From: Pseudomonas alkylphenolica
GTDB lineage: Bacteria; Pseudomonadota; Gammaproteobacteria; Pseudomonadales; Pseudomonadaceae
DNA: 64,000 nt
Direction: 5' to 3'
Assembly: GCF_000746525.1 (NCBI RefSeq)
Contig: NZ_CP009048.1
Span: 1,288,501-1,352,500, forward strand
Part shown: piece after piece, positions 1-64,000 of the stretch
Layout: every line of letters begins with the position of its first letter
Position numbering within the stretch: position 1 is the stretch's first letter
Notes under the pieces: generated by a model
Seen by the model: only the letters and a program-made list of their open reading frames with translations
Told to the model about the DNA's origin: nothing
The model's database searches: none
Program-made: the position numbers and the translations under genes

Positions 1-325
1 CATCTGGTGGGCGAGCAATCTGGCACGCCTGTTTGAAAGCTTTCGCTCAATTTTCAAATTCCGCGACGGAGCGAGAGAAAGCGTCTCGCTAAGCAATAAC
101 GGGTTTTCCCGGCTTGGCGTACTCAGCCTAATAGGCTGGAGGCTAATGAAATCAAGGGTTGGAGGATTTTTGGATGGAGTTGGCTGGTGACACACCTACA
201 CTAATAACCTATGTTTAGTATGGGTATATTGATGGTTTTAGAGTGGTTAATCTAGGTCTGCTCGGTGGCGTAATCCCGGTATGTTCCGGTAGCTGTATCC
301 GGTGCTTTGCATTTCCGTCGCATTT
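1..325. other. No recognisable gene
   Basis: Short frames are open on both strands, but none has a start with a ribosome site or a family-like sequence. There is a small inverted repeat of TTTGAAA/TTTCAAA type near 31-58. A gene tail entering from outside the window cannot be excluded. Confidence 0.4.
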
Positions 326-535
326 TTATAGAGAGCGTAGAGATTCGATCCCAGACGAGATTGCTTCGGCATTGGTGTCGAGAGTCGTGAGGGTGGCCAG
401 CACGTTGTCATGTACGGTGGTTGACCCTCGCTGACTGATCCAAAGGGAGAGTTCTTCAAGTCCTGCCCTTAGGGCGTGTTGGTTGAGTAGCAGCAGTTCC
501 AGCGTATCGGCTGTGACCAAGCGCTTATCTTCCAT
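326..535 (-). CDS. Small conserved-looking protein downstream of XRE regulator
   Basis: Protein of 69 residues with no recognised domain; mostly helical and leucine-rich in the first half (LELLLLNQHALRAGLEEL). An AGGA ribosome site lies 7 bases before the ATG, which supports the start. It follows the XRE regulator gene on the same strand after about 50 bases, so the two are probably cotranscribed. Function unknown. Confidence 0.6.
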   Translation of the reverse strand: MEDKRLVTADTLELLLLNQHALRAGLEELSLWISQRGSTTVHDNVLATLTTLDTNAEAISSGIESLRSL

Positions 536-588
536 GTGGGCTTCCTGATCGGTTGAGATTACGGCATCTGCATGGGCGTCAGAGCAGG

Positions 589-837
589 TTAGAGCTCCAG
601 TATGCCTTTCTCAAGTTCTTGCACTAGTTCGATAAGGCTGATTCCCAGAACCTTACATAGGTCGCGGAGCTGCACAATATCCAATCGACGTGTCCCGTTC
701 TCAACGTCACTCATGAATGACTGGGGTCGACTCAGTGCCTTGGAGCAATCGACTTGGGTCAAGCCCGCCGCCTTTCTGTGCTTTCGTAGCAGATTCAGTA
801 GGACTGTGTGTTCAGATCGATAGATCGTCTTCGGCAT
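589..837 (-). CDS. XRE-family helix-turn-helix regulator
   Basis: Protein of 82 residues that is almost entirely one Cro/CI-type helix-turn-helix domain. The segment LRKHRKAAGLTQVDCSKALS followed by SFMSDVENGTRRLD matches the usual pattern, with the recognition helix in the second part. Such single-domain regulators act as repressors of mobile elements or control a neighbouring gene. Here the likely partner is the 69-residue gene directly downstream. An AT-rich stretch with TATCTGAA/TTCGGATA sequences lies just upstream (885-910) and could be its operator. Confidence 0.8.
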   Translation of the reverse strand: MPKTIYRSEHTVLLNLLRKHRKAAGLTQVDCSKALSRPQSFMSDVENGTRRLDIVQLRDLCKVLGISLIELVQELEKGILEL

Positions 838-949
838 GGCTGGCTGGCTACAGATGGGTAGCCTCTCAACCTATATCCGGTTTTCAGATATCTGAATTTC
901 GGATATTCTGATTTACCTAGGTATGCCATCCACGAACCACGGATAGACC

Positions 950-1135
950 ATGAACGATCAGCTCTACTACCTGACCAGCCAGAAGAAGACAACGAACCAC
1001 ATCTTGCACCTGCTGATGTGCATCCCTACCTGTGGGTTATGGCTGTTCGTCTGGGGCATGAATATGCGTGCGAATGACTGGCACAATCGTAAGATCGACA
1101 AACAGATCAAGCAGATTCTGCAACGCAAGGCGTAG
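950..1135 (+). CDS. Small single-span membrane protein
   Basis: Protein of 61 residues. A hydrophobic segment at about 18-37 (LHLLMCIPTCGLWLFVWGMN) is followed by a basic tail rich in K, R and Q, so a single membrane span with a cytoplasmic tail is likely. Its sequence looks like the small membrane proteins often seen in phage and island DNA, but I cannot assign a family. The ribosome site is weak. Function unknown. Confidence 0.5.
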   Translation: MNDQLYYLTSQKKTTNHILHLLMCIPTCGLWLFVWGMNMRANDWHNRKIDKQIKQILQRKA

Positions 1136-1186
1136 ATTGATAGCCTATTAGGGAGGAAGGTCCAATCTTGCTACCCTTGCTTTCTA

Positions 1187-1241
1187 TAGTCCCGGACTAT
1201 CTCGATCACCCGTGTAAGGTCTCGTCTATTTAGTCCCGGAC
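1187..1241. repeat. Two copies of palindromic TAGTCCCGGACTA; second split by IS21
   Basis: The 13-base near-palindrome TAGTCCCGGACTA is complete at 1187-1199. A second copy starts at 1231 and is interrupted after TAGTCCCGGAC by the IS21-family element. Its last part resumes at 3862. Before insertion the two copies would have been 31 bases apart. Possible roles are a protein-binding site or a recombination site; neither is proven. Confidence 0.6.
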
Positions 1242-1246
1242 TGCGG

Positions 1247-1361
1247 ATTCCACGGTCATCTGGCCACCCATTCCATGAGCATCTGACCACCGATTCCACG
1301 CTGATCCGGCCACCCATTCCACGCGCATCCGGCCACTGATTCCACGGCCATCCGGCCACTC
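1247..1361. repeat. Five tandem 23-bp repeats in the IS21 left end
   Basis: Five head-to-tail copies of a 23-base unit of form ATTCCACGnnnATCcGGCCACnn. Similar units in opposite orientation occur at the right end (about 3770-3861). IS21 elements carry such multiple terminal repeats as transposase-binding sites. Confidence 0.85.
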
Positions 1362-1430
1362 AACCGGGCAGGCAGCTACGCAGGATTTCTTCACTACCAT
1401 CGACCTCTTTTTCGAAGCAGAGAGGTCGTC

Positions 1431-2960
1431 GTGGAGCGTTTATCCATGCGTAAGATTCGCGAAGTACTACGTCTCAAGTTCGAGGTCGGACTATCAGCTC
1501 GCCAGATTGCGGTCAGCGTGCAGGTCGGTCGTGTCACCGTCGGCGACTACCTCAATCGTTTTGCCGCCAGTGGTCTCAGTTGGCCCTGTTCGTTGTCCGA
1601 TGCCGAGTTGGAGCAGCAACTGTTCCCGCCGGCCCCGGCGGTTGCCAGCGAGAAGCGGCCTTTACCCGATTGGGCATGGGTGCATGCCGAACTGCGCCGC
1701 CCCGGGGTGACCCTGGCGCTGCTCTGGCAGGAGTACCGCCTGAGCCAGCCGCAGGGCTTTCAGTACAGCTGGTTCTGTGAGCACTACCGGGCCTGGCAGG
1801 GCAAGCTGGACGTGGTGATGCGTCAGGAGCACCGCGTCGGCGAGAAGCTGTTCGTCGACTATGCCGGCCAGACGGTGCCGGTTATCGACCGCCACAGCGG
1901 CGAGATCCGCCAGGCGCAGGTGTTCGTCGCGGTGCTCGGCGCGTCCAGCTACACCTTCGCCGAAGCCACCTGGTCGCAGCAGCTGCCGGACTGGCTAGGC
2001 TCGCATACCCGTTGCTTCGCCTTCCTCGGCGGCGTGCCGGAGATCGTGGTGCCGGACAACCTGCGCAGCGCGGTGAGCAAGGCCCATCGTTACGAGCCGG
2101 ACATCAACCCCAGCTACCGCGACCTTGCCGAGCACTACGGAGTGGCGGTGGTGCCGGCGCGGGCACGCAAACCGCGCGACAAGGCCAAGGCCGAAGTCGG
2201 CGTGCAGGTGGTCGAGCGTTGGATCCTCGCGGCCCTGCGCAACCGTCAGTTCTTCTCCTTGGACGAACTCAACAGCGCCATCTCCGTGTTGCTGGAGCGG
2301 CTCAACCAACGCCCGTTCAAGAAGCTGCCGGGCTCGCGCCAGACGGCCTTCGACAGCCTGGATCGTCCGGCGCTGCGCCCCCTGCCGGAGCAACCCTACG
2401 TCTACGCCGAGTGGAAGAAAGCGCGGGTGCACATCGACTACCACGTCGAGGTCGATGGGCATTACTACTCGGTGCCGTATCAACTGGTGAAGAAGCAGCT
2501 GGAGGTGCGCCTGACGGCGCGCACCGTCGAGTGTTTCCACGCCAACCAGCGAGTGGCCAGCCACCTGCGCTCAATGCACAAGGGCCGGCACAGCACGCAG
2601 GCCGAGCACATGCCCAAGAGCCATCGCGAGCATGCCGAGTGGACGCCACAACGGCTGATCCGCTGGGCCGAGCAGACCGGGCCGAACACCGCCGGCGTGA
2701 TCCGGCACATCCTCGAACGGCGCATCCATCCGCAGCAGGGCTACCGGGCCTGCCTGGGCATCCTGCGCCTGGGCAAAACCCACGGCGAAGTGCGCCTGGA
2801 GTTGGCCTGCCGTCGCGCCATCAGCCTCGGCACGTGCAGCTACAAGAGCCTCGAATCGATCCTGCGCCAGGGGCTGGAGAACCTGCCGCTGGCCCAGCAG
2901 CACCTGCCCCTGCTGCCGGACGACCACGCCAACCTGCGCGGCCCCGGCTACTACCACTGA
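1431..2960 (+). CDS. istA: IS21-family transposase IstA
   Basis: Protein of 509 residues (GTG start; an in-frame ATG lies five codons later). An N-terminal helix-turn-helix (about 1-50, LSARQIAVSVQVGRVTVGDY) is followed by a DDE integrase core with FVDYAGQTVPV for the first Asp, VPDNLRSAV for the second, and a Glu-bearing segment near KAKAEVGVQ. A C-terminal DNA-binding region completes it. It catalyses cut and joining of the element ends, helped by IstB. The istB gene follows after 17 bases. No frameshift is seen. Confidence 0.93.
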   Translation: MERLSMRKIREVLRLKFEVGLSARQIAVSVQVGRVTVGDYLNRFAASGLSWPCSLSDAELEQQLFPPAPAVASEKRPLPDWAWVHAELRRPGVTLALLWQEYRLSQPQGFQYSWFCEHYRAWQGKLDVVMRQEHRVGEKLFVDYAGQTVPVIDRHSGEIRQAQVFVAVLGASSYTFAEATWSQQLPDWLGSHTRCFAFLGGVPEIVVPDNLRSAVSKAHRYEPDINPSYRDLAEHYGVAVVPARARKPRDKAKAEVGVQVVERWILAALRNRQFFSLDELNSAISVLLERLNQRPFKKLPGSRQTAFDSLDRPALRPLPEQPYVYAEWKKARVHIDYHVEVDGHYYSVPYQLVKKQLEVRLTARTVECFHANQRVASHLRSMHKGRHSTQAEHMPKSHREHAEWTPQRLIRWAEQTGPNTAGVIRHILERRIHPQQGYRACLGILRLGKTHGEVRLELACRRAISLGTCSYKSLESILRQGLENLPLAQQHLPLLPDDHANLRGPGYYH

Positions 2961-2977
2961 ACACAAGGAATCCCACC

Positions 2978-3733
2978 ATGCTGCCCCATCCGACCCTGGA
3001 CAAGCTGCAAACCCTGCGCCTGCACGGCATGCTCAAGGCGCTGAACGAACAACTGAAAACCCCGGACATCGACAGCCTGAGCTTCGAGGAACGCCTCGGC
3101 CTGCTGGTCGACCGCGAGCTGACTGAACGCGACGACAAGCGCCTGAGCAGCCGCCTGCGCCAGGCCCGGCTCAAGCACAACGCCTGCCTCGAAGACATCG
3201 ACTACCGCAGCCCGCGCGGGCTGGATAAGGCGCTGATCCTGCAACTGAGCGGCGGCCAGTGGCTACGCGACGGCCTCAACCTGATCATCGGCGGCCCCAC
3301 CGGTGTCGGTAAAACCTGGCTGGCCTGCGCCCTGGCCCACCAGGCCTGCCGAGAAGGCTACAGCGTGCGTTACCTGCGCTTGCCGCGTTTGCTGGAAGAA
3401 CTGGGTCTGGCCCATGGCGACGGGCGCTTCGCCAAGCTGATGAGCAGCTACGCCAAGACCGACCTGCTGATCCTCGATGACTGGGGCTTGGCCCCGTTCA
3501 CCGCCGAACAGCGGCGCGACATGCTGGAGCTACTGGACGACCGCTACGGCCAGCGCTCGACCATCGTTACCAGCCAGATGCCGGTGGACAACTGGCACGA
3601 ACTGATCGGCGATCCGACCCTGGCCGACGCTATCCTCGACCGCCTGGTGCACAACGCTTACCGGATCAATCTGAAGGGTGAATCAATGCGCAAACGGACG
3701 CAGAAATTGACGACGCCAGCCAACCCGGACTAA
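2978..3733 (+). CDS. istB: IS21-family helper ATPase IstB
   Basis: Protein of 251 residues of the DnaC-like AAA+ family. A Walker A motif GGPTGVGKTWLA and a Walker B LLILDDWGLAP are both clear. IstB binds DNA, assembles with IstA and selects the target. The start ATG was chosen because an AAGGA site lies just upstream and the protein begins as IstB proteins do (HPTLDKLQTLRLHGML). A much longer frame covering part of istA in another phase is an artefact of high GC. Confidence 0.93.
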   Translation: MLPHPTLDKLQTLRLHGMLKALNEQLKTPDIDSLSFEERLGLLVDRELTERDDKRLSSRLRQARLKHNACLEDIDYRSPRGLDKALILQLSGGQWLRDGLNLIIGGPTGVGKTWLACALAHQACREGYSVRYLRLPRLLEELGLAHGDGRFAKLMSSYAKTDLLILDDWGLAPFTAEQRRDMLELLDDRYGQRSTIVTSQMPVDNWHELIGDPTLADAILDRLVHNAYRINLKGESMRKRTQKLTTPANPD

Positions 3734-3896
3734 CAATGCCACCCCTGCGTCGCTGCGCTCCGACTGCCCGGCCGGATGGCCGTGGAACAGGTGGCCAGAT
3801 GGCCCTGGAATGCCTGGCCAGATGAGAGCGGACTGGGTGGCCGGATGGCGTGGAATCCGCAGTCCCGGACTATTTCCCCTCGAATCCGTTAGGTGA

Positions 3897-4595
3897 TCAA
3901 GCAGCGTTAGCCTGTCGGAGCAATGTGTAAGCACTGGTGCAATCATCGATGCAATCGAGCTCGGCTTGCAGTACGTCCCGAACCTGTGGGTTGTGCTCCA
4001 GGTACATCATCATTCCGTCCAGAGCATGTCGAGCACACTGGGCGATCAGTGAACCTTGAGACTTTCCAAGTCCTGTGGCGTTTCTTACAGCTGCGGTGCT
4101 GATATCTGGCATCTTCACAGCCGCGTACACGTGCTGAGGGCTAACGTTCAGCTTCCCTTTGCTCGCTTTGGCTACGGTGTAGCAGGCGGCCATCACGTAA
4201 TCCTCAACCCAATTTTGAGCGCGCAGATCATATAGATCGTGCTCAGGATGCACGTCAGCTAGTGCAATCAGGCGGTGGAGCGGGTTGTGCATGACAGTAA
4301 AAGGACGGGTCACGCTCTTCATCGTCGCAATTTTCTTCTGCGGCTCAGGTGGTGCATTCTGCGAATCGTTCGCTGCGGACAGCAATCGCAGTGCATCTTG
4401 GGATTGCTTAGAGCTCAAACAGGATTTTGAACCGCTGCTTACGGCCTCTGATTTGGGCTCTTGGATCGGGTCTGTAGGGGGCGTGAATGCATAGGAAACG
4501 TATTGCCCAATGATTTCTCCAGTATCTGTGCTGATGCAGTAATCATCGGTGCGGTGGGTGCTGATGTTGAAGTTCTGAGCGGGATTGAAAGCCAT
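3897..4595 (-). CDS. Unknown accessory protein (232 aa)
   Basis: No family recognised. The first 90 residues look unstructured, rich in P, S, Q and K (FTPPTDPIQEP, PPEPQKK). The rest, from about residue 100, seems helical and folded (MHNPLHRLIALADVHPEHDL). The start is supported by a strong AAGGAGG site. It lies 96 bases after the HNH/AP2-like gene on the same strand, and the leaders of the two genes share the sequence TGAAATGAACT. Its stop lies close to the IS21 right end, but the frame is not broken by it. Confidence 0.65.
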   Translation of the reverse strand: MAFNPAQNFNISTHRTDDYCISTDTGEIIGQYVSYAFTPPTDPIQEPKSEAVSSGSKSCLSSKQSQDALRLLSAANDSQNAPPEPQKKIATMKSVTRPFTVMHNPLHRLIALADVHPEHDLYDLRAQNWVEDYVMAACYTVAKASKGKLNVSPQHVYAAVKMPDISTAAVRNATGLGKSQGSLIAQCARHALDGMMMYLEHNPQVRDVLQAELDCIDDCTSAYTLLRQANAA

Positions 4596-4691
4596 GGGAA
4601 TCCTCCTTGGGGTAAGTTCATTTCATGGGCGGTTGCCTCGGTATGTGGTTGGGCCGCAAGCGAGTACCAGCGGCCGTGTTCAGTGAAACTT

Positions 4692-5429
4692 TTAAGTTGA
4701 GAATCCAGTGGTTTCCCTACCTGCTGCTGCGTCAGCCCGAAGTCTGTCGGCGTAGTGGATCAGCGCTCGCACAACTTCTATGTGCACCACTCGTTCCTTC
4801 ATGTACCGCTGTAGGGCGTCATCGATCACATCTGCCTTCTTCTCCTGCCAAGCTTTGTGAGCTGATAAGGGGCAGGCAAAGCTGCCGAGGCGAATTTGCT
4901 TGCCATCAGCTCTGCAAAACGCCTGATACCCAACCCCTCGTACATGCTTAGTTACCCCTAGCGGCCACTTGCCACGGGTGGCTGCGGAGTCGGTTACGAT
5001 GAGGTTGAGATACGGGGGCACGTATCGACAGTGCTCCGGTCCATACACCTTGTTGCCGGGGCAAATCAGGTCTTTATCTAGGCACCAGCCTTCAACGTGG
5101 TTTTGATCGAACCACGCTTTAAACCCAGAGAAGCGGAGCCAATCAGGGTGTACTGAGCAACCGATATAAGTGGGGCAGCGAGCATGGGTTTTCTTGCCAT
5201 AGCCGCGATTTATCATAGCGTTCCACGCTGAATACTCTGGCTGTAGCCGTAGCTTACCGGTCTTGGGGTCACGGTAGGACGAGTGTCCGGGGAGGTCGTT
5301 AATCCCAACTCCACACACAAGCTTTCCGCTAACACTATCGTTGGCAGAGTCTGGGGTGGGGGTGGTGGGTTCAGACGGTTTGGCTTGGAAGGCCGGGGAA
5401 GTCAAATTCAAGTCGAGCGGGTATGGCAT
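4692..5429 (-). CDS. Phage-type HNH-like / AP2-like DNA-binding protein
   Basis: Protein of 245 residues. From about 60 to 145 it follows the pattern of phage HNH/homing-type proteins: YSAWNAMINRGYGKK, then CPTYIGCSVHPDWLRFSGFKAW, then a DKDLICPGNKVYGPEHCRYVP block. A segment at about 150-195 (GVTKHVRGVGYQAFCRADGK, then LGSFACPLSAHKAW) resembles an AP2 DNA-binding domain. Proteins of this build occur in phages and are thought to be homing-like or regulatory. I do not see a full HNH metal triad, so nuclease activity is unsure. An AGGAGA site supports the start. Confidence 0.65.
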   Translation of the reverse strand: MPYPLDLNLTSPAFQAKPSEPTTPTPDSANDSVSGKLVCGVGINDLPGHSSYRDPKTGKLRLQPEYSAWNAMINRGYGKKTHARCPTYIGCSVHPDWLRFSGFKAWFDQNHVEGWCLDKDLICPGNKVYGPEHCRYVPPYLNLIVTDSAATRGKWPLGVTKHVRGVGYQAFCRADGKQIRLGSFACPLSAHKAWQEKKADVIDDALQRYMKERVVHIEVVRALIHYADRLRADAAAGRETTGFST

Positions 5430-5669
5430 GGATGTTCTCCTGTGTCAGTTCATTTCAATAGGCAATTCCTCTCGGTAGATGCCGGTGTAGTTTGGTGAAT
5501 CTCAGGCAGCACGATACCGACATCAATCGCTCAATAAGCGATGGGTGTTTTAGGCGTGTCTGGCTGAGTCGGAAATCTTACCTGAAGTTCAATTAGTTGT
5601 CAAGGCTTAATTGATGTGAAAGATTGAATTTGATCCATGTTAATAGTTGGCCGATTGCGAGCTTTCTGA

Positions 5670-6473
5670 TTATGAATGTTGGTTGTGGGTGATGTGCACA
5701 TCGTGAATGATGAAGTCGTCAAGGTGAATTTGTCGAGAATTTTTAGGCACGTAGAATCCATGCTTTTTCATATGGTCCATTACGGACTTTCCTGCGCTGT
5801 CGCAGTGTTTGAAGATGCTGTTGATTATGCTTCCAGTTTTGTCAGATGATCCGTATAGAAGTTTTATGTGTTCGGGTAGTAGATGGTTTTTGAAATAGCT
5901 TTCTTCTCGGTTGTTGAAAGCTGGGATTTTGCCCAGATCATGATCAACAATTATGCCAAGTCTTTTGCCTTTCAATAGGTTGTGGTTAAGAGAGGTTATA
6001 GCTAAATGCCAGCCAATCGGTTCAAATACACTGTTATCAGATTTCGTAGCAATCAAGAATGCTTTGTGAGGCTCTACAGAAAAAGGCATCTCCAATTCGC
6101 TTAGTTTCTTCTTTATTATGTATGAAGAGCAGACTCCAATGGCGTAGCCGTTATGTCTCTCTCGAAAGCCAGGGTCGCCGTAATAATTGGTGTCCACCGC
6201 CATTAAGTGATCAAAGTTTTTGACGAGCTGTGGCCACATGTCATCTAGATAAAACTCATTGCCTCCAATTGGGAAGGAGGAGACAACCTTGTCTTCCTTG
6301 GTGTCTCGCGGATGCGTAACCTTGTTGTAAACAGAGGTGGGGTCTAATTGGGGGATGGAGAAAAGTCCTGTCGCCGGATCAAATCTGATTGTCAACTCCG
6401 AAACTACATCCTTTGTTGTGCCGTATACCCATTCCGTACGTGGCTTTGGTGGAGTTCCTTTGTTCTTAGCCAT
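5670..6473 (-). CDS. Unknown protein next to serine recombinase (267 aa)
   Basis: I do not recognise this family. The sequence has several spaced acidic motifs on predicted strands: HLMAVDTNYYGD (about 89-100), GIIVDHDLGK (about 174-183) and YGSSDKTGSI (about 207-216). A pattern of Asp after hydrophobic strands is compatible with an RNase H-like nuclease fold, but this is only an impression. Its DNA is clearly AT-rich compared with the chromosome. The recombinase gene lies 44 bases upstream on the same strand, so it is probably cotranscribed cargo. No signal peptide or membrane span. Confidence 0.6.
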   Translation of the reverse strand: MAKNKGTPPKPRTEWVYGTTKDVVSELTIRFDPATGLFSIPQLDPTSVYNKVTHPRDTKEDKVVSSFPIGGNEFYLDDMWPQLVKNFDHLMAVDTNYYGDPGFRERHNGYAIGVCSSYIIKKKLSELEMPFSVEPHKAFLIATKSDNSVFEPIGWHLAITSLNHNLLKGKRLGIIVDHDLGKIPAFNNREESYFKNHLLPEHIKLLYGSSDKTGSIINSIFKHCDSAGKSVMDHMKKHGFYVPKNSRQIHLDDFIIHDVHITHNQHS

Positions 6474-6517
6474 GCTTTAAGTCCTTCTCTAATATTCCTA
6501 GGTGGTAGGGTTACAGG

Positions 6518-8215
6518 CTATTCTTTAACGGTTCCGTGACGTGCTTTCCACATCGCCAGAAGCTCTGACGGTAGCTCATCCCAAGATTCAGTTTTGGCAA
6601 AGGTGGCTTCCACCTCGTTCAGGTCGCCTTGGATCACCTGAAGGTCGACATGCTCGTCGTGCATTGCTTCAAAACGGATGTTGCCGCCTTGGTGCATCAG
6701 GTAGAAGAGCAAGTTTGGTGATTCGGCACTGAACAGAGTGGGGATGGCGTTGTTCTTAGTGACCCAATACGTCTCGTCTGTTCTGCCGTTCTTGTTGACG
6801 AAGATGTAGAGGCCAAGCCTCTTGATGAGATTGTTAGCAGCTACCCGGCCTTCAAACGAAACGAGGTCCAGCTTCTTAAAGAAGTCGTCTTTGTTCATCA
6901 CCCTGTCAGATGCCAACTGCTCACTGATGGCTGCACACTCCGATTCAAGAGCACCAATCTCGGCTTCCAGTTCGTGTAGTAGCTTCGCAGTGATGCGGGA
7001 TGGGAACTCAGCGTGTGACGCTTCTGCATCGTCCTGACGCACTTTAAGAGATGCGATGCGGCCTTCTACAATATGCAAAGACTTCTGCAATCTGCCCGAG
7101 CTGTCCTGCACCAGCGACAGGCTGTCTACCTTAGGCAGCATCTCTTTAAATACTTCCTCGGTGCGTGGGGCGCTGATGATCCCGGCGTCACACAGTCCCC
7201 TAGTAACCTTGGAGCATTTGTAATACTTACGGCCACGTTGGCCTTGGAGGTGCATGGCGGCCCCGCATTTGTAGCAATTGAGGATACCTGCCAGCACGTT
7301 GAAATTGGTGGTGGTCTTGGTGACGGTGTGAGTTTTGCGAGACGATCTAGCAGCGTGGGCCAGGTAGTATTCATCCTCAGTCACTACGGAAGGGAAGTAG
7401 CCCTTGATCGGCTCTCCGTCGGGAGTTCTCTTGCCGTCTATGAAGATGTGAGGCTGGTACTCCCCGATGGTCGTCCGGCTGTCGAGGATATGTCGCACGG
7501 TCGAGAAGCCCCACAGGCCGGAGAAATTCTTTCTTCCTGCACTGAAAGCGGGTATGCCCTCCTGATTCAATGTGGCTGCAATGATGCGGGAGCCGTGGCC
7601 CTTTGTGGATAGGTCGAAGATGCGGCGAACAACGGCAGCCTTGTCAGGGTTGAGCACATAGCTATCTGGTGTCACATCGAGCCACAGCGGACGGAGTTTG
7701 CCCAAGGGCTTGCCAGTGGTGCGAGCCTCTTTCTGTTTCGCACGCCATGCAGAGGATACCCGGCCACCCTTGGTTGCCGATTCCTCATGTGCACGTGACA
7801 TTGAGATGATCGAGATGATCAGATCGAGTTCGTTGTATTCCTTGGTATACAGACGTTTGTCCACGCTTGTGTAGACGTTGATGCCCTTGGCCAGCAGGTC
7901 GAGGAATCTTGGAAGGGCGTCACGCACTCGTTCACGTGAAAGACGATCCAGCGATTCCACTACTAGATAGCTGCCGGGTGGGATTGTCCCGTCTTCCACA
8001 TAGCTCAGGAATCGGGCTAGCTCGCCAGTGTCGTCAAGGTGCTTGCCTTTGAAGGCCGAACGCCCTGCATCAAAGAATAGGTATTCTCTCGGGTCCGCCA
8101 GCTCTAAGCCGTTCTCATCGCAAAAGGCTTTGGCTGCCTTTACCTGTCTGGTGTAGCTGTCGCCTGCTGACTGCTTTGCACTACTGAATCTGATGTAGCT
8201 GAAAACCTTGCTCAC
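6518..8215 (-). CDS. Large serine recombinase
   Basis: About 565 residues with the order typical of large serine integrases. First comes a catalytic resolvase domain (YIRFSSAKQ, where the Ser after RF is the likely nucleophile, and ESLDRLSRERV). A recombinase domain follows (about 165-290, KGHGSRIIAATLNQEGIPAF). Next is a zinc ribbon with CYKCGAAM and YYKCSKVTRGLCD, a coiled coil (about 370-430) and a C-terminal tail. It would integrate or excise the element. The GTG start gives the N terminus usual for the family; a TTG five codons upstream is an alternative. Neither has a good ribosome site. The gene begins about 20 bases after the ychJ stop, so it may be read from the ychJ promoter. Confidence 0.9.
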   Translation of the reverse strand: MSKVFSYIRFSSAKQSAGDSYTRQVKAAKAFCDENGLELADPREYLFFDAGRSAFKGKHLDDTGELARFLSYVEDGTIPPGSYLVVESLDRLSRERVRDALPRFLDLLAKGINVYTSVDKRLYTKEYNELDLIISIISMSRAHEESATKGGRVSSAWRAKQKEARTTGKPLGKLRPLWLDVTPDSYVLNPDKAAVVRRIFDLSTKGHGSRIIAATLNQEGIPAFSAGRKNFSGLWGFSTVRHILDSRTTIGEYQPHIFIDGKRTPDGEPIKGYFPSVVTEDEYYLAHAARSSRKTHTVTKTTTNFNVLAGILNCYKCGAAMHLQGQRGRKYYKCSKVTRGLCDAGIISAPRTEEVFKEMLPKVDSLSLVQDSSGRLQKSLHIVEGRIASLKVRQDDAEASHAEFPSRITAKLLHELEAEIGALESECAAISEQLASDRVMNKDDFFKKLDLVSFEGRVAANNLIKRLGLYIFVNKNGRTDETYWVTKNNAIPTLFSAESPNLLFYLMHQGGNIRFEAMHDEHVDLQVIQGDLNEVEATFAKTESWDELPSELLAMWKARHGTVKE

Positions 8216-8234
8216 GAGACAAACGCTCAAATTG

Positions 8235-8708
8235 CTATGGTAGGTAATTGTGGCAACACTTCTTGAATTTCTGCCCGCTGGCGCATGGGCAGGCGTCGTT
8301 GCGTCCGGCTTTCAGGCCGACCGTCGGGTCGATGAAATACCAGTGCCCGTCATTCTGCACAAAGGCCGAACGCTCGCGATGGCTATGTTCGCCGTCATTA
8401 TCGTGCCAGCGGGCAGTGAAGGTGACGAAGGCATGTTCAGGCTTGCCGCCAAATACCTCGGCGCTTTCCACTTCAAGGCCCAACCAGGTGCTTTGCGCGC
8501 TCCAGGCGGCAATCGCGGCGCGGTCAAGGCCGGCCTGCTGCACAGGCAGGGTGGTGTTCACCAGGTAATCGATCAGCCCCAGCACATAGGCGCTGTAGCG
8601 CGAACGCATCAGCGTCTGTGCATCGGGGGCCGGATGCCCGGCGTGATAGTGTCCGCAACAGGCGTCGAGCAGATTACCGCTGCCGCAGGGACAAACCGAG
8701 ACACTCAT
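8235..8708 (-). CDS. YchJ-family SEC-C motif protein
   Basis: Protein of 157 residues of the YchJ/UPF0225 family. An N-terminal SEC-C-like zinc motif ([17 protein letters not shown]) is followed by an NTF2-like middle ([21 protein letters not shown], then FIDPTVGLK), and a second SEC-C motif closes the protein ([16 protein letters not shown]). Biochemical role not known. The start MSVSVCPCG was chosen for family fit. On the ancestral chromosome its ATG would follow the DUF6231 stop after only four bases, so the two were translationally coupled. They are now separated by the 6.25-kb element. Confidence 0.9.
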
Positions 8709-8714
8709 TGTTTC

Positions 8715-8756
8715 ACCACCAGTACTTGCCAAAATTTTGCGGATTGGCCCAGAACT
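8715..8756 (-). repeat. Left attachment site (native DUF6231 3' end)
   Basis: This 42-base copy encodes the tail [14 protein letters not shown] in minus-strand reading, followed by TGA and, four bases later, the ychJ start. Because it abuts ychJ in the natural way, it is the original chromosomal end of the DUF6231 gene, cut off from its body by integration. Confidence 0.85.
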
Positions 8757-9029
8757 GAGAGGGGCATGGTGGCAGGCCAAGCGTAGCGGGCTTCATAGAG
8801 GACCTCAATGGTTTCTGGTAACGCGATGGTGACAGTGTTGGTGACAGATGGCGAGCACGCAAGGCGTCTCGGTGTCCAATTCCCCCGGTCCAATCTGAAA
8901 CATGAGTAATCAGGGCCACATGGGTGGCACTTGGGTCGGGGCAGATTGAAATCAGATGGGGTGTATCGTAGCCTTGGTAGCGATTCGCGCAGTCACACCC
9001 GAATTCATATGGATATTGGACGTTAGGCG
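8757..9029. other. Left-end non-coding region of the element
   Basis: This stretch holds the two arm-type repeats and the upstream region of the nucleotidyltransferase gene. Its minus strand is open into the att site, but no supported gene is seen. The start of the nucleotidyltransferase has only a weak ribosome site (TTAGG). Confidence 0.5.
8827..8846 (+). repeat. Candidate integrase arm-type sites, left
   Basis: Two direct copies of TGGTGACA, at 8827 and 8839, 12 bases apart start to start and about 70 bases inside the left att site. Three copies of the same octamer lie about 70 bases inside the right att site. This is the layout expected of integrase arm-binding sites. Confidence 0.6.
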
Positions 9030-9605
9030 ATGAGTTACAGCAGTCTCGCGCAATTCTCAGAAGACATTTTTTCAAGTGATCCCAAAGAGCTAATAACTCG
9101 CTGGATCAATACTGAACAACCTCACGCTTTCGCATCCAATGAGGCATATAATGGATTTCGAGAAAAAATAGAGAGGGACTGGCCGCAGAGTGAAATGATT
9201 GCGGTTGCCGGTAGCGGAAACTGGCGATACAGCCTTAATCCAAAAAAGAATTTTGGTGAGTTTCATAAAGGTAGCGATATTGATGTTGTAGTGATAAGTC
9301 GAGAGTATTTCGAGCGTACCTGGCAAGAATTACGCACCATTCATAAGAAGCTCTGGATTCGGTGGACTTCTGATGAGCGTGCTGCTGTGATGCGCACGGG
9401 GCAGAATGTCTACTGTGGGTTTGCCTCTCCGAAATACATTCCCGAGCCCAGAAACTCTTATAGATTTGATTTTCTTAAGAAGTGCAATTCCTACTCCACT
9501 GGAGCTGTTGAGCACAGGGAAGTAAATCTAATGTTTTTCAAGTCTACTGAAGATGCAGTCGACTACTACTTGCGTGGCGTTCGTCTCGCGAAAGGAAAGC
9601 TCTAA
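9030..9605 (+). CDS. Pol-beta-type nucleotidyltransferase, putative defence gene
   Basis: Protein of 191 residues. The motif GSGNWRYSLNPKKNF (61-75) with SDIDVVVIS (82-90) is the GS...DxD signature of the Pol-beta nucleotidyltransferase superfamily. Asp83 and Asp85 would bind metal; a third acidic residue may be Asp147 in SYRFDFLK. It is too short for a CD-NTase with a full C-terminal helical domain. The substrate is unknown: nucleotide second messenger, RNA end or protein AMP transfer are all possible. The DUF262 gene starts in its stop codon (TAATG), so the two products should be made in balance. Codon use is AT-richer than the core. A defence role is inferred from gene pairing and element context. 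Confidence 0.7.
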   Translation: MSYSSLAQFSEDIFSSDPKELITRWINTEQPHAFASNEAYNGFREKIERDWPQSEMIAVAGSGNWRYSLNPKKNFGEFHKGSDIDVVVISREYFERTWQELRTIHKKLWIRWTSDERAAVMRTGQNVYCGFASPKYIPEPRNSYRFDFLKKCNSYSTGAVEHREVNLMFFKSTEDAVDYYLRGVRLAKGKL

Positions 9606-10642
9606 TGGAATATGAAGTTAGCTTGCAAACTATTGCGTGGATAAACTCGCAGAGGAACGAAGAGAAGCTTGAGATTAGTGCTGCCTTCCAGCGGCGTGCT
9701 GTATGGCTTGAGCGTGAGCGGGCTGAGCTTATTGCGACTATTCTCGACGGCCTACCGTTTCCAGAGATCTATATTCATGTCGTCACTGATGCAGACAGTG
9801 GGAAACAAACCCATATTGTTGTAGATGGACAGCAGCGAACTACTTCGATTTTGATGTTCATTGATAATGAGTTTTCCCTTCCGTCAGGACGTACAGGGTC
9901 AGCAGCCTACTTTCGCGATCTTAGTGCCGAAACGAAAGAGAGGTTTTGGGACTATAAGGTCGTAGTTCGTAGCCTCAGGAAGACAAATGATGCTGAGATT
10001 CGTGACATTTTTGCACGTCTCAATACCAATAATATAACGCTAAATGACCAAGAGCTTCGGAATGCGAAGTATGTTGGTAAGTTTAAGCAGGCCGCTGAAC
10101 GCTTGGCAGATAACCCTCTCTTCGAAGACATGGGGCTTTTCACTGCTCGGGATATGCGAAGGATGCTTGACGTAGAGTTTGTGTCTGAGCTCCTGCTTCG
10201 GCTTACTATTGGTATTGTAAATAAGAAGGATTTGCTGGAAGAAACCTATGCCGCTTATGAGGAGGAGTTTCCAGGGGAGGCGCAGTATGAAACGGAGTTT
10301 ACAACGGCAATGTCTTTGATTTGGAGTGTATATGACGACTCCATAAAGGCGTCTTACAAATCAAGGGGTAACTTCTCGAGTATATTTGGTTGCTTTGTTG
10401 AGTATTACAGAGTTACTGGTCGAAGAGCATTTCTTCAGCCGCAGCTCGTTAAGGAGGTATTCAGCAGTTTCTTGAACGCGGTACGCAATAGAGAGTTTTC
10501 GGATGAAGCAGCGAACATTGAGATTTATCACGATGCTGTGTCTCGTGCGTCCTCTGACCGGTCACGTCGTGCACGTCGAGAGAACATTCTGAGCGAGCTC
10601 CTCGTTCAGGCAGGGGAGCTCAAACAGCCATTCAACCTCTGA
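9605..10642 (+). CDS. DUF262-domain protein, putative defence partner
   Basis: Protein of 345 residues. FQRRAVW (28-34), then LIATILDGLPFPEIYI, then VVDGQQRTTSI (72-82) are hallmark DUF262 motifs. DGQQR is the nucleotide-using motif of GmrS, BrxU and SspE. FARLNTNNITLNDQELRNAKY (about 135-155) is also typical. Unlike GmrSD or BrxU it has no visible DUF1524 HNH nuclease part; its C-terminal 120 residues are helical and unassigned. Translationally coupled to the nucleotidyltransferase. DUF262 proteins of known role are phage-defence factors that sense or cut modified DNA, so a role in defence is likely, but the mechanism with a nucleotidyltransferase is unknown. Confidence 0.8.
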   Translation: MEYEVSLQTIAWINSQRNEEKLEISAAFQRRAVWLERERAELIATILDGLPFPEIYIHVVTDADSGKQTHIVVDGQQRTTSILMFIDNEFSLPSGRTGSAAYFRDLSAETKERFWDYKVVVRSLRKTNDAEIRDIFARLNTNNITLNDQELRNAKYVGKFKQAAERLADNPLFEDMGLFTARDMRRMLDVEFVSELLLRLTIGIVNKKDLLEETYAAYEEEFPGEAQYETEFTTAMSLIWSVYDDSIKASYKSRGNFSSIFGCFVEYYRVTGRRAFLQPQLVKEVFSSFLNAVRNREFSDEAANIEIYHDAVSRASSDRSRRARRENILSELLVQAGELKQPFNL

Positions 10643-10892
10643 TCAACATTCGGCTTGTGCTTTGTTTAGGCGAGCCATCATGTTGATGGCAGGCGGGCCA
10701 GCAGGTCATGCAAGGGGCATAGGCACCTTGACCACATCAGCAATGATGTCCAAAAGGTATGCTTGGCACTACGGATGACGGTAGCTATCCCAGGACAGCA
10801 ATGGTGGTCCTTATTGCCCGCCCGTGAGGTTCCCTATGGCGCCTGCGCGAGGGCCTACGGGGTAACCTGCGCGGGAATGATTGATTAGATGA
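10643..10892. other. Non-coding gap between convergent gene blocks
   Basis: This region lies between the right-going defence pair and the left-going phage-type genes. An imperfect hairpin is formed by AGGTTCCC at about 10828 and GGGGTAACCT at about 10860. It might end transcription, but there is no run of T. No gene recognised. Confidence 0.4.
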
Positions 10893-10991
10893 TCATTCAG
10901 AAATTTTCTGTATTTTCTCAACGGGGCTTATGCCACAGCCAGCAGGCCAGATGGACAGCCACACAGACCACGTAGGCAGCCTGTAGTCCAT
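10893..10991 (-). CDS. Tiny protein downstream of KilA-N gene (32 aa)
   Basis: An AAGGAG ribosome site lies six bases before the ATG, which begins 23 bases after the KilA-N stop. The 32-residue product starts MDYRLPTWSVWLSIWPAG and is Trp-rich. Strong ribosome sites in front of tiny frames are common in T7-like phages, but there is no similarity to lean on. Confidence 0.4.
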   Translation of the reverse strand: MDYRLPTWSVWLSIWPAGCGISPVEKIQKISE

Positions 10992-11014
10992 GGGGTTCTC
11001 CTTGAGTTGTTGGT

Positions 11015-11764
11015 TCAGTAGTCCGGGGATGACGACTTGAGGTTCTCCTTGAGTCGCGCCTTGGCATCCCGCTGGGCTTTGTCCTTACGGGCTTTCACTT
11101 CGACCACTCGAAGGTTCACCGCTTCGGCGTTCTTACGGAGCCAATCCAGACCACGAGGCTTTACCCGCCATCCTTCACGGTTACCGAAGTCCGATGAGAC
11201 CTTCACAAAGGCGCCCACCACGAAGCCCTGAGGTTTTGGTCGAGGCGAACCCTCACGGGTCCCGAAGTCGTCCACGGGATACACAAAGTTGCCCATGGTG
11301 ACCAGAGCGTCCTGAGCGAGTCGAGGTTGTTGAATACCAGCCACACGGCAAGCCTCGGTCCATGTAAGACCAGCACCTCGGGCTTTCATGTCGAGGGTCG
11401 AAGCCTTGGGCATGTTGGCGTCTAAGAGGGCATCCTTACGGCGAAGCTCACGGACTGCACTGTTACGCATGGCGACGAAGGCGTCCACGACCATCACATA
11501 GAAGTCCAGAGAGCAAGCCATGGCATAGGCGATGGTCGCCCTCTCAGTTGCGTAAGAGCCACCACTATCACCGTGAACGGTATGCAGATTTGCACATCGG
11601 TCGAAGTAGTCCCGATCACGACCACGCCATTGAGCAGGTGGTTTTGTCAGGTCGGGTAAAGCCTTGTTGATTTCCGTGAGACTCCACAGGCCCTCAGCGT
11701 TTGGCTTGAAGGTGTGCCCTTCGATAACGATAGGCAGCAGGTCGGTTTGGTTGTTGGTCAGCAT
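11015..11764 (-). CDS. KilA-N domain phage regulatory protein
   Basis: Protein of 249 residues. The first 110 residues fit the KilA-N DNA-binding domain: GHTFKPNAEGLWSLTEINKA, PPAQWRGRDRDYFDRC, and GGSYATERATIAYAMACSLDFYVMVVDAFVAMR. KilA-N proteins of phages act as antirepressors or regulators. The second half is unassigned but has two similar segments (VDDFGTREGSPRPKPQGF and SSDFGNREGWRVKPRGL), suggesting an internal repeat that may bind DNA. The tail is lysine-rich. An AAGGA site precedes the start. A long stem-loop lies just upstream, and two phage-type promoters about 750-830 bases upstream point toward this gene. Confidence 0.8.
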   Translation of the reverse strand: MLTNNQTDLLPIVIEGHTFKPNAEGLWSLTEINKALPDLTKPPAQWRGRDRDYFDRCANLHTVHGDSGGSYATERATIAYAMACSLDFYVMVVDAFVAMRNSAVRELRRKDALLDANMPKASTLDMKARGAGLTWTEACRVAGIQQPRLAQDALVTMGNFVYPVDDFGTREGSPRPKPQGFVVGAFVKVSSDFGNREGWRVKPRGLDWLRKNAEAVNLRVVEVKARKDKAQRDAKARLKENLKSSSPDY

Positions 11765-11780
11765 AGGGTCGATTTCCTTT

Positions 11781-11859
11781 TGTTCGCCCTCTGAGTCGCA
11801 CCCACGGACCAGCCCACAGACCCCGACAAGGGTGCTGGCGTGGCCTCAAAGGGCGAACA
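11781..11859 (-). promoter_or_regulatory. Long stem-loop in the KilA-N leader
   Basis: TGTTCGCCCTCTGAG (11781-11795) pairs with CTCAAAGGGCGAACA (11845-11859), 14 of 15 positions, across a 49-base loop. The stem ends just before the KilA-N ribosome site. T7-like early messages are cut by RNase III at such stems; an attenuator is another option. Confidence 0.5.
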
Positions 11860-11997
11860 GAAGAACTGTGGATTGAATGCCCGTGCGTGGGCGAGATGGA
11901 GAGTTCGACTTTTCGGGGCTCTCGCAGGTGAAGCGGGTGGAGCCCCTGCCGCTCCCTCTCAGGTCGGTCTTACGGCGCACTAAGGGATTTCCTTAGG

Positions 11998-12078
11998 TCA
12001 GCTCAGGGTAATGCGGGTGATCATCGGGAAGGCCACAGCCTCGGTCTGGAGACCATCTAACTTGAAGTAGTAGCGCAT
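11998..12078 (-). CDS. Tiny phage-type protein (26 aa)
   Basis: The frame MRYYFKLDGLQTEAVAFPMI plus six residues has a textbook TAAGGAGG ribosome site six bases before the ATG. The site is strong enough to suggest real translation, although the product has no known relatives that I can name. A 6-bp hairpin (CTAAGG/CCTTAG) follows the stop and might be a processing or termination site. Confidence 0.5.
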   Translation of the reverse strand: MRYYFKLDGLQTEAVAFPMITRITLS

Positions 12079-12099
12079 AGGGCCTCCTTAGAGATGGAC

Positions 12100-12222
12100 T
12101 GAGAGAATAGGTATTATCATGGTCGCCAGACCAATCCATAACTTAGAGGTGTGCTTAAGAAAAACTTAAATATTAAGGATAATGATTTAATTAAAGATAA
12201 TAGTTATAGAGTTACTCATTGA
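12100..12222. other. AT-rich tract downstream of tandem phage promoters
   Basis: A stretch of strongly AT-rich DNA (runs such as TTAAATATTAAGG and TTAATTAAAGATAAT) in an otherwise GC-rich element. It lies downstream of two phage-type promoters in their direction of transcription, as the AT-rich part of the T7 primary origin does. An origin role is inferred, not shown. Confidence 0.45.
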
Positions 12223-12347
12223 GCAATCTCTAAGATCTTTAAGGTAAAGGCCCCCGTGCAACTTGAGCAATACACGGTGGCCCCAATTCCGTGCAAGGTC
12301 TCTCTGCGGTGTCTACATGGACATCGAGTAACGAGTGACAATATCAA
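12216..12347 (-). CDS. Small zinc-ribbon protein (43 aa)
   Basis: The product ends with CPCRHRRETLHGIGATVYCSSC, a CxC...CxxC arrangement that should bind one zinc ion. The TTG start was chosen because AGGAGGG stands nine bases before it. The same frame is open back to an ATG at 12515, which would give 99 residues. However, that ATG lies inside the core of a phage promoter, and the added part (TRATETTETTSATT) looks like non-coding composition. Function unknown; zinc-ribbon miniproteins are common in phages. Confidence 0.5.
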   Translation of the reverse strand: MILSLVTRCPCRHRRETLHGIGATVYCSSCTGAFTLKILEIAQ

Positions 12348-12506
12348 GCTGCGCTCCCTCCTACTGGAGCCAGACGCTGAAGGTCTGCTTACCGGGGAAC
12401 GGTTGAGCGCTTGGCGTGCCTCCCCGTGATGGGTGGTCGCACTGGTCGTCTCGGTCGTCTCGGTCGCCCGTGTAGGTGGGCGGTAGGGGGCCTTAGAGAT
12501 TGCCTC

Positions 12507-12529
12507 TGTAGCCATAGTGAGGGTTTCTG
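12507..12529 (-). promoter_or_regulatory. T7-type phage RNA polymerase promoter 2 (gh-1-like)
   Basis: Minus-strand sequence with core AAACCCTCACTATGGC. It agrees with the promoter consensus of P. putida phage gh-1, as I remember it, at about 20 of 23 positions. The core CCCTCACTA is also that of phage T3. It reads toward the zinc-ribbon and KilA-N genes. No matching single-subunit RNA polymerase is encoded in the window. Confidence 0.7.
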
Positions 12530-12569
12530 ACCCCGCAGAGATAGCACCTCAACCAAAGCCAAGGTTGTC

Positions 12570-12592
12570 TCTCTCAATAGTGAGGGTTAAAT
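12570..12592 (-). promoter_or_regulatory. T7-type phage RNA polymerase promoter 1 (T3-like)
   Basis: Minus-strand sequence with TTAACCCTCACTA then GAGAGA. It matches the T3 promoter (AATTAACCCTCACTAAAGGG then AGA) at 19 of 23 positions. It stands 63 bases upstream of the second promoter in the same direction. Two independent matches to the same rare core argue against chance. Confidence 0.72.
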
Positions 12593-12795
12593 AACCTCTT
12601 GTTGACATCCTTACGGATTTTAGGAGGGGAATAATTCAGTAAGGCGCGGGTGGACCGTATCTACCACGCTCCTACGCTCCCGGAGCAAGGCCAGGACCCA
12701 GCGAGTCGATTAGATTTCACGTAGGGGCACAGAATCGCTCAGGTCTCACAGCGGTCAGACTGACGCCTGTAGCAATGAGACCCAACGATGGGGAG
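12593..12795. other. Non-coding region upstream of tandem phage promoters
   Basis: No gene seen. It contains one copy of a 29-base repeat shared with the region beside the integrase gene, and a GTAGGAGCG-like motif that recurs at about 12350, 12670, 13343 and 13398. Confidence 0.5.
12697..12725 (-). repeat. 29-bp dispersed repeat, copy A
   Basis: Read on the minus strand it is CCTACGTGAAATCTA followed by ATCGACTCGCTGGG. It matches copy B at 23 of 29 positions with no gaps. Both copies lie in non-coding DNA of the element, about 680 bases apart and in the same orientation. A protein-binding site or an origin iteron is possible. Confidence 0.5.
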
Positions 12796-12936
12796 TTACT
12801 CGTATTCAGACAAACAGTTAGCACACAGATCATGGCCTCCGACATCGGCAACTACAGGCCCGTTACCGCACTGGTCGCACTCATTGCCAAGGTCGTCGTC
12901 GTTGTCTTTCTCATCGTCAAGATCAAACTCGTTCAT
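12796..12936 (-). CDS. Small acidic zinc-finger protein (46 aa)
   Basis: MNEFDLDDEKDNDDDLGNE is an acidic head. The Cys pairs C20-x2-C23 and C38-x2-C41 then form one zinc ribbon (CDQCGNGPVVADVGGHDLC, then ANC). A GAGGAG ribosome site stands before the ATG. Acidic miniproteins of phages often act as DNA mimics or as inhibitors of host enzymes. That role is only suggested here by charge and size. Upstream of the phage promoters, so probably read from a host promoter. Confidence 0.65.
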   Translation of the reverse strand: MNEFDLDDEKDNDDDLGNECDQCGNGPVVADVGGHDLCANCLSEYE

Positions 12937-13019
12937 ATGGTCTCCTCAAAGTAAACGGAAAGGTTAACTCGCAGCGCTGTGTTGGCCTACCGGCAAGGGG
13001 TAGTCCCCAAATCGCGTTT

Positions 13020-13250
13020 CTACCTTCTGGCTTTGTTCTCTTTATTGGAAGCGTAGGCACCTATACCTCCTGAAACGACAATCAGGACTGCGTTTGCCCA
13101 AAGAGGAATATCTGCAAACTGGTCACCAGAGTTAATCAACGGACCATTGTGGAAAAAGCCCCCTACAAAAATCCCAATTAATAGGTAGGCCATTCCACTG
13201 AACACGACCCATTGGAAAAAATTAGCCCGTATTCCCTGTATGAATCTCAT
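13020..13250 (-). CDS. Small two-span membrane protein
   Basis: Protein of 76 residues with hydrophobic segments at about 12-33 (FQWVVFSGMAYLLIGIFVGG) and 48-66 (IPLWANAVLIVVSGGIGAY), and a basic tail (SNKENKARR). It probably spans the inner membrane twice. An AAGGA site supports the ATG. It lies between the integrase gene and the small zinc-finger gene, on the same strand. Family and function unknown; exclusion or holin-like roles are conceivable. Confidence 0.6.
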   Translation of the reverse strand: MRFIQGIRANFFQWVVFSGMAYLLIGIFVGGFFHNGPLINSGDQFADIPLWANAVLIVVSGGIGAYASNKENKARR

Positions 13251-13460
13251 GACATTCCTTGAAAATAGAGTGAGGTAGCTTTTTCAGTGAGCCATCATAT
13301 AACCACGCATTTCGCACGACCAGATAACTCCCTGCTCAGTGCTCCCTCCTACGCCCCAAAGGACAACACTTTGCCCCAGCAAGTCCCGTAGATTCCGCGT
13401 AGGAGCGCGATACGGTAGTGGTCAAAGTGGGGGAATCTACCCACAACGGCAGACCTTTGG
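13251..13460. other. Non-coding region between integrase and membrane-protein genes
   Basis: It holds copy B of the 29-base repeat and a GTAGGAG motif, with no gene. A weak phage-promoter-like string (CTCACTCTATT, minus strand, near 13270) was noticed but is too degenerate to call. Confidence 0.5.
13375..13403 (-). repeat. 29-bp dispersed repeat, copy B
   Basis: Minus strand CCTACGCGGAATCTA followed by CGGGACTTGCTGGG, gap-free match to copy A at 23 of 29 positions. It lies 58 bases downstream of the integrase stop. Confidence 0.5.
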
Positions 13461-14933
13461 TTAACCCTTGAACGCCTTCACGAGCGCCTCATGGACCACC
13501 TTAACGGGCAACCGCTGGGTTCTCGCATAGAGGTCATTGGTGATGTTCCCTGCGCTATGCCCAGTGACAGCCTGCATGATGGCGTTTGGAATCACAGCGG
13601 CCTTCATGAGCCCCGAAATGGAGTGTCTCAGTGAGTGGAATGACAAGTCACCACCAGCCTTCAGCCCCAGAGGTTCCCTGAGTGCATCATTGAGCGGCCT
13701 ATTGAAGTAGTGTTCCTTCTGCTTGAACAGCCGACCTCCATTTGCATCGACCCACTCAAGGAAGGCCTCAAGGGAGAACCCATAGGCCCCATCGACCAGC
13801 GGAACGAGCCTCACAGAGAAGTCGTTCTTCAGGGTCTTGCCGCCGTTCTCATCCTTGTTGATGTCGATGACGGTGATGCCATCCACCTGCCTCACGTCCT
13901 CCTGGGTGAGCTGGTAAAGCTCCCCAATGCGAAGCCCTGTGAGGACTCCCAACGATATTGCCCAGCGCTTCCAATCGTCCACAGGTAGGCCATTGGCATG
14001 GGCCATGACAGTTGCAATCTGGTCCCGCGAGAACGGCTTACGGGTGCTCTCAGCGCCTCGTTCAATCTTCAGGCGATTGGCAAGCGAATACGGGATATAG
14101 GCATTGTCCTTGGCCCAATCCATCACCGTCATGAGTTGGCCCAGCAGCTTGTTGCTCGTCAGCGGCTTTCGGCCTTCAATCACCTTCGCCTTGAGGGTTG
14201 TCATGTCCTCTCTTGTATGGGTCCTGATGTCCAAGTCCCCGAGGAGGGCCGAGAGGGTCCGGCAGTTGGACGTCACGGAATTGAAAGTGGAAGCGGTTAC
14301 GTTGCCTTTGCGTTCAGCCAAAAAGAGCCCTGAGAGGGCCTCGAAGGTCATGGGCTCTTGAGCAACCGCAGGCGGTAATACAGATAGGGACGGGAAAGGG
14401 GCTACAGGCGTGCCACAAGATAGCTCCCCAATGATGTCCGTGAGTCCCTGAGGGCGACCATCCAGACGATCCTGAGCTGCCTTGAGCACTCGTTGACCCG
14501 TACCTATGGCCCGTTGCTGGCTCACATTGAACTGACCAAGCGAGGCAGCCTCAGCGAGATGGTTGCTCATCTGGTCGTAGAGTTCCATGTAGAGGCCCCG
14601 TGAGTCCTCGCTATGGCCCTGTAGGGCGTCCTCAGCGATCTCCTTGAGGCGCTCCTTGAGGTCCTCCCACGAAGCCTCAGGCTGGTCGAGGTGAAAGACA
14701 GCCAGTGTCTTGAGGATGTCCTTGGAGAACTGCATAGCGGTTGGCCTATCGGTGGAACGGAGAGAGATGGTGAGACTACGGGCAGAGCAGCCCCGAGGGC
14801 GAACCCTGAGGTAGTAGATGCCTGAGCGTCTGTAGTGCCAGACAGAGAGCGCCTGAAAGGGTCGCTGGTGACAAGGCTGGTGACAGGGTGGTGACACTTG
14901 GCCTTGCTCTGGCATAGCTTGGATAGCGTTCAT
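13461..14933 (-). CDS. Tyrosine recombinase / phage integrase
   Basis: Protein of 490 residues. An N-terminal arm-binding-like part (WHYRRSGIYYLRVRP) is followed by a core-binding domain at about 195-290. The C-terminal catalytic domain has the first Arg in TGLRIGELYQL, HSLRHSISG for the His-x-x-Arg pair, VTGHSAG for the second His, and the nucleophile Tyr in NDLYARTQ. It should catalyse integration into the DUF6231 3' end. The first 30 codons overlap the right-hand TGGTGACA repeats, so integrase may control its own gene. The stop of DUF6231 lies 30 bases away. Confidence 0.93.
   Translation of the reverse strand: MNAIQAMPEQGQVSPPCHQPCHQRPFQALSVWHYRRSGIYYLRVRPRGCSARSLTISLRSTDRPTAMQFSKDILKTLAVFHLDQPEASWEDLKERLKEIAEDALQGHSEDSRGLYMELYDQMSNHLAEAASLGQFNVSQQRAIGTGQRVLKAAQDRLDGRPQGLTDIIGELSCGTPVAPFPSLSVLPPAVAQEPMTFEALSGLFLAERKGNVTASTFNSVTSNCRTLSALLGDLDIRTHTREDMTTLKAKVIEGRKPLTSNKLLGQLMTVMDWAKDNAYIPYSLANRLKIERGAESTRKPFSRDQIATVMAHANGLPVDDWKRWAISLGVLTGLRIGELYQLTQEDVRQVDGITVIDINKDENGGKTLKNDFSVRLVPLVDGAYGFSLEAFLEWVDANGGRLFKQKEHYFNRPLNDALREPLGLKAGGDLSFHSLRHSISGLMKAAVIPNAIMQAVTGHSAGNITNDLYARTQRLPVKVVHEALVKAFKG
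14866..14896 (+). repeat. Candidate integrase arm-type sites, right
   Basis: Three direct TGGTGACA copies at 14866, 14878 and 14889, spaced 12 and 11 bases, so on the same face of the helix. They lie about 70 bases inside the right att site and within the 5' end of the integrase gene. Confidence 0.6.
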
Positions 14934-14962
14934 GGTTACGTAAGCCCTTGATATTCATGGGT

Positions 14963-15457
14963 TTACCACCAGTACTTCCCAAACATTTCCGGGTTGGCCC
15001 AGAACTTGGCATTGAGCCAGTCCGGGACCTGCTTGTATTCACGTAGATCATAGGTGAACAGGCTCAGGACCTGATCATCGCGCTGAAATTTTTCGTTGGC
15101 TTGCAGGGCCAGGGCGAAGAAATCGGTGTCTTGCCAGCCGCAGGCGCTCAGGTCGGCCAGCACTGCCACGCGGCTGGCATTGAGGTTGCGGATGCCGCCG
15201 AGCAACTGCAGACCATCGCGCTTGGGCAGGTGCTCCAGGCAATCGACCAGCAAGGCTAGATCAAAGCGCTGAGCGGCCAAGTCCGTAGGTAAAGGTCCCG
15301 GCTTGGTCTGGGCAATCTCCACGTGCGGGTGTGCCTGGACAAAGACGTCCAAAGCCGGAAAACGCGTGCCGACCAGTAATAAACGTTGCGGTAGATGGTG
15401 TTCAAGCAGCGCCGCCAGGGCTTGCTGCGGGGTTCGTTGGGAAAATCCGTCAATCAT
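14963..15457 (-). CDS. DUF6231-type, methyltransferase-like protein; integration target
   Basis: Protein of 164 residues, conserved in Pseudomonas beside ychJ. RLLLVGTRFPALDVF and FDLALLVDCLEHLPKRDGLQLL recall the nucleotide-binding and post-motif regions of class I methyltransferases, but the glycine motif is poor, so enzymatic activity is uncertain. The name DUF6231 is from memory. The last 14 codons are supplied by the integrated element and differ slightly from the native end. It is likely still functional. The gene now lacks its natural coupling to ychJ. Confidence 0.8.
   Translation of the reverse strand: MIDGFSQRTPQQALAALLEHHLPQRLLLVGTRFPALDVFVQAHPHVEIAQTKPGPLPTDLAAQRFDLALLVDCLEHLPKRDGLQLLGGIRNLNASRVAVLADLSACGWQDTDFFALALQANEKFQRDDQVLSLFTYDLREYKQVPDWLNAKFWANPEMFGKYWW
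14965..15006 (-). repeat. Right attachment site (element-borne DUF6231 3' end)
   Basis: Second 42-base copy, encoding KFWANPEMFGKYWW and TAA. It differs from the native copy at five positions, of which two are silent. The element therefore brought its own version of the gene end, which keeps the host reading frame whole after integration. Confidence 0.85.
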
Positions 15458-15617
15458 CGGGAATCCTCGGTCAGATGCGTCAAGACTAACGATCTCGGGC
15501 CGTCAGGCATAGAGGCTGACAGCCGCATCATGGCTTATTGCTGGCGGAGTCGGTTTGTGCGGTCTTTACTCCCATAGCATCGGTTTTAAACCGATTCCCC
15601 CAAGGAGACGCAACAAA

Positions 15618-16304
15618 ATGAGCATAGTACGCACAGCATTACCTCTGGTTCTGCTAACCAGCGTCTTAACTGGTTGCGCAGGTTTGCAAAAAACTGACTG
15701 GCCGATATGTGCTGCCGTCGGGGGTGTAGGCGGCGCGGGATTGGGCGCTATAGAAAGTTCAAGCTGGGCTGGCTGGGGTGCATTGCTTGGCGCTGGCTTG
15801 GCGGCAGGCTATTGCTGGGCCCACGGCGATGGTGATGAAGATGGTGACGGCGTACCGGACAGCCGTGACAAGTGCCCGGGTACCCCGCGTGGCGTTCAGG
15901 TCGATGCCAATGGCTGCCCACCAGCGCCTGTGGTCGAAGAAGCGGTCGTGGTCAAGGAAGAGGTCATCGTCATTCGCGACGTTCACTTCGAGTTCGATTC
16001 TGCCCGGTTGACGCCAGCCGACAAGGAACGCCTGAATACCATTGCGACCCGCCTGAAAAACGAGGCGCCGACGGCCAGACTGAGTGTCACCGGTCACACC
16101 GACAGCGTCGGTCGCGATGCCTATAATCAGAAACTCTCGGAGCAACGTGCCCAATCGGTCACCGACTACCTGGTCAGCAGCGGAGTGCCGCAAGCCAGCT
16201 TTGTTTCGGTGCAGGGTGCAGGCGAGTCGCGGCCGGAAGCCGACAATGCGACCGCTGAAGGGCGGGCCATGAACCGCCGTGTGGAGATTCGTATCCAGCG
16301 CTGA
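15618..16304 (+). CDS. OmpA-family lipoprotein with calcium-repeat linker
   Basis: Protein of 228 residues. The signal peptide ends in a lipobox LTGCAG, so Cys is lipidated. A glycine-rich hydrophobic patch follows (about 30-65). Then comes a thrombospondin-type-3-like Asp-rich linker (DGDEDGDGVPDSRDKCPG) and a C-terminal OmpA peptidoglycan-binding domain (about 115-225, FEFDSARLTPADKERL, TGHTDSVGRDAYNQKLSEQR, NRRVEI). It should anchor the outer membrane to peptidoglycan. The start was chosen by lipobox and AAGGAGA site. The next gene is a paralogue with the same build. Confidence 0.92.
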   Translation: MSIVRTALPLVLLTSVLTGCAGLQKTDWPICAAVGGVGGAGLGAIESSSWAGWGALLGAGLAAGYCWAHGDGDEDGDGVPDSRDKCPGTPRGVQVDANGCPPAPVVEEAVVVKEEVIVIRDVHFEFDSARLTPADKERLNTIATRLKNEAPTARLSVTGHTDSVGRDAYNQKLSEQRAQSVTDYLVSSGVPQASFVSVQGAGESRPEADNATAEGRAMNRRVEIRIQR

Positions 16305-16310
16305 AGCGCA

Positions 16311-16345
16311 ACTGGCCTGCGGCTTGAGAAGTGCCGCAGGCCAGT
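16311..16345 (+). terminator. 13-bp stem hairpin after first OmpA lipoprotein gene
   Basis: ACTGGCCTGCGGC pairs perfectly with GCCGCAGGCCAGT across a 9-base loop. Only a short CTTTA follows, so termination may be weak or the stem may stabilise the message. Confidence 0.55.
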
Positions 16346-16351
16346 CTTTAC

Positions 16352-16385
16352 TCCTGTGTGACCGGTAGACGCCGGTGACACAGGA
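16352..16385 (+). promoter_or_regulatory. Hairpin covering the ribosome site of the second OmpA lipoprotein
   Basis: TCCTGTGTGACCGG pairs with CCGGTGACACAGGA with one mismatch around a 6-base loop. The AGGAG ribosome site of the next gene begins inside the right arm, so folding would hide it. Confidence 0.5.
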
Positions 16386-16394
16386 GCAATTCCC

Positions 16395-17105
16395 ATGAGT
16401 GTTTTCTCCAAGGCCGCAGTACCGGTGCTGGTGACTGCAAGCCTGATCTCCGGCTGCGCCACCCACAGCGATGGCAGCGCCCCACTCAATCAAAGGACCT
16501 GGCCAGTCTGCAGCCTGCTTGGCGGTTTGTTAGGTGGCGGGCTGGGGGCTATCGAAAGTTCTGCCTGGGCAGCCGGTGGCGGTGTTGCCGGGGCCATTGC
16601 CGGCGGCCTGATCTGCTATGCCCAGGACGGTGACGAGGACGAAGATGGTGTATTCGACCGCCGCGATCGTTGCCCTGATACGCCGGCCAACACGCCGGTC
16701 AGCCACACAGGTTGCCCACTCCCGCAATATCCGGTCGCCGACAAGGCAGCGCCCGAGCCTGAAATCATCACCCTCAATGACCAGGGCTCGGTGATGTTTG
16801 CCTACGATTCCGCCGAACTGACCAGTAGCGCCCATAGCCAGTTGCAGGGGTTGATGAGCAAGCTCAATGCGCCCGGTGTGACCAGCGTCAAGGTGATCGG
16901 TCATACCGATAGCCAAGGTTCGGATGCCTATAACCAGACGCTTTCCGAGCGGCGCGCCAGCAGCGTCGCCGAGTACCTGATCAGCCAGGGCCTGGCACCC
17001 TCGAAAGTGACCAGCCAGGGCCGCGGTGAAAGTGAACCGATTGCCGACAATGAGACTGACGCCGGGCGCGCGCAGAACCGCAGGGTAGAACTGCACCTCA
17101 ATTGA
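16395..17105 (+). CDS. OmpA-family lipoprotein, paralogue
   Basis: Protein of 236 residues. Lipobox ISGCAT follows a short signal peptide. Glycine-rich region (LLGGGLGAIESSAWAAGGG), Asp-rich linker (DGDEDEDGVFDRRDRCPDTP), and C-terminal OmpA domain (FAYDSAELTSSAHSQL, IGHTDSQGSDAYNQTLSERR, NRRVEL) follow the same order as in the gene before it, so the pair arose by duplication. Likely peptidoglycan-bound outer-membrane lipoprotein. Translation may be limited by the upstream hairpin. Confidence 0.92.
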   Translation: MSVFSKAAVPVLVTASLISGCATHSDGSAPLNQRTWPVCSLLGGLLGGGLGAIESSAWAAGGGVAGAIAGGLICYAQDGDEDEDGVFDRRDRCPDTPANTPVSHTGCPLPQYPVADKAAPEPEIITLNDQGSVMFAYDSAELTSSAHSQLQGLMSKLNAPGVTSVKVIGHTDSQGSDAYNQTLSERRASSVAEYLISQGLAPSKVTSQGRGESEPIADNETDAGRAQNRRVELHLN

Positions 17106-17146
17106 ACCTGCCTCTGGTGCGCGGCAGTGCCAGCCGTTACTGTTGC

Positions 17147-17175
17147 AGGCGATGCCAGGGCTTCTGGCATCGCCT
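17147..17175. repeat. Perfect 12-bp stem hairpin
   Basis: AGGCGATGCCAG, loop GGCTT, CTGGCATCGCCT. It is followed by A-rich, not T-rich, sequence on the plus strand, so it is not a standard terminator for the preceding gene. Confidence 0.5.
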
Positions 17176-17200
17176 AAAAAAATAACAGCAGGGGGCGCGT

Positions 17201-17476
17201 ATGAAGGGCTTACTGGGGCTGGGCAAAGCCCTGACGGTAGTGTTCTGGTGGGTGGTGCTGGTGAATCTGCTGATTCCCCAGGAATTCCCCTTCAATCGAT
17301 TGATCGCTCTGGCCGGCGCTGCATTGTTCGGGCTGCACCTGCTGGAAGTGCTGTTTTTCAATGGCCGCCTGCGTGGGCGCAGCCATCGCTGGTTTGACCG
17401 CTTGCAAATCCTGCTGGTCGGTATCTTTCATGTCCTTTCGATTCCCGCGCCCCGTCAGGAGACTAAACATGCGTAA
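17201..17476 (+). CDS. DUF1145 family inner-membrane protein
   Basis: Protein of 91 residues with three hydrophobic segments: about 9-26 (KALTVVFWWVVLVNLLIP), 33-53 (LIALAGAALFGLHLLEVLFF) and 66-82 (LQILLVGIFHVLSI). Length and pattern fit DUF1145. Role unknown. The next gene starts inside its last codons, so the two are translationally coupled. Confidence 0.8.
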   Translation: MKGLLGLGKALTVVFWWVVLVNLLIPQEFPFNRLIALAGAALFGLHLLEVLFFNGRLRGRSHRWFDRLQILLVGIFHVLSIPAPRQETKHA

Positions 17477-18227
17477 GTTGGTCTTGCTGGCTGCATTGTT
17501 CAGCCCCCTGGTGCTGGCGGAGTCGATCAGTGTCGCGCCGCACTCGATGCTGCGTTTGCCGAATAAATCCAGTGTCGTGCACCTGCAGCGTCTGCACGTG
17601 GCCGATGCCGCAACGCTGCTGTTGCCGGCCAGTCTGGTCGAACTGAAAGTGGACGAGCTGCAGCTGGGGCAGGAGGCACGCATTGCCATTGCCCCGGCCG
17701 AGAGCACATTACGCGTTGAAGTGGCGCGGGCACAGCTGGGCGAGGGCAGCCAGATCGCTGCGCGTGGCGCTCCGGGTACTTATGAGCGGGCGGCGCTGGC
17801 CGGGCGCAACCTTGAACTGCAATTGCGTGCCGTGCAGGCGCCGTTGCTGGCGATTGATGCCCGCGGAGGTGCTGGGGCGCCGGGATACGTCGGGCTTGAC
17901 GGGGCCAATGGCAAGGCTGGTGGATGCACATGGGGCCAGGCAAGCCGTGGTGCCAATGGTGATAACGGTGGCGATGGCCATGATGGCGCGGCGGGCGGTC
18001 GGGTACGACTGGCGCTGCCGGCGGACTTTCCCGCAGAACGGATCAAGGTCCAGCTCGACGGCGGGGCGCCAGGCGTAGCGGGTGCTGCGGGCAAGCCGGG
18101 AGCAGGGGGCGCGAGCAAGGGTTGCCTGGTCTACCGGACGGCTGCGGGCGCACCCGGTAAGCCAGGCGTTGCCGGTCAGCCAGGATTGGCGGGCAATGCC
18201 GGCGAGCTGATCCTGCAGCGCTTGTAG
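17469..18227 (+). CDS. Exported glycine-rich, collagen-like protein
   Basis: Protein of 252 residues. The N-terminal signal peptide (MRKLVLLAALFSPLVLAES) predicts export. The middle looks like a beta-helix-like domain. From about residue 130 it has collagen-like Gly-x-y runs (GGAGAPGYVGLDGANGKAGG, GANGDNGGDGHDGAAGG, GAPGKPGVAGQPGLAGNAGE), with two Cys residues that could pair. It ends with ELILQRL. Its start overlaps the DUF1145 stop by eight bases. Likely periplasmic or surface; function unknown. Confidence 0.75.
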   Translation: MRKLVLLAALFSPLVLAESISVAPHSMLRLPNKSSVVHLQRLHVADAATLLLPASLVELKVDELQLGQEARIAIAPAESTLRVEVARAQLGEGSQIAARGAPGTYERAALAGRNLELQLRAVQAPLLAIDARGGAGAPGYVGLDGANGKAGGCTWGQASRGANGDNGGDGHDGAAGGRVRLALPADFPAERIKVQLDGGAPGVAGAAGKPGAGGASKGCLVYRTAAGAPGKPGVAGQPGLAGNAGELILQRL

Positions 18228-18239
18228 GTGTAATTGTCG

Positions 18240-18307
18240 GTGGGAGCGGGCTTGCCCCGCGATTGCGCTCTGTCAGCCACACGCATCGCGGGTCAAGCCC
18301 GCTCCCA
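18240..18307. repeat. REP palindrome pair 1
   Basis: Two inverted copies of the Pseudomonas REP unit GTGGGAGCGGGCTTGCCCCG/ATCGCGGGTCAAGCCCGCTC between convergent genes. Confidence 0.9.
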
Positions 18308-18318
18308 CTGGTTGTGCG

Positions 18319-18783
18319 TTACACCAGCAGGCGCGTAGTTGCCACTAGCACCACGGCAATCCCGAGCAACAGGTTGATCCCCACCAAGCGACGAATCTTG
18401 CCCAGCACCACCGCGCCCGTCGGCCAGTCTTGCGCCTGCACCGCTTTGCGCAACTCCGGCAGCAGCAACGACTGGACACGAATGAACAGCGCGATCATCG
18501 CAATAGCGCCGCCAATCATCACCTGTACATAGCGCGGTGCCGCGTCCAGGCCGGCAAAACGCAGGTGCAGCATGCCTATGCCGCTGATCGCCAGGACCGC
18601 GATGGCTACCCAGACCCACACGAAAAAACGCTGAAACACTTCTATCCAGAGGCGCAGACGCTCAGGCCCTTGAAGGGCTGCAACCGCCGCAGGCCGCAGG
18701 ATCAGCCAGGCGAAGAACATCCCGCCGACCCATACCAGGGCGGCCAGGACGTGCAGGCTATAAGGAAGGGTAAAGGCGCTCAT
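18319..18783 (-). CDS. CopD-like inner-membrane protein
   Basis: Protein of 154 residues with four hydrophobic segments, starting FTLPYSLHVLAALVWVGGMF, which is characteristic of the CopD domain (copper resistance D, usually with conserved His and Trp). It ends with LVGINLLLGIAVVLVATTR. Role in copper handling is known for true CopD; here it is a stand-alone domain and may serve another purpose. Divergent from dinG, with about 100 bases shared as promoter region. The GGAG site supports the start. Confidence 0.8.
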   Translation of the reverse strand: MSAFTLPYSLHVLAALVWVGGMFFAWLILRPAAVAALQGPERLRLWIEVFQRFFVWVWVAIAVLAISGIGMLHLRFAGLDAAPRYVQVMIGGAIAMIALFIRVQSLLLPELRKAVQAQDWPTGAVVLGKIRRLVGINLLLGIAVVLVATTRLLV

Positions 18784-18843
18784 CGGGATCTCCATTCGGC
18801 GCAAAGGGCAATAGCGGGGTATGATAGCGACCCAATCGAAACA

Positions 18844-18859
18844 CTGAAAATTTATCCAG
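18844..18859. promoter_or_regulatory. LexA-like box in front of dinG
   Basis: CTGAAAATTTATCCAG fits CTG-N10-CAG with an AT-rich centre, 22 bases before the dinG start. dinG is an SOS gene in E. coli, which makes the match plausible. The outer halves deviate from CTGT/ACAG. Confidence 0.4.
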
Positions 18860-18880
18860 CCCTTCGGGCGCCCCGACACC

Positions 18881-21025
18881 ATGATCAGCAACGAACTCAA
18901 AACCACGATTCAGGGCGCCTATTCGCGTTTTCTCGAAGCCAAGAGCCTCAAGCCTCGCTACGGCCAGCGTCTGATGATCGCCGAAGTGGCCAAGGTGCTT
19001 GGCGATATCGCCTGTGACGATGAAGGTCGGCGCGCCGGCGATCCCGCCGTGGTGGCGGTCGAGGCCGGTACCGGTACCGGCAAGACGGTTGCCTATAGCC
19101 TGGCCTCGATTCCCGCTGCCAAGGCCGCCGGCAAGCGTCTGGTGATCGCCACCGCGACGGTAGCCCTGCAGGAGCAGATCGTCTTCAAAGACCTGCCCGA
19201 CCTGATGCGCAACAGCGGCCTGAACTTCACCTTCGCCCTGGCCAAGGGGCGTGGTCGCTATCTGTGCCTGTCCAAGCTCGACCTGTTGCTGCAGGAGGGC
19301 CATGCACAATCGGCCACTGCGCAGCTGTTCGAGGAAGAGGGCTTCAAGATCGAGGTCGACGAAGCCAGCCAGAAGCTGTTCACCAGCATGATCGAGAAGC
19401 TTGCCGGCAACCGCTGGGACGGCGACCGTGACAGCTGGCCGCAAGCCCTGGAAGACCAGGACTGGGCACGCCTGACCACCGACCACAGCCAATGCACCGG
19501 CCGCCATTGCCCGAACTTTGGCCAGTGCACCTTCTACAAGGCCCGTGAGGGCATGGGTAAGGTCGATGTCATCGTCACCAACCACGACATGGTCCTGGCC
19601 GACCTGGCCCTGGGCGGTGGCGCGGTGTTGCCTGATCCGCGCGACACCATCTATGTGTTCGACGAAGGCCATCACCTGCCGGACAAGGCCATTGGCCATT
19701 TCGCCCACTACACCCGTCTGCGTTCCACCGCCGACTGGCTCGAGCAAACCGCCAAGAACCTGACGAAGCTGCTGGCCCAGCACCCTTTGCCGGGCGACCT
19801 GGGCAAGCTGATCGAGCAGGTGCCGGAACTGGCGCGGGAGATCAAGGCCCAGCAACAGTTCATGTTCAGCGCCTGTGAGCAGGTGGCCGATTTCCGTCCC
19901 GGCGAAGATATGGAGGGCCGCGAGCGGCCGCGTCACCGCTTCGAGGGCGGTGTGGTGCCCGAGCACATGCGCGAGATGGGGATCGAGCTGAAGAAGGGCT
20001 TCTCACGCCTGACCGATCTGTTCACCCGTCTGACCGAATTGCTTAAAGAAGGTATGGATGCCGAGGTCAATATCGGTATTGCCAGCCATCAGGCCGAAGA
20101 GTGGTACCCGTTGTTCGGCAGCCTGTTGATGCGTGCCCAGGGCAACTGGGAGTTGTGGACCGCCTTCACCGCAGAAGACCCGGAAGACAGCCCGCCCATG
20201 GCCCGCTGGTTGACCCTGGCCGAGAGCGGGGCGCTGTTCGACATCGAGGTCAATGCCAGCCCGATCCTCGCGGCTGAAATGCTGCGGCGCAATCTGTGGA
20301 ACGTTGCCCATGGTGCGCTGGTTACCTCGGCAACCCTGACCGCACTGGGCAAGTTCGATCGCTTCCGCATGCGCGCCGGTCTGCCCAAGGATGCGGTCAC
20401 CAGCGTTGTGCCCAGCCCTTTCCATCATGTCGATGCCGGTGTGTTGCGGGTGCCGGACTTGCGTGCCGACCCTCGGGACGCGGCGGCACACACCGCGGCG
20501 ATCATTCGTGATCTGCCGGAGCTGGTTGAAGGTTCGCGTGGTTCGCTGGTGCTGTTCTCTTCGCGCAAGCAGATGCAGGACGTGTTCGATGGCCTGGATC
20601 GCGACTGGCGCAAGCAGGTGTTCATCCAGGGCAACCTGTCCAAGCAGGAAACCCTGAACAAACACAAGGCGCGTGTCGATGGCGGCGATTCCAGCGTCCT
20701 GTTCGGCCTGGCAAGCTTTGCCGAAGGCGTCGACTTGCCGGGCGCCTACTGTGAGCACGTGGTTATTGCCAAGATCCCCTTCGCGGTACCGGATGATCCG
20801 GTCGAGGCGGCCCTGGCCGAGTGGATCGAAGCGCGTGGCGGCAACCCGTTCATGGAAATCGCCGTACCAGACGCTTCGCTGCGCCTGATCCAGGCCTGCG
20901 GCCGCCTGCTGCGTACCGAAGAGGACCGCGGCACTATCACCCTGCTGGACCGACGTGTGGTCACCCAGCGCTACGGTAAGGCTATTCTCAATGCCTTGCC
21001 GCCGTTTCGACGGGAAATTTCCTGA
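18881..21025 (+). CDS. dinG: ATP-dependent DNA helicase DinG
   Basis: Protein of 714 residues, XPD-like superfamily 2 helicase. Walker A is VEAGTGTGKTVAYSL (about 62-76). The iron-sulfur cysteines lie in GRYLCLSKLD, QCTGRHCPNF and GQCTFYKAR. The Walker B box is VFDEGHHLPD. Motif VI is LIQACGRLLRTEEDRGTI. It unwinds DNA 5' to 3' and resolves R-loops and D-loops. Length fits E. coli DinG (716). A possible LexA site precedes it. Confidence 0.95.
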   Translation: MISNELKTTIQGAYSRFLEAKSLKPRYGQRLMIAEVAKVLGDIACDDEGRRAGDPAVVAVEAGTGTGKTVAYSLASIPAAKAAGKRLVIATATVALQEQIVFKDLPDLMRNSGLNFTFALAKGRGRYLCLSKLDLLLQEGHAQSATAQLFEEEGFKIEVDEASQKLFTSMIEKLAGNRWDGDRDSWPQALEDQDWARLTTDHSQCTGRHCPNFGQCTFYKAREGMGKVDVIVTNHDMVLADLALGGGAVLPDPRDTIYVFDEGHHLPDKAIGHFAHYTRLRSTADWLEQTAKNLTKLLAQHPLPGDLGKLIEQVPELAREIKAQQQFMFSACEQVADFRPGEDMEGRERPRHRFEGGVVPEHMREMGIELKKGFSRLTDLFTRLTELLKEGMDAEVNIGIASHQAEEWYPLFGSLLMRAQGNWELWTAFTAEDPEDSPPMARWLTLAESGALFDIEVNASPILAAEMLRRNLWNVAHGALVTSATLTALGKFDRFRMRAGLPKDAVTSVVPSPFHHVDAGVLRVPDLRADPRDAAAHTAAIIRDLPELVEGSRGSLVLFSSRKQMQDVFDGLDRDWRKQVFIQGNLSKQETLNKHKARVDGGDSSVLFGLASFAEGVDLPGAYCEHVVIAKIPFAVPDDPVEAALAEWIEARGGNPFMEIAVPDASLRLIQACGRLLRTEEDRGTITLLDRRVVTQRYGKAILNALPPFRREIS

Positions 21026-21106
21026 CCCCCGGGGATCATTGCTCCGGGGCGTTGTCTATGTCTCAGTTCAAGGCCCGCAAGGGCCCTCAAGGAGAGCTCC
21101 AGCCCT

Positions 21107-23362
21107 ATGATTCGCCGTACCTTGCCTGCTGTCTTCGCACTGTTGTTCAGCACACCGCTGCTGGCCGGGCAACAGACGCTGTTCAGCTTTGTGCGCCCGG
21201 CCGCCGTGGTCAACGTGGTGACCGAAGATGCCAGCTTGCCGCAATACAACGCAGAGCAGACGGCCGAGGGTGAGGTATTGCGGCGTGTGGTGTTCAACCC
21301 GGTGCAGCGCCCCAGCCTGCGGCTGAGCCCGCAAACCGGTGTCTGGGACTGGTCGGCGGCCACAGCCCTGACCTTGCGCCTGCAAAGTGGCATGGACTGG
21401 CCGTTGACCGTGGATGTCACGGTGTTGAGTGGTGACGGCAAGACCCTCACCAGTCGTATCGACCTGCCCGCCGGGCCGGCACAGACGGTATGGGTGCCAC
21501 TGACGGCCAGCTCGCCACTGAGCCAGGGCATGCGTGCCGGACCACCGATGCCCTGGGTGCATGAAGGCCAGCGCTGGGTGCTGACCGGTAGCAGCGGCGC
21601 GCTGGACTTGAAGCAAGTGGTGTCGGTGACCTTGTCGATGAACAAGCCCAATGTCGCTCAGAGCCTTTTGATTGAACGCGTTGGCATTCAGGACGACGAC
21701 CAGCTGCAAAAGGCTGCGTATACCGGTTTGATTGATGGCTATGGCCAATCAACCCGCGGCCGCTGGCCGGAAAAAATCGTCAGCGATGACCAGCTCAAAG
21801 CCGCCGCGACCCGTGAACAGCAGCAACTCAAGGGCTGGCTGGCTGAACGCACTCAGTTGCCGCGCGACAAGTTTGGCGGCGTGACAACAGGACCTGGCTT
21901 CGATGTCAAGGGCTTCTTCCGTACCGAAAAACGTGATGGACGCTGGTATCTGGTCACCCCTGAAGGCCATCCGTTCTACTCGCTGGGCGTCAACACCGTG
22001 GCAGCCGACGGCGGCCGCACCTACGTAGCCGGACGCGAGTCGATGTTTACCGCCTTGCCGCAAGCGGGTGAGCCACTGGCGCAGTTCTATGGCGAAGGTA
22101 ACAACAACGACGGCAACGGCTCGGCTAGCGGGCGCAACTTCAATCAGGGGCGCTGGTTCGACTTCTATGCCGCCAACCTTGAGCGTAGCCATGGCAAACC
22201 CTGCACGCCGGTCGCGGCGACTGCCACCACGGCAGCAGTGGACTGCCCAGTGCCGGCGCTGGACCTCAAGCGCTGGCAGGGACATACCCTCGACCGTCTG
22301 CAGGCCTGGGGCTTCAATACCCTGGGTAACTGGAGCGAGCCGGCCTTGGGGCAGGCCAACCGTCTGCCTTATACCTTGCCGTTGTCGATCGTCGGCGATT
22401 ACACCAGCATCAGCACCGGGATGGACTGGTGGGGGCGTATGCCCGATCCGTTCGACCCGCGCTTTGCCATGGCCACCGAGCGTGCCGTGGCCATCGCTGC
22501 CCGTGACCACCGTGACGATCCTTGGCTGATCGGCTATTTCGCCGACAACGAACTGGCCTGGGCAGCTCCTGGGGATGACCCCAAGGCCCGTTACGCCCTG
22601 GCTTATGGCACCTTGCGCCTGACCACCGACGTGCCGGCAAAACGGGCGTTCCTCAAGCAGTTGCGCGACAAATACCGTAACCAGGCCGGGCTGTCCAAAG
22701 CCTGGGGGATTGATCTGCCAGCGTGGGAGTTGATGGAAGACCCTGGTTTCGAGCCGCCGCTGCCGAGCGCGGAACACCCCGAGATCGAAGCCGACTTCAA
22801 GTACTTCCAGAAGGTTTTTGCCGAAACCTACTTCAAAACCATCGCGGACTCGCTCAAGTGGCATGCGCCCAATCACTTGCTGCTGGGCGGCCGATACGCG
22901 GTCAGCACACCTGAGGCGGTGGCGGCCTGTGCCGAGTTCTGTGACGTTCTGAGTTTCAACTTCTATACGCCCAAACCCCAGGACGGCTACGACTTCAGCC
23001 AGCTCAATGCCCTGGACAAGCCGGTGCTGGTGTCGGAGTTCCAGTTCGGCTCACGTGACCGCGGGCCGTTCTGGCCAGGGCCTATGGAAGTGGCCAAGGA
23101 AGAAGGGCGCGGTCCGGCCTATGTGGCGTTCGTCAAGGCAGCCCTGGCCGAACCGTCGATTGTCGGCGTGCACTGGTTCCAGTACCTGGATCAGCCTGCC
23201 AGCGGGCGCTTGCTCGATGGCGAGAACGGTCACTTCGGGCTGGTGGGTATCACCGACCTGCCATTCCAGGGTTTTGTCGACAGTGTGCGTAAGAGCAATC
23301 TGCAAGCACAGGAGCAGATCGGCAAGGCAGGCGTCAGCGAAAACACCTCAAAAGCCCCGTAG
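21107..23362 (+). CDS. Exported agarase-like glycoside hydrolase
   Basis: Protein of 751 residues with a signal peptide (MIRRTLPAVFALLFSTPLLAG). A beta-sandwich-like N-terminal part (about 25-210) precedes a TIM-barrel hydrolase: FDVKGFFRTEKRDGRWYLVT begins the barrel, Glu482 in FADNELAW is the likely acid/base, and Glu644 in VSEFQFGSRDRG the likely nucleophile. The pattern resembles GH50-type beta-agarases. Pseudomonads are not known to live on agar, so the true substrate may be another galactan or a self-made polysaccharide. It stands alone between dinG and the esterase gene. Confidence 0.8.
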   Translation: MIRRTLPAVFALLFSTPLLAGQQTLFSFVRPAAVVNVVTEDASLPQYNAEQTAEGEVLRRVVFNPVQRPSLRLSPQTGVWDWSAATALTLRLQSGMDWPLTVDVTVLSGDGKTLTSRIDLPAGPAQTVWVPLTASSPLSQGMRAGPPMPWVHEGQRWVLTGSSGALDLKQVVSVTLSMNKPNVAQSLLIERVGIQDDDQLQKAAYTGLIDGYGQSTRGRWPEKIVSDDQLKAAATREQQQLKGWLAERTQLPRDKFGGVTTGPGFDVKGFFRTEKRDGRWYLVTPEGHPFYSLGVNTVAADGGRTYVAGRESMFTALPQAGEPLAQFYGEGNNNDGNGSASGRNFNQGRWFDFYAANLERSHGKPCTPVAATATTAAVDCPVPALDLKRWQGHTLDRLQAWGFNTLGNWSEPALGQANRLPYTLPLSIVGDYTSISTGMDWWGRMPDPFDPRFAMATERAVAIAARDHRDDPWLIGYFADNELAWAAPGDDPKARYALAYGTLRLTTDVPAKRAFLKQLRDKYRNQAGLSKAWGIDLPAWELMEDPGFEPPLPSAEHPEIEADFKYFQKVFAETYFKTIADSLKWHAPNHLLLGGRYAVSTPEAVAACAEFCDVLSFNFYTPKPQDGYDFSQLNALDKPVLVSEFQFGSRDRGPFWPGPMEVAKEEGRGPAYVAFVKAALAEPSIVGVHWFQYLDQPASGRLLDGENGHFGLVGITDLPFQGFVDSVRKSNLQAQEQIGKAGVSENTSKAP

Positions 23363-23375
23363 CAAAGGCGTGGCG

Positions 23376-23404
23376 GCCTGAGGCAAGCGAATTGCCTCGG
23401 GCCC
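23376..23404 (+). terminator. Hairpin after the agarase-like gene
   Basis: GGCCTGAGGCAA pairs with TTGCCTCGGGCC around GCGAA. No T-run follows, so it may end transcription only partly. Confidence 0.4.
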
Positions 23405-23501
23405 GCAGGACGACGCTCTGTCCAGTGTCTGTTCCCAAAACCGCCGCAGGCTGAAACAATGCACGCCATTTTCGATAGCAGTATGCGCGGGGAGCGGCTG
23501 G

Positions 23502-24647
23502 GTGCAGATTCAGGGTCATTACGAGCTTAAGTTCGAAGCCGTGCGCGAGGCCTTTGCGGCGCTGTTCGACGATCCTCAGGAGCGTGGCGCGGCGCTGTGT
23601 ATCCAGATTGGCGGGGAAACCGTCGTTGACCTCTGGTCCGGTACCGCCGACAAGGACGGCGCCGAGGCCTGGCACAGCGACACCATCGCCAACCTGTTTT
23701 CCTGTACCAAGATGTTTACCGCGGTGACGGCGTTGCAACTGGTGGGTGAGGGCAAGTTGGCCCTGGATGTTCCGGTTGCGCGTTACTGGCCGGAGTTTGC
23801 CCAGGCTGACAAGCAGGCGATTACCCTGCGCCAGTTGCTCAGCCACCGGGCCGGGGTACCCGCACTTCGCGAGCTGATGCCTGCAGAGGCATTTTACGAC
23901 TGGCAAACCATGGTTCAGGCGCTGGCTGCCGAGGCGCCCTGGTGGACGCCTGGCACTGCTCATGGCTATGCGGCTATCACTTATGGATGGCTGATCGGTG
24001 AGTTGATTCGACGCGCCGACGGTCGCAGCCCTGGCGAGTCGATCGTAGCCCGTACTGCGCGCCCGCTGGGCCTGGATTTTCACATCGGCCTGGCTGACGA
24101 GCAGTTCCACCGGGTCGCGCATATTGCCCGAGGCAAAGGCAACATGGGCGATGAGGCGGCCCAGCGCCTGCTTCAGGTGACCATGCGTGAGCCTCAGGCG
24201 CTGTCCACTCGCGCGTTTACCAACCCGCCCGGCATGCTCACCAGTACCAACAAGCCGGAATGGCGGCGGATGCAGCAGCCGGCGGCCAACGGCCATGGCA
24301 ATGCCCGCAGCCTCGCCGGTTTTTATGCCGGTGTGCTCGATGGCAGCCTGCTGGAATCGGAGCTGCTCGACGAACTGACCCGTGAGCACAGCCTGGGCCA
24401 GGACAAGACGTTGCTGACCCAGACCCGGTTCGGTCTGGGTTGCATGCTCGACCAACCGACCGTGGCCAACGCCACCTTTGGTCTGGGCAGTAAGGCCTTT
24501 GGTCACCCGGGCGCCGGCGGCTCTGTTGGTTTTGCCGATCCGGAGTACGATGTGGCCTTTGGTTTTGTCACCAATACCCTGGGCCCTTATGTATTGATGG
24601 ACCCGCGTGCCCAGAAGCTGGTGCGTGTCCTGGCAACCTGCCTTTGA
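23502..24647 (+). CDS. Beta-lactamase-fold esterase/hydrolase
   Basis: Protein of 381 residues of the beta-lactamase/EstB-like family. The Ser-x-x-Lys pair is Ser67-Cys-Thr-Lys70 in NLFSCTKMF. The later tyrosine motif is probably in HGYAAITYGW, and HPGAGGSVGFADPEY is typical of the C-terminal part. No signal peptide, so it acts in the cytoplasm. Class C lactamase-like esterases act on small esters. The start is GTG with GGAG upstream. Confidence 0.88.
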   Translation: MQIQGHYELKFEAVREAFAALFDDPQERGAALCIQIGGETVVDLWSGTADKDGAEAWHSDTIANLFSCTKMFTAVTALQLVGEGKLALDVPVARYWPEFAQADKQAITLRQLLSHRAGVPALRELMPAEAFYDWQTMVQALAAEAPWWTPGTAHGYAAITYGWLIGELIRRADGRSPGESIVARTARPLGLDFHIGLADEQFHRVAHIARGKGNMGDEAAQRLLQVTMREPQALSTRAFTNPPGMLTSTNKPEWRRMQQPAANGHGNARSLAGFYAGVLDGSLLESELLDELTREHSLGQDKTLLTQTRFGLGCMLDQPTVANATFGLGSKAFGHPGAGGSVGFADPEYDVAFGFVTNTLGPYVLMDPRAQKLVRVLATCL

Positions 24648-24746
24648 TCGGTTAGCCCCAATGTTACCTGAACCCTTTGTCTATTCTGGCTTCCAAGGAT
24701 TAGCGCAAATGGGCGGAATTTCTTTCATTTTCATGGTGTATCACTG

Positions 24747-25718
24747 ATGTCTTCACATAAAACCTTAGCTATCGCCCTGTGCCTGGCCATGACCGGCTGT
24801 GCTCAGCACTCCCCGAAAGGTGCGGCCGACAGTGGCATCGACTGGTGGCCCTTCGGCTCGGCCAAGGTTGCCAACCAGGAAGTGAAGGAAGTGGTTGTCG
24901 AGAAAGTCGCCAAGGCCGATGCCAAGTCCGAGAGCAGCAGCCGCTGGTGGTGGCCGTTCGGTGACAGCGACAAGGCCAAGGTTGCGGCCGTGCCGAAGAT
25001 TGACCACAAGGCCACCCAGGCCTGGCTGGACAGCTACGAACCGCGCCTGCGTGAAGCAATCAAGGACAGCAAGTTTGAACTTGAGCGCCGTGAAGACGTG
25101 CTGGTCGTCACCGTACCAGTAGACAGCTCCTACAACCCGGATCGTCCGGCCATGCTTCTGCCGGTCACCCTCGGCCCCATCACCCGTGTAGCCAAAGCGA
25201 TCGAAACCGATAAGCAGACCGCCGTACTGGTGCTCGGCCATGCTGACACCAGCGGTGCCACCGCCGGCAATCAGAAACTCAGCCAGGAGCGCGCCCAGTC
25301 GGTAGCAGCTATCTTCCGCCTCAGTGGTCTGGAGCGTGATCGCCTGATGTTGCGCGGCATGGGTTCGGAAATGCCACGTGCGGCCAACGACAGTCTGCAG
25401 GGCCGTGCTCTGAACCGTCGGGTAGAACTGGTGCTGACCCCGCAAAACACCATGGTCGCGTTGCTGGCCAAGTACAAGCAGCCGACGCCGAGCCCGGCCG
25501 AGCTGGTCGCGGTGCAGGATGCCAAGGCCCCGGTCAAGGCCGCGGTGAAGCCTGCCGCCAAGGCTCCGGTGAAGAAAGCCAGCACCAGCAAAAAAGCCGC
25601 CCCGGCCAAAGCCACGACCGCCAAGAAGAAAGCCCCGGCAGCCAAACCCGCAGCTAAGAAGCCTGCGCCTGCTGCCAAGAAAGTGGCCGCCAACACCAGC
25701 CCTGCGAAGACCAACTGA
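24747..25718 (+). CDS. OmpA-family lipoprotein with Lys/Ala/Pro-rich tail
   Basis: Protein of 323 residues. The lipobox MTGCAQ marks a lipoprotein. Two WWPFG repeats (about 32-36 and 68-73) lie after it. A C-terminal OmpA-like domain follows at about 95-235 (LGHADTSGATAGNQKLSQER, NRRVEL). A tail of about 70 residues made of K, A, P repeats (KKAAPAKATTAKKKAPAA) ends it. Such tails bind DNA in AlgP and histone-like proteins; on a periplasmic lipoprotein the tail may bind acidic cell-wall polymers. The pdxH gene follows after 18 bases. Confidence 0.88.
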   Translation: MSSHKTLAIALCLAMTGCAQHSPKGAADSGIDWWPFGSAKVANQEVKEVVVEKVAKADAKSESSSRWWWPFGDSDKAKVAAVPKIDHKATQAWLDSYEPRLREAIKDSKFELERREDVLVVTVPVDSSYNPDRPAMLLPVTLGPITRVAKAIETDKQTAVLVLGHADTSGATAGNQKLSQERAQSVAAIFRLSGLERDRLMLRGMGSEMPRAANDSLQGRALNRRVELVLTPQNTMVALLAKYKQPTPSPAELVAVQDAKAPVKAAVKPAAKAPVKKASTSKKAAPAKATTAKKKAPAAKPAAKKPAPAAKKVAANTSPAKTN

Positions 25719-25736
25719 TCGTCAAGGAACGCAGCA

Positions 25737-26384
25737 ATGACCAAGACCCTGGCCGATATGCGCCGCGATTACACCCGTGATGGCCTGGCGGAAGCCCAGG
25801 CCCCGGACCAGCCTTTCGCATTGTTTCGCCAATGGTTCGACGACGCGGTTAAGACCGAACAGCCGCCGGTGGAAGCCAATGCCATGACGTTGGCAACGGT
25901 AGACGCCGATGGCCGTCCGCATTGCCGGATCCTGTTGCTCAAGGGCCTGGATGATCAGGGTTTTACCTTCTTCACCAACTACGACAGCGCCAAGGGCCAG
26001 CAACTGCAGGCCAATCCGTATGCGGCCATGACGTTCTTCTGGCCGGCCCTGGAGCGTCAGGTGCGGATCGAAGGCAAGGTGGTCAAGGTCACGCCCGAAG
26101 AGTCGGACGAGTATTACCAGGTGCGCCCGTTGGGTAGTCGCCTGGGGGCTTGGGCCTCACCGCAAAGCCAGGTGATTGCTGATCGCGCCGAGCTGGAAGG
26201 GTTGGTCAAGGCCACCGAACAGCGTTTCAGCGATACCCAGCCGCATTGCCCCGAGCACTGGGGTGGTTACCGTTTGCTGCCTGAACGAATCGAGTTCTGG
26301 CAAGGGCGTGCCAGCCGCCTGCACGACCGTCTCAACTACCGCCTGCAACAAGGCAACTGGCTGCGTGAGCGTCTGGCGCCCTAA
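25737..26384 (+). CDS. pdxH: Pyridoxamine 5'-phosphate oxidase
   Basis: Protein of 215 residues, full length for PdxH. It oxidises pyridoxamine or pyridoxine phosphate to PLP using FMN. Family segments seen are [52 protein letters not shown] and the closing [16 protein letters not shown], then LRERLAP. Eighteen bases after the OmpA lipoprotein gene and probably cotranscribed. Confidence 0.96.
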
Positions 26385-26617
26385 TCGGCCCGGTAAGCGG
26401 CGGCCTCGCGTTCCAGCCAGGTCGCCAGCTCGGCGCGTTTGATCTTCTGTGCCTTGGCATTGTCCAGACATTCAAGCATGTAGGCTTTCTTGACTTCGTC
26501 CGTACCGGCCATGGACAGCGCCAGGTCGCGGTCCATCCAGCGGCGGATGCGCACATACAACCACCAGTGAAAATACAGACCAGCCAGAGTCGTGATGACG
26601 ACGATGAAGTAATCCAT
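26381..26617 (-). CDS. Small inner-membrane protein
   Basis: Protein of 78 residues with one strong hydrophobic segment at the start ([20 protein letters not shown]). A charged helical tail follows ([20 protein letters not shown], then [11 protein letters not shown]). An AAGGA site supports the inner ATG. Convergent with pdxH, overlapping its stop by four bases. Conserved in this place in Pseudomonas as far as I recall; function unknown. Confidence 0.7.
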
Positions 26618-26762
26618 GTCTATCCTTGCGCTAAAGGTTTTCAGGCTGCATCGGTGACACAGGCTGTATGGAAGCTGAATGGAATCAATTTTACCCCGCA
26701 TCGGTCGTGACAGTCGTCAATGCGCGGAGTCTAATGAACACCTGTCTTATGGAGGTCATCCT

Positions 26763-27227
26763 ATGCGTAAATCTGTTTTGCTGGTTGCCAGCTTCACCAC
26801 CATGTCGCTGCTGCTCACCGGTTGTGCCTCGAGCCTGACCGGTGATTCCTACTCGCGTGACGAAGCTCGCCGCGTGCAAACCGTGCGCATGGGAACCATC
26901 GAAGCGCTGCGGCCAGTGAAAATCGAAGGCACCAAAACGCCTATCGGTGGTGGTGCTGGTGCCGTTGTCGGTGGTGTAGCGGGTAGTGCTATCGGCGGTG
27001 GCCGCGGCAGTATCGTTGCCGCGGTGATTGGTGCCGTGGCCGGTGGCCTGGCAGGCTCTGCCGCTGAAGAAGGTCTGACCCGTACCCAGGGCGTTGAGAT
27101 TACCGTACGTGAAGACGACGGCAGCATGCGTGCCTATGTACAGGCGGTCCAGGAAAACGAGATTTTCCGCGTTGGCGAGCGTGTCCGGATCATGACCGTA
27201 GACGGTACCAGCCGGGTCAGCCACTGA
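26763..27227 (+). CDS. slyB: SlyB-like outer-membrane lipoprotein
   Basis: Protein of 154 residues. Lipobox LLTGCASS. The middle carries a glycine-zipper 2TM region (GGGAGAVVGGVAGSAIGGG, IVAAVIGAVAGGLAGSAAEE). The C-terminal part (GVEITVREDDGSMRAYVQAV) is the usual SlyB end. SlyB guards outer-membrane order under stress, often under PhoP control. The start was chosen by signal peptide and GGAGG site. Confidence 0.9.
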   Translation: MRKSVLLVASFTTMSLLLTGCASSLTGDSYSRDEARRVQTVRMGTIEALRPVKIEGTKTPIGGGAGAVVGGVAGSAIGGGRGSIVAAVIGAVAGGLAGSAAEEGLTRTQGVEITVREDDGSMRAYVQAVQENEIFRVGERVRIMTVDGTSRVSH

Positions 27228-27247
27228 TAATTAAGCTGCAAAAAGAA

Positions 27248-27282
27248 AACCCCGACTCGGCAGTGCCGGTCGGGGTTTTTTA
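27248..27282 (+). terminator. Rho-independent terminator between slyB and nhaA
   Basis: A GC-rich stem AACCCCGAC...GTCGGGGTT is followed by TTTTT on the plus strand and preceded by AAAAGAAAA. It can work for both convergent genes. Confidence 0.9.
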
Positions 27283-27296
27283 TTGCCTGGGACGGA

Positions 27297-28475
27297 TCAG
27301 GCGGCGGCTGCCTTGCGGCTCGCCAGTGCGGTGACGCCGTAGCCGATCAGGGCGGCGAGGATAGACCCGGTAAGAATGCCCATGCGGTCCATGCCGGCGT
27401 ACTCGCTGCTGCCCGGAACAAAGGCCAGCGAGCCAACGAACAGGCTCATGGTAAAGCCGATGCCGCAAAGGATAGCCACGCCCAGCACCTGGCCCCAATT
27501 GGCCCCTCCAGGCAAGGCGGCCAAGCCCAGCTTGACCGCGATCCAGGTAAGACCGAACACCCCTACGGTCTTGCCCAGCAACAGGCCGATGGCAATACCC
27601 ATTGGTACGTAGTGGGTGAAGCTTTCCAGGGTTACCCCGGCCAGCGATACCCCGGCGTTGGCGAACGCGAACAGCGGCAGGATGCCGTAAGCCACCCAGG
27701 GGTGCAGGGCATGTTCCAGCGTCAGCAGCGGCGAAGGTTCGGCGTTGCGTGTACGCAATGGAATGCACAGAGCGAGGGTGACCCCGGCGAGGGTGGCGTG
27801 GACACCGCTTTTGAGTACACAGACCCAGAGGATCAGGCCGATCACCATGTACGGGCCGAGTTTGACCACCCCGAGCCGGTTCATCGCGATCAGCGCCAGC
27901 AAGCAGGCGCCGGCCAGCATCAGCGACAGGCTCGATAGTTCACCGGAGTAGAACAGCGCAATGACAACGATTGCGCCCAGGTCATCGATAATTGCCAGGG
28001 TCATCAGGAACAACTTGAGCGACACCGGCACGCGCTTGCCCAGCAGCGCCAATACGCCCAGGGCAAAGGCGATGTCGGTGGCCATGGGAATGGCCCAACC
28101 GGCAACGGCGGCCGGGTTGTCCTTGTTCAGGAACCAGTAGATCAGCGCCGGTACCACCATGCCGCCAATGGCGGCAGCACCCGGCAGGACGATCTGCGAA
28201 GGCTTGGACAGGTGACCGTCGATTATCTCGCGCTTGACCTCAAGGCCGATCAGCAGGAAGAACAGGGCCATCAGGCCGTCGTTGATCCACAGCAGCAAGG
28301 GTTTGGCGATTTTCAGTGCGCCGATCTGGGCGACCACAGGTACATCCAGCAAGCCGTTGTACAGGTATGACAAGGGCGAGTTGTTGATGATCAGGGCCAA
28401 GGCGGCAGCAGCAATCAGCAATAGACCGCTGGCCGCTTCCAACTGAAAGAAACGTGTGAAGGTGCTTCGCAGCAA
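27297..28475 (-). CDS. nhaA: Na+/H+ antiporter NhaA
   Basis: Protein of 392 residues with about twelve membrane spans; length fits E. coli NhaA (388). Characteristic parts are [38 protein letters not shown] and [17 protein letters not shown] with the paired aspartates used for Na+/H+ exchange. It pumps Na+ (or Li+) out in exchange for protons. The start is TTG with GGAG seven bases upstream. A structured leader precedes it. Confidence 0.95.
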
Positions 28476-28489
28476 GGGCGCTCTCCATC

Positions 28490-28545
28490 CTGAGGATTCC
28501 GATAGGGGGACACCCTACCTTGTGAGGATATGCATTAAAACAAAA
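28490..28545 (-). promoter_or_regulatory. Structured nhaA leader, possible alkali-ion riboswitch
   Basis: The minus-strand leader has CCTCACAAGG, then a TAGGG/CCCTA hairpin (28503-28517), then ATCCTCAGGAT just before the ribosome site. Classes of Li+/Na+ riboswitches lie in front of nhaA genes in many proteobacteria. I cannot confirm the class from memory. Confidence 0.3.
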
Positions 28546-28695
28546 ACTATATTCTTTTTTATTATAAGCTGTAACTAACCTGGCCAAGGCAGCCTAGCAG
28601 TTGGGCGGGAATATTTTGCCTGGCTGTATCTGTTGGAGATGTAGGGACTTTCTTAACATGCTCCCTTATAAATTGATCTTTTTCGGGACTGGACC

Positions 28696-29790
28696 ATGAA
28701 CGATCACCGCCAGTGGGCACGTGAAGCAATCCGTATCATCGAGGCTGACTTCCAGCGCAGTGCCGACACACACCTGATCCCGCTGCCCTTGCCGGGTTTT
28801 CCCGAGGTCGAGCTGTACTTCAAGGACGAATCCAGCCACCCCACCGGCAGCCTCAAGCATCGCCTGGCGCGGTCGCTGTTTCTCTATGCCCTGTGCAATG
28901 GCTGGCTACGTCCGGGGGCGCCGGTGATCGAAGCCTCCAGTGGCTCGACGGCAATCTCCGAAGCCTACTTCGCGCGCCTGCTCGGTCTACCCTTTATCGC
29001 CGTGGTGCCCGCCAGTACCTCTCAGGAAAAGATTGCCCAGATTGCGTTCTACGGTGGTCAGAGCCATCTGGTGAATGACCCTACGCAGCTCTACGCAGAA
29101 TCCGAACGTCTGGCGCGGGAAACCGGTGGTCACTTCATGGACCAGTTCACCTACGCCGAGCGCGCCACCGACTGGCGTGCCAACAACAATATTGCCGAAT
29201 CGATCTTTACCCAGATGCGTTTCGAACGGCATCCCGAGCCTGCCTGGCTGATTTCGAGCCCGGGCACCGGCGGCACTACCGCGACCCTCGGGCGCTATGT
29301 GCGCTATCGCCAGCATGCCACCCGGGTGCTGTGTGCCGATGCCGAGCGCTCGGTATTTTTCGACAGCTATACCAGTGGCGACCGCTCGTTGTTGCTCGAT
29401 TGTGGATCACGAATCGAGGGCATTGGCCGGCCACGGGTAGAAGCCTCGTTTCTGCCTCAGGTGATCGACGCCATGATCAAAGTGCCTGATGCACTGTCAC
29501 TGGCGGCCATGCATTACCTGGCTGAACGCCTGGGGCGTCGGGTGGGCGGTTCGAGCGGTACCAACCTGATCGGTGCGCTGATGGCGGCACGGCAGATGCA
29601 AGCGGCGGGGGAGGCGGGATCAATCGTGGCGATTCTGTGTGATGGCGGCGATCGATATGCGACCACCTATTACGACCAGGACTGGCTGGTAGCGCAGGGG
29701 TATCAGTTGCAGGGATTGGTCGATGCGGTTACAGCCTGTGTGGAACGGGGCGAGGCTTTGCCTGAGACGGTATTGCGCGCGGGGATTTGA
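28696..29790 (+). CDS. PLP-dependent enzyme of the cysteine synthase family
   Basis: Protein of 364 residues. Lys54 in [14 protein letters not shown] is the likely PLP-binding lysine. [20 protein letters not shown] is the substrate loop, and [18 protein letters not shown] the phosphate loop. A C-terminal extension follows [10 protein letters not shown]. Relatives are annotated as cysteine synthase-like or L-cysteine desulfhydrases (Cds1 type) that release H2S. Which of the two cannot be told here. Divergent from nhaA. Confidence 0.85.
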
Positions 29791-29793
29791 AGT

Positions 29794-29860
29794 GCATCGC
29801 GGGGCAAGCCCGCTCCCACAGGTTTGGAATACTCCTGTGGGAGCGGGCTTGCCCCGCGAT
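29794..29860. repeat. REP palindrome pair 2
   Basis: Inverted pair of GCATCGCGGGGCAAGCCCGC and its complement around a 14-base spacer, between convergent genes. Confidence 0.92.
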
Positions 29861-29867
29861 TGCTCTA

Positions 29868-31481
29868 TCAGCCTTCCAGGCCCAGCATACTGCGAGCCAC
29901 CGCCTCGGCAATGCGAATCCCGTCGACACCCGCCGACAGAATGCCACCGGCATAACCTGCACCTTCACCTGCCGGGAACAGGCCCTTGAGGTTCAGGCTC
30001 TGCAGGCTGGCATCACGGGTGATACGCAGCGGCGATGAGGTACGGGTTTCGATACCGGTCAACACCGCGTCATGCAGGTTGTAGCCCTTGATCTGCCGAT
30101 CGAAGGCCGGCAAGGCTTCACGGATGGCTTCGATGGCGAAGTCCGGCAGGCTCGGGGCCAGGTCGCCAAGATTGACGCCGGGCTTGTACGACGGCTCGAC
30201 ACTGCCCAGGGCGGTGGATGGCCTGCCGGCGACAAAGTCACCGACCAGCTGTGCCGGCGCCTGGTAATTGCTGCCGCCCAGTACATAGGCATGGGCTTCA
30301 AGCTGTTCCTGCAACTCGATGCCTGCCAGCGGACCGCCTGGATAATCCTGCTCCGGGGTGATACCGACGACGATGCCAGAGTTGGCATTGCGCTCGTTGC
30401 GCGAGTACTGGCTCATGCCATTGGTGACTACCCGGCCCGGCTCGCTGGTGGCCGCGACCACGGTGCCGCCCGGGCACATGCAGAAACTGTAGACCGAACG
30501 GCCGTTCTTGGCGTGGTGCACCAGTTTGTAATCCGCCGCGCCCAGTTTCGGGTGCCCGGCGTATTTGCCCAGGCGAGCCTGGTCAATCAGCGATTGCGGG
30601 TGTTCGATGCGGAAACCGATGGAGAACGGTTTGGCTTCCATGAACACGCCGCGCGCATGCAGCATGCGGAAAGTGTCACGGGCGCTGTGGCCCAGTGCCA
30701 GGACCACATGGCGCGAGTGCAGTTGTTCACCGCTCTGCAACACCACGCCGTTGAGCTGGCCATCGTCCATCAGCAAATCGGTAACTTTCTCTTCGAAGCG
30801 TACTTCGCCGCCCAGCGCCTGGATCTCGTGGCGCATGTTCTCGACCATGCCGGTCAGGCGGAAGGTGCCGATGTGCGGCTTGTTGACGTAGAGGATCTCT
30901 TCCGGCGCGCCGGCTTTGACGAACTCGTGCAACACCTTGCGGCCGTGGTGCTGCGGGTCCTTGATCTGGCTGTAGAGTTTGCCGTCGGAGAAGGTACCGG
31001 CGCCACCTTCACCGAACTGTACGTTCGACTCGGGGTTGAGCACGCTTTTGCGCCACAGGCCCCAGGTATCCTTGGTGCGCTGACGCACTTCCTTGCCGCG
31101 CTCGAGGATGATCGGCTTGAAGCCCATTTGCGCCAGCAGCAGGCCGGCGAAAATCCCGCACGGACCGAAGCCGACCACGATGGGGCGCTCTTGCAGGTCG
31201 GCAGGGGCCTGGCCGACCACCTTGTAGCTGACATCCGGCGCGACATTGACGTTGTGATCGTCGGCGAACTTGTGCAGCAGCTCGGCTTCGTTGCTGACGT
31301 TCAGGTCGATGGTGTAGATGAACAGCATTTCGCTGTTCTTCTTGCGCGCATCATAGCTGCGCTTGAACAAGGTGAAGTCCAGCAACTGGTCGTCGCTGAT
31401 CCCCAGGCGTTGCACGATGGCCTCGCGCAGGGCTTCATCAGGATGATCCAGCGGCAGCTTCAGTTCGGTGATTCGTAACAT
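29868..31481 (-). CDS. FAD-dependent oxidoreductase
   Basis: Protein of 537 residues. An N-terminal domain of about 90 residues (LRITELKLPLDHPDEALREA) precedes the FAD-binding fold VVGFGPCGIFAGLLLAQMGF with Glu in ILERGKEVRQR. The closing GLFPAGEGAGYAGGILSAGV is the second FAD contact. Proteins of this build are widespread and unassigned as to substrate. The start MLRITEL was chosen over an upstream ATG for family fit. Cytoplasmic. Confidence 0.88.
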   Translation of the reverse strand: MLRITELKLPLDHPDEALREAIVQRLGISDDQLLDFTLFKRSYDARKKNSEMLFIYTIDLNVSNEAELLHKFADDHNVNVAPDVSYKVVGQAPADLQERPIVVGFGPCGIFAGLLLAQMGFKPIILERGKEVRQRTKDTWGLWRKSVLNPESNVQFGEGGAGTFSDGKLYSQIKDPQHHGRKVLHEFVKAGAPEEILYVNKPHIGTFRLTGMVENMRHEIQALGGEVRFEEKVTDLLMDDGQLNGVVLQSGEQLHSRHVVLALGHSARDTFRMLHARGVFMEAKPFSIGFRIEHPQSLIDQARLGKYAGHPKLGAADYKLVHHAKNGRSVYSFCMCPGGTVVAATSEPGRVVTNGMSQYSRNERNANSGIVVGITPEQDYPGGPLAGIELQEQLEAHAYVLGGSNYQAPAQLVGDFVAGRPSTALGSVEPSYKPGVNLGDLAPSLPDFAIEAIREALPAFDRQIKGYNLHDAVLTGIETRTSSPLRITRDASLQSLNLKGLFPAGEGAGYAGGILSAGVDGIRIAEAVARSMLGLEG

Positions 31482-31587
31482 GGCAGGGTCCAGTATCCCG
31501 GCCATGAACGGCCGGCGGCTTTACACAAACCGCCAAGTATAAGCTGTTCGCCGCCTTTGCAGGCAGGATTAACGCGGGCGCCGATGA

Positions 31588-32262
31588 TCAGTCGTTGCGT
31601 GAGCCGCCGTAGTAGGCGCAACCGCGCAGGGTCTGGCCGTTCACTCGCAGCTCGGCGCTCAGGTGGCTGACTGCACCACTCATGGTGTCGACGCAGCGTT
31701 GCGGAGCGACCCAGAGATCGACACGCTGACCGTTGGCTTCGGTGCTGAGGCTGAAGCGTCCATCAGGCAATTGTTCTTCCAGGAACGGCACGGCCAGTTC
31801 CGGCACGCCCGGGCGCGTCAGGACCATGCCCTTACCGCTGGCCTTGAGGTCCCAGTCCGGCTCGTTGCCGTGTGCACGCACGGTCAGGCGCTTGAAGTTG
31901 GGATCACTGCAGGCGCTGCTGGAGTTCTCGACCCGATACAGGCGCTGGACATTCAATTGCCCGTCGCTGCCGGCTTTCTGGCCGGCGGAAAGGTTACCGC
32001 TGATGTCCGCGAACAGCGTGCCCGGTTCGCCAGCCAGGGCGGCGGCTTCCTGCAACACACCGGTATTGCCGCTATCGAAGACGGCAAAATGGCGATTTTC
32101 TGTACATGGCTTGAACAACAGCTGGCCGCCCTTGGCAGTCAATTCGCCCTGCATCCGGGTCATGCCTGCGGTAGAGGCTGCCTGCGGTTTTTCCGCCAGC
32201 ATCTGGCAGCCGGCGAACAGCGGCAACAGGGCGACAAGCAACAACGAAGGGGCGGCACGCAT
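31588..32262 (-). CDS. COG3650-like lipoprotein
   Basis: Protein of 224 residues. Signal peptide with lipobox LFAGCQ. Two similar halves are typical of this group: one around FKPCTENRHFAVFDSGN, and a second domain with RAHGNEPDWDLKASGKGMVL. Four later Cys residues could form disulfides (SACSD, QRCVD, RGCAY). Predicted outer-membrane or periplasmic protein of unknown function, in a group distantly like NlpE/HslJ. Confidence 0.75.
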   Translation of the reverse strand: MRAAPSLLLVALLPLFAGCQMLAEKPQAASTAGMTRMQGELTAKGGQLLFKPCTENRHFAVFDSGNTGVLQEAAALAGEPGTLFADISGNLSAGQKAGSDGQLNVQRLYRVENSSSACSDPNFKRLTVRAHGNEPDWDLKASGKGMVLTRPGVPELAVPFLEEQLPDGRFSLSTEANGQRVDLWVAPQRCVDTMSGAVSHLSAELRVNGQTLRGCAYYGGSRND

Positions 32263-32332
32263 CAAGCAAACTCCAGGGTCTCTACCGAAAGGTGCCGCCA
32301 CGTTACGCAGGCTGGACGCCGATCACAAGGCC

Positions 32333-32932
32333 TCAGCCGACATGATAGGTCTGGCCGGTTTGCAGGCCCTCGACGCTCTTGGCATAGGCCAGCGCCACAT
32401 CCGCCGCCGGTACCGGTTTGAACCCGCGGAAATACGGGGCGTAGGCCGGCATGGCTTCGACCAGTACGTTGGGGCTGATCGAGTTGACCCGCAGGCCACG
32501 GGGTAACTCGATGGCTGCCGCTTTGACGAAGGCATCAATGGCGCCGTTGACCAGGCTGGCCGAGGCGCCGGTACGGATCGGGTCGTGGCTGGTGATGCCA
32601 GTGGTGAAGGTGAACGAGCCACCGTCGTTGATGAACTCGCGACCGATCAGCAGCAGGTTGACCTGGCCCATGAGCTTGTCGTTCAGGCCCAGGGCAAAGT
32701 GTTCTGCAGTCATCTCGTCCAGCGGCGCGAAGGTGACATTACCGGCTGCGCAGACCAGGGCATCGAAACGCCCGGTTTTTTCGAACAGGCGGCGAATCGA
32801 GGCGCTGTCGCTGATATCCACTTGATAGTCGCCGCTGCTGCGGCCGATGCGCACCACTTCATGACGTTGCTCCAGCTCTTTGGCTACCGCCGAACCGATG
32901 GTGCCGTTGGCGCCGATCAACAGGATTTTCAT
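32333..32932 (-). CDS. Short-chain dehydrogenase/reductase lacking a clear YxxxK
   Basis: Protein of 199 residues. Cofactor motif GANGTIGSAVAKEL at the start, then VVRIGRSSGDYQVDISD and CAAGNVTFAPLDEM are SDR features. The usual catalytic Tyr-x3-Lys is not seen where expected; the place reads GASASLVNGAIDAFVKAAA. It may be a reductase of altered chemistry or a binding protein. Divergent from a LysR gene 108 bases away, which probably controls it. Confidence 0.82.
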   Translation of the reverse strand: MKILLIGANGTIGSAVAKELEQRHEVVRIGRSSGDYQVDISDSASIRRLFEKTGRFDALVCAAGNVTFAPLDEMTAEHFALGLNDKLMGQVNLLLIGREFINDGGSFTFTTGITSHDPIRTGASASLVNGAIDAFVKAAAIELPRGLRVNSISPNVLVEAMPAYAPYFRGFKPVPAADVALAYAKSVEGLQTGQTYHVG

Positions 32933-33040
32933 TGAACCGTTCCTCACAGGTTGTTGGGGACAAGGCTCAAGTCTAGGGTGGATTTTTTTGCGGATAAGCG
33001 TGCTAATAGGCAACCTTTGGTTTTCATCTGGAAACAATCA

Positions 33041-33949
33041 ATGAGCGACCTGGATGATCTGGCGGCCTTCGCCGTGTTGATGGATGTCGGCAGCTTCACC
33101 CAGGCCGCGCAACAACTGGGGTGGAGCAAGGGGCAGCTGTCCAAGCGCATCAGTGCTTTGGAGGCCAGTCATTCGGTAAAGCTGCTGCACCGCACCACGC
33201 GGCGTCTGAGTTTGACCGCAGCGGGTGCCATGTTGCTGCCCCAGGCCCAGGCATTGGTGCGGCAAATGGAGGGGGCGCGTCAGACTTTGGCCATGCTCAA
33301 GGACGAACTGGCTGGCCCGGTGCGCATCACCGTACCGGTGTCGCTAGGCGAGACCTTCTTCGAAGGCTTGCTGCTGGAGTTCGCCGTCGACTATCCGGAT
33401 CTGCAGGTGGAACTGGAGCTGAACAATGGCTACCGGGATCTGTTGGCGGAGGGCTTCGATCTGGCGATTCGCACCGAGGTCCAGGACGATGCACGATTGG
33501 TTGCGCGCCCGCTGTTGGCCATGCAGGAACTGACCTGCGCCAGCCCTGCCTATCTGCAGCGCCAGGGCGAACCGCACATGCCAGCTGAATTGAGCGCTCA
33601 TCGCTGTTTGCTCAACAGCCACTACAGTGGGCGGGAAGAATGGTTGTATCACCACCAGCATGAGCTGCTGCGGGTGCAGGTCGCCGGCAGCTTTGCCAGC
33701 AATCACTACAGCCTGCTGAAGAAAGCTGCATTGCTCGGCACCGGCATCGCCAGGCTACCTTCCTACATGGTGCATGCGGAGCTTGCCGACGGCCGCTTGC
33801 AGTGGTTGCTGCGTGACTACCAGACCCGCAGTGTGCCGTTGTTTCTGGTGCATCCGTATCAGGGCCGGATGCCCAGAAGAGTCCAGGTACTGGCCGACTA
33901 CCTGCTGCGCTGGTTCAAGCGCAGCAGCCAGGCGTTGCAGACGCTGTAG
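33041..33949 (+). CDS. LysR-family regulator (divergent from SDR gene)
   Basis: Protein of 302 residues. N-terminal winged helix (DLDDLAAFAVLMDVGSFTQA, GQLSKRISALEAS) and a C-terminal periplasmic-binding-like effector domain (GPVRITVPVSLGETFFEGLL). Of the CrgA/PA2206-like subgroup by its RTTRRLSLTAAG linker. Likely regulates the divergent SDR gene, and its own. Confidence 0.92.
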   Translation: MSDLDDLAAFAVLMDVGSFTQAAQQLGWSKGQLSKRISALEASHSVKLLHRTTRRLSLTAAGAMLLPQAQALVRQMEGARQTLAMLKDELAGPVRITVPVSLGETFFEGLLLEFAVDYPDLQVELELNNGYRDLLAEGFDLAIRTEVQDDARLVARPLLAMQELTCASPAYLQRQGEPHMPAELSAHRCLLNSHYSGREEWLYHHQHELLRVQVAGSFASNHYSLLKKAALLGTGIARLPSYMVHAELADGRLQWLLRDYQTRSVPLFLVHPYQGRMPRRVQVLADYLLRWFKRSSQALQTL

Positions 33950-33952
33950 GGA

Positions 33953-34198
33953 TTACATCTTGTTGTCGTGCTTTTCACCTTTCATCATTTTGTCGTCTTT
34001 GCCCATCATGTTTTTGTCCATCTTGTCTTTGCTCATGTCCATCTTGTCGTCGGCCATGTGCTTATCCATTTTCATGTCCTTTTCCATGCTGGCTTCCTTG
34101 TCCATTTTCATGTCTTGGGCGGCATGCACGGTCGGCAGGAAGGCCAGGCTCGAACCGAGGCTGAGGATGAGGGCGGCGGCGCCGATGGTTTTGTTCAT
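33953..34198 (-). CDS. Pentapeptide MxKDx-repeat exported protein
   Basis: Protein of 81 residues. The signal peptide ends at VHAAQ. The mature part is a run of five-residue units rich in Met, Lys and Asp (MKMDKEASMEKDMKMDKHMA, DKMDMSKDKMDK). This fits the MXKDX repeat family. Methionine and acidic residues suggest metal binding, perhaps copper or silver, but no function is proven. Tail-to-tail with the LysR gene. Confidence 0.85.
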   Translation of the reverse strand: MNKTIGAAALILSLGSSLAFLPTVHAAQDMKMDKEASMEKDMKMDKHMADDKMDMSKDKMDKNMMGKDDKMMKGEKHDNKM

Positions 34199-34294
34199 GG
34201 TGGGACTCCAGTAGGTTAGAAGGGCGAGTGCCACTGGCTGTGGCTCACCTGCAGCACTAGAGTCCGCTGCCCGGGAGGCGTTACAGCGGGCAAG

Positions 34295-34318
34295 AAAAAA
34301 GGCCCGTAGGCCTTTTTT
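34295..34318. terminator. Terminator after braG
   Basis: AAAAAAGGCC, loop CGTA, GGCCTTTTTT: a perfect symmetrical stem with T-runs on both strands, placed just after the transporter operon on the minus strand. Confidence 0.9.
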
Positions 34319-34336
34319 CGATTGCGCTGCAGAAGG

Positions 34337-35038
34337 TCAACCGCCCAGGTAGGCGTCGCGGACCTTGGGATCGGTCAGCAGTGCTTCCCCGGTGCCCTGC
34401 ATCACCACCCGGCCGTTTTCCAGCACATAGGCACGGTCGGCGACTTTCAGGGCCTGGTTGGCGTTCTGCTCGACCAGGAACACCGTCACGCCATCACGCC
34501 GCAGTTGCTCGATGATGTCGAAGATCTGCTGGATGATGATCGGTGCCAGGCCCAGCGACGGCTCGTCCAGCAACAGTAGCTTGGGCTTGCTCATCAGCGC
34601 CCGGCCAATCGCGAGCATTTGCTGCTCGCCACCGGACATGGTGCCGCCACGCTGGCTAAAGCGCTCTTTCAAGCGTGGGAACAGTTGCAGGACTTTGTCC
34701 ATCTGCTCCTGATAGTCGCCCTTGTTGGTGAAGAAGCCGCCCATGGCCAGGTTCTCTTCCACGGTCAGGCGGGCGAACACCCGGCGACCTTCAGGAACCA
34801 CGGCAATGCTCTTGCGCATGATGTGCGAGGAGGGCTGGCCGACCAGCTCTTCACCCAGGTACTTGATGCTGCCGCTGTGAGCCTGGGGCGAACCGCACAG
34901 GGTCATCAGCAGGGTCGACTTGCCGGCGCCGTTGGCGCCGATCAGGGTGACGATCTCGCCCTGGCGGATCTCGACGTTGACGCTGTGCAGCGCCTGGATC
35001 TTGCCGTAGAACGTGGAAACGTTTTCGAACTGCAGCAT
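34337..35038 (-). CDS. livF: Branched-chain amino-acid ABC transporter ATPase BraG/LivF
   Basis: Protein of 233 residues. Walker A GANGAGKSTLLMTL, signature MSGGEQQMLAIGRAL, Walker B LLLLDEPSLGLAP. LivF-type length and sequence (LQFENVSTFYGKIQALHSVN). With BraF it powers uptake of Leu, Ile and Val. Last gene of the operon, directly after braF (0-base gap). Confidence 0.96.
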   Translation of the reverse strand: MLQFENVSTFYGKIQALHSVNVEIRQGEIVTLIGANGAGKSTLLMTLCGSPQAHSGSIKYLGEELVGQPSSHIMRKSIAVVPEGRRVFARLTVEENLAMGGFFTNKGDYQEQMDKVLQLFPRLKERFSQRGGTMSGGEQQMLAIGRALMSKPKLLLLDEPSLGLAPIIIQQIFDIIEQLRRDGVTVFLVEQNANQALKVADRAYVLENGRVVMQGTGEALLTDPKVRDAYLGG

Positions 35039-35802
35039 TTACGCTTCCCCCAGGTAAGCTTTGATCACATCAGGGTTGTCGCGGATCTGCTCCGGCGTAC
35101 CGTCGGCCAGGGGAGTGCCCTGGTTGATCACGACGATATGGTCGGAGATGCTCATGACCAGCTTCATGTCGTGCTCGATCAGCAGCACCGTGACGTTGTG
35201 CTCTTCGCGCAACAGGCTGATCAGCGCCTTGAGGTCTTCGGTCTCTTTCGGGTTCAGGCCGGCCGCCGGTTCGTCGAGCATGATGATCCGTGGGCGGGTC
35301 ATCATGCAGCGGGCGATTTCCAGGCGACGTTGCTGGCCGTAGGCAAGCGTGCCGGCTGGACGGTTGGCGAACTCGAGCAGGTTGACCTTCTCCAGCCAGT
35401 ACCGTGCGTACTCTTTCGCTTCGTGTTCACTGCGGCGGAAGGACGGGGTCTTGAGCAGGCCGGCGAGGAAGTTGGTATTCAGGTGCCGGTGCTGGGCGAT
35501 CAGCAGGTTCTCCAGCGCGGTCATTTCCTTGAACAGGCGCACGTTCTGGAAGGTCCGCACCACGCCCTTGCGGGCGATCTCGTGACCGGCCAGGCCCTGG
35601 ATCGGTTGACCATCGAGCAAGATAGTGCCGTCACTGGGCTTGTAGAAGCCGGTCAGGCAGTTGAACACCGTAGTCTTGCCGGCACCGTTGGGGCCGATCA
35701 ACGCCACGACCTGTTTTTCCTTGACGGTCAGGGCCACGCCGTTGACCGCCAACAAGCCGCCGAAGCGCATGCTCAGGCCGCTGACTTGCAGAATTTCGCG
35801 GC

Positions 35803-35806
<4 letters not shown>
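35039..35806 (-). CDS. livG: Branched-chain amino-acid ABC transporter ATPase BraF/LivG
   Basis: Protein of 255 residues. Walker [15 protein letters not shown], the LivG-type long insertion before the signature ([14 protein letters not shown]), Walker [14 protein letters not shown]. Its ATG overlaps the braE stop by four bases, which indicates translational coupling. Confidence 0.96.
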
Positions 35807-37055
<1,249 letters not shown>

Positions 37056-37059
<4 letters not shown>

Positions 37060-37979
37060 ACTTTTTCAACCTCCGGACGGCCGAGGATGCCGGTCGGACG
37101 GAACAACAGCACCAGAACCAAAAGACCGAAGGCCACCACGTCCTTGTACTGGTCGCCGAAGATGTCGGCGCCAAAGGCTTCAGCCACCCCCAGCACCAGC
37201 CCGCCGAGCATCGCGCCCGGAATACTGCCGATGCCGCCCAGCACCGCCGCGGTGAAGGCTTTCAGGCCTACCAGGAATCCGGCGTTGGGGTTGATCACGC
37301 CGTACTGCATGCTCAGCAGTACCGCCGCCACAGCCGCCAGAGCGGCACCGATGACGAAGGTCAGGGCGATGATGTTGTTGGTGTTGATACCCAGCAGGTT
37401 GGCCATCTTGATGTCTTCGGCGCAGGCGCGGCAGGCGCGGCCCAGGCGGGAACGGGAGATGAACAGGGTCAAACCGGTCATGGCCACTAGCGTGACGACG
37501 AAAACCAGGATCTGCATGTAAGAGATCAGCACTTCCTCTGCGCCGCCTGGGCCGAAGGAGATACTCCCCGGGATCAGGTTGGGGATGGACTTGTCCTTGG
37601 AGTCCTGGGATAGCAATACGGTGTTCTGCAGGAAAATCGACATACCGATGGCAGAAATCAGCGGGATCAACCGGTTGCTGTTACGCAAGGGGCGGTAGGC
37701 GACCCGTTCGATACTGTAGCCATAGGCACTGGTTACGAAGATCGTGGCGACGAAGGCGACGGTCATCAATATCGGCAGTGAATCGATACCCATCATGGCC
37801 AGCCCGGCAAGGGCAATGAAGGCCACGTAGGAACCGATCATGTAAACCTCGCCATGGGCGAAGTTGATCATTCCAATGATGCCGTAAACCATTGTGTAGC
37901 CAATGGCTATCAAGGCATAGGTGCTGCCAATGGTCAGACCATTAACCAGCTGTTGGAAGAAGTGATAGATCTCAGGCAT
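37056..37979 (-). CDS. livH: Branched-chain amino-acid permease BraD/LivH
   Basis: Protein of 307 residues with about eight membrane spans. [20 protein letters not shown] and [20 protein letters not shown] are typical of LivH. First gene after the hairpin that follows braC. Forms the membrane channel with BraE. Confidence 0.96.
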
Positions 37980-38160
37980 TACAGCGCTCCTAAAAACCTG
38001 ATACGCATTTCACTGGTGGGGCTGCCCCCGGCCTGGCCTTGTGGTCTTGAGCCACTTCGACACCGGCAACTGCCAGCGAACCGCTGGTGACGGTTTTAAG
38101 ATTTTCAGGTGAACCTGCTCCCGGATCGCGGGAATCAGGCCCATGAACCTCGTAAAACAA

Positions 38161-38184
38161 AGCCCACTGCTCGCACAGTGGGCT
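38161..38184 (-). terminator. Hairpin between braC and braD
   Basis: AGCCCACTG...CAGTGGGCT on the minus strand, then TTTGTTTTA. A partial terminator here would let the binding protein be made in excess over the membrane parts, as is usual for such operons. Confidence 0.8.
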
Positions 38185-38207
38185 TGTAGTCATGTAGTCA
38201 GACGGGA

Positions 38208-39335
38208 TTACTGAGGGGAAACTTCGGTTTTAGGTTTGCCGAAATGCCATTCGTAGACCACGAATTTGAAGTCTTTCAGGTCGCCCTTGTCGTCGTACGA
38301 CAGGTCGCCAGTCGGGGTCTTGAAGGTACCGGCGTGAATGGCTGAAGCCACTTTGTCGGTGTCTTCGGATTTGGCAGACTTGATGCCCTCGGCGATCAGC
38401 TGGACAGCGGAGTAGGCCGGGAACACGAACGGGCCGCTCGGGTCCTTGCCATCGGCCTTGATGGCGTCAACGATTGCCTTGTTCGCAGGATCGGCGTCGA
38501 ACGACTTCGGCAGGGTTACCAGCAGGCCTTCGGAGGCGTTCTGGGCGATTTGCGAGATCGAGTCGTTACCGACACCTTCTGGGCCCATGAACTTGGCTTT
38601 CAGGCCTTTTTCCTGGGCTTGGCGCAGGATCAGGCCCAGCTCTGGGTGGTAGCCGCCGTAGTAGACGAAGTCGACGTTGGCTTGCTTGAGCTTCTGGATG
38701 ATCGAGGAGAAGTCTTTGTCACCGGCGTTCAGGCCTTCGAAGACGGCAACCTTGGTGCCTTTGCCTTCCAGGGTCTGCTTGACCGCGGTGGCGATGCCTT
38801 CACCGTATTGCTGCTTGTCGTGCAGGACGGCAACCACTTTCGGTTTGACGTGGTCGGCGATGTAGTTACCGGCGGCTGGACCCTGGGCGCTGTCCAGGCC
38901 AATGGTGCGGAAGACCAGTTTGTAACCGCGGCTGGTGATTTCCGGGCTGGTGGCAGCCGGGGTGATCATGATCACGCCTTCGTCTTCATAAATGTCGGAG
39001 GCGGGCTGGGTGGAGCTGGAGCACAGGTGGCCGACTACGTATTTGACGCCGTCGTTGACCACTTTGTTGGCTACGGCTACGGCCTGTTTAGGGTCGCAGG
39101 CATCGTCGTATTCTTTGGCTTCAAGCATCTTGCCGTCAACGCCGCCCTTGGCGTTGATGTCTTTGATCGCCTGCTTTGCACCGACGAACTGCATGTCGCC
39201 GTACTGAGTAACCGGACCGGTTTTCGGGCCGGCGATGCCGATCTTGATGGTATCGGCTGCAAACGAATGGCTGGCAACCCCGGCCAGTACCATTGCGGCA
39301 AACAGCTTGGAAATCTGCTTAGTAGCCTTACTCAT
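38208..39335 (-). CDS. braC: Branched-chain amino-acid binding protein BraC
   Basis: Protein of 375 residues. Signal peptide ends at SHSFAAD. The type I periplasmic-binding fold begins IKIGIAGPKTGPVTQYGDMQ. Cys pair in DACDPKQ and HLCSSST fits the LivJ/BraC disulfide. It binds Leu, Ile, Val (and Ala, Thr in Pseudomonas) in the periplasm and hands them to BraDE. Confidence 0.95.
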   Translation of the reverse strand: MSKATKQISKLFAAMVLAGVASHSFAADTIKIGIAGPKTGPVTQYGDMQFVGAKQAIKDINAKGGVDGKMLEAKEYDDACDPKQAVAVANKVVNDGVKYVVGHLCSSSTQPASDIYEDEGVIMITPAATSPEITSRGYKLVFRTIGLDSAQGPAAGNYIADHVKPKVVAVLHDKQQYGEGIATAVKQTLEGKGTKVAVFEGLNAGDKDFSSIIQKLKQANVDFVYYGGYHPELGLILRQAQEKGLKAKFMGPEGVGNDSISQIAQNASEGLLVTLPKSFDADPANKAIVDAIKADGKDPSGPFVFPAYSAVQLIAEGIKSAKSEDTDKVASAIHAGTFKTPTGDLSYDDKGDLKDFKFVVYEWHFGKPKTEVSPQ

Positions 39336-39656
39336 AGTGCTCCACTCATTCTGTTGTAATTTTTATAGTCCTGCGGCCAGAGCTTGAGGACCGGAGTGCT
39401 CCGATTTTGCCCTGGCAACTGTACCGGTACAGTGTAGAGCGCTGCTTCGTCGCTTGAAAAGCAGGCCCGCTGGGGCAAATTCGGCGCGTGTCGCTTAATT
39501 GACAGAAACTTACAAGAAAGCGGCTTGGTCTTGCCCTGATTCCCGTGGCAATCCTTCGCTTTCAAGTCCTTTTCGATCAATTACTTATTTGAAACCGGGT
39601 TTTTCTGCAAAAATACCGACCTCTTACAGTAGTCGAATTATTTCTGGCAGGAACCC
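39336..39656. other. Intergenic region upstream of braC
   Basis: Divergent promoter region between braC and the DUF2288 gene. AT-rich near 39560-39630. No distinct operator or RNA recognised. Confidence 0.5.
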
Positions 39657-39962
39657 ATGACTGATCAACCAAGCACCCTCTATGCCAAACTGCTCGGCGA
39701 GACCGCAGTAATCGAGTGGAAAGCCCTGGAGCGTTTTTGGGCCAAAGGTGACCTGATTTGGGTCAGCGAGCACCTGGACCTGATCGAAGTTGCACAGGCA
39801 ATGGCCGAGAACCGCAGCGAAACCTTCGCTGCATGGCGCAATGCTGGCACTGTTGGCCCGCTGTCTGCCGAGCAAGCGCTAGACCTTCAGAGCCGCGATC
39901 CAGAGATCTGGGCGGTGGTGGTTTCGCCGTTTATTGTGATTCAGGAAAAGAAAAAAGCCTGA
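39657..39962 (+). CDS. DUF2288 family protein
   Basis: Protein of 101 residues. YAKLLGETAVIEWKALERFW, AKGDLIWVSEHLDLIEVAQA and MAENRSETFAAWRNAG agree with DUF2288. Soluble, helical, function unknown. The pattern ETA.I.W..L is the family mark. Confidence 0.85.
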   Translation: MTDQPSTLYAKLLGETAVIEWKALERFWAKGDLIWVSEHLDLIEVAQAMAENRSETFAAWRNAGTVGPLSAEQALDLQSRDPEIWAVVVSPFIVIQEKKKA

Positions 39963-40077
39963 GCGCGCCCCAGATTGGTGCGTGAAAACAAGCAGCGAGG
40001 AGATTTTGGTGCGCGGGACTGTTCAGCGAGGGTGGCTGTTGGTAACAGTTGAGTGTGCTTAACGTTAACGGTAACAG

Positions 40078-40135
40078 ATCGCGGGGCAAGCCCGCTCCCA
40101 CAGGATTACCTGTAGGAGCGGGCTTGCCCCGCGAT
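40078..40135. repeat. REP palindrome pair 3
   Basis: Inverted REP units ATCGCGGGGCAAGCCCGCTC and complement with a four-base spacer, just after the tubulin-like gene on the minus strand. Confidence 0.92.
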
Positions 40136-40143
40136 GCTTCTGA

Positions 40144-42327
40144 TCAGTAATCCACTTTTCCAGTATGACTGTTCAGCGAAATCACCCGGGTCTTGCCGAT
40201 CCGGTGACGGAAGATTTCGCGCAGGTACTTCACTGCCTTCTTCACGCATTCGCGCGACAGTCGAATGTCATTGATCGAGACGAACTTGCTCTTGTCGTTG
40301 ATCAGCTCGCGGTACTTCTTCTCGTACATCGGCTTTATCGCGTACCAGTTGGTATCGAGGATTTTCGCCGGGTTTTCGAATTCATTGAGCAGATCATCGA
40401 TGCGTTCTTCATCGAAGGTATCGCTGGTGATGAACTCCAGGATGGCGTTGTCCAGGGTGTCGTCGAAACGGTACGGGTTACGCGCAAAGCAGCGCTTGAT
40501 GAAGGCCACGATCAAGGTCAGGAAGTCGTCCGACAGGCATGGGCTCTTGGCGATCAAGGTAGTCAGCGACAGGTTCGCCGAAGCGCCGATCACCAGGGCA
40601 TAGCGCTTGAGGGTGGTGTTGGGGAACAGGCTGTTGAGGTGGGTCTTGAGCCGGTTCAGGTCCATGTACGAGAGTTTGTAGTCCTTGGGCAGGGAGACGA
40701 TCGACACCACCGACGAACAGTTCTTGAAGAAGTGCAGGTCGTGCAGGGCCGCCGCGTCATAACCGGAGGCCTTGTACTGTTCCAGCGCTGCGCGATAGCG
40801 CTTGGACTCGATCGGCAACAGGCTGATGCCTTCGATCGCCTGGGTCACCTTGTTGAAGTGCGGCAGGTCGATGGAGCGGAAGAACAGGTCGTCGATGTTC
40901 AGACGCGGCTGGTCCTTCTCGAACACTTTGAATTTATCCGAATTCGGTGACGGCTGTTCCGGTACTACGGACTCCGCGTAGGCAATGGCTACGGGGCCGG
41001 CCAGGCTCATGAACAGGTCGTTGGCATCCAGGCGAATGGTTTCGCCGATGTCGATGCCGGCACGACGGAAGTAGTTCTGGTCGTAGTCGGTAGTCACCGC
41101 CTGGGCGGTCAGGATGTTGAAGATCTGCTGGGAGATGTACTGGTTGGCGTGCTTTTCCATGGCATTGACATCAATGTTCTGGATGTTGCCGTCATCATTC
41201 TCTTCGGCGTAACGCATGATGTCGTTGGAAATCAGCATCATCGCGTTCCACGGGCGGATGCGCCCCATGACGCTGGCTTCGCTGCTGTCTTCATTGTCGA
41301 AGTTATAGGAGAAGTCCCATTCTTCGGACAGGTACTTGCACAACAGGCGTCCGGCGTTGATGTGCAAAGCCTCGGACATTTCGCTGCGGTGATCGGAAAT
41401 GTTCGGCAGTACGCAGATGCCGCTGGTGAAGATCGGTTCGAAGACGAACGAGTGTCCGCTCTTGCCGTCGTTTTCGTCGGCCGGCTTGGTGTCGAAGGTC
41501 TTGTTCATGTACGAGTACTGCTGGGCCAGGCCGAACTCCGAGGCCATGCCCGAACCGGTACCACCACCGGCGCTGAAAATGTAGAAGTACAACCGCGACT
41601 GGTTGGCCTTGATCCCGCAGGAGTCGATCAGATACGAGTGGATCAGTTTCCAGTCGGCGCTGGAAAAACGATGGGTTTCCTTGTTGAGGATGATCTTGGC
41701 CAGGTACTGGCCGAGGATCGGCGCGTTACCGGCGCCCCCGGCATGGACTTCCGAGAGGTCCATGATCTTCATCTTGCTGTAGTCGCGGATGAAGCCGCTT
41801 TTTTCACCCTTGCGCGAGAAGCGGATACGACCGGCAATGTCTTTGTCCAGGTCGCCCAGCATTACCAGCGGCTCAACCAGGAACACCGGCTTGCTGCCCT
41901 TGTTCTGTACCAGGCGCAGATTGTTGCGGATCCAGCGTGCGGGGCTGTAGGTGGGCTCGCTGCCGGTGCGGTCTTCGTTGTTGAATTCGTTGAGATAGAA
42001 GGTGCGGGCGTTGTATACAAGTTCGGCGACATCGAGGGCGATGTTCGAGCCGCAACGGCCCAGGCCGATCAGGCAGACCGACGGGAACTGCTGATCCAGG
42101 CGTAGCTGGCTATCGTCTTCGACGTGGACACTGGGCGGAAACACCAGATCACGCAGGCCGTCGAGGTTGTCGAGGATGCGCTGGATATCGGGCTCGGTGA
42201 AATACAGGTACTGCTGCGGGTTAAGCGTTCGCGGGCTGTAGAATTCTCTGGGCCCTGGAGCGCTGAACGCGGGAGTGGGTGAAGTCAGCTCGGAAACCGC
42301 GTTGGCAGAAGTAGTCTTGGAGGTCAT
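40144..42327 (-). CDS. Tubulin/FtsZ-superfamily protein (Tubulin-like)
   Basis: Protein of 727 residues. CLIGLGRCGSNIALDVAEL (85-103) is the first nucleotide loop and FSAGGGTGSGMASEFG (251-266) is the tubulin/FtsZ GGGTGSG signature, so it should bind GTP. It is far longer than FtsZ (about 390), with big inserts and a C-terminal helical half. It fits the bacterial tubulin-like families described by comparative genomics as possible membrane-remodelling proteins. It stands alone here, without the vWA-type neighbours such genes often have. The start ATG has no strong ribosome site, but the N-terminal 70 residues look disordered in any case. Polymerisation is unproven. Confidence 0.82.
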   Translation of the reverse strand: MTSKTTSANAVSELTSPTPAFSAPGPREFYSPRTLNPQQYLYFTEPDIQRILDNLDGLRDLVFPPSVHVEDDSQLRLDQQFPSVCLIGLGRCGSNIALDVAELVYNARTFYLNEFNNEDRTGSEPTYSPARWIRNNLRLVQNKGSKPVFLVEPLVMLGDLDKDIAGRIRFSRKGEKSGFIRDYSKMKIMDLSEVHAGGAGNAPILGQYLAKIILNKETHRFSSADWKLIHSYLIDSCGIKANQSRLYFYIFSAGGGTGSGMASEFGLAQQYSYMNKTFDTKPADENDGKSGHSFVFEPIFTSGICVLPNISDHRSEMSEALHINAGRLLCKYLSEEWDFSYNFDNEDSSEASVMGRIRPWNAMMLISNDIMRYAEENDDGNIQNIDVNAMEKHANQYISQQIFNILTAQAVTTDYDQNYFRRAGIDIGETIRLDANDLFMSLAGPVAIAYAESVVPEQPSPNSDKFKVFEKDQPRLNIDDLFFRSIDLPHFNKVTQAIEGISLLPIESKRYRAALEQYKASGYDAAALHDLHFFKNCSSVVSIVSLPKDYKLSYMDLNRLKTHLNSLFPNTTLKRYALVIGASANLSLTTLIAKSPCLSDDFLTLIVAFIKRCFARNPYRFDDTLDNAILEFITSDTFDEERIDDLLNEFENPAKILDTNWYAIKPMYEKKYRELINDKSKFVSINDIRLSRECVKKAVKYLREIFRHRIGKTRVISLNSHTGKVDY

Positions 42328-42526
42328 TTTGCGCCATTTGCCTGGGGGTGGGTGGCTGTTCTAGTAGATATCATAGAGCCATCACTGGATAAGTTTCGCG
42401 ACTGTATCAGTGCGCATTTGGCGTGAGCGATAGGGGTCTGCCCTAGTGCTATAGGAGTTTTCCTTGCCACGCCTGCAAACTGAATCGTCCAATCTTTCAA
42501 CTTCTTTAATCTGCCTGGAGCTGTTC

Positions 42527-43414
42527 ATGAGCACTGCACGTCCTTCACTGGGGTTTGCCGGAATCGGTCTGATGGGATTGCCGATGTGTCGGCGCTTGTT
42601 GGCGGCGGGGTATCCGTTGACCGTCTGGAACCGTTCGCCGGACAAGTGTGCAGCGCTGGTCGAGGCGGGCGCGCGGCAGGTGGAGACCCCGGCCGAGCTG
42701 TGTCAGGCGGCTGATCTGGTGCTCTTGTGCCTGGCCGATACGGCGGTGGTGCGTGAGGTGGTGTTCGGTCCCGAAGGTGTGGCCAAGGGGGCCAAGGCCG
42801 GGCAGTTACTGGTGGATTTCTCCAGCCTGGAGCCGACCGCGACCCGGGAGATGGCCGCGGAACTGGCTGCGCTCAGTGGCATGAGCTGGCTCGATGCGCC
42901 GGTCTCAGGTGGCACGCCAGGGGCCGAGGCGGGCAGTCTGGCGATCATGGTCGGCGGAGATGCGCCAGACCTTGAACGCGTGCGCCCGGTGCTGTTGACC
43001 CTCGGCCAACGGGTTACCCATATGGGCCCGGTCGGGGCAGGGCAGGTAACCAAGGCCTGCAACCAGATGATCGTGGCCTGCAACGCTTTGGTGATTGCCG
43101 AGGTGGTGGCGCTCGCCGAGCAATCCGGCGTCGATGCCAGCCTTATTGCTGAAGCCCTGGCTGGTGGCTTTGCCGATTCCAGGCCGTTGCAGATTCTGGC
43201 ACCGCAAATGGCGCAGAGCTGCTTCGAACCGGTCAAATGGCATGTACGTACCTTGCTCAAGGATCTGGATACAGCAGTGAAATTCTCGCGCGAACAGGGT
43301 TCGGCAACGCCGCTCAGTGGCCTGGCCGCGCAGCTGATGCGCCTGCACGGAAGTCAGGGCTATCTGCAAAAAGATCCGGCGACATTGATCGATCTGTACC
43401 GGCGTAAGGATTGA
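42527..43414 (+). CDS. NAD(P)-dependent beta-hydroxyacid dehydrogenase
   Basis: Protein of 295 residues of the 3-hydroxyisobutyrate dehydrogenase family. Dinucleotide motif GFAGIGLMGLPM (9-20), substrate motif DAPVSGGTPGAEAGSL, catalytic Lys in VGAGQVTKACNQMIVACN. Candidate substrates: tartronate semialdehyde, 3-hydroxyisobutyrate or succinic semialdehyde. Its 3' end overlaps the convergent MHYT gene by 101 bases. Confidence 0.9.
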   Translation: MSTARPSLGFAGIGLMGLPMCRRLLAAGYPLTVWNRSPDKCAALVEAGARQVETPAELCQAADLVLLCLADTAVVREVVFGPEGVAKGAKAGQLLVDFSSLEPTATREMAAELAALSGMSWLDAPVSGGTPGAEAGSLAIMVGGDAPDLERVRPVLLTLGQRVTHMGPVGAGQVTKACNQMIVACNALVIAEVVALAEQSGVDASLIAEALAGGFADSRPLQILAPQMAQSCFEPVKWHVRTLLKDLDTAVKFSREQGSATPLSGLAAQLMRLHGSQGYLQKDPATLIDLYRRKD

Positions 43415-45590
43415 AGCTGACCAGCGACGACTCATCGCGTTGATCAAGCTGACTGAGGATGGCGCGTAGCTCACCCAAGGGTACCGGGTGGCTGAGCAGA
43501 TAGCCCTGGGCAAAGTCGCAGCCCTGCTGGGCGAGGAACTGATACTGCTCGATGGATTCCACACCTTCGGTGATCACCTGCAGGTGCAGGGTATGGGCCA
43601 TGACGATGATTGCCTGGACAATCTCCATATCCTGTCGGCAGCGTGGCACATCCTGAATGAAGGAGCGATCAATCTTCAGGGTGTCCAGAGGCAGGCGCTT
43701 GAGATAGGCCAGCGATGAGTAGCCAGTGCCAAAGTCATCGATCGACAGCGAGACACCGAGGGCGCGAATGTCCTTGAGCAGGGCGATGGTGCTGTGAATG
43801 TTGCCCATCAGCGCGTTTTCGGTGACTTCCAGTTCCAGCTGACCGGCTGAAAGCCCGGCCTGCTGCAGGGCGTCCTCAACCTCTCTGACCAGTGTTTCAC
43901 GACCGAGGGTCAACGCCGAGCAATTGACCGTGACCTTCAATTGGCCATAACCATGACGATTAAGTTGCGCCAGGTCTTCACAAGCATGGCGTAGCACCCA
44001 CAGATCAAGGTCGGCGATCAGGCCGTTGGCTTCGGCAATGCCAATGAAACGCTCCGGGCTGAGCAAACCGTGCTGCGGATGTTGCCAGCGCACCAGGGCT
44101 TCAAGTTTGGCCACCTGACCGGTGTGCAGGTCGAAAATCGGCTGGTAGTGAATACGCAGGCCCCGCTCTTCGAGCAGGGCAATGCGCAGCTCTTCTTCCA
44201 GTTGCAGCTCCAGCGTGGCGCGGGTCTTGAGGCTGCTATTGAAGAAATTCAGGCTGTTACGTCCGCAGCCTTTGGACTGATACAGCGCCAGATCGGCATT
44301 CTTGAGCAGTTCATCACAGCTGCGGCCGTCGTCGGGGAAGACGCTGATACCAATGCTGGTGGTCATGACCATGCGCCGTCCGGCCAGGTCGATCGGCTCT
44401 TTCATTTTTTGCATGATGCGTTGGGCAAGGTGCCGGGCTTCTTCGCGGCTGCTCAAGGCAGTCAGGATGCAGAACTCGTCACCACCAAAGCGGGCCACTA
44501 CGTCCTGGCTACGGGTCGCCGCCTTGATGTAGCCGGCAATGACTTTGAGCAGCTCATCGCCGGCATCGTGACCAAGGCTGTCATTGATTCGTTTGAAATG
44601 GTCGATATCGAGGAACATCACCGCCAGCATGCCTTCATTGGTGGTCTGTTCGACCAGGCGCTCGGCAAACACCTGATTGAAGCCGCGCCGGTTGATCAGG
44701 TTGGTCAGGGCGTCGTAATGAGCGGCCTGCTGCAGCGACACCCGCGCCTGATCCAGCTGGCTGAGCAGGACATTGACCCGGCGCAGGTCGTGCTCCTTGC
44801 TTTGCAGTTTCTGGTCGGAGAGGGCGGCACTGATACTGCTGGCGCTGACCAGCAGGGTGATGAAGGCAATGGTCAGGCCCAGTTGCAGGTTGTTGTCGGC
44901 ACCTGGCAGGACCACCACCGCGTCGTTGGGGATAATCAGGGTCATGCCCGCCATACCGGTGAAGTGGGTGGCGAATATGCCGCCGGCCATCAGCAGGCTG
45001 GCCGCGTATTTGAGCAACAGATGAAGGGTGCCGCTGCCATAGCGAAAGTAGCGAGCCAGCAACAGGGCCAGCAGGCTGGTGATGATGGCAACTGCAATCG
45101 AGGCGGCGAACATGTCCGGACGATAGAATTGTTCGGCGTTGGAGCGCATCGCGGACATGCCGATGTAATGCATCGCAGCGATACCCAGGCCGATGCAGGT
45201 GGCGGCCTGGAGGAAATGGCGGACACGCAGGTCATTGCGGCCCAGGGTGTTCATCGCCAGCCAGCCGGCGAACAGCATGACGATCAACGACAAGCCTGTC
45301 AGGGCGAAGTCGTAGTGGAGCTCAATGGGCGCCTGGAAGGCCAGCATGCTGATGAAATGCAGGGCCCAGACACCACCGGCCAGGCAGCAGGCGCCGAGCA
45401 GACGCCATTGGCGCTGGGCCACGGGCTGCTCTACATGATTCAGGCGTTCAGCCATGCTCAAGGTGGCGAAGCTGCCTGCGCCAGCGACCAGAAAGGCAAG
45501 TACGACCAGGTAAGGGTTGTACTGGCACTCTAGAATGATCTGTCCGTTTGCCGGAAGATCGACGAGCATCTGTAGCCCCAGCCACTCCAT
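43314..45590 (-). CDS. MHYT-GGDEF-EAL c-di-GMP enzyme
   Basis: Protein of 758 residues. N-terminal seven-span MHYT domain (about 25-250) with the repeats LHFISM, MHYIGM and THFTGM that may bind copper and sense gases. GGDEF 369-373 (ARFGGDEFCIL) is intact, so c-di-GMP synthesis is possible. EAL 497-499 (KLEALVRWQHPQHG) with LSIDDFGTGYSSLAYLKRLP is intact, so breakdown is possible. Resembles MucR-type proteins linked to alginate. The last 101 bases overlap the neighbouring dehydrogenase gene on the other strand. Confidence 0.92.
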   Translation of the reverse strand: MEWLGLQMLVDLPANGQIILECQYNPYLVVLAFLVAGAGSFATLSMAERLNHVEQPVAQRQWRLLGACCLAGGVWALHFISMLAFQAPIELHYDFALTGLSLIVMLFAGWLAMNTLGRNDLRVRHFLQAATCIGLGIAAMHYIGMSAMRSNAEQFYRPDMFAASIAVAIITSLLALLLARYFRYGSGTLHLLLKYAASLLMAGGIFATHFTGMAGMTLIIPNDAVVVLPGADNNLQLGLTIAFITLLVSASSISAALSDQKLQSKEHDLRRVNVLLSQLDQARVSLQQAAHYDALTNLINRRGFNQVFAERLVEQTTNEGMLAVMFLDIDHFKRINDSLGHDAGDELLKVIAGYIKAATRSQDVVARFGGDEFCILTALSSREEARHLAQRIMQKMKEPIDLAGRRMVMTTSIGISVFPDDGRSCDELLKNADLALYQSKGCGRNSLNFFNSSLKTRATLELQLEEELRIALLEERGLRIHYQPIFDLHTGQVAKLEALVRWQHPQHGLLSPERFIGIAEANGLIADLDLWVLRHACEDLAQLNRHGYGQLKVTVNCSALTLGRETLVREVEDALQQAGLSAGQLELEVTENALMGNIHSTIALLKDIRALGVSLSIDDFGTGYSSLAYLKRLPLDTLKIDRSFIQDVPRCRQDMEIVQAIIVMAHTLHLQVITEGVESIEQYQFLAQQGCDFAQGYLLSHPVPLGELRAILSQLDQRDESSLVSFNPYAGTDRSMSPDLFADSPDFRAGASAARPGH

Positions 45591-45743
45591 AGCCTGCCTC
45601 TTTGTCGAGTTTTCACTCGTCCCCCAAAAGCCTGTCTGGAGACTGTTCTGCAGGAGTATAGGAAGAGGGCACTAACCCATGCGGATTAATGGCACTTTGA
45701 CTTCTACGATTTGGGTATTGGGGTAATAGCGGGGGGTTCTAAA

Positions 45744-45812
45744 GCATCGCGGGGCAAGCCCGCTCCCACCAGGATTACATCAATCATGGTGGGAGCGGGC
45801 TTGCCCCGCGAT
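45744..45812. repeat. REP palindrome pair 4
   Basis: Inverted REP units GCATCGCGGGGCAAGCCCGC and complement between the MHYT gene and rapA. Confidence 0.92.
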
Positions 45813-45826
45813 GAGATCGACTGGAT

Positions 45827-48673
45827 TTACCCGGCGACCAACACCCGGATCGCTTCCAGGCGCAGCGCAGCTTTATCCAGCATCGCCAGGCCTTGTTCAC
45901 GTTGCTTGCGCACCGCGTCGATCTCGCTGTCGCGCACGCTCGGGTTGACCGCTTGCAATGCGGTCAGGCGTGCCAGCTCTTCGTCGGTTTCCGCCGCCAG
46001 GCGACGCTGCGCTTCGGCAACACGTTCGGCGTGGCGCGGCATGATCTTGGCTTCACCACTGTTGATCCGTGGCGTCAGCACATCGCGCTGGGCCTGGATG
46101 AACTTGTTGGCGCTGGCCTTCGGCACGCTCTCGAGCTGGTCGTTGAGGGTTTCGAACGATACGCGCGAGGCCAGGTCGTTGCCGTTCGTGTCGAGCAGGC
46201 AGCGCAGTGCCGCCGGTGGCAGGTAACGGCCCAGTTGCAGGGCACGCGGAGCGACCACTTCGCTGACGTACAGCAGTTCGAGCAGCACGGTGCCGGGTTT
46301 GAGTGCCTTGTTCTTGATCAGCGCCACCGCGGTGTTGCCCATCGAACCGGACAGCACCAGGTCCATGCCGCCCTGGACCATCGGGTGCTCCCAGGTAATG
46401 AACTGCATGTCTTCGCGAGACAGCGCCTGGTTGCGGTCGTAGGTGATGGTGACACCTTCGTCGTCGCCCAGCGGGAAGCTGGCGTCGAGCATTTTTTCGC
46501 TCGGCTTGAGGATCAGGGCGTTTTCCGAGTGGTCTTCGCTGTCGATGCCGAAGGCGTCAAACAGGGTTTCCATGTAGATCGGCAGAGCGAACTGATCGTC
46601 TTGCTCAAGGATCGCCTCGACCAGGGCCTGACCTTCGCCAGCGCCACCGGAGTTGAGCTCCAGCAGGCGGTCGCGACCGCTATGCAGCTCGGCTTCCAGG
46701 CGCTCACGCTCGGCGCGGGCCTCATCGACCAGAACTTGCCATTCACCGTCGTCACCACTTTCGAGCAGTGGCAGCAGGCGTGGGCCGAACTGATGTTGCA
46801 GGGCGTTGCCGGTCGGGCAGGTGGCGAGGAAGGCGTTCAGTGCCTGGTCGTACCATTGGAACAGGCGCTCTTGCGGGCTGTTCTGCAGGTACGGTACATG
46901 CAGTTCGATGGTGTGCTTCTGGCCGATACGGTCGAGACGACCGATACGCTGCTCGAGCAGGTCAGGGTGGGCAGGCAGGTCGAACAGCACCAGGTGATGG
47001 GCGAACTGGAAGTTGCGGCCTTCACTGCCGATTTCCGAGCAGATCAGCACTTGCGCGCCGAATTCTTCGTCAGCGAAGTAGGCGGCGGCACGGTCACGTT
47101 CGAGGATGCTCATGCCTTCATGGAACACCGTGGCCGGAATCCCGGAACGTACGCGCAGGGCGTCTTCCAGGTCCATGGCGGTTTCGGCGTGGGCGCAGAT
47201 CACCAGAACCTTGACCCGCTTGAGCATCTTCAGGGTGTCGATCAGCCAGTCGACCCGAGGGTCGAAGCGCCACCAGCGTTCTTCTTCGTCAGTGTCGCCC
47301 TGAGACTGGAACGCCACCTCAGGGTACAGTTCGGCGTGTTCGCCAACCGGCAGCTCCATGTATTGATCGGGGCTTGGCAGCGGATAAGGGTGCAGATTGC
47401 GTTCCGGAAAGCCCTGAACGGCGGCACGGGTGTTGCGGAACAGTACGCGGCCGGTACCGTGGCGATCGAGCAGCTCGCGAATCAAGCGCGCGCTGGCCTG
47501 GGTGTCGCCGTCGTTGACCGCGGCGAGCAGGGCTTCGCCTTCGGCACCGAGGAAGCCTTCGATGGTGGCGTGGGCTTTGGCCGACAGGCGACCTTCGTCC
47601 AGCAGCTCCTGTACCGCTTCGGCGACCGGGCGATAGTGCTCGCTTTCGGCACGGAAGGCCGCCAGGTCATGGAAACGGTTCGGATCGAGCAGGCGCAGGC
47701 GCGCGAAGTGGCTGTCCTGGCCCAGTTGCTCAGGGGTTGCGGTCAGCAGCAGGACACCAGGAATGACCTGGGCCAGTTGCTCGACCAGACCATACTCAGG
47801 GCTGACCTGCTCTTCATGCCAGACCAGGTGATGGGCTTCGTCGACTACCAGCAAGTCCCAGCCGGCGGCGAACAGTGCGTCCTGGGCTTTTTCGTCTTCG
47901 GTCAGCCATTCCAGGGCGACCAGCGCCAACTGGGCATCTTCAAACGGGTTGCTGGCGTCGCTTTCGATAAAGCGCTCGGCGTCGAACAGCGCTACCTGCA
48001 GGTTGAAGCGGCGGCGCATCTCTACCAGCCACTGGTGCTGCAGGTTCTCCGGCACCAGGATCAGCACACGGCTGGCACGGCCCGAGAGCAACTGGCGGTG
48101 GATCACCAGGCCGGCCTCGATGGTCTTGCCCAGGCCCACTTCATCGGCCAGCAGCACCCGTGGGGCAATACGGTCGGCGACTTCGCGGGCGATATGCAGC
48201 TGGTGGGCGATAGGTTGGGCGCGGGTGCCGCCCAGGCCCCACAGCGCGGATTGCAACTGGCGGCTGGTGTGTTCCAGGGTGTTGTAGCGCAGCGAGAACC
48301 ACGGCAACGGGTCGATCTGTCCGGCGAACAGGCGGTCGCTGGCCAAGCGGAACTGGATGAAGTTCGACAGTTGGGTTTCCGGCAGCGTGCAGGCCTGGTT
48401 CTGCCCGTCGAGCCCGTGGTAAACCAGCAGGCCGTCGACGTCATCGACCTCGCGAACGGTCAGTTTCCAGCCTTCGAAGTGGGTGATCTGGTCACCGGGC
48501 GAGAAGCGCACCCGGGTCAGGGGCGCATTGCGCAGGGAGTACTGGCGGGTGTCGCCAGTGGCCGGGTAGAGCACGGTCAACAAGCGGCCGTCCTGTGCCA
48601 GAACGGTCCCCAGACCTAGCTCGGCTTCGCTGTCGCTGATCCAGCGTTGCCCCGGTTGATACTGCTGCGCCAT
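45827..48673 (-). CDS. rapA: RNA polymerase-associated ATPase RapA
   Basis: Protein of 948 residues, close to E. coli RapA (968). N-terminal Tudor-like domains (about 1-110), Walker [18 protein letters not shown] (174-190), DEAH box [16 protein letters not shown], and helicase C motifs ([31 protein letters not shown]). It frees stalled RNA polymerase for reuse. The start [11 protein letters not shown] fits the family. Confidence 0.96.
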
Positions 48674-48874
48674 ACTGCCTGACTCCCGCTTTGAAAAGCC
48701 GACTATCTTAACGGATAGGACTGTGCAGACCAAAGAGTCTAGCAATATCAGCGACAAAAACCGCTGCAGCTATACTTCGAGCCAGTGCTTGCTGTAATCA
48801 GCCCCTCATATTCTTGCTTGTTGGCTCAAGGCCTCTGTTGGCTAGCCGACACAGTGGCGACAGGAGATCTGCCC

Positions 48875-49204
48875 ATGCTGCCGCCCATCATTCCGCTTAG
48901 TGCTGCACCCGTGACATCGCAACTGGACCCGGTCAAGCCGACCCCCGACATCAAGCCGGTGGTGCCTGCGCAGCCAACGTCCAGTGAAGGGGCGATCGAC
49001 CTGAAACACCGCGACCCGGAAAAGTCGGCGCTGTTGCTGCGTGAAGAGCAGCGACGCCACCAGGGCCGACGCCAGTCGGCCAGAGACGACGAGCTCTACC
49101 AGCCGTTGCCGGGAGATGAAGTCAACGCTGACAACACCGTGCCCGTTGCGCCACTGATGGGTGAACAGTCGCGTCAGGGGCTGTTGGTGGATATCGAAGT
49201 CTGA
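48875..49204 (+). CDS. Unknown proline-rich protein (109 aa)
   Basis: No domain recognised. The protein is rich in Pro and charged residues (MLPPIIPLSAAPVTSQLDPV, EEQRRHQGRRQSARDDELY) and likely unstructured in part. A GGAG site nine bases upstream favours this ATG. Conserved-looking position after rapA. It ends with GEQSRQGLLVDIEV. Confidence 0.6.
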   Translation: MLPPIIPLSAAPVTSQLDPVKPTPDIKPVVPAQPTSSEGAIDLKHRDPEKSALLLREEQRRHQGRRQSARDDELYQPLPGDEVNADNTVPVAPLMGEQSRQGLLVDIEV

Positions 49205-49283
49205 GCGTGCAGTGCTGTCACTGGTCAGCGCAGGCAACAGCCTTCATTATGAACGGATCGCAGTCCGCTTCCTGAGTCAGACC

Positions 49284-49445
49284 ATGAGCCAAGATGACAA
49301 CCTGATCGACCTCGGTGCCGAACGCGCCCGGCGGGTCCACGACCTCAATGAAAAACGCCTGAACGAAGTACGCCAGGCGTTTGAACAGGCCATGCCGCTG
49401 GGCAAGGCCAAGAAAAAGCCCAAGGGCAAACCCAAGAAGCGTTGA
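49284..49445 (+). CDS. Small basic protein (53 aa)
   Basis: MSQDDNLIDLGAERARRVHD begins a helical part; the tail is a lysine-rich stretch (KAKKKPKGKPKKR) that could bind nucleic acid. The ribosome site is poor (CTGAGTC). Plausible because composition and end position just before the Anr-type boxes make sense; function unknown. Confidence 0.5.
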   Translation: MSQDDNLIDLGAERARRVHDLNEKRLNEVRQAFEQAMPLGKAKKKPKGKPKKR

Positions 49446-49449
49446 AAAC

Positions 49450-49463
49450 TTGATGCAGGTCAA
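49450..49463. promoter_or_regulatory. Anr/Fnr-type box 1
   Basis: TTGATGCAGGTCAA fits TTGAT-N4-ATCAA with one change. It is 130 bases before the ccoM start. Confidence 0.55.
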
Positions 49464-49500
49464 GCCTGCACCCGCCTTGCGCGCCCGGTTCCGGGCGCTA

Positions 49501-49514
49501 TTGACCTCGGTCAA
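49501..49514. promoter_or_regulatory. Anr/Fnr-type box 2
   Basis: TTGACCTCGGTCAA, a perfect inverted repeat of TTGAC/GTCAA, 66 bases before the ccoM start and 51 bases from the first box. TTGAC half-sites occur in Pseudomonas Anr sites. Confidence 0.65.
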
Positions 49515-49579
49515 TTTCCTTTCGCCATCCATTGGTTACCTTGAGCCCATCAGACAGGTGCAGGCAAATGGAGGCCGAC

Positions 49580-49696
49580 ATGTTCTTCGATAATGTGGTT
49601 ATCGCTGGAGTCATTACAGTCGGCCTGATGCTGCTGTTCTTTGTCGGATTCGGAATTTTCATCTGGAAGGACTCGAACAAGCGCAAACAGCGCTGA
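49580..49696 (+). CDS. ccoM: cbb3 oxidase small subunit CcoM
   Basis: Peptide of 38 residues with a single membrane span: MFFDNVVIAGVITVGLML then FFVGFGIFIW and a basic tail KDSNKRKQR. It matches the CcoM subunit found in the P. stutzeri cbb3 cytochrome c oxidase, as far as I recall that sequence. GGAGG lies five bases before the chosen ATG; an in-frame ATG four codons upstream is less likely. It is encoded apart from any cco operon, behind two Anr-type boxes, and followed by a clear terminator, so it forms its own oxygen-controlled unit. Confidence 0.85.
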   Translation: MFFDNVVIAGVITVGLMLLFFVGFGIFIWKDSNKRKQR

Positions 49697-49727
49697 TTCT
49701 TCCGGTACACGAGCACGCAAGGCATTT

Positions 49728-49754
49728 AGGGCGACTTCGGTCGCCCCTTTTTTT
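49728..49754 (+). terminator. Terminator after ccoM
   Basis: GGGCGAC, loop TTCG, GTCGCCC, then a run of seven T. Confidence 0.93.
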
Positions 49755-49874
49755 GTCCGCAAGAAACCTTTCCGCTGCACTGGACTTTTATTAGTTAGCT
49801 AGCTAATAATCTGTTCCTGATTCTTTCACCTCATCCTGTCTATCGTTACAACACAGTCAGCCAAGGTTCGTCCC

Positions 49875-51863
49875 GTGCCCATCACTTTGCAGGCCCTGTT
49901 GGCGCCGAACAAACTCGCCGTGCAATTTGCCATCAAGACTTTGCTGGGCGGTGGCCTGGCCTTGTGGCTGGCACTGCGCTGGGGGCTGGAGCAACCGGCC
50001 TGGGCACTGATGACGGCCTTTATCGTTGCCCAGCCCTTGTCGGGCATGGTTTTGCAAAAAGGCCTGGCGCGGCTGTTCGGGACCCTGGTCGGCACGGCCA
50101 TGTCAGTGCTGTTCATGGGGCTGTTTGCACAGACGCCCTGGTTGTTCCTGTTGGCTTTGGCGCTGTGGCTGGCCTTGTGCACCGCTGGCTCGACCATGCT
50201 GCGCAGCGCCTGGGCTTATTCGTTCGTGTTGGCCGGTTACACCGTAGCGATCATCGCCTTGCCGGCGATCAATCATCCGCTGGCGGTGTTCGACCAGGCC
50301 GTGGCGCGCTGTACCGAGATCTGCCTGGGGATTATCTGCGCCACGGTGACCAGCGCCTTGCTCTGGCCCATGCGCGTTGAACAACAGCTAGGGGGGCAGG
50401 CGCGCCAGGCATGGCTCAGTGGTTTACAGGCGGCCAGCGCGACCCTGACCGGTGAAGCTCAGGCGCGCAAGGGCTTGCTGGAAATTCTCGGGCGCATCGT
50501 TGCCGTCGACGCCCAGCGTGAACATGCCTGGTTCGAAGGGCGTCTTGGCCGAGAGCGTGCCAGGGCAATCCGCGGATTGAGTCAGAAATTGCTGATTCTC
50601 CTGCGCATCGCCCGCTCGGTGCGGCGGCAGTGGCAACAGCTGGATGAAGCCCAGGCGCTACATCTGCAACCTTGGCTTGATGAGGTGCATGATGCCCTGG
50701 CCGCACCCGATCAGGCCGGCCTGTCACGCCTGCGTCAACGGGTCTGGGATGCGGCGCACGATGACAGTATCAGCTCGGCCGAACATTATTGTCTGGCACG
50801 CCTGACCTTGCTGCTGGACAACGCCATGGCCGCGACCCTGGCTCTACGCGCGGTGGAGGAGGGCAAGGCACCCGCGGATGTCCCCGACAGCCTGGCCGCG
50901 CATCGTGATCTGCCGCTGGCACTGTTGTTCGGTTCGCGCAGTGCCCTGGCTTTTTTGGCCATGGCCGGTTTCTGGCTGGCCACCGCCTGGACCGCGGCTC
51001 CTGGCGGCCTGGTGCTGACCTGTGTGGTCTGCAGCCTGTTTGCCAGCCGTGAGAACGGCGCGCAGATCGGTATGAGCTTTCTGCGTGGGATTCTGCTGGC
51101 CATGCCCGTGGCGTTTGTGGTCGGGCAGATCCTGCTGCCGCAGTGGAGCGGCTTTCCCATGCTGTGCATGGCCATGGGCGTGCCGTTGTTCTTTGGCGCA
51201 TTGGGCATGGCCAACCCGCGTATTGGGGCGACCGCCACGTCCTACTGCCTGCATTTCATCGTCCTGGTAGCGCCACTCAATGCCATGAGCTTTGAGGTTG
51301 CGACCTTTCTCAACAGTGCCCAGGCCATGCTGATCGGCGTGGGGGCGGCGGTGCTGGCGTTCAAACTGTTGGTGCTGCGTAATCCGGCCTGGCACGGACG
51401 CCGCCTGCGCGCCGCGACCCAGAACGACCTGGTGCGCTTGACCCGCCGTGAGCTGCGCGGTGCCGATACCTGGTTCGGTGGGCGTATGGCCGACCGTTTG
51501 TTGCAGCTGGCGCGGCATTACTCGGCATTGACCGAGCAGGAGCGCGGCCGTTGGGATGATGGCGTACATGGCCTGGATATCGGCGATGAGCTGTTGCACC
51601 TGCGCCACTGCCTGGCTGTTGCCCGCGCGCCGCTGGCAGGCGCCGACCGCGAGTATCTGCAGCAACTGGAAGCGGTGCTGGCACGAGGCCCGGCGCCGGG
51701 AAGAGGCCAGCGCCTGAATGCCGCCAGTGCCGCGTTCATCGAGGTCCTGCAACGCCAGCCTCCCAGCGATCCGATACGCCTGGCGGTGGGGGCGGTGTTG
51801 CAGTTGCAGCGCAGTTGGGGCAAATGGTGCCGTCGACAGGAGGAAATTCATGGGGTTGCGTGA
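49875..51863 (+). CDS. FUSC-family efflux protein (AaeB-like)
   Basis: Protein of 662 residues. Two blocks of membrane spans (about 15-160 and 355-500) with cytoplasmic regions between and after them, as in AaeB and fusaric-acid resistance proteins. FAIKTLLGGGLALWLALRWG and PAWALMTAFIVAQPLSGMVL are typical. GTG start. With DUF1656 and HlyD-type partners it should export aromatic acids. Confidence 0.88.
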   Translation: MPITLQALLAPNKLAVQFAIKTLLGGGLALWLALRWGLEQPAWALMTAFIVAQPLSGMVLQKGLARLFGTLVGTAMSVLFMGLFAQTPWLFLLALALWLALCTAGSTMLRSAWAYSFVLAGYTVAIIALPAINHPLAVFDQAVARCTEICLGIICATVTSALLWPMRVEQQLGGQARQAWLSGLQAASATLTGEAQARKGLLEILGRIVAVDAQREHAWFEGRLGRERARAIRGLSQKLLILLRIARSVRRQWQQLDEAQALHLQPWLDEVHDALAAPDQAGLSRLRQRVWDAAHDDSISSAEHYCLARLTLLLDNAMAATLALRAVEEGKAPADVPDSLAAHRDLPLALLFGSRSALAFLAMAGFWLATAWTAAPGGLVLTCVVCSLFASRENGAQIGMSFLRGILLAMPVAFVVGQILLPQWSGFPMLCMAMGVPLFFGALGMANPRIGATATSYCLHFIVLVAPLNAMSFEVATFLNSAQAMLIGVGAAVLAFKLLVLRNPAWHGRRLRAATQNDLVRLTRRELRGADTWFGGRMADRLLQLARHYSALTEQERGRWDDGVHGLDIGDELLHLRHCLAVARAPLAGADREYLQQLEAVLARGPAPGRGQRLNAASAAFIEVLQRQPPSDPIRLAVGAVLQLQRSWGKWCRRQEEIHGVA

Positions 51864-52056
51864 GTGGGCGCTGGGTGGTGTGTTGCTCAGCCCGTTTTTG
51901 ATTTACGTGGTGTTGGCCCTGGTGCTGACCGCGGCCGTGCGCCTGCTGCTGCGCCTGACCCCGTTGGGGCGTTGGGTCTGGCATGAGGCGTTGTTCGATT
52001 GCGCATTGTTCATTTGTGTATTGACCCTGGTAACCCTGGGACTTGGGCCTTTGTAA
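51850..52056 (+). CDS. DUF1656 small membrane protein (AaeX-like)
   Basis: Protein of 68 residues with two membrane spans (LGGVLLSPFLIYVVLALVLT, ALFDCALFICVLTLVTLGLG). Overlaps the end of the efflux gene by 14 bases, with AGGAGG upstream. Always found with AaeAB-type pumps. Confidence 0.88.
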   Translation: MGLREWALGGVLLSPFLIYVVLALVLTAAVRLLLRLTPLGRWVWHEALFDCALFICVLTLVTLGLGPL

Positions 52057-52067
52057 GGAGAGTGACC

Positions 52068-52937
52068 ATGCGTGCATTGCTACGTATCGCAGTAACCTTG
52101 TGCCTGGTGGCAGTAGCGGTGTTTGCCGGCTGGAAACTCTGGCAGTACTACATGCTCACCCCGTGGACCCGCGATGCGAAAATCCGCGCCGACGTGGTAA
52201 TCATTGCCCCGGACGTCTCCGGTTGGGTGCGTGAGCTCAAGGTGCAGGACAACCAGCAGGTCAAGGCTGGCGAATTGCTCATGTCGATCGACCGTGACCG
52301 CTTCGAAGCGGCGCTGGACAAGGCCAGCGCTGTGGCCGAAACCCGCCAGCAGCAGTTACGCCTGCGCGAGCATGAAGCTTCGCGGCGCGCCGCTTTGGGG
52401 CCGCAGGCGATCAGCGCCGAACTGCGTGAAAACGCACAGATCAATGCCGCAGTGGCCCGTGGTGAATTGCGCCAGGCTCAGGCCGACGTCAAGGCGGCGG
52501 AGATCAACCTGGCCCGCAGCCAGGTCAAGGCACCGCGTGATGGCCATATCACCAACCTGCGCCTGGCCGAGGGCAACTACGTCAATGCCGGGCAGCCAGT
52601 GATGGCGCTGATTGACGACTCGACCTTCTACGTCCAGGCGTATTTCGAAGAAACCAAACTGCCACGCATCCGTGTCGGCGACCCGGTCAAGGTCTGGTTG
52701 ATGAGCGCCGGTGAGCCCATGCAGGGGCACGTCGAAAGCATCAGCCGCGGTATCACCGACCGCAATGCCAACCCCGACAGTCAGTTGCTTGCCGAAGTCG
52801 AGCCAACGTTCAACTGGGTGCGCCTGGCCCAGCGCATTCCGGTGCGGATCAAACTGGACCAGGTTCCCGAGGGTGTGACCCTGAGCGCAGGCATGACCGC
52901 CAGCGTTCAGGTGCGTGAAGACCAGGTGCAGCGCTGA
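52068..52937 (+). CDS. HlyD-type periplasmic adaptor (AaeA-like)
   Basis: Protein of 289 residues. N-terminal anchor (LLRIAVTLCLVAVAVFAGWK), then biotinyl-lipoyl-like DAKIRADVVIIAPDVSGWV, a short coiled hairpin (about 85-165), and LAEGNYVNAGQPVMALIDDS. Links the inner-membrane pump to an outer-membrane channel. Eleven bases after the DUF1656 gene, same operon. Confidence 0.92.
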   Translation: MRALLRIAVTLCLVAVAVFAGWKLWQYYMLTPWTRDAKIRADVVIIAPDVSGWVRELKVQDNQQVKAGELLMSIDRDRFEAALDKASAVAETRQQQLRLREHEASRRAALGPQAISAELRENAQINAAVARGELRQAQADVKAAEINLARSQVKAPRDGHITNLRLAEGNYVNAGQPVMALIDDSTFYVQAYFEETKLPRIRVGDPVKVWLMSAGEPMQGHVESISRGITDRNANPDSQLLAEVEPTFNWVRLAQRIPVRIKLDQVPEGVTLSAGMTASVQVREDQVQR

Positions 52938-53663
52938 TCAAGGCTGCTGGCGCGTAGCGGCCAGAACGATTTCGCGGATGCACACATGTTGCGGTTGCTG
53001 GTAGGCATAGGCGATAGCGCCGGCAACATCCTCGGCGCTGAGCACCTGGCCACCCATTTCGGCTTTCCAGGCCTGGTAGCCGTCCTTGATCCCGGCATCG
53101 GTGGTATGCCCAAGCAGTTCGGTTTCCACCGCGCCCGGAGCGATAGTCACCACCCGCACATTGTGGGCCGCGACTTCTTCGCGCAGGTTCTCGGAAATGC
53201 CATGCACGGCGAACTTGGTGCCGACATAGGCCACATGGTTGGGAAACGTCTTGCGTCCGGCCACCGAGCTGACATTGATGATCGTGCCCTGGCGCCGCTC
53301 GATCATGCCGCCTACAAGGGCATGGATGCCATTGAGCAGCCCTTTGACGTTGACGTCGAGCATCTGCTCCCACTGATCGGGGTCCTGTTCGTGCATCTGC
53401 CCCAACAGCATCACTCCAGCATTGTTGACCAGCGCATCGGCCGGGCCATAGAGGCTTTCAGCTTCTTGCACAGCCGCGACAAAGGCCCCGCGGTCACTGA
53501 CATCCACGGCACGGCACAGACAGTTCGGCAGGGCCAGGGCCTGCATTCGTTCCAGGCGCCGGGCCAGCAGTAGCAATGGATGCCCCGCGTTTGACAGCAA
53601 GCGTGCAGTGGCTTCGCCGATACCTGAACTGGCGCCAGTGATGATAATCAGTGGTTTGTGCAT
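52938..53663 (-). CDS. Short-chain dehydrogenase/reductase
   Basis: Protein of 241 residues. Cofactor loop TGASSGIGEATARLL, NNAG in DALVNNAGVMLLGQ, catalytic Ser in INVSSVAGRK, and Tyr-x3-Lys in AYVGTKFAVHG. All key residues are present. NADP preference is suggested by the Arg pair in LLARRLERM. Divergent from a LysR gene, 100 bases away. Ends directly at the adaptor gene stop on the other strand. Confidence 0.9.
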   Translation of the reverse strand: MHKPLIIITGASSGIGEATARLLSNAGHPLLLLARRLERMQALALPNCLCRAVDVSDRGAFVAAVQEAESLYGPADALVNNAGVMLLGQMHEQDPDQWEQMLDVNVKGLLNGIHALVGGMIERRQGTIINVSSVAGRKTFPNHVAYVGTKFAVHGISENLREEVAAHNVRVVTIAPGAVETELLGHTTDAGIKDGYQAWKAEMGGQVLSAEDVAGAIAYAYQQPQHVCIREIVLAATRQQP

Positions 53664-53763
53664 GGTGGACTCCAAGGCATAATTGATTTCAATGGCTCAA
53701 GTGTATTGGCTTGAGTTTCGTCTGAAAAACGGCTTATTTCTCTCGCTGGTATCGGAATTACCT

Positions 53764-54552
53764 ATGGATATTCGCCATCTGAAGGCGTTTCTTGCGGTGT
53801 TCGAGGAGCGCAACATCACCTCGGCTGCGCAACGGCTGTGCGTCGCCCAACCGACATTATCGGTCACCATCCGCCAGCTCGAAGAAGAGCTGGGCGTCAT
53901 GCTGTTCCTGCGTCAGGCGCGTGGTGTCGAGGTCAGTGAACAGGCCCGGCAGTTATACCCACAGGCGCAACGCCTGGTAGCTGAGGCACAGGCCTTGAGC
54001 CGACGTTTCCGCGAGGGGCAGGACCGCCTGCCGTTGCAACTGGGTGTAGAAGCGGATATCGCCGCCAGTCAGGTTGAGGCATTTGTCCGCTTGGCCATTC
54101 AGGCTGTCCCCGCTGTGCAACTGACCTTGCTCGACGGTTGTGCCGGCGATGCGCGGCTCGGGGTCGAAGCCTTGTGCTGTGAGGATGAGTTGTTCCTGGC
54201 GCTCTGGGATGAGCCTTTCGTGTTTGCCATGGCCACGGGCAGTAGCACGACTGACCGCTGGATCACCTGCCCGCAGCACGTTTCCCATCAACGCCTGCTC
54301 GCGTTCTATGGCAATGGCGAGCAGGTCGGGCATGCCGGTTCCCTGCAGCAGGCCGTGCCGATGGTCGCCGCAGGGTTGGGGGCAGCGTTGTTGCCACAGT
54401 CGCTGGTCGAGCGCCACTCCGGGCTGCAGTGGCGCCCTTGGCAAGGTTCGGCACTGACCCGCCGGGTGGGGCTATGTTTTGCTGCTCAGGCTCTGCAACT
54501 GCCTGCCCTTGCCCAACTGCATCAGGCCCTGGGCGGCGTGCAGGTCGCTTAA
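53764..54552 (+). CDS. LysR-family regulator, short
   Basis: Protein of 262 residues, about 40 shorter than usual. The DNA-binding domain is whole (DIRHLKAFLAVFEERNITSA, PTLSVTIRQLEEELGVMLFL). The effector domain lacks part of its length (gap near residue 130-160). Divergent from the SDR gene that it probably controls. The ATG at MDIRHLKAF was chosen over an upstream one by family fit. Confidence 0.88.
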   Translation: MDIRHLKAFLAVFEERNITSAAQRLCVAQPTLSVTIRQLEEELGVMLFLRQARGVEVSEQARQLYPQAQRLVAEAQALSRRFREGQDRLPLQLGVEADIAASQVEAFVRLAIQAVPAVQLTLLDGCAGDARLGVEALCCEDELFLALWDEPFVFAMATGSSTTDRWITCPQHVSHQRLLAFYGNGEQVGHAGSLQQAVPMVAAGLGAALLPQSLVERHSGLQWRPWQGSALTRRVGLCFAAQALQLPALAQLHQALGGVQVA

Positions 54553-55307
54553 AGGAACATACCGCCCGACACTTCCAGACGCTGGCCATTGATCCAGCCT
54601 CCACCCTCGCCGAGCAGCAGTGCGACTGCCGCGCCGATGTCATCCGGCAAGCCGACCCGGCCCAGGGCGGTATTGCTGGCGATAAAGTCGTTGACCTCGG
54701 TGTTGTCGCGGACCACGCCGCCACCAAAATCGGTCTCGATGGCGCCCGGGGCGAGGATGTTGACGCGGATGCCCCGCGCGCCCAGCTCTTTAGCCTGATA
54801 GCGAGTCAGTACTTCCATGGCGCCTTTCATCGCCGCATAAGCCGCATAGCCGGGCAGGGCGAAGCGGGTCAGGCCGGTGGAAATATTGACGATCCGGCCC
54901 TGGTCGGCAATCAACGGTAGCAACCGCTGAGTCAGGAAAAACGGCCCCTTGAGCTGGATGTTGCACAGCTGGTCGAACTGCGCCTCACTGGTTTCACTGA
55001 ACGCCGCGTTGATGCCGATACCGGCATTGTTGACCAGAAAATCCAGCTGCTCGCGGCCAAACACTGACCTGAGGGTCTGGTGCAATTGCTCGGCGAAGCT
55101 TTCGAAGCTGCCACTGTCGCTGACATCCAGAGCCAGCATTGCGGCGCGCACACCCGATTGTTCCAGAGACTGCACCAGCGCCTGGGCTTCCTGCGCCTTG
55201 CTGTGATAAGTGCCGATAATGTCGATGCCCTGGGCCGCCAGGTGCAGCGCGGTATTTTTGCCCAGGCCGCGGCTGGCGCCGGTGATCAATGCGATTTTCC
55301 GATTCAT
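54549..55307 (-). CDS. Short-chain dehydrogenase/reductase
   Basis: Protein of 252 residues. TGASRGLGKNTALHLAAQG, LVNNAGIGINAAF, catalytic Ser in NISTGLTRFALPG, Tyr-x3-Lys in AYAAMKGAMEV, and the closing GGWINGQRLEVSGGMFL are a full classical SDR set. It overlaps the end of the LysR gene by four bases and is divergent from the next LysR gene. Confidence 0.92.
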   Translation of the reverse strand: MNRKIALITGASRGLGKNTALHLAAQGIDIIGTYHSKAQEAQALVQSLEQSGVRAAMLALDVSDSGSFESFAEQLHQTLRSVFGREQLDFLVNNAGIGINAAFSETSEAQFDQLCNIQLKGPFFLTQRLLPLIADQGRIVNISTGLTRFALPGYAAYAAMKGAMEVLTRYQAKELGARGIRVNILAPGAIETDFGGGVVRDNTEVNDFIASNTALGRVGLPDDIGAAVALLLGEGGGWINGQRLEVSGGMFL

Positions 55308-55428
55308 GCTCTGTACCTCGGGGTGAGAGGGGAGAAGTCGAAGAAAGTCTATTGGTCGGCTGAATGCTGATAAATCCACGGTTTTCGGAAATACTGGTCG
55401 GTACTTGCGAACAATCGAGCCTGCAACC

Positions 55429-56346
55429 ATGAACAAGCTGGAGTTGCTGCGTACCTTTGTCCGGGTCAGCGAACTGTCGAGTTTCACCCTTGCCGGGGAA
55501 AGTCTGGGACTACCGCGATCAACGGTCTCCGAGCAGGTCAGGGCCCTGGAGAGCCTGCTCGGTACGCGCTTATTGAACCGCACTACGCGGCGGGTCCAGG
55601 CCACTCAGGATGGCTTGCACCTGTACGAGCGTAGCAAAGACCTGTTGTCGCGCATGGATGAGATCGAAGGCCTGTTCCACAGTGAAAAGGCCGCGCTGAT
55701 CGGTCGTTTGCGCGTCGATCTGCCGACCTTGATGGCGCGGCGTATCATTCTGCCCAACCTGCCGCAGTTCATTGACTGTCACCCGGGGATCGAGCTGGAG
55801 ATCAGTTGCACGGATCGTCAGGTCGACCTGTTGCGTGAGGGTTTCGACTGCGTGCTGCGCATCGGCACCTTGAGTGACCTGGACCTGATTGCCCGGCCGC
55901 TGGGTTTCCTCGCTCAGATCAACTGCGCCAGTCCACGCTATTTACAGCGCCATGGCGTGCCCGAGAGCCTGGCCGACCTGCATCACCACCAGTTGATCCA
56001 CTATGTGAAGAACCTGGGCAGCCGTGGTCCGGGTTTCGAGTACCTGCAAGCCGGTGCCTTGCAGGTTCAGCCCATGGCCGGGACCGTTACCGTCAACAGT
56101 ACCGAGGCCTATGAAAGTGCCTGTGTGGCCGGGCTTGGTTTGATTCAGGCGCCAGCGGCAGGGCTGCAAGGGCATCTGGATCGCGGCGAACTGGTGGCGC
56201 TGCTGGCGGATTTCGTTCCGCCGCCGATGCCGGTTTCGTTGCTCTATGCCAGGCAACAACACGTGCCGCCGCGCCTGCGTGCGTTCATGGATTGGCTGGC
56301 AGCGTTGCTTGAGCCTCGTCTGGATCAAGCGGCAGGCGGAAACTGA
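55429..56346 (+). CDS. LysR-family regulator
   Basis: Protein of 305 residues. Winged-helix part LELLRTFVRVSELSSFTLAG with STVSEQVRALESLLGTRLLN; effector domain GRLRVDLPTLMARRIILPNL. CrgA-like subgroup. Divergent from the SDR gene (121-base shared region). Its 3' end overlaps the histidine kinase gene by 62 bases, tail to tail. Confidence 0.93.
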   Translation: MNKLELLRTFVRVSELSSFTLAGESLGLPRSTVSEQVRALESLLGTRLLNRTTRRVQATQDGLHLYERSKDLLSRMDEIEGLFHSEKAALIGRLRVDLPTLMARRIILPNLPQFIDCHPGIELEISCTDRQVDLLREGFDCVLRIGTLSDLDLIARPLGFLAQINCASPRYLQRHGVPESLADLHHHQLIHYVKNLGSRGPGFEYLQAGALQVQPMAGTVTVNSTEAYESACVAGLGLIQAPAAGLQGHLDRGELVALLADFVPPPMPVSLLYARQQHVPPRLRAFMDWLAALLEPRLDQAAGGN

Positions 56347-57499
56347 ACAGGGTTCCAGCTTCCTGGCTCGAGATCACCTCCATTCGCCCACCATGGGCCA
56401 GGGCGATCTGGTTGGCGATGTACAGACCCAGCCCCAGGCCGGATTGCACCGTGTCGTTCAACGGGTGAGAAAACGGTTGGAACAGCTGCGCCTGAACCTG
56501 CGGGGCAATCGGAGCGCCAACGTTATGCACGCCGAGCACGAAGGCTCGATCACGAATCTGTGCACTGACGTCTACCGGCTGGTCCTGGGCACCGTGGGTC
56601 AGGGCATTGGCTATCAGGTTGGAGAGCAGCTGGGAGACCCGCTCGCGATCACAATTGACCCCGCTCAAGTCGCCGATGTGCAGACTGATCTGTCGCTGCG
56701 GGTGAACACGTTGCAGTTCCGAGGCGACATGCCTGAGGGCATCGCCCAGGTCCGGGCAGGGTTGGATATTGACGGTGATGCCATTGCCCAGGCGCCCACG
56801 GGCAAAGTCCAGAACATCACGCACCAGCTGTGTGGCGCGCCGACCGCTGGTGAGGATGTGCTGGGCAATGGTCCGGCTTTTTTCATCCGGCAGGCGTTTA
56901 GTCAAGAGTTCGGCCCCGGCCGTGATGGCAAACAGCGGGTTGCGCAGGTCATGGCCGAGCACGGCAATGAACTGCTCGCGCAGCTCGGCCATGGCCCGTT
57001 CCTTTTGCAGGGCCTGCTCGGTTTTCTGGGCGTTTTCCTCGCTTTCGATCTGGATCGACAGCAAGCGTGCGAAAGACTCCATCATTGGCTGGATGGCACT
57101 GCCCTTGAGCGCTGCAGGCTGGGGGTCAAATGCGCAGATGGTTCCGAAAAAGCTGCCATCGGTACGAAACACCGGTACCGAAATATAGCTTTCGAATCTG
57201 TAGATTCGCGGCGTGGGATGGTTGCAGTACCGCTCGTCCTCGCTGGCCTTGTCTATCACTATGGTCCGGTGAGTGCCGCGAATTTCGTGGCACAGGGTAG
57301 AGGTCAGGTCCAGCTCGCCCCCCACCTTTAGGCCGAAGCCCAGGGTGTCGAGCACCGCACAGGCGGTCCAGCTGTTGTCACTGACCCGGGCCACGGCGGC
57401 AAAACGCAAGCCGGTGGATTCACAGATTACCTGCAAGATGGCCGGCACCACGTTGATCCGGCCTATCGTCGCGATATCGGCGGTAATGGTGTTGTTCAT
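56285..57499 (-). CDS. GAF-domain sensor histidine kinase
   Basis: Protein of 404 residues. GAF sensor domain (about 15-155, SYISVPVFRTDGSFFGTICA), short coiled link, H box FIAVLGHDLRNPLFAI with phospho-His, N box NLIANALTHG and G box SGLGLGLYIANQIALAHGG. Cytoplasmic. No response regulator gene nearby, so an orphan kinase; relatives are light- or redox-linked, but the chromophore Cys was not sought in detail. Confidence 0.9.
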   Translation of the reverse strand: MNNTITADIATIGRINVVPAILQVICESTGLRFAAVARVSDNSWTACAVLDTLGFGLKVGGELDLTSTLCHEIRGTHRTIVIDKASEDERYCNHPTPRIYRFESYISVPVFRTDGSFFGTICAFDPQPAALKGSAIQPMMESFARLLSIQIESEENAQKTEQALQKERAMAELREQFIAVLGHDLRNPLFAITAGAELLTKRLPDEKSRTIAQHILTSGRRATQLVRDVLDFARGRLGNGITVNIQPCPDLGDALRHVASELQRVHPQRQISLHIGDLSGVNCDRERVSQLLSNLIANALTHGAQDQPVDVSAQIRDRAFVLGVHNVGAPIAPQVQAQLFQPFSHPLNDTVQSGLGLGLYIANQIALAHGGRMEVISSQEAGTLFSFRLPLDPDEAQATLPANP

Positions 57500-57709
57500 C
57501 GATCGCTCACGGCAGCTGGCGACTTGAACAATCAGTGTGGGTCAAGTCTGGCGAGCCGGCCTGGATCGGCCGAAAAAATCCGTACCCGCCGGCCAGGATT
57601 TTCCATTAACCTTGGACCTCGAGTCGCTCCAGCAGAGAGAGACCACAACCGCCCCGCGTGCCAATCCCTTTCGTCCTGCGTCCTTGTGGATGCTTCAGTG
57701 AGGTTTGAC

Positions 57710-58033
57710 ATGCACATCACATCACAGGATATCTGTGCCGCCGCCGACCAGCTCAAGGGTTTTGTCGGCTATCACCGCAAGCTGGGCAAGCATATCGTGC
57801 GCTTCAGCGAAGACTCTTTCGGCATGGACGTCGCCGATGACAGCATCACCCCCAGCAGCGAATTCGTCTGGCAGGACGGCGAGGGCGAAGTCATGACTCT
57901 GAGCCGCGCACTGATCGAAATTCTCCTGGCGCAGAATGTTGATGAGCGACTCAATGTCAGCGAGCCATTGCGGGTTTACCTGCGTCGCCGCGACCTGCCG
58001 GAGATTGCCGCGCAACGGCGCCTGCGCGCGTAA
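57710..58033 (+). CDS. Conserved Pseudomonas protein of unknown function (107 aa)
   Basis: MHITSQDICAAADQLKGFVG begins the protein; an acidic middle (DSFGMDVADDSITPSSEFVW) and a basic end (RVYLRRRDLPEIAAQ-type) follow. No family recognised. The chosen ATG lies after a GTGAGGT sequence; an upstream in-frame ATG would add 62 residues of poor quality. Confidence 0.6.
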   Translation: MHITSQDICAAADQLKGFVGYHRKLGKHIVRFSEDSFGMDVADDSITPSSEFVWQDGEGEVMTLSRALIEILLAQNVDERLNVSEPLRVYLRRRDLPEIAAQRRLRA

Positions 58034-58038
58034 TCCCG

Positions 58039-58110
58039 GTAGGCGCGGGCTTGACCCGCGATTGTGGTCTGTCAGCTACATCGCATCGCGGGGCAAGCCC
58101 GCTCCCACAG
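58039..58110. repeat. REP palindrome pair 5, partly coding
   Basis: Inverted units GTAGGCGCGGGCTTGACCCG and GCATCGCGGGGCAAGCCCGC. The second unit encodes the last residues of the GGDEF/EAL protein on the minus strand. Confidence 0.9.
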
Positions 58111-60670
58111 GTTGGCGCAACAGTTGTTCGAAAGCCTGCTTGTCGATCGGCTTGCTCAGGTAGAAGCCCTGAACTTCGTGGCATTTTTCCTTGCTCAGGG
58201 CCTTGAGTTGCTGCTCGGTTTCCACCCCCTCGGCGGTAACCGTCAGGCCCATGGCCTTGCCCAGGTTGATGATCGCCTGGACCACGGCGCGGTCGTTACC
58301 GTCACTGCTCAGGCCGGCAATGAAGCGCTTGTCGATCTTGATACTGTCGAAGGGGTAGGTGCGCAGATAGCCCAGTGACGAATAGCCGGTGCCGAAGTCA
58401 TCCATGTTCAGGCGCACACCCAGCTCCTTGAGTGCGGTCATGGTGCCCAGCGCGCCTTCGATGTCGTTGAGCATGACGTTCTCGGTAATCTCCAGTTCCA
58501 GGCGCTGGGCGGGAAAGCCGGTGTCGACGAGGATCTTGTAGACATCACTGACTACATCGCTACGAGAGAACTGCGCGGGCGACAGATTCACCGACACCAG
58601 CAGCTCTTGCGGCCAGCTGCGTGCGGTCTCGCAGGCCTCGCGCAACACCCAGCGACCCAGGGGCACGATCAGGTCGGTCTGTTCTGCCAACGGAATGAAC
58701 GTATCCGGCCCCAACAGGCCCTCGACCGGATGCTGCCAGCGCACCAGGGCTTCGACCGAAACGATCTGCAAGGTATCCAGGCGATAGCGCGGTTGATAGT
58801 GGAGGACGAATTCGTTGTTCTTCAGCGCTTTGCGCAGGTCGTTTTCCAGCTGACGGCGGTACTGGATCTGCTCGTTCATTTCCGGCGAAAAGTAGCGCCA
58901 GGTGTTTTTGCCATCGGCCTTGGCCTGGTACAGGGCGATATCGGCGCAGCGGATCAGCTCCCCGGCATCAAAGCCCTGCAGGCGGGTCTGGGCGACACCC
59001 AGGCTGGCGCCGACGTGCAGAATCTGTTCTTCGAAGTGGATCGGCTGGTGCAGATTGTCGATCAGGCGTGCGCAAAAGCGGTCGATTTCGTTGCGGCTGT
59101 CCATGCCGTTCATGACCAGGACGAACTCATCTCCGCCCAGACGCGCCACCAGGTCACCGTCACGGGTCGATTCGCGCAGGCGGGTGGCGACTTCCAGCAG
59201 CACTGCATCGCCGGCGGCATGGCCGAGGGAATCGTTGATCGGCTTGAAGCTGTCCAGGTCCAGCAGCAACAAGGTCAAGGGGGCGGCGTCCTGGCCTTTG
59301 AGTAGCGCCTGTTCGAGGAAGCGTGACAGCTTGTTGCGGTTGGCAAGGCCGGTCAGTGCATCGTGCATGGACAGGTGCTGGATACGGGCGTGGGCTGCCA
59401 CTTCATCGGTGATGTCACTGGCGGTGCCGCGAAAACCGGCGAGCTTGCCTTTGATCATGATCGAGCGCGCCGACACCCGGCAAAAGCGCAGCTGACCGTT
59501 CTGGTCGCGATAGCCGCAACGCAGATTGGCCATTTGCCCAGGGTCGGAATCGGCCTGGTTGTCGAGCCAGAGGGTCAGGGGTGTGGTTTCGCAACTGAGC
59601 AGTTGATTGAGCGGTTGTCCCAGCCAGTCCTCGGTGCTGAACCCCGTCACCGCGACAAAACGCTGAGATAGGTAGCTCAAACGATGGTGGCGGTCGGTTT
59701 CCCAGATCCAGTCCGAGGCAGCCTCGGCTACCGCCCGGAAACGCTGTTCGCTGGCTTCCAGAGCCAGGTTGCTGGCCTGCAGGCGTTGCAGGGTGCCGTC
59801 GATTTCCCGCGAAGTACGCAAGGCGTAGCGGAAGAAGTAGACCATCAACAGCCCGAGCACCAGCATGGCGCCAAGCAACGGCGGCAGTACAGCCCAGAGC
59901 AATTGATCGCCTGGGCGTGGGGTAAGCCACTCCAGACGGTAGCCGGTAGTGCCCAGGGGCAAGCTCGACTCGTCGGCCGCCAAGGCCCCGGTTTTCTCGA
60001 TGCGCATCCCCGTCAACCCAGCGCCGGCGCTCAGGTTTGTCAGTTTTTCCGGGGTCAACTGATCGACGAAGATCATCACCGAGGTGGTTTGCGGGTCAAT
60101 GCCCAGCTCTTCATCGTCAGGACGGATGGCGGCGGCCACCAGCACTGCCGGCCAGCCATTGAACAATATGTGCCGGGTGATCTGCTGGCGCTCGGTGGCA
60201 ACGTTCCGGGCCTGGGCAATGATCGGTGCCAGCGCGTCATCTATATAGGTGCTGGCCGGTGCACTACTGAGCTGGCCTTTGAACAAGGCGTATTTGGTGC
60301 TGTGGTCATCGACCACGAACACCCCTTCAAACCCGCTGGCGGTGTACAGCGAGTCACCGACGTTCTTTTCTTCATGGGCCCACTTCAGGTCTGCAACGCC
60401 ATTGAGGTGTTCATAAGCGGCATCCCATACGGCGTAGCTGGAGAGAAACTGCCGGGCTGCCTCAAGCCGCTGCTCCAGTGCTTTGTGCGCGTAGAAGCTG
60501 CTTTTTTCACGCTCGTCGGCGTTGAGCGAGGTGGCAATGTTGAACAAAGCCCCGAGAGCAATCAGGCAAGCCAGGGCAAACAGCGCGGCGATACTGGCGA
60601 TGAGTTTACGCGTTTGCAGGCTGGGGGGCGGGCTGGTAGACGAAACCTCGACGATCCTGTCCATACGCAT
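58076..60670 (-). CDS. CHASE4-like/PAS/GGDEF/EAL c-di-GMP enzyme
   Basis: Protein of 864 residues. Two membrane spans (about 20-45 and 260-285) enclose a periplasmic CHASE4-like sensor (FYAHKALEQRLEAARQFLSS, SSYAVWDAAYEHLNG). A PAS domain follows (about 315-430, ASDWIWETDRHHRLSYLSQR), then GGDEF (ARLGGDEFVLVMNG, intact) and EAL (VEALVRWQHP, MDDFGTGYSSLGYLRTYP, intact). It may both make and break c-di-GMP. The final residues PVGAGLPRDAM are encoded by a REP unit. AAGGAT five bases upstream decides the start; the ATG two codons on is possible. Confidence 0.9.
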   Translation of the reverse strand: MRMDRIVEVSSTSPPPSLQTRKLIASIAALFALACLIALGALFNIATSLNADEREKSSFYAHKALEQRLEAARQFLSSYAVWDAAYEHLNGVADLKWAHEEKNVGDSLYTASGFEGVFVVDDHSTKYALFKGQLSSAPASTYIDDALAPIIAQARNVATERQQITRHILFNGWPAVLVAAAIRPDDEELGIDPQTTSVMIFVDQLTPEKLTNLSAGAGLTGMRIEKTGALAADESSLPLGTTGYRLEWLTPRPGDQLLWAVLPPLLGAMLVLGLLMVYFFRYALRTSREIDGTLQRLQASNLALEASEQRFRAVAEAASDWIWETDRHHRLSYLSQRFVAVTGFSTEDWLGQPLNQLLSCETTPLTLWLDNQADSDPGQMANLRCGYRDQNGQLRFCRVSARSIMIKGKLAGFRGTASDITDEVAAHARIQHLSMHDALTGLANRNKLSRFLEQALLKGQDAAPLTLLLLDLDSFKPINDSLGHAAGDAVLLEVATRLRESTRDGDLVARLGGDEFVLVMNGMDSRNEIDRFCARLIDNLHQPIHFEEQILHVGASLGVAQTRLQGFDAGELIRCADIALYQAKADGKNTWRYFSPEMNEQIQYRRQLENDLRKALKNNEFVLHYQPRYRLDTLQIVSVEALVRWQHPVEGLLGPDTFIPLAEQTDLIVPLGRWVLREACETARSWPQELLVSVNLSPAQFSRSDVVSDVYKILVDTGFPAQRLELEITENVMLNDIEGALGTMTALKELGVRLNMDDFGTGYSSLGYLRTYPFDSIKIDKRFIAGLSSDGNDRAVVQAIINLGKAMGLTVTAEGVETEQQLKALSKEKCHEVQGFYLSKPIDKQAFEQLLRQPVGAGLPRDAM

Positions 60671-60720
60671 CCTGATCCTTGGTGAGTTGCGTCCCGGCGG
60701 CTGCGCCACCGGGCGAACGT

Positions 60721-61797
60721 TCAATCAGGATAGGCCAGCTTCAGCGCTGTGAGGTCCGGTTGGGCGAAATTGACCTGGTTGCGTCCGCTTTTCTTCGCCG
60801 CATACAGGGCTTTGTCGGCTTCGTTGAGCCAGTCCTGGGCGTCAGCCAGACCCTCGCGGCAGTTGGCAAGGCCGATGCTCAAGCTGATACGCAGTTCCGG
60901 CAATTGTGGGTTGCGGTAGCTGCCAACCCGCTCGCGCAGCCGCTCCATGGCCAGGCTGGCTTGCTCCAGGTTGGTGTTGGGCAGGATCAGGCAGAATTCG
61001 TCGCCGCCATAGCGGCCGGCCAAATCGTCTTCGCGCAAGCCGAGTTTGAGCTCGTTGCTGAGCTGACTCAATACGCAGTCGCCCACGACATGTCCGTAGG
61101 TATCGTTAATGGCTTTGAAGTGATCGATGTCGATAAGCGCGATCACCGCCTGGCAATGTTGTTGCTGGCAGGTCTGGAACTTGAGCTGCAGCAGGTCTTT
61201 CCATGAGCCGTGATTAAGCAGACCAGTCAGGCTGTCGGTGCGGCTCAGGGCGCTGAGGCGGCGTTTATGCTCGGAGAGATTCATTGCCAGCCGGTAGCAG
61301 ACCCAGCCGACCGCCATCGGATACAGGGTCAGCATTGGCAGGCAGGCGTAAACCTGCAGAGGCGTGGCCTGCAGCTGCAAACCGGCACCGAGCAGGGCAA
61401 TCGAGAGCCCCGCGCCCAGGCCTTGGACTAAGAGCCCCTTGAAGAACAGGCGCTGGCCACCAGCGGCGAAGTTGTTCATCGCCATCATTGCCAGGATGGT
61501 CACGCTGGGCAGTGGGTTGAACTGCATGGCGGCGGTCCAGAATCCACCCATCAACGAATCGACCAGCAAGTTGCGGTATTCGGCGTGATAGGGGACGGCG
61601 GCGCGTCGAGCCAGTTGAAACGCCAGGTGTGGCCAGATCAGGCCATTGAACAGTAGCAGGCCCCAGACCCACGGTGGCATCTGCAGGGTTGAAATGCCGG
61701 CCATGACACTGAGCATGCCGATGCCCAGGCCGATAATGCGCGGCAGGTATATTCTCCTGACAAATGAAAGTCCCTTGCCGCTTCTATTATCCATCAT
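60721..61797 (-). CDS. MASE2-GGDEF diguanylate cyclase (AdrA-like)
   Basis: Protein of 358 residues. N-terminal MASE2 membrane sensor (about 15-175, PRIIGLGIGMLSVMAGISTL, PWVWGLLLFNGLIWPHLAFQ), then GGDEF with RYGGDEFCLILPNTN intact. The allosteric RxxD site reads LREDDLAGR. Same layout as AdrA/DgcC, which drives cellulose production in enterics. It makes c-di-GMP at the inner membrane. Same strand as the EAL protein, 50 bases upstream. Confidence 0.93.
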   Translation of the reverse strand: MMDNRSGKGLSFVRRIYLPRIIGLGIGMLSVMAGISTLQMPPWVWGLLLFNGLIWPHLAFQLARRAAVPYHAEYRNLLVDSLMGGFWTAAMQFNPLPSVTILAMMAMNNFAAGGQRLFFKGLLVQGLGAGLSIALLGAGLQLQATPLQVYACLPMLTLYPMAVGWVCYRLAMNLSEHKRRLSALSRTDSLTGLLNHGSWKDLLQLKFQTCQQQHCQAVIALIDIDHFKAINDTYGHVVGDCVLSQLSNELKLGLREDDLAGRYGGDEFCLILPNTNLEQASLAMERLRERVGSYRNPQLPELRISLSIGLANCREGLADAQDWLNEADKALYAAKKSGRNQVNFAQPDLTALKLAYPD

Positions 61798-61923
61798 GGT
61801 AGCTGGTCTATTCCGGGGCGCCGTTTATCGCATAAAACGAGTGAATATTGTTGAACAATCGCAGGCTATTGAAAAATGGCCTTACAAGCCATTTCACGGT
61901 TGATGCAGCCACCTTGGGGTAAC

Positions 61924-61953
61924 ATGAAATTAGCCCTTATCCTTGGAGTGCTT
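61924..61953 (+). pseudogene. 5' fragment of MBL-fold hydrolase gene
   Basis: ATG and nine codons (MKLALILGVL) precede the IS3-family element. Joining them in frame, over the CTT target duplication, to the DNA beyond the element restores a signal peptide MKLALILGVLLLMAPLP. Confidence 0.8.
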
Positions 61954-61993
61954 TGGAACTGTCCCTTGGCAGCGGACGCCAAGAAGCTGGGTG

Positions 61994-62854
61994 TTAAGGT
62001 TTCTGCTTCAAGCCCTTTGCATAAGCGTTCGGTGAACGATAACCCAACGCCGAATGCAGCCGACTGCTGTTGTAGAAACCATGGATGTAGCTCGCGATTG
62101 CCCCATAAGCTAGCCTCTTGCTCTGATAGACCCCGCTTGCTTCTTCCTTCTTAAGCGTAGCGAAAAAGCTTTCAGCGACGGCATTGTCCCAGCAGTTTCC
62201 TTTGCGGCTCATGCTCTGCGTAAAGCCTTTTTCGGCCAATGCTTGGCGAAATTTGCTGCTCGTATATTGGCGTCCCTGGTCGGAATGGAACACAACCCCA
62301 GAAGGCCCCAAACTGGCGTTCCAAGCGTTGATAAATGCGCGCTCAACCAAATCATCCGGCATCCTGTCCGCCAAGCTGTAGCCCAGCACCTGGCGGGTCT
62401 GGATGCTTAAGACCACCGCCAGGTACAGCCAGCCTTCTCGGGTTGAAATGTAGGTGATGTCGCTCACCCAGGCTGGATTGGCGCTCTGTACCGAAAACTG
62501 ACGGTCAAGCACATTGCGTGCGACAGGCTGGAAGTGGCGACTGTCCGTGGTCTGGGGCCGGAAGCGAGCCTTGGGTTTGCCATGGATACCTTCCTCGTGC
62601 ATCAGCCGCGTAACCCGTTTGTGGCCGACTCGATGAGGTATCTGACGCAATGCCTCGACCAACCGTGGCCGCCCATAGGTGCTTCGACTGGCGGCATGGA
62701 TCCTGCGCAGATCAATTCGAATCTGTTTGTCTGGATCTGGGCGAACCGGGCGGTTTAGGTAATCGTAAAATCCTGAAGCTGACACGCCCAACACCCGGCA
62801 CAACAAACGCACCGGGAACTGAGCCCGCTCTTTAGCGACGAAGGCGTATCTCAC
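61994..62854 (-). CDS. IS3-family transposase OrfB
   Basis: 286 residues with an HTH_21 segment (VSASGFYDYLNRP) and a DDE core: Asp in WVSDITYISTREGW, Asp in VFHSDQGRQYTSSKF, Glu in NAVAESFFATLKKE. It is likely made as an OrfAB fusion by -1 frameshifting; the GTG start overlapping the orfA stop would give OrfB alone. Confidence 0.95.
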   Translation of the reverse strand: MRYAFVAKERAQFPVRLLCRVLGVSASGFYDYLNRPVRPDPDKQIRIDLRRIHAASRSTYGRPRLVEALRQIPHRVGHKRVTRLMHEEGIHGKPKARFRPQTTDSRHFQPVARNVLDRQFSVQSANPAWVSDITYISTREGWLYLAVVLSIQTRQVLGYSLADRMPDDLVERAFINAWNASLGPSGVVFHSDQGRQYTSSKFRQALAEKGFTQSMSRKGNCWDNAVAESFFATLKKEEASGVYQSKRLAYGAIASYIHGFYNSSRLHSALGYRSPNAYAKGLKQKP

Positions 62855-63144
62855 CTGGACTCTTTGGCAAAGAATACCGCCGCCTTTTTTAGGATTTCAC
62901 GCTCCATTTTGAGTTCAGCATTCTCGGCCCGTAATCGCGCCAGCTCGCTGCTCTCCTTGGTAACAGGTTGACGCTCCGGTGAACTCAACGGAAGACCTTT
63001 GCGTGACGCATCGACCCAGTTATCCAGCGTCTTAACAGACATCTCTAGCTGACGAGCGGCTTCGGTTCTGCCGACCGTTTCAGCCAGTGCAACAGCTTGG
63101 GCCTTGAATTCGTCGGTGTAGCTACGGCGATTTGGTGGGTACAT
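62851..63144 (-). CDS. IS3-family transposase OrfA
   Basis: 97 residues (101 if the upstream ATG at 63156 is used). Helix-turn-helix (RRSYTDEFKAQAVALAETVG, SVKTLDNWVDAS) and a leucine-zipper-like end (LARLRAENAELKMEREILKK). The slippery A-AAA-AAG lies near its 3' end. Confidence 0.94.
   Translation of the reverse strand: MYPPNRRSYTDEFKAQAVALAETVGRTEAARQLEMSVKTLDNWVDASRKGLPLSSPERQPVTKESSELARLRAENAELKMEREILKKAAVFFAKESR
62884..62890 (-). promoter_or_regulatory. Programmed -1 frameshift site in IS3 element
   Basis: AAAAAAG on the minus strand, in phase A-AAA-AAG within ILKKAA of OrfA and about 30 bases before the orfA stop, as usual in IS3 elements that make an OrfAB fusion. Confidence 0.75.
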
Positions 63145-63208
63145 GGGAACCTCCAAGTTAGCGATGTAAGTATCGCTTCTTGGCGTCCGTTGTCATGGGA
63201 CAGTTCCA

Positions 63209-64000
63209 CTTCTACTCATGGCCCCTTTGCCCCCCGAGGCCGGTGAACCGGCGCAGCGCCAGGATGGGCGATACCACAACCAGCGGGCATTGCCGCAAGA
63301 CAGCGTGTTTGAAAAACTGCGCATCGGCTTCAAGTTCCTGATCCTTGGCAAGCCGCCGGGAACCCGGCCGGATGTGGAGATTGCCGTGCAGCCCCTGAGC
63401 CGTCAGCAATTGCTCGAAGCGCCGGATCGCAGCCTGTGGCGCCTGGGGCACTCCACGGTACTGCTGAAACTGCACGAGCGCTTCTTCATCACCGACCCGG
63501 TATTTGCCGAGCGCGCCTCGCCGGTGCAATGGGCCGGCCCCCAGCGCTTTCACCAGCCACCACTCAAACTTGAAGAGCTTCCGCCGCTGACCGCAGTGAT
63601 CCTTTCTCACGATCACTATGATCACCTCGATGAACAGGCGATACGCCAGCTGGCTGACCGGGCCGAGCATTTTCTGGCGCCGATGGGCGTTGGCGACCTG
63701 TTGATCGAGTGGGGGGTTCCGGCGTCCAAGGTTCGCCAGTTGAACTGGTGGCAGGAAACCCAGGTCGAGGGCATCCGCTTCGTTGCCACCCCGGCGCAGC
63801 ATTTTTCCGGACGTGGGCTGTTCGACAGCAACAGCACCCTGTGGGCGTCGTGGGTGATCCTGGAGGAAAACCTGCGGCTGTTCTTCAGCGGCGATACCGG
63901 CTACTTCGACGGCTTCAAACAGATTGGCGAGCAATACGGCCCGTTCGATGTAACCCTGATCGAAACCGGTGCCTACAACCTTGAGTGGCCTAGCGTGTAC
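63209..64000 (+). pseudogene. MBL-fold hydrolase gene disrupted by IS3 (3' part, runs off window)
   Basis: The frame is open from the target duplication to the window end. HxHxDH metal motif in VILSHDHYDHLDEQAIRQLA, third His region in TPAQHFSGRGLFDSN, and Asp in LFFSGDTGYFDGF mark a metallo-beta-lactamase-fold hydrolase of the NAPE-PLD/UlaG-like group. Without the IS the product would start with a signal peptide and be exported. An in-frame ATG (63218) could give a cytoplasmic form, but no ribosome site precedes it. Confidence 0.85.

Follow-up and report, generated by a model that had tools for sequence, protein, structure and literature searches.

The 6,250-bp element described here is, at a probability that we put near 0.86, a satellite of gh-1/T3-type (Studiervirinae) phages and belongs to a family found across Pseudomonas. 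It was analysed within a stretch of 64,000 nucleotides from Pseudomonas alkylphenolica (the window, to whose positions coordinates refer unless a locus or phage is named). Judging from its sequence, the element integrates at defined att sites by means of its own integrase, appears to lack genes for autonomous virion formation, and carries two signals that a helper phage is predicted to recognise, namely a promoter for a phage-type RNA polymerase (site A) and a terminal-repeat junction. Its induction, replication and transfer would then be the work of the helper, and its genes would presumably stay silent until infection. A sequence-only reading of the same DNA had proposed a satellite or an infection-triggered trap of T7-like phages; the satellite half of that proposal gained support from the relatives, from the terminal-repeat junction and from a clade of integrases that use the same att site.

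An integrated element without virion genes

As the sequence-only reading had it, the element occupies about 6.25 kb between att sites: it measures 6,250 bp and is bounded by a 52-bp imperfect repeat (8705-8756 and 14955-15006). Insertion took place at the 3' end of a gene for a DUF6231 protein, and a YchJ-like gene lies next to it (both named by Pfam). Its features are as follows.

8705..8756, no strand: far att repeat; by sequence the original DUF6231 3' end, adjoining the YchJ-like gene; repeat offset 6,250 bp
9030..9605, plus: cargo gene 1, nucleotidyltransferase (NTP_transf_2), 191 aa, defence-like; Pfam 22.3 bits, weak PADLOC cyclase match
9605..10642, plus: cargo gene 2, DUF262 / GmrSD_N, 345 aa, defence-like; Pfam 2.7e-23, PADLOC NsnA 7.6e-37 over residues 13-333
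10843..10934, minus: pac-like junction motif, matching the start of the helpers' right direct terminal repeat; profile E 3.1e-15
11015..11764, minus: KilA-N/Rha-like phage regulator, 249 aa, family C1; PHROG 129 and 2812, ~3e-5
12154..12233, no strand: AT-rich, origin-like stretch; lowest-G+C 80-bp segment of the element, 21%, 287 bp downstream of promoter A
12247..12405, minus: structured RNA, ~160 nt, 8 helices in the consensus, downstream of promoter A; covariance model 173.6 bits
12507..12529, minus: T7-class (gh-1 type) phage promoter A; matrix 25.1 bits, identical 20-mer in T7-like contigs
12570..12592, minus: promoter-like site B (T3-like), less secure; 9.7 bits, exact core
12796..12936, minus: small acidic ORF with two CxxC pairs, ~46 aa; read from sequence
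13020..13250, minus: small ORF, membrane-like by reading, 76 aa, family C25; common to the second element of the same genome
13461..14933, minus: tyrosine integrase, 490 aa; Pfam Phage_integrase 1.5e-13
14955..15006, no strand: near att repeat (52-bp imperfect repeat); DUF6231 3' end supplied by the element

Read along the minus strand from the integrase end, the order is integrase, 76-aa ORF, CxxC ORF, promoter B, promoter A, structured RNA, AT-rich stretch, KilA-N-like regulator and junction motif. The nucleotidyltransferase and DUF262 genes lie beyond the motif on the plus strand, and this pair probably serves host defence. The KilA-N gene claimed from the letters stood in part, with weak matches to PHROG regulators and none in Pfam; the protein has no similarity to the phTUNSv antirepressor, and its family, C1, is present in 26 of the 39 att-bounded elements assembled below. 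For the 76-aa ORF neither Pfam nor PHROG gave a match. The integrase is 46% identical to that of the T7-like phage 3MF5.

Searched by tblastn, the window held no match to the RNA polymerase, large terminase, capsid or portal of 3MF5 or to the gh-1 polymerase, in agreement with the earlier claim that the element encodes no single-subunit RNA polymerase; the same scan found phage polymerase matches in five other loci (L030, L042, L101, L104, L106). The gh-1 polymerase had no match in the whole genome, and neither Pfam nor PHROG recognised a polymerase, large terminase, portal or capsid family among the element's proteins. A PF00940 search of the genome was uninformative, its controls being silent as well. 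Outside the element, a large serine recombinase gene (6518-8230, by Pfam) directly adjoins the YchJ-like gene; it seems, then, that another integrated element, unrelated to the satellite, borders it on the left.

A family of near-constant length

Integrase searches gave 28 loci in named genomes, 3 in viral contigs and 52 matches in 43 of 298 genus genomes; 34 regions around such matches were taken up, the remainder, besides the two of the window's genome, being weaker or partial. In all, 67 loci were scanned, or 61 after removal of 6 duplicates, and 39 of them are bounded by att repeats (six boundaries were set by hand). The 22 without assigned att repeats, which comprise truncated contigs, full phages or prophages, L038 and others (including L018-L020, L028, L032, L037 and L105), were left out of the 39. 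The sequence-only reading had suggested looking for relatives of constant size, and relatives that share the integrase and the phage-promoter arrangement and are of near-constant size do exist: bounded elements occur in at least 21 of the 298 genus genomes, besides the named genomes, and 34 of the 39 measure 6.25-6.74 kb. The five outliers are L025 (5.07 kb), L091 (7.73 kb), L099 (7.80 kb, with an insertion inside the integrase), L095 (7.86 kb) and L027 (9.83 kb). Two or three elements per genome were found in 3 of the 21 genomes with bounded elements. A second one, measuring 6,692 bp, lies in the window's own genome and encodes an HNH protein, a DRT-like reverse transcriptase and a DUF6680 protein:

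L008:14559-19901 with L009:1-1400: second satellite of the window's genome; T7-class promoter, same structured RNA, junction motif

Some loci at the margin of the set deserve mention. On a contig labelled Streptomyces sp. IBSBF 2953, L031 matches the Pseudomonas satellite L036, with the same promoters and the same place for the junction, and is probably contamination. In L018, L019 and L020, for which no att repeats were found, promoters, and in L019 and L020 the capsid gene too, lie 3-8.5 kb from the integrase; these are possibly enlarged or composite elements.

In the integrase tree, the window's element groups with four satellites of the same att site (support 100/100; five genomes, all elements 6.25-6.65 kb). 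A second clade unites 22 other satellite rows (100/99) and holds no phage row; many of its members share one att sequence, which we take to be the nadB 3' end. Phage and prophage integrases form three groups placed among the satellites. Because the satellites do not make up one integrase clade, either integrases have been exchanged or satellites arose more than once; the sequences indicate that satellites within clades of their own are separate lineages and not fresh deletions. The sequence-only reading had named, as one case against it, relatives that are full T7-like prophages ending in this element, and the five-element clade contains no phage row. Nor did the window's element, as far as its sequence tells, show the marks of a defective T7-like prophage, these being other T7-like fragments or prophage sisters in its integrase clade.

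L038 stands apart, its integrase sitting on a very long branch. At L038:9950-13900, ~3.9 kb hold an integrase, a terminase fragment, one promoter and the junction motif; this looks like a mini-remnant of a T7-like prophage and is perhaps an intermediate toward the satellites. Promoter orientation had been considered as an argument against a deleted prophage and was dropped, since promoters and integrase point the same way in L030, L042, L101, L104 and L106, as they do in satellites. The integrase of 3MF5 and that of phTUNSv, by contrast, are oriented toward the promoters.

Promoters of the T7 class

The two minus-strand cores claimed by the sequence-only reading, ACCCTCACTAT at 12514-12524 and 12577-12587, were both confirmed at a spacing of 63 bases, and they are the only two exact copies of ACCCTCACTAT in the whole 5.76-Mb single-contig genome. 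The gh-1/T3 resemblance claimed along with them was upheld for site A and proved weak for site B. Site A is identical to a gh-1 promoter (L003, core at 19910) at 20 of 23 positions and scores 25.1 bits by a matrix built on 19 distinct CCCTCACT-bearing sites of gh-1, 3MF5 and phTUNSv, against a best score of 18.6 in random sequence (6 Mb, both strands). Its 20-base core recurs exactly at 15 places in 10 IMG/VR stretches (9 contigs), of which 14 are directly upstream of a T7-like phage scaffold or capsid gene and one follows a portal gene at a contig end. Site A, which we treat as the decisive one, can on these sequence grounds be assigned to the 23-bp consensus class of single-subunit phage RNA polymerases. 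Site B has the exact core, scores 9.7 bits by the same matrix and agrees at 19 of 23 positions with the T3 consensus; its 20-mer has no exact match in IMG/VR, and it is a weak and less secure promoter candidate. Sigma-70-like sites in the element did not rise above shuffles.

Across the family the pattern is strictly directional. The 39 elements carry 64 sites of at least 16 bits, every one on the integrase strand, with none on the opposite strand and none in 580,146 flanking bases; at least one such site is present in 35 elements, the exceptions being L074, L078, L092 and L100. Promoter pairs within an element differ by 3.82 mismatches, compared to 6.49 between elements (34 pairs; a value that low in none of 2000 shuffles; kinship uncorrected), a likeness that would be expected if each element follows one polymerase. 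The 15-mer AAACCCTCACTATGG occurs 8 times in 7 of 398 genus genomes, each time within such an element (its reversed control, 2 times).

A conserved RNA module with covariation

Between promoter A and the AT-rich stretch, an RNA module is conserved in 14 loci, for which RNAalifold gives 45 pairs. In this consensus, 98.0% of cells are paired (slid controls 38-43%, shuffled mean 90.7), 15 of the 45 pairs have changed on both sides (shuffled mean 7.8), and the covariation score is 0.265 versus 0.131, a value that none of 500 shuffles reached. A covariance model built from these 14 copies, the window's among them, found 16 matches in 69 sources, all in satellites and 14 of them its own training sequences: 13 of the 39 bounded elements, L024, L109, which is a copy on a viral contig, and L022, where the match is weak. 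A strong match is absent from 26 of the 39 elements, and the model found none in the three phages that were searched. Run on 99 genomes, it returned 4 matches, all in satellites already known, and Rfam reported nothing at gathering level in the element. At the same place (0-350 bp after the promoter), six elements (L036, L084, L088, L094, L080 and L096) have strongly folding stretches of other sequence, which are perhaps further types of the same RNA. The lowest-G+C segment lies 240-340 bp after a promoter in 15 of 35 elements, where 0.96 would be expected, the range having been picked after the distances were seen.

A junction motif shared with the ends of T7-like phage genomes

The second helper-type signal is the junction motif. 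A profile trained on 26 elements, with the window's excluded, was first run on six sequences, where, besides the window, it matched gh-1 at 37099-37186 and 3MF5 at 41292-41368, both across the annotated start of the right terminal repeat, as well as the end of the phTUNSv record and the second element of the window's genome (a training member), with no further match below 0.03; since phage sequences had served as probes to locate the training set, the phage matches are not wholly independent. The motif is single-copy in 37 of the 39 elements (11 of 13 among those outside training), always on the integrase strand, and was undetected in L022 and L095. Outside the 39, the profile matched only L031, L038 and L105 among the 61 loci scanned. 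Its polarity relative to the promoters is that of the phage. In a BLAST search of the L017 element against phages, which hit 38 records, five of the 30 matches listed were integrase-only and most others were one short stretch, with a terminal-repeat annotation under the match in 15 of the 30 listed. That relatives have the terminal-repeat junction of the helpers argues for packaging, and so for a satellite more than for a simple trap.

The two signals can also be compared within one element. L080 has Warsawvirus-type promoters, a junction nearest that of 3MF5 and antirepressor-region DNA 90.7% identical to phTUNSv, so that promoter and junction types here agree on a presumptive Warsawvirus-like helper. 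Such concordance is not general: in L079 the promoter is of gh-1 type, and the junction is closer to that of 3MF5 (33 versus 24). In the window, the motif stands 2.1 kb from the far att site, compared to 0.2-0.6 kb elsewhere; together with the missing capsid gene (see below), this displacement suggests that the window's element may be an altered or decayed member.

A capsid gene in most members, defence-like cargo in others

A gene of HK97 capsid fold (family C2; the fold comes from structure comparison) is present in 30 of the 39 elements and is found neither in the window's element nor in the second element of its genome. Pfam, PHROGs and PDB sequences gave no significant match to C2, and a sequence profile showed no relation to the 3MF5 capsid, which is visible only by fold; the family was not found in 3MF5 or gh-1. 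It was also absent from 369 genomes of the class, a set nearly all outside the genus and with no positive control. Family C3, from its position upstream of the capsid gene, is perhaps a scaffold.

Among capsid-less elements, the window's, L008, L015, L089 and L097 stay at 6.25-6.74 kb, and the others are off-length (5.07, 7.73, 7.86 and 9.83 kb). Integer multiples of these lengths all come near 37-41 kb (7.73 and 7.86 kb times 5, 9.83 kb times 4, 5.07 kb times 8, 6.25-6.74 kb times 6). Gh-1-like genomes are mostly 40-41 kb among those listed, gh-1 itself 37.4 kb, and six units of 6,250 bp amount to 37.5 kb, compatible with a concatemer of helper-genome size. As a proof, whole-number packing was rejected and is kept as a working hypothesis: by estimate, roughly half of all possible lengths would fall into an allowed band, which makes the length outliers weak evidence, and L099 is no case of it.

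Several capsid-less elements carry defence-like cargo (DUF262, reverse transcriptase, FRG domain, Lamassu LmuB). The LmuB-type protein is encoded by the 7.9-kb element at L095:3472-5544 (PADLOC 3.4e-106), and two adjacent radical-SAM proteins with weak viperin-profile matches by the 7.7-kb element at L091:11516-14130. In the 9.8-kb Stutzerimonas element (L027:12999-16958), a protein of 1,319 aa has an SLT transglycosylase domain and is in this reminiscent of internal virion protein D of T7-like phages. The window's closest relative by integrase has a capsid-family ORF of just 164 aa (L075:13718-14212) with an opposite-strand ORF alongside, which suggests step-wise replacement of the capsid region by cargo.

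Alternative explanations

The element might be the degraded end of a T7-like prophage that retained integrase, promoter and genome end. The 46% identity of its integrase to that of 3MF5 fits this, and L038 shows that remnants exist; that satellites ultimately derive from prophages is indeed quite possible, given the shared integrase/promoter direction in the five polymerase-bearing loci and the phage integrases among the satellite ones. As an account of this element, however, we consider it very improbable. Neither the five-element clade at the window's att site nor the 22-row clade has a phage row, 34 of 39 elements are of near-equal length, 30 of 39 have a capsid family that neither 3MF5 nor gh-1 was found to carry, and the covariance model of the structured RNA gave no match in the three phages searched. 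The near-constant length, the common capsid family, the RNA and the clades make a chance deletion unlikely and largely refute a recent one. It is also improbable that we are dealing with a defence island without transfer of its own, in which phage promoters act as the tripwire of an abortive response. Although the defence-like cargo of several capsid-less elements would suit such an island, the window's cargo lies on the strand opposite the phage promoters, and integrase, att sites, junction motif and unit length are all kept, none of which a sessile trap would need.

A closer rival shares the satellite reading and differs on packaging: the element would be packed only as single 6.25-kb units in the small heads of co-resident capsid-bearing satellites, and thus be a satellite of satellites. 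That the five capsid-less elements named above keep the capsid-bearing length, and that 3 of 21 genomes hold two or three elements, speaks for it. We nevertheless find it rather unlikely, because neither element detected in the window's genome has a capsid gene, and because the other capsid-less elements are off-length, as whole-number packing in helper heads would allow.

Proposed cycle and its meaning

For the preferred reading, a satellite of T7-like phages, we envisage the following cycle. The single-subunit RNA polymerase of the infecting helper would read promoter A, and perhaps B, to yield the structured RNA and the KilA-N-like regulator. On entering the AT-rich stretch, the transcript could serve the helper replisome as a primer of replication, in the manner of T7 origins. 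Excised element DNA would then form concatemers, which the helper terminase would cut at the junction motif and pack. Capsid-bearing relatives probably build small heads for one unit, and the window's element may travel as a six-unit multimer (37.5 kb) in helper heads, or in the heads of another satellite. Taken in full, the proposal has somewhat less than an even chance of being right: that these are the first satellites of T7-like phages, that the helper polymerase, by reading promoters that follow its specificity, is the inducer without any helper-sensing repressor, that the new RNA serves replication (as a ColE1 RNA II-like pre-primer) or packaging, and that members travel in small heads built from a minimal HK97-fold capsid protein of their own or, if capsid-less and defence-armed, inside helper heads as multimers of whole units.

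As a group, T7-like phages serve as a standard model, and plant-associated Pseudomonas are hosts to many of them. If the proposal is true, satellites can be activated through mimicry of helper promoters without a protein that acts as sensor, and a capsid-encoding genome of 6.5 kb and near-constant length would offer a test of how head size and packaging fix genome size. The structured RNA of the family is new as well, its candidate roles being few and testable, and the elements are a further site in which anti-phage genes may be sought.

Comparison with known systems

Phage satellites are known as a kind. In the open-licence literature on satellites and on T7 concatemer packaging, as far as the parts available to us go, we did not find a satellite family of T7-like phages; nor did we meet there a helper of this type, a polymerase-mimic switch, a minimal capsid gene of this kind or the RNA, and the family is apparently undescribed.

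The closest precedent in the parts of that literature available to us is PICMI of Vibrio, a 6.1-kb integrated satellite of virulent phages with few genes, which is carried as an 8-copy concatemer in full-size helper particles (PMC10803314). PICMI is integrated next to fis, and its random packaged ends suggest headful packaging (PMC10803314). It resembles the present element in being a small integrated satellite and sets a precedent for the multimers that are proposed here. Unlike PICMI as described there, which belongs to Vibrionaceae and sits at fis, the family is found in Pseudomonas at other att genes (in the window, DUF6231). Its promoters are of the type that the helper's RNA polymerase is predicted to read, and it has a terminal-repeat junction motif; a third of its members have the structured RNA, and most have a capsid gene of their own. 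A cf-PICI-type element, by the account available to us, encodes capsid, portal, protease, adaptor and terminases (PMC13230959), and cf-PICIs average 14 kb (PMC10803314). The family described here, in contrast to what those accounts give, has ~6.5 kb, one capsid protein and perhaps a scaffold; among the window element's proteins there are no portal, protease or terminase genes and no C2 (for relatives, selected proteins were scanned).

On the helper side, the Warsawvirus phages 3MF5 and phTUNSv have a related integrase, and their antirepressor-region DNA is shared with one element; promoter class and terminal-repeat junction are common to them and to the Ghunavirus gh-1. Unlike the elements, 3MF5, phTUNSv and gh-1 are complete phages of 37-42 kb with polymerase, replication and structural genes. 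The putative origin and packaging signals of the element have counterparts in T7 itself, where the primary origin consists of tandem T7 promoters and an AT-rich stretch, and where plasmids with the concatemer junction are packed as multimers and transduced. Unlike that system of origin and plasmid, the present one is natural and integrated, and it places a structured RNA between the promoter and the AT-rich stretch.
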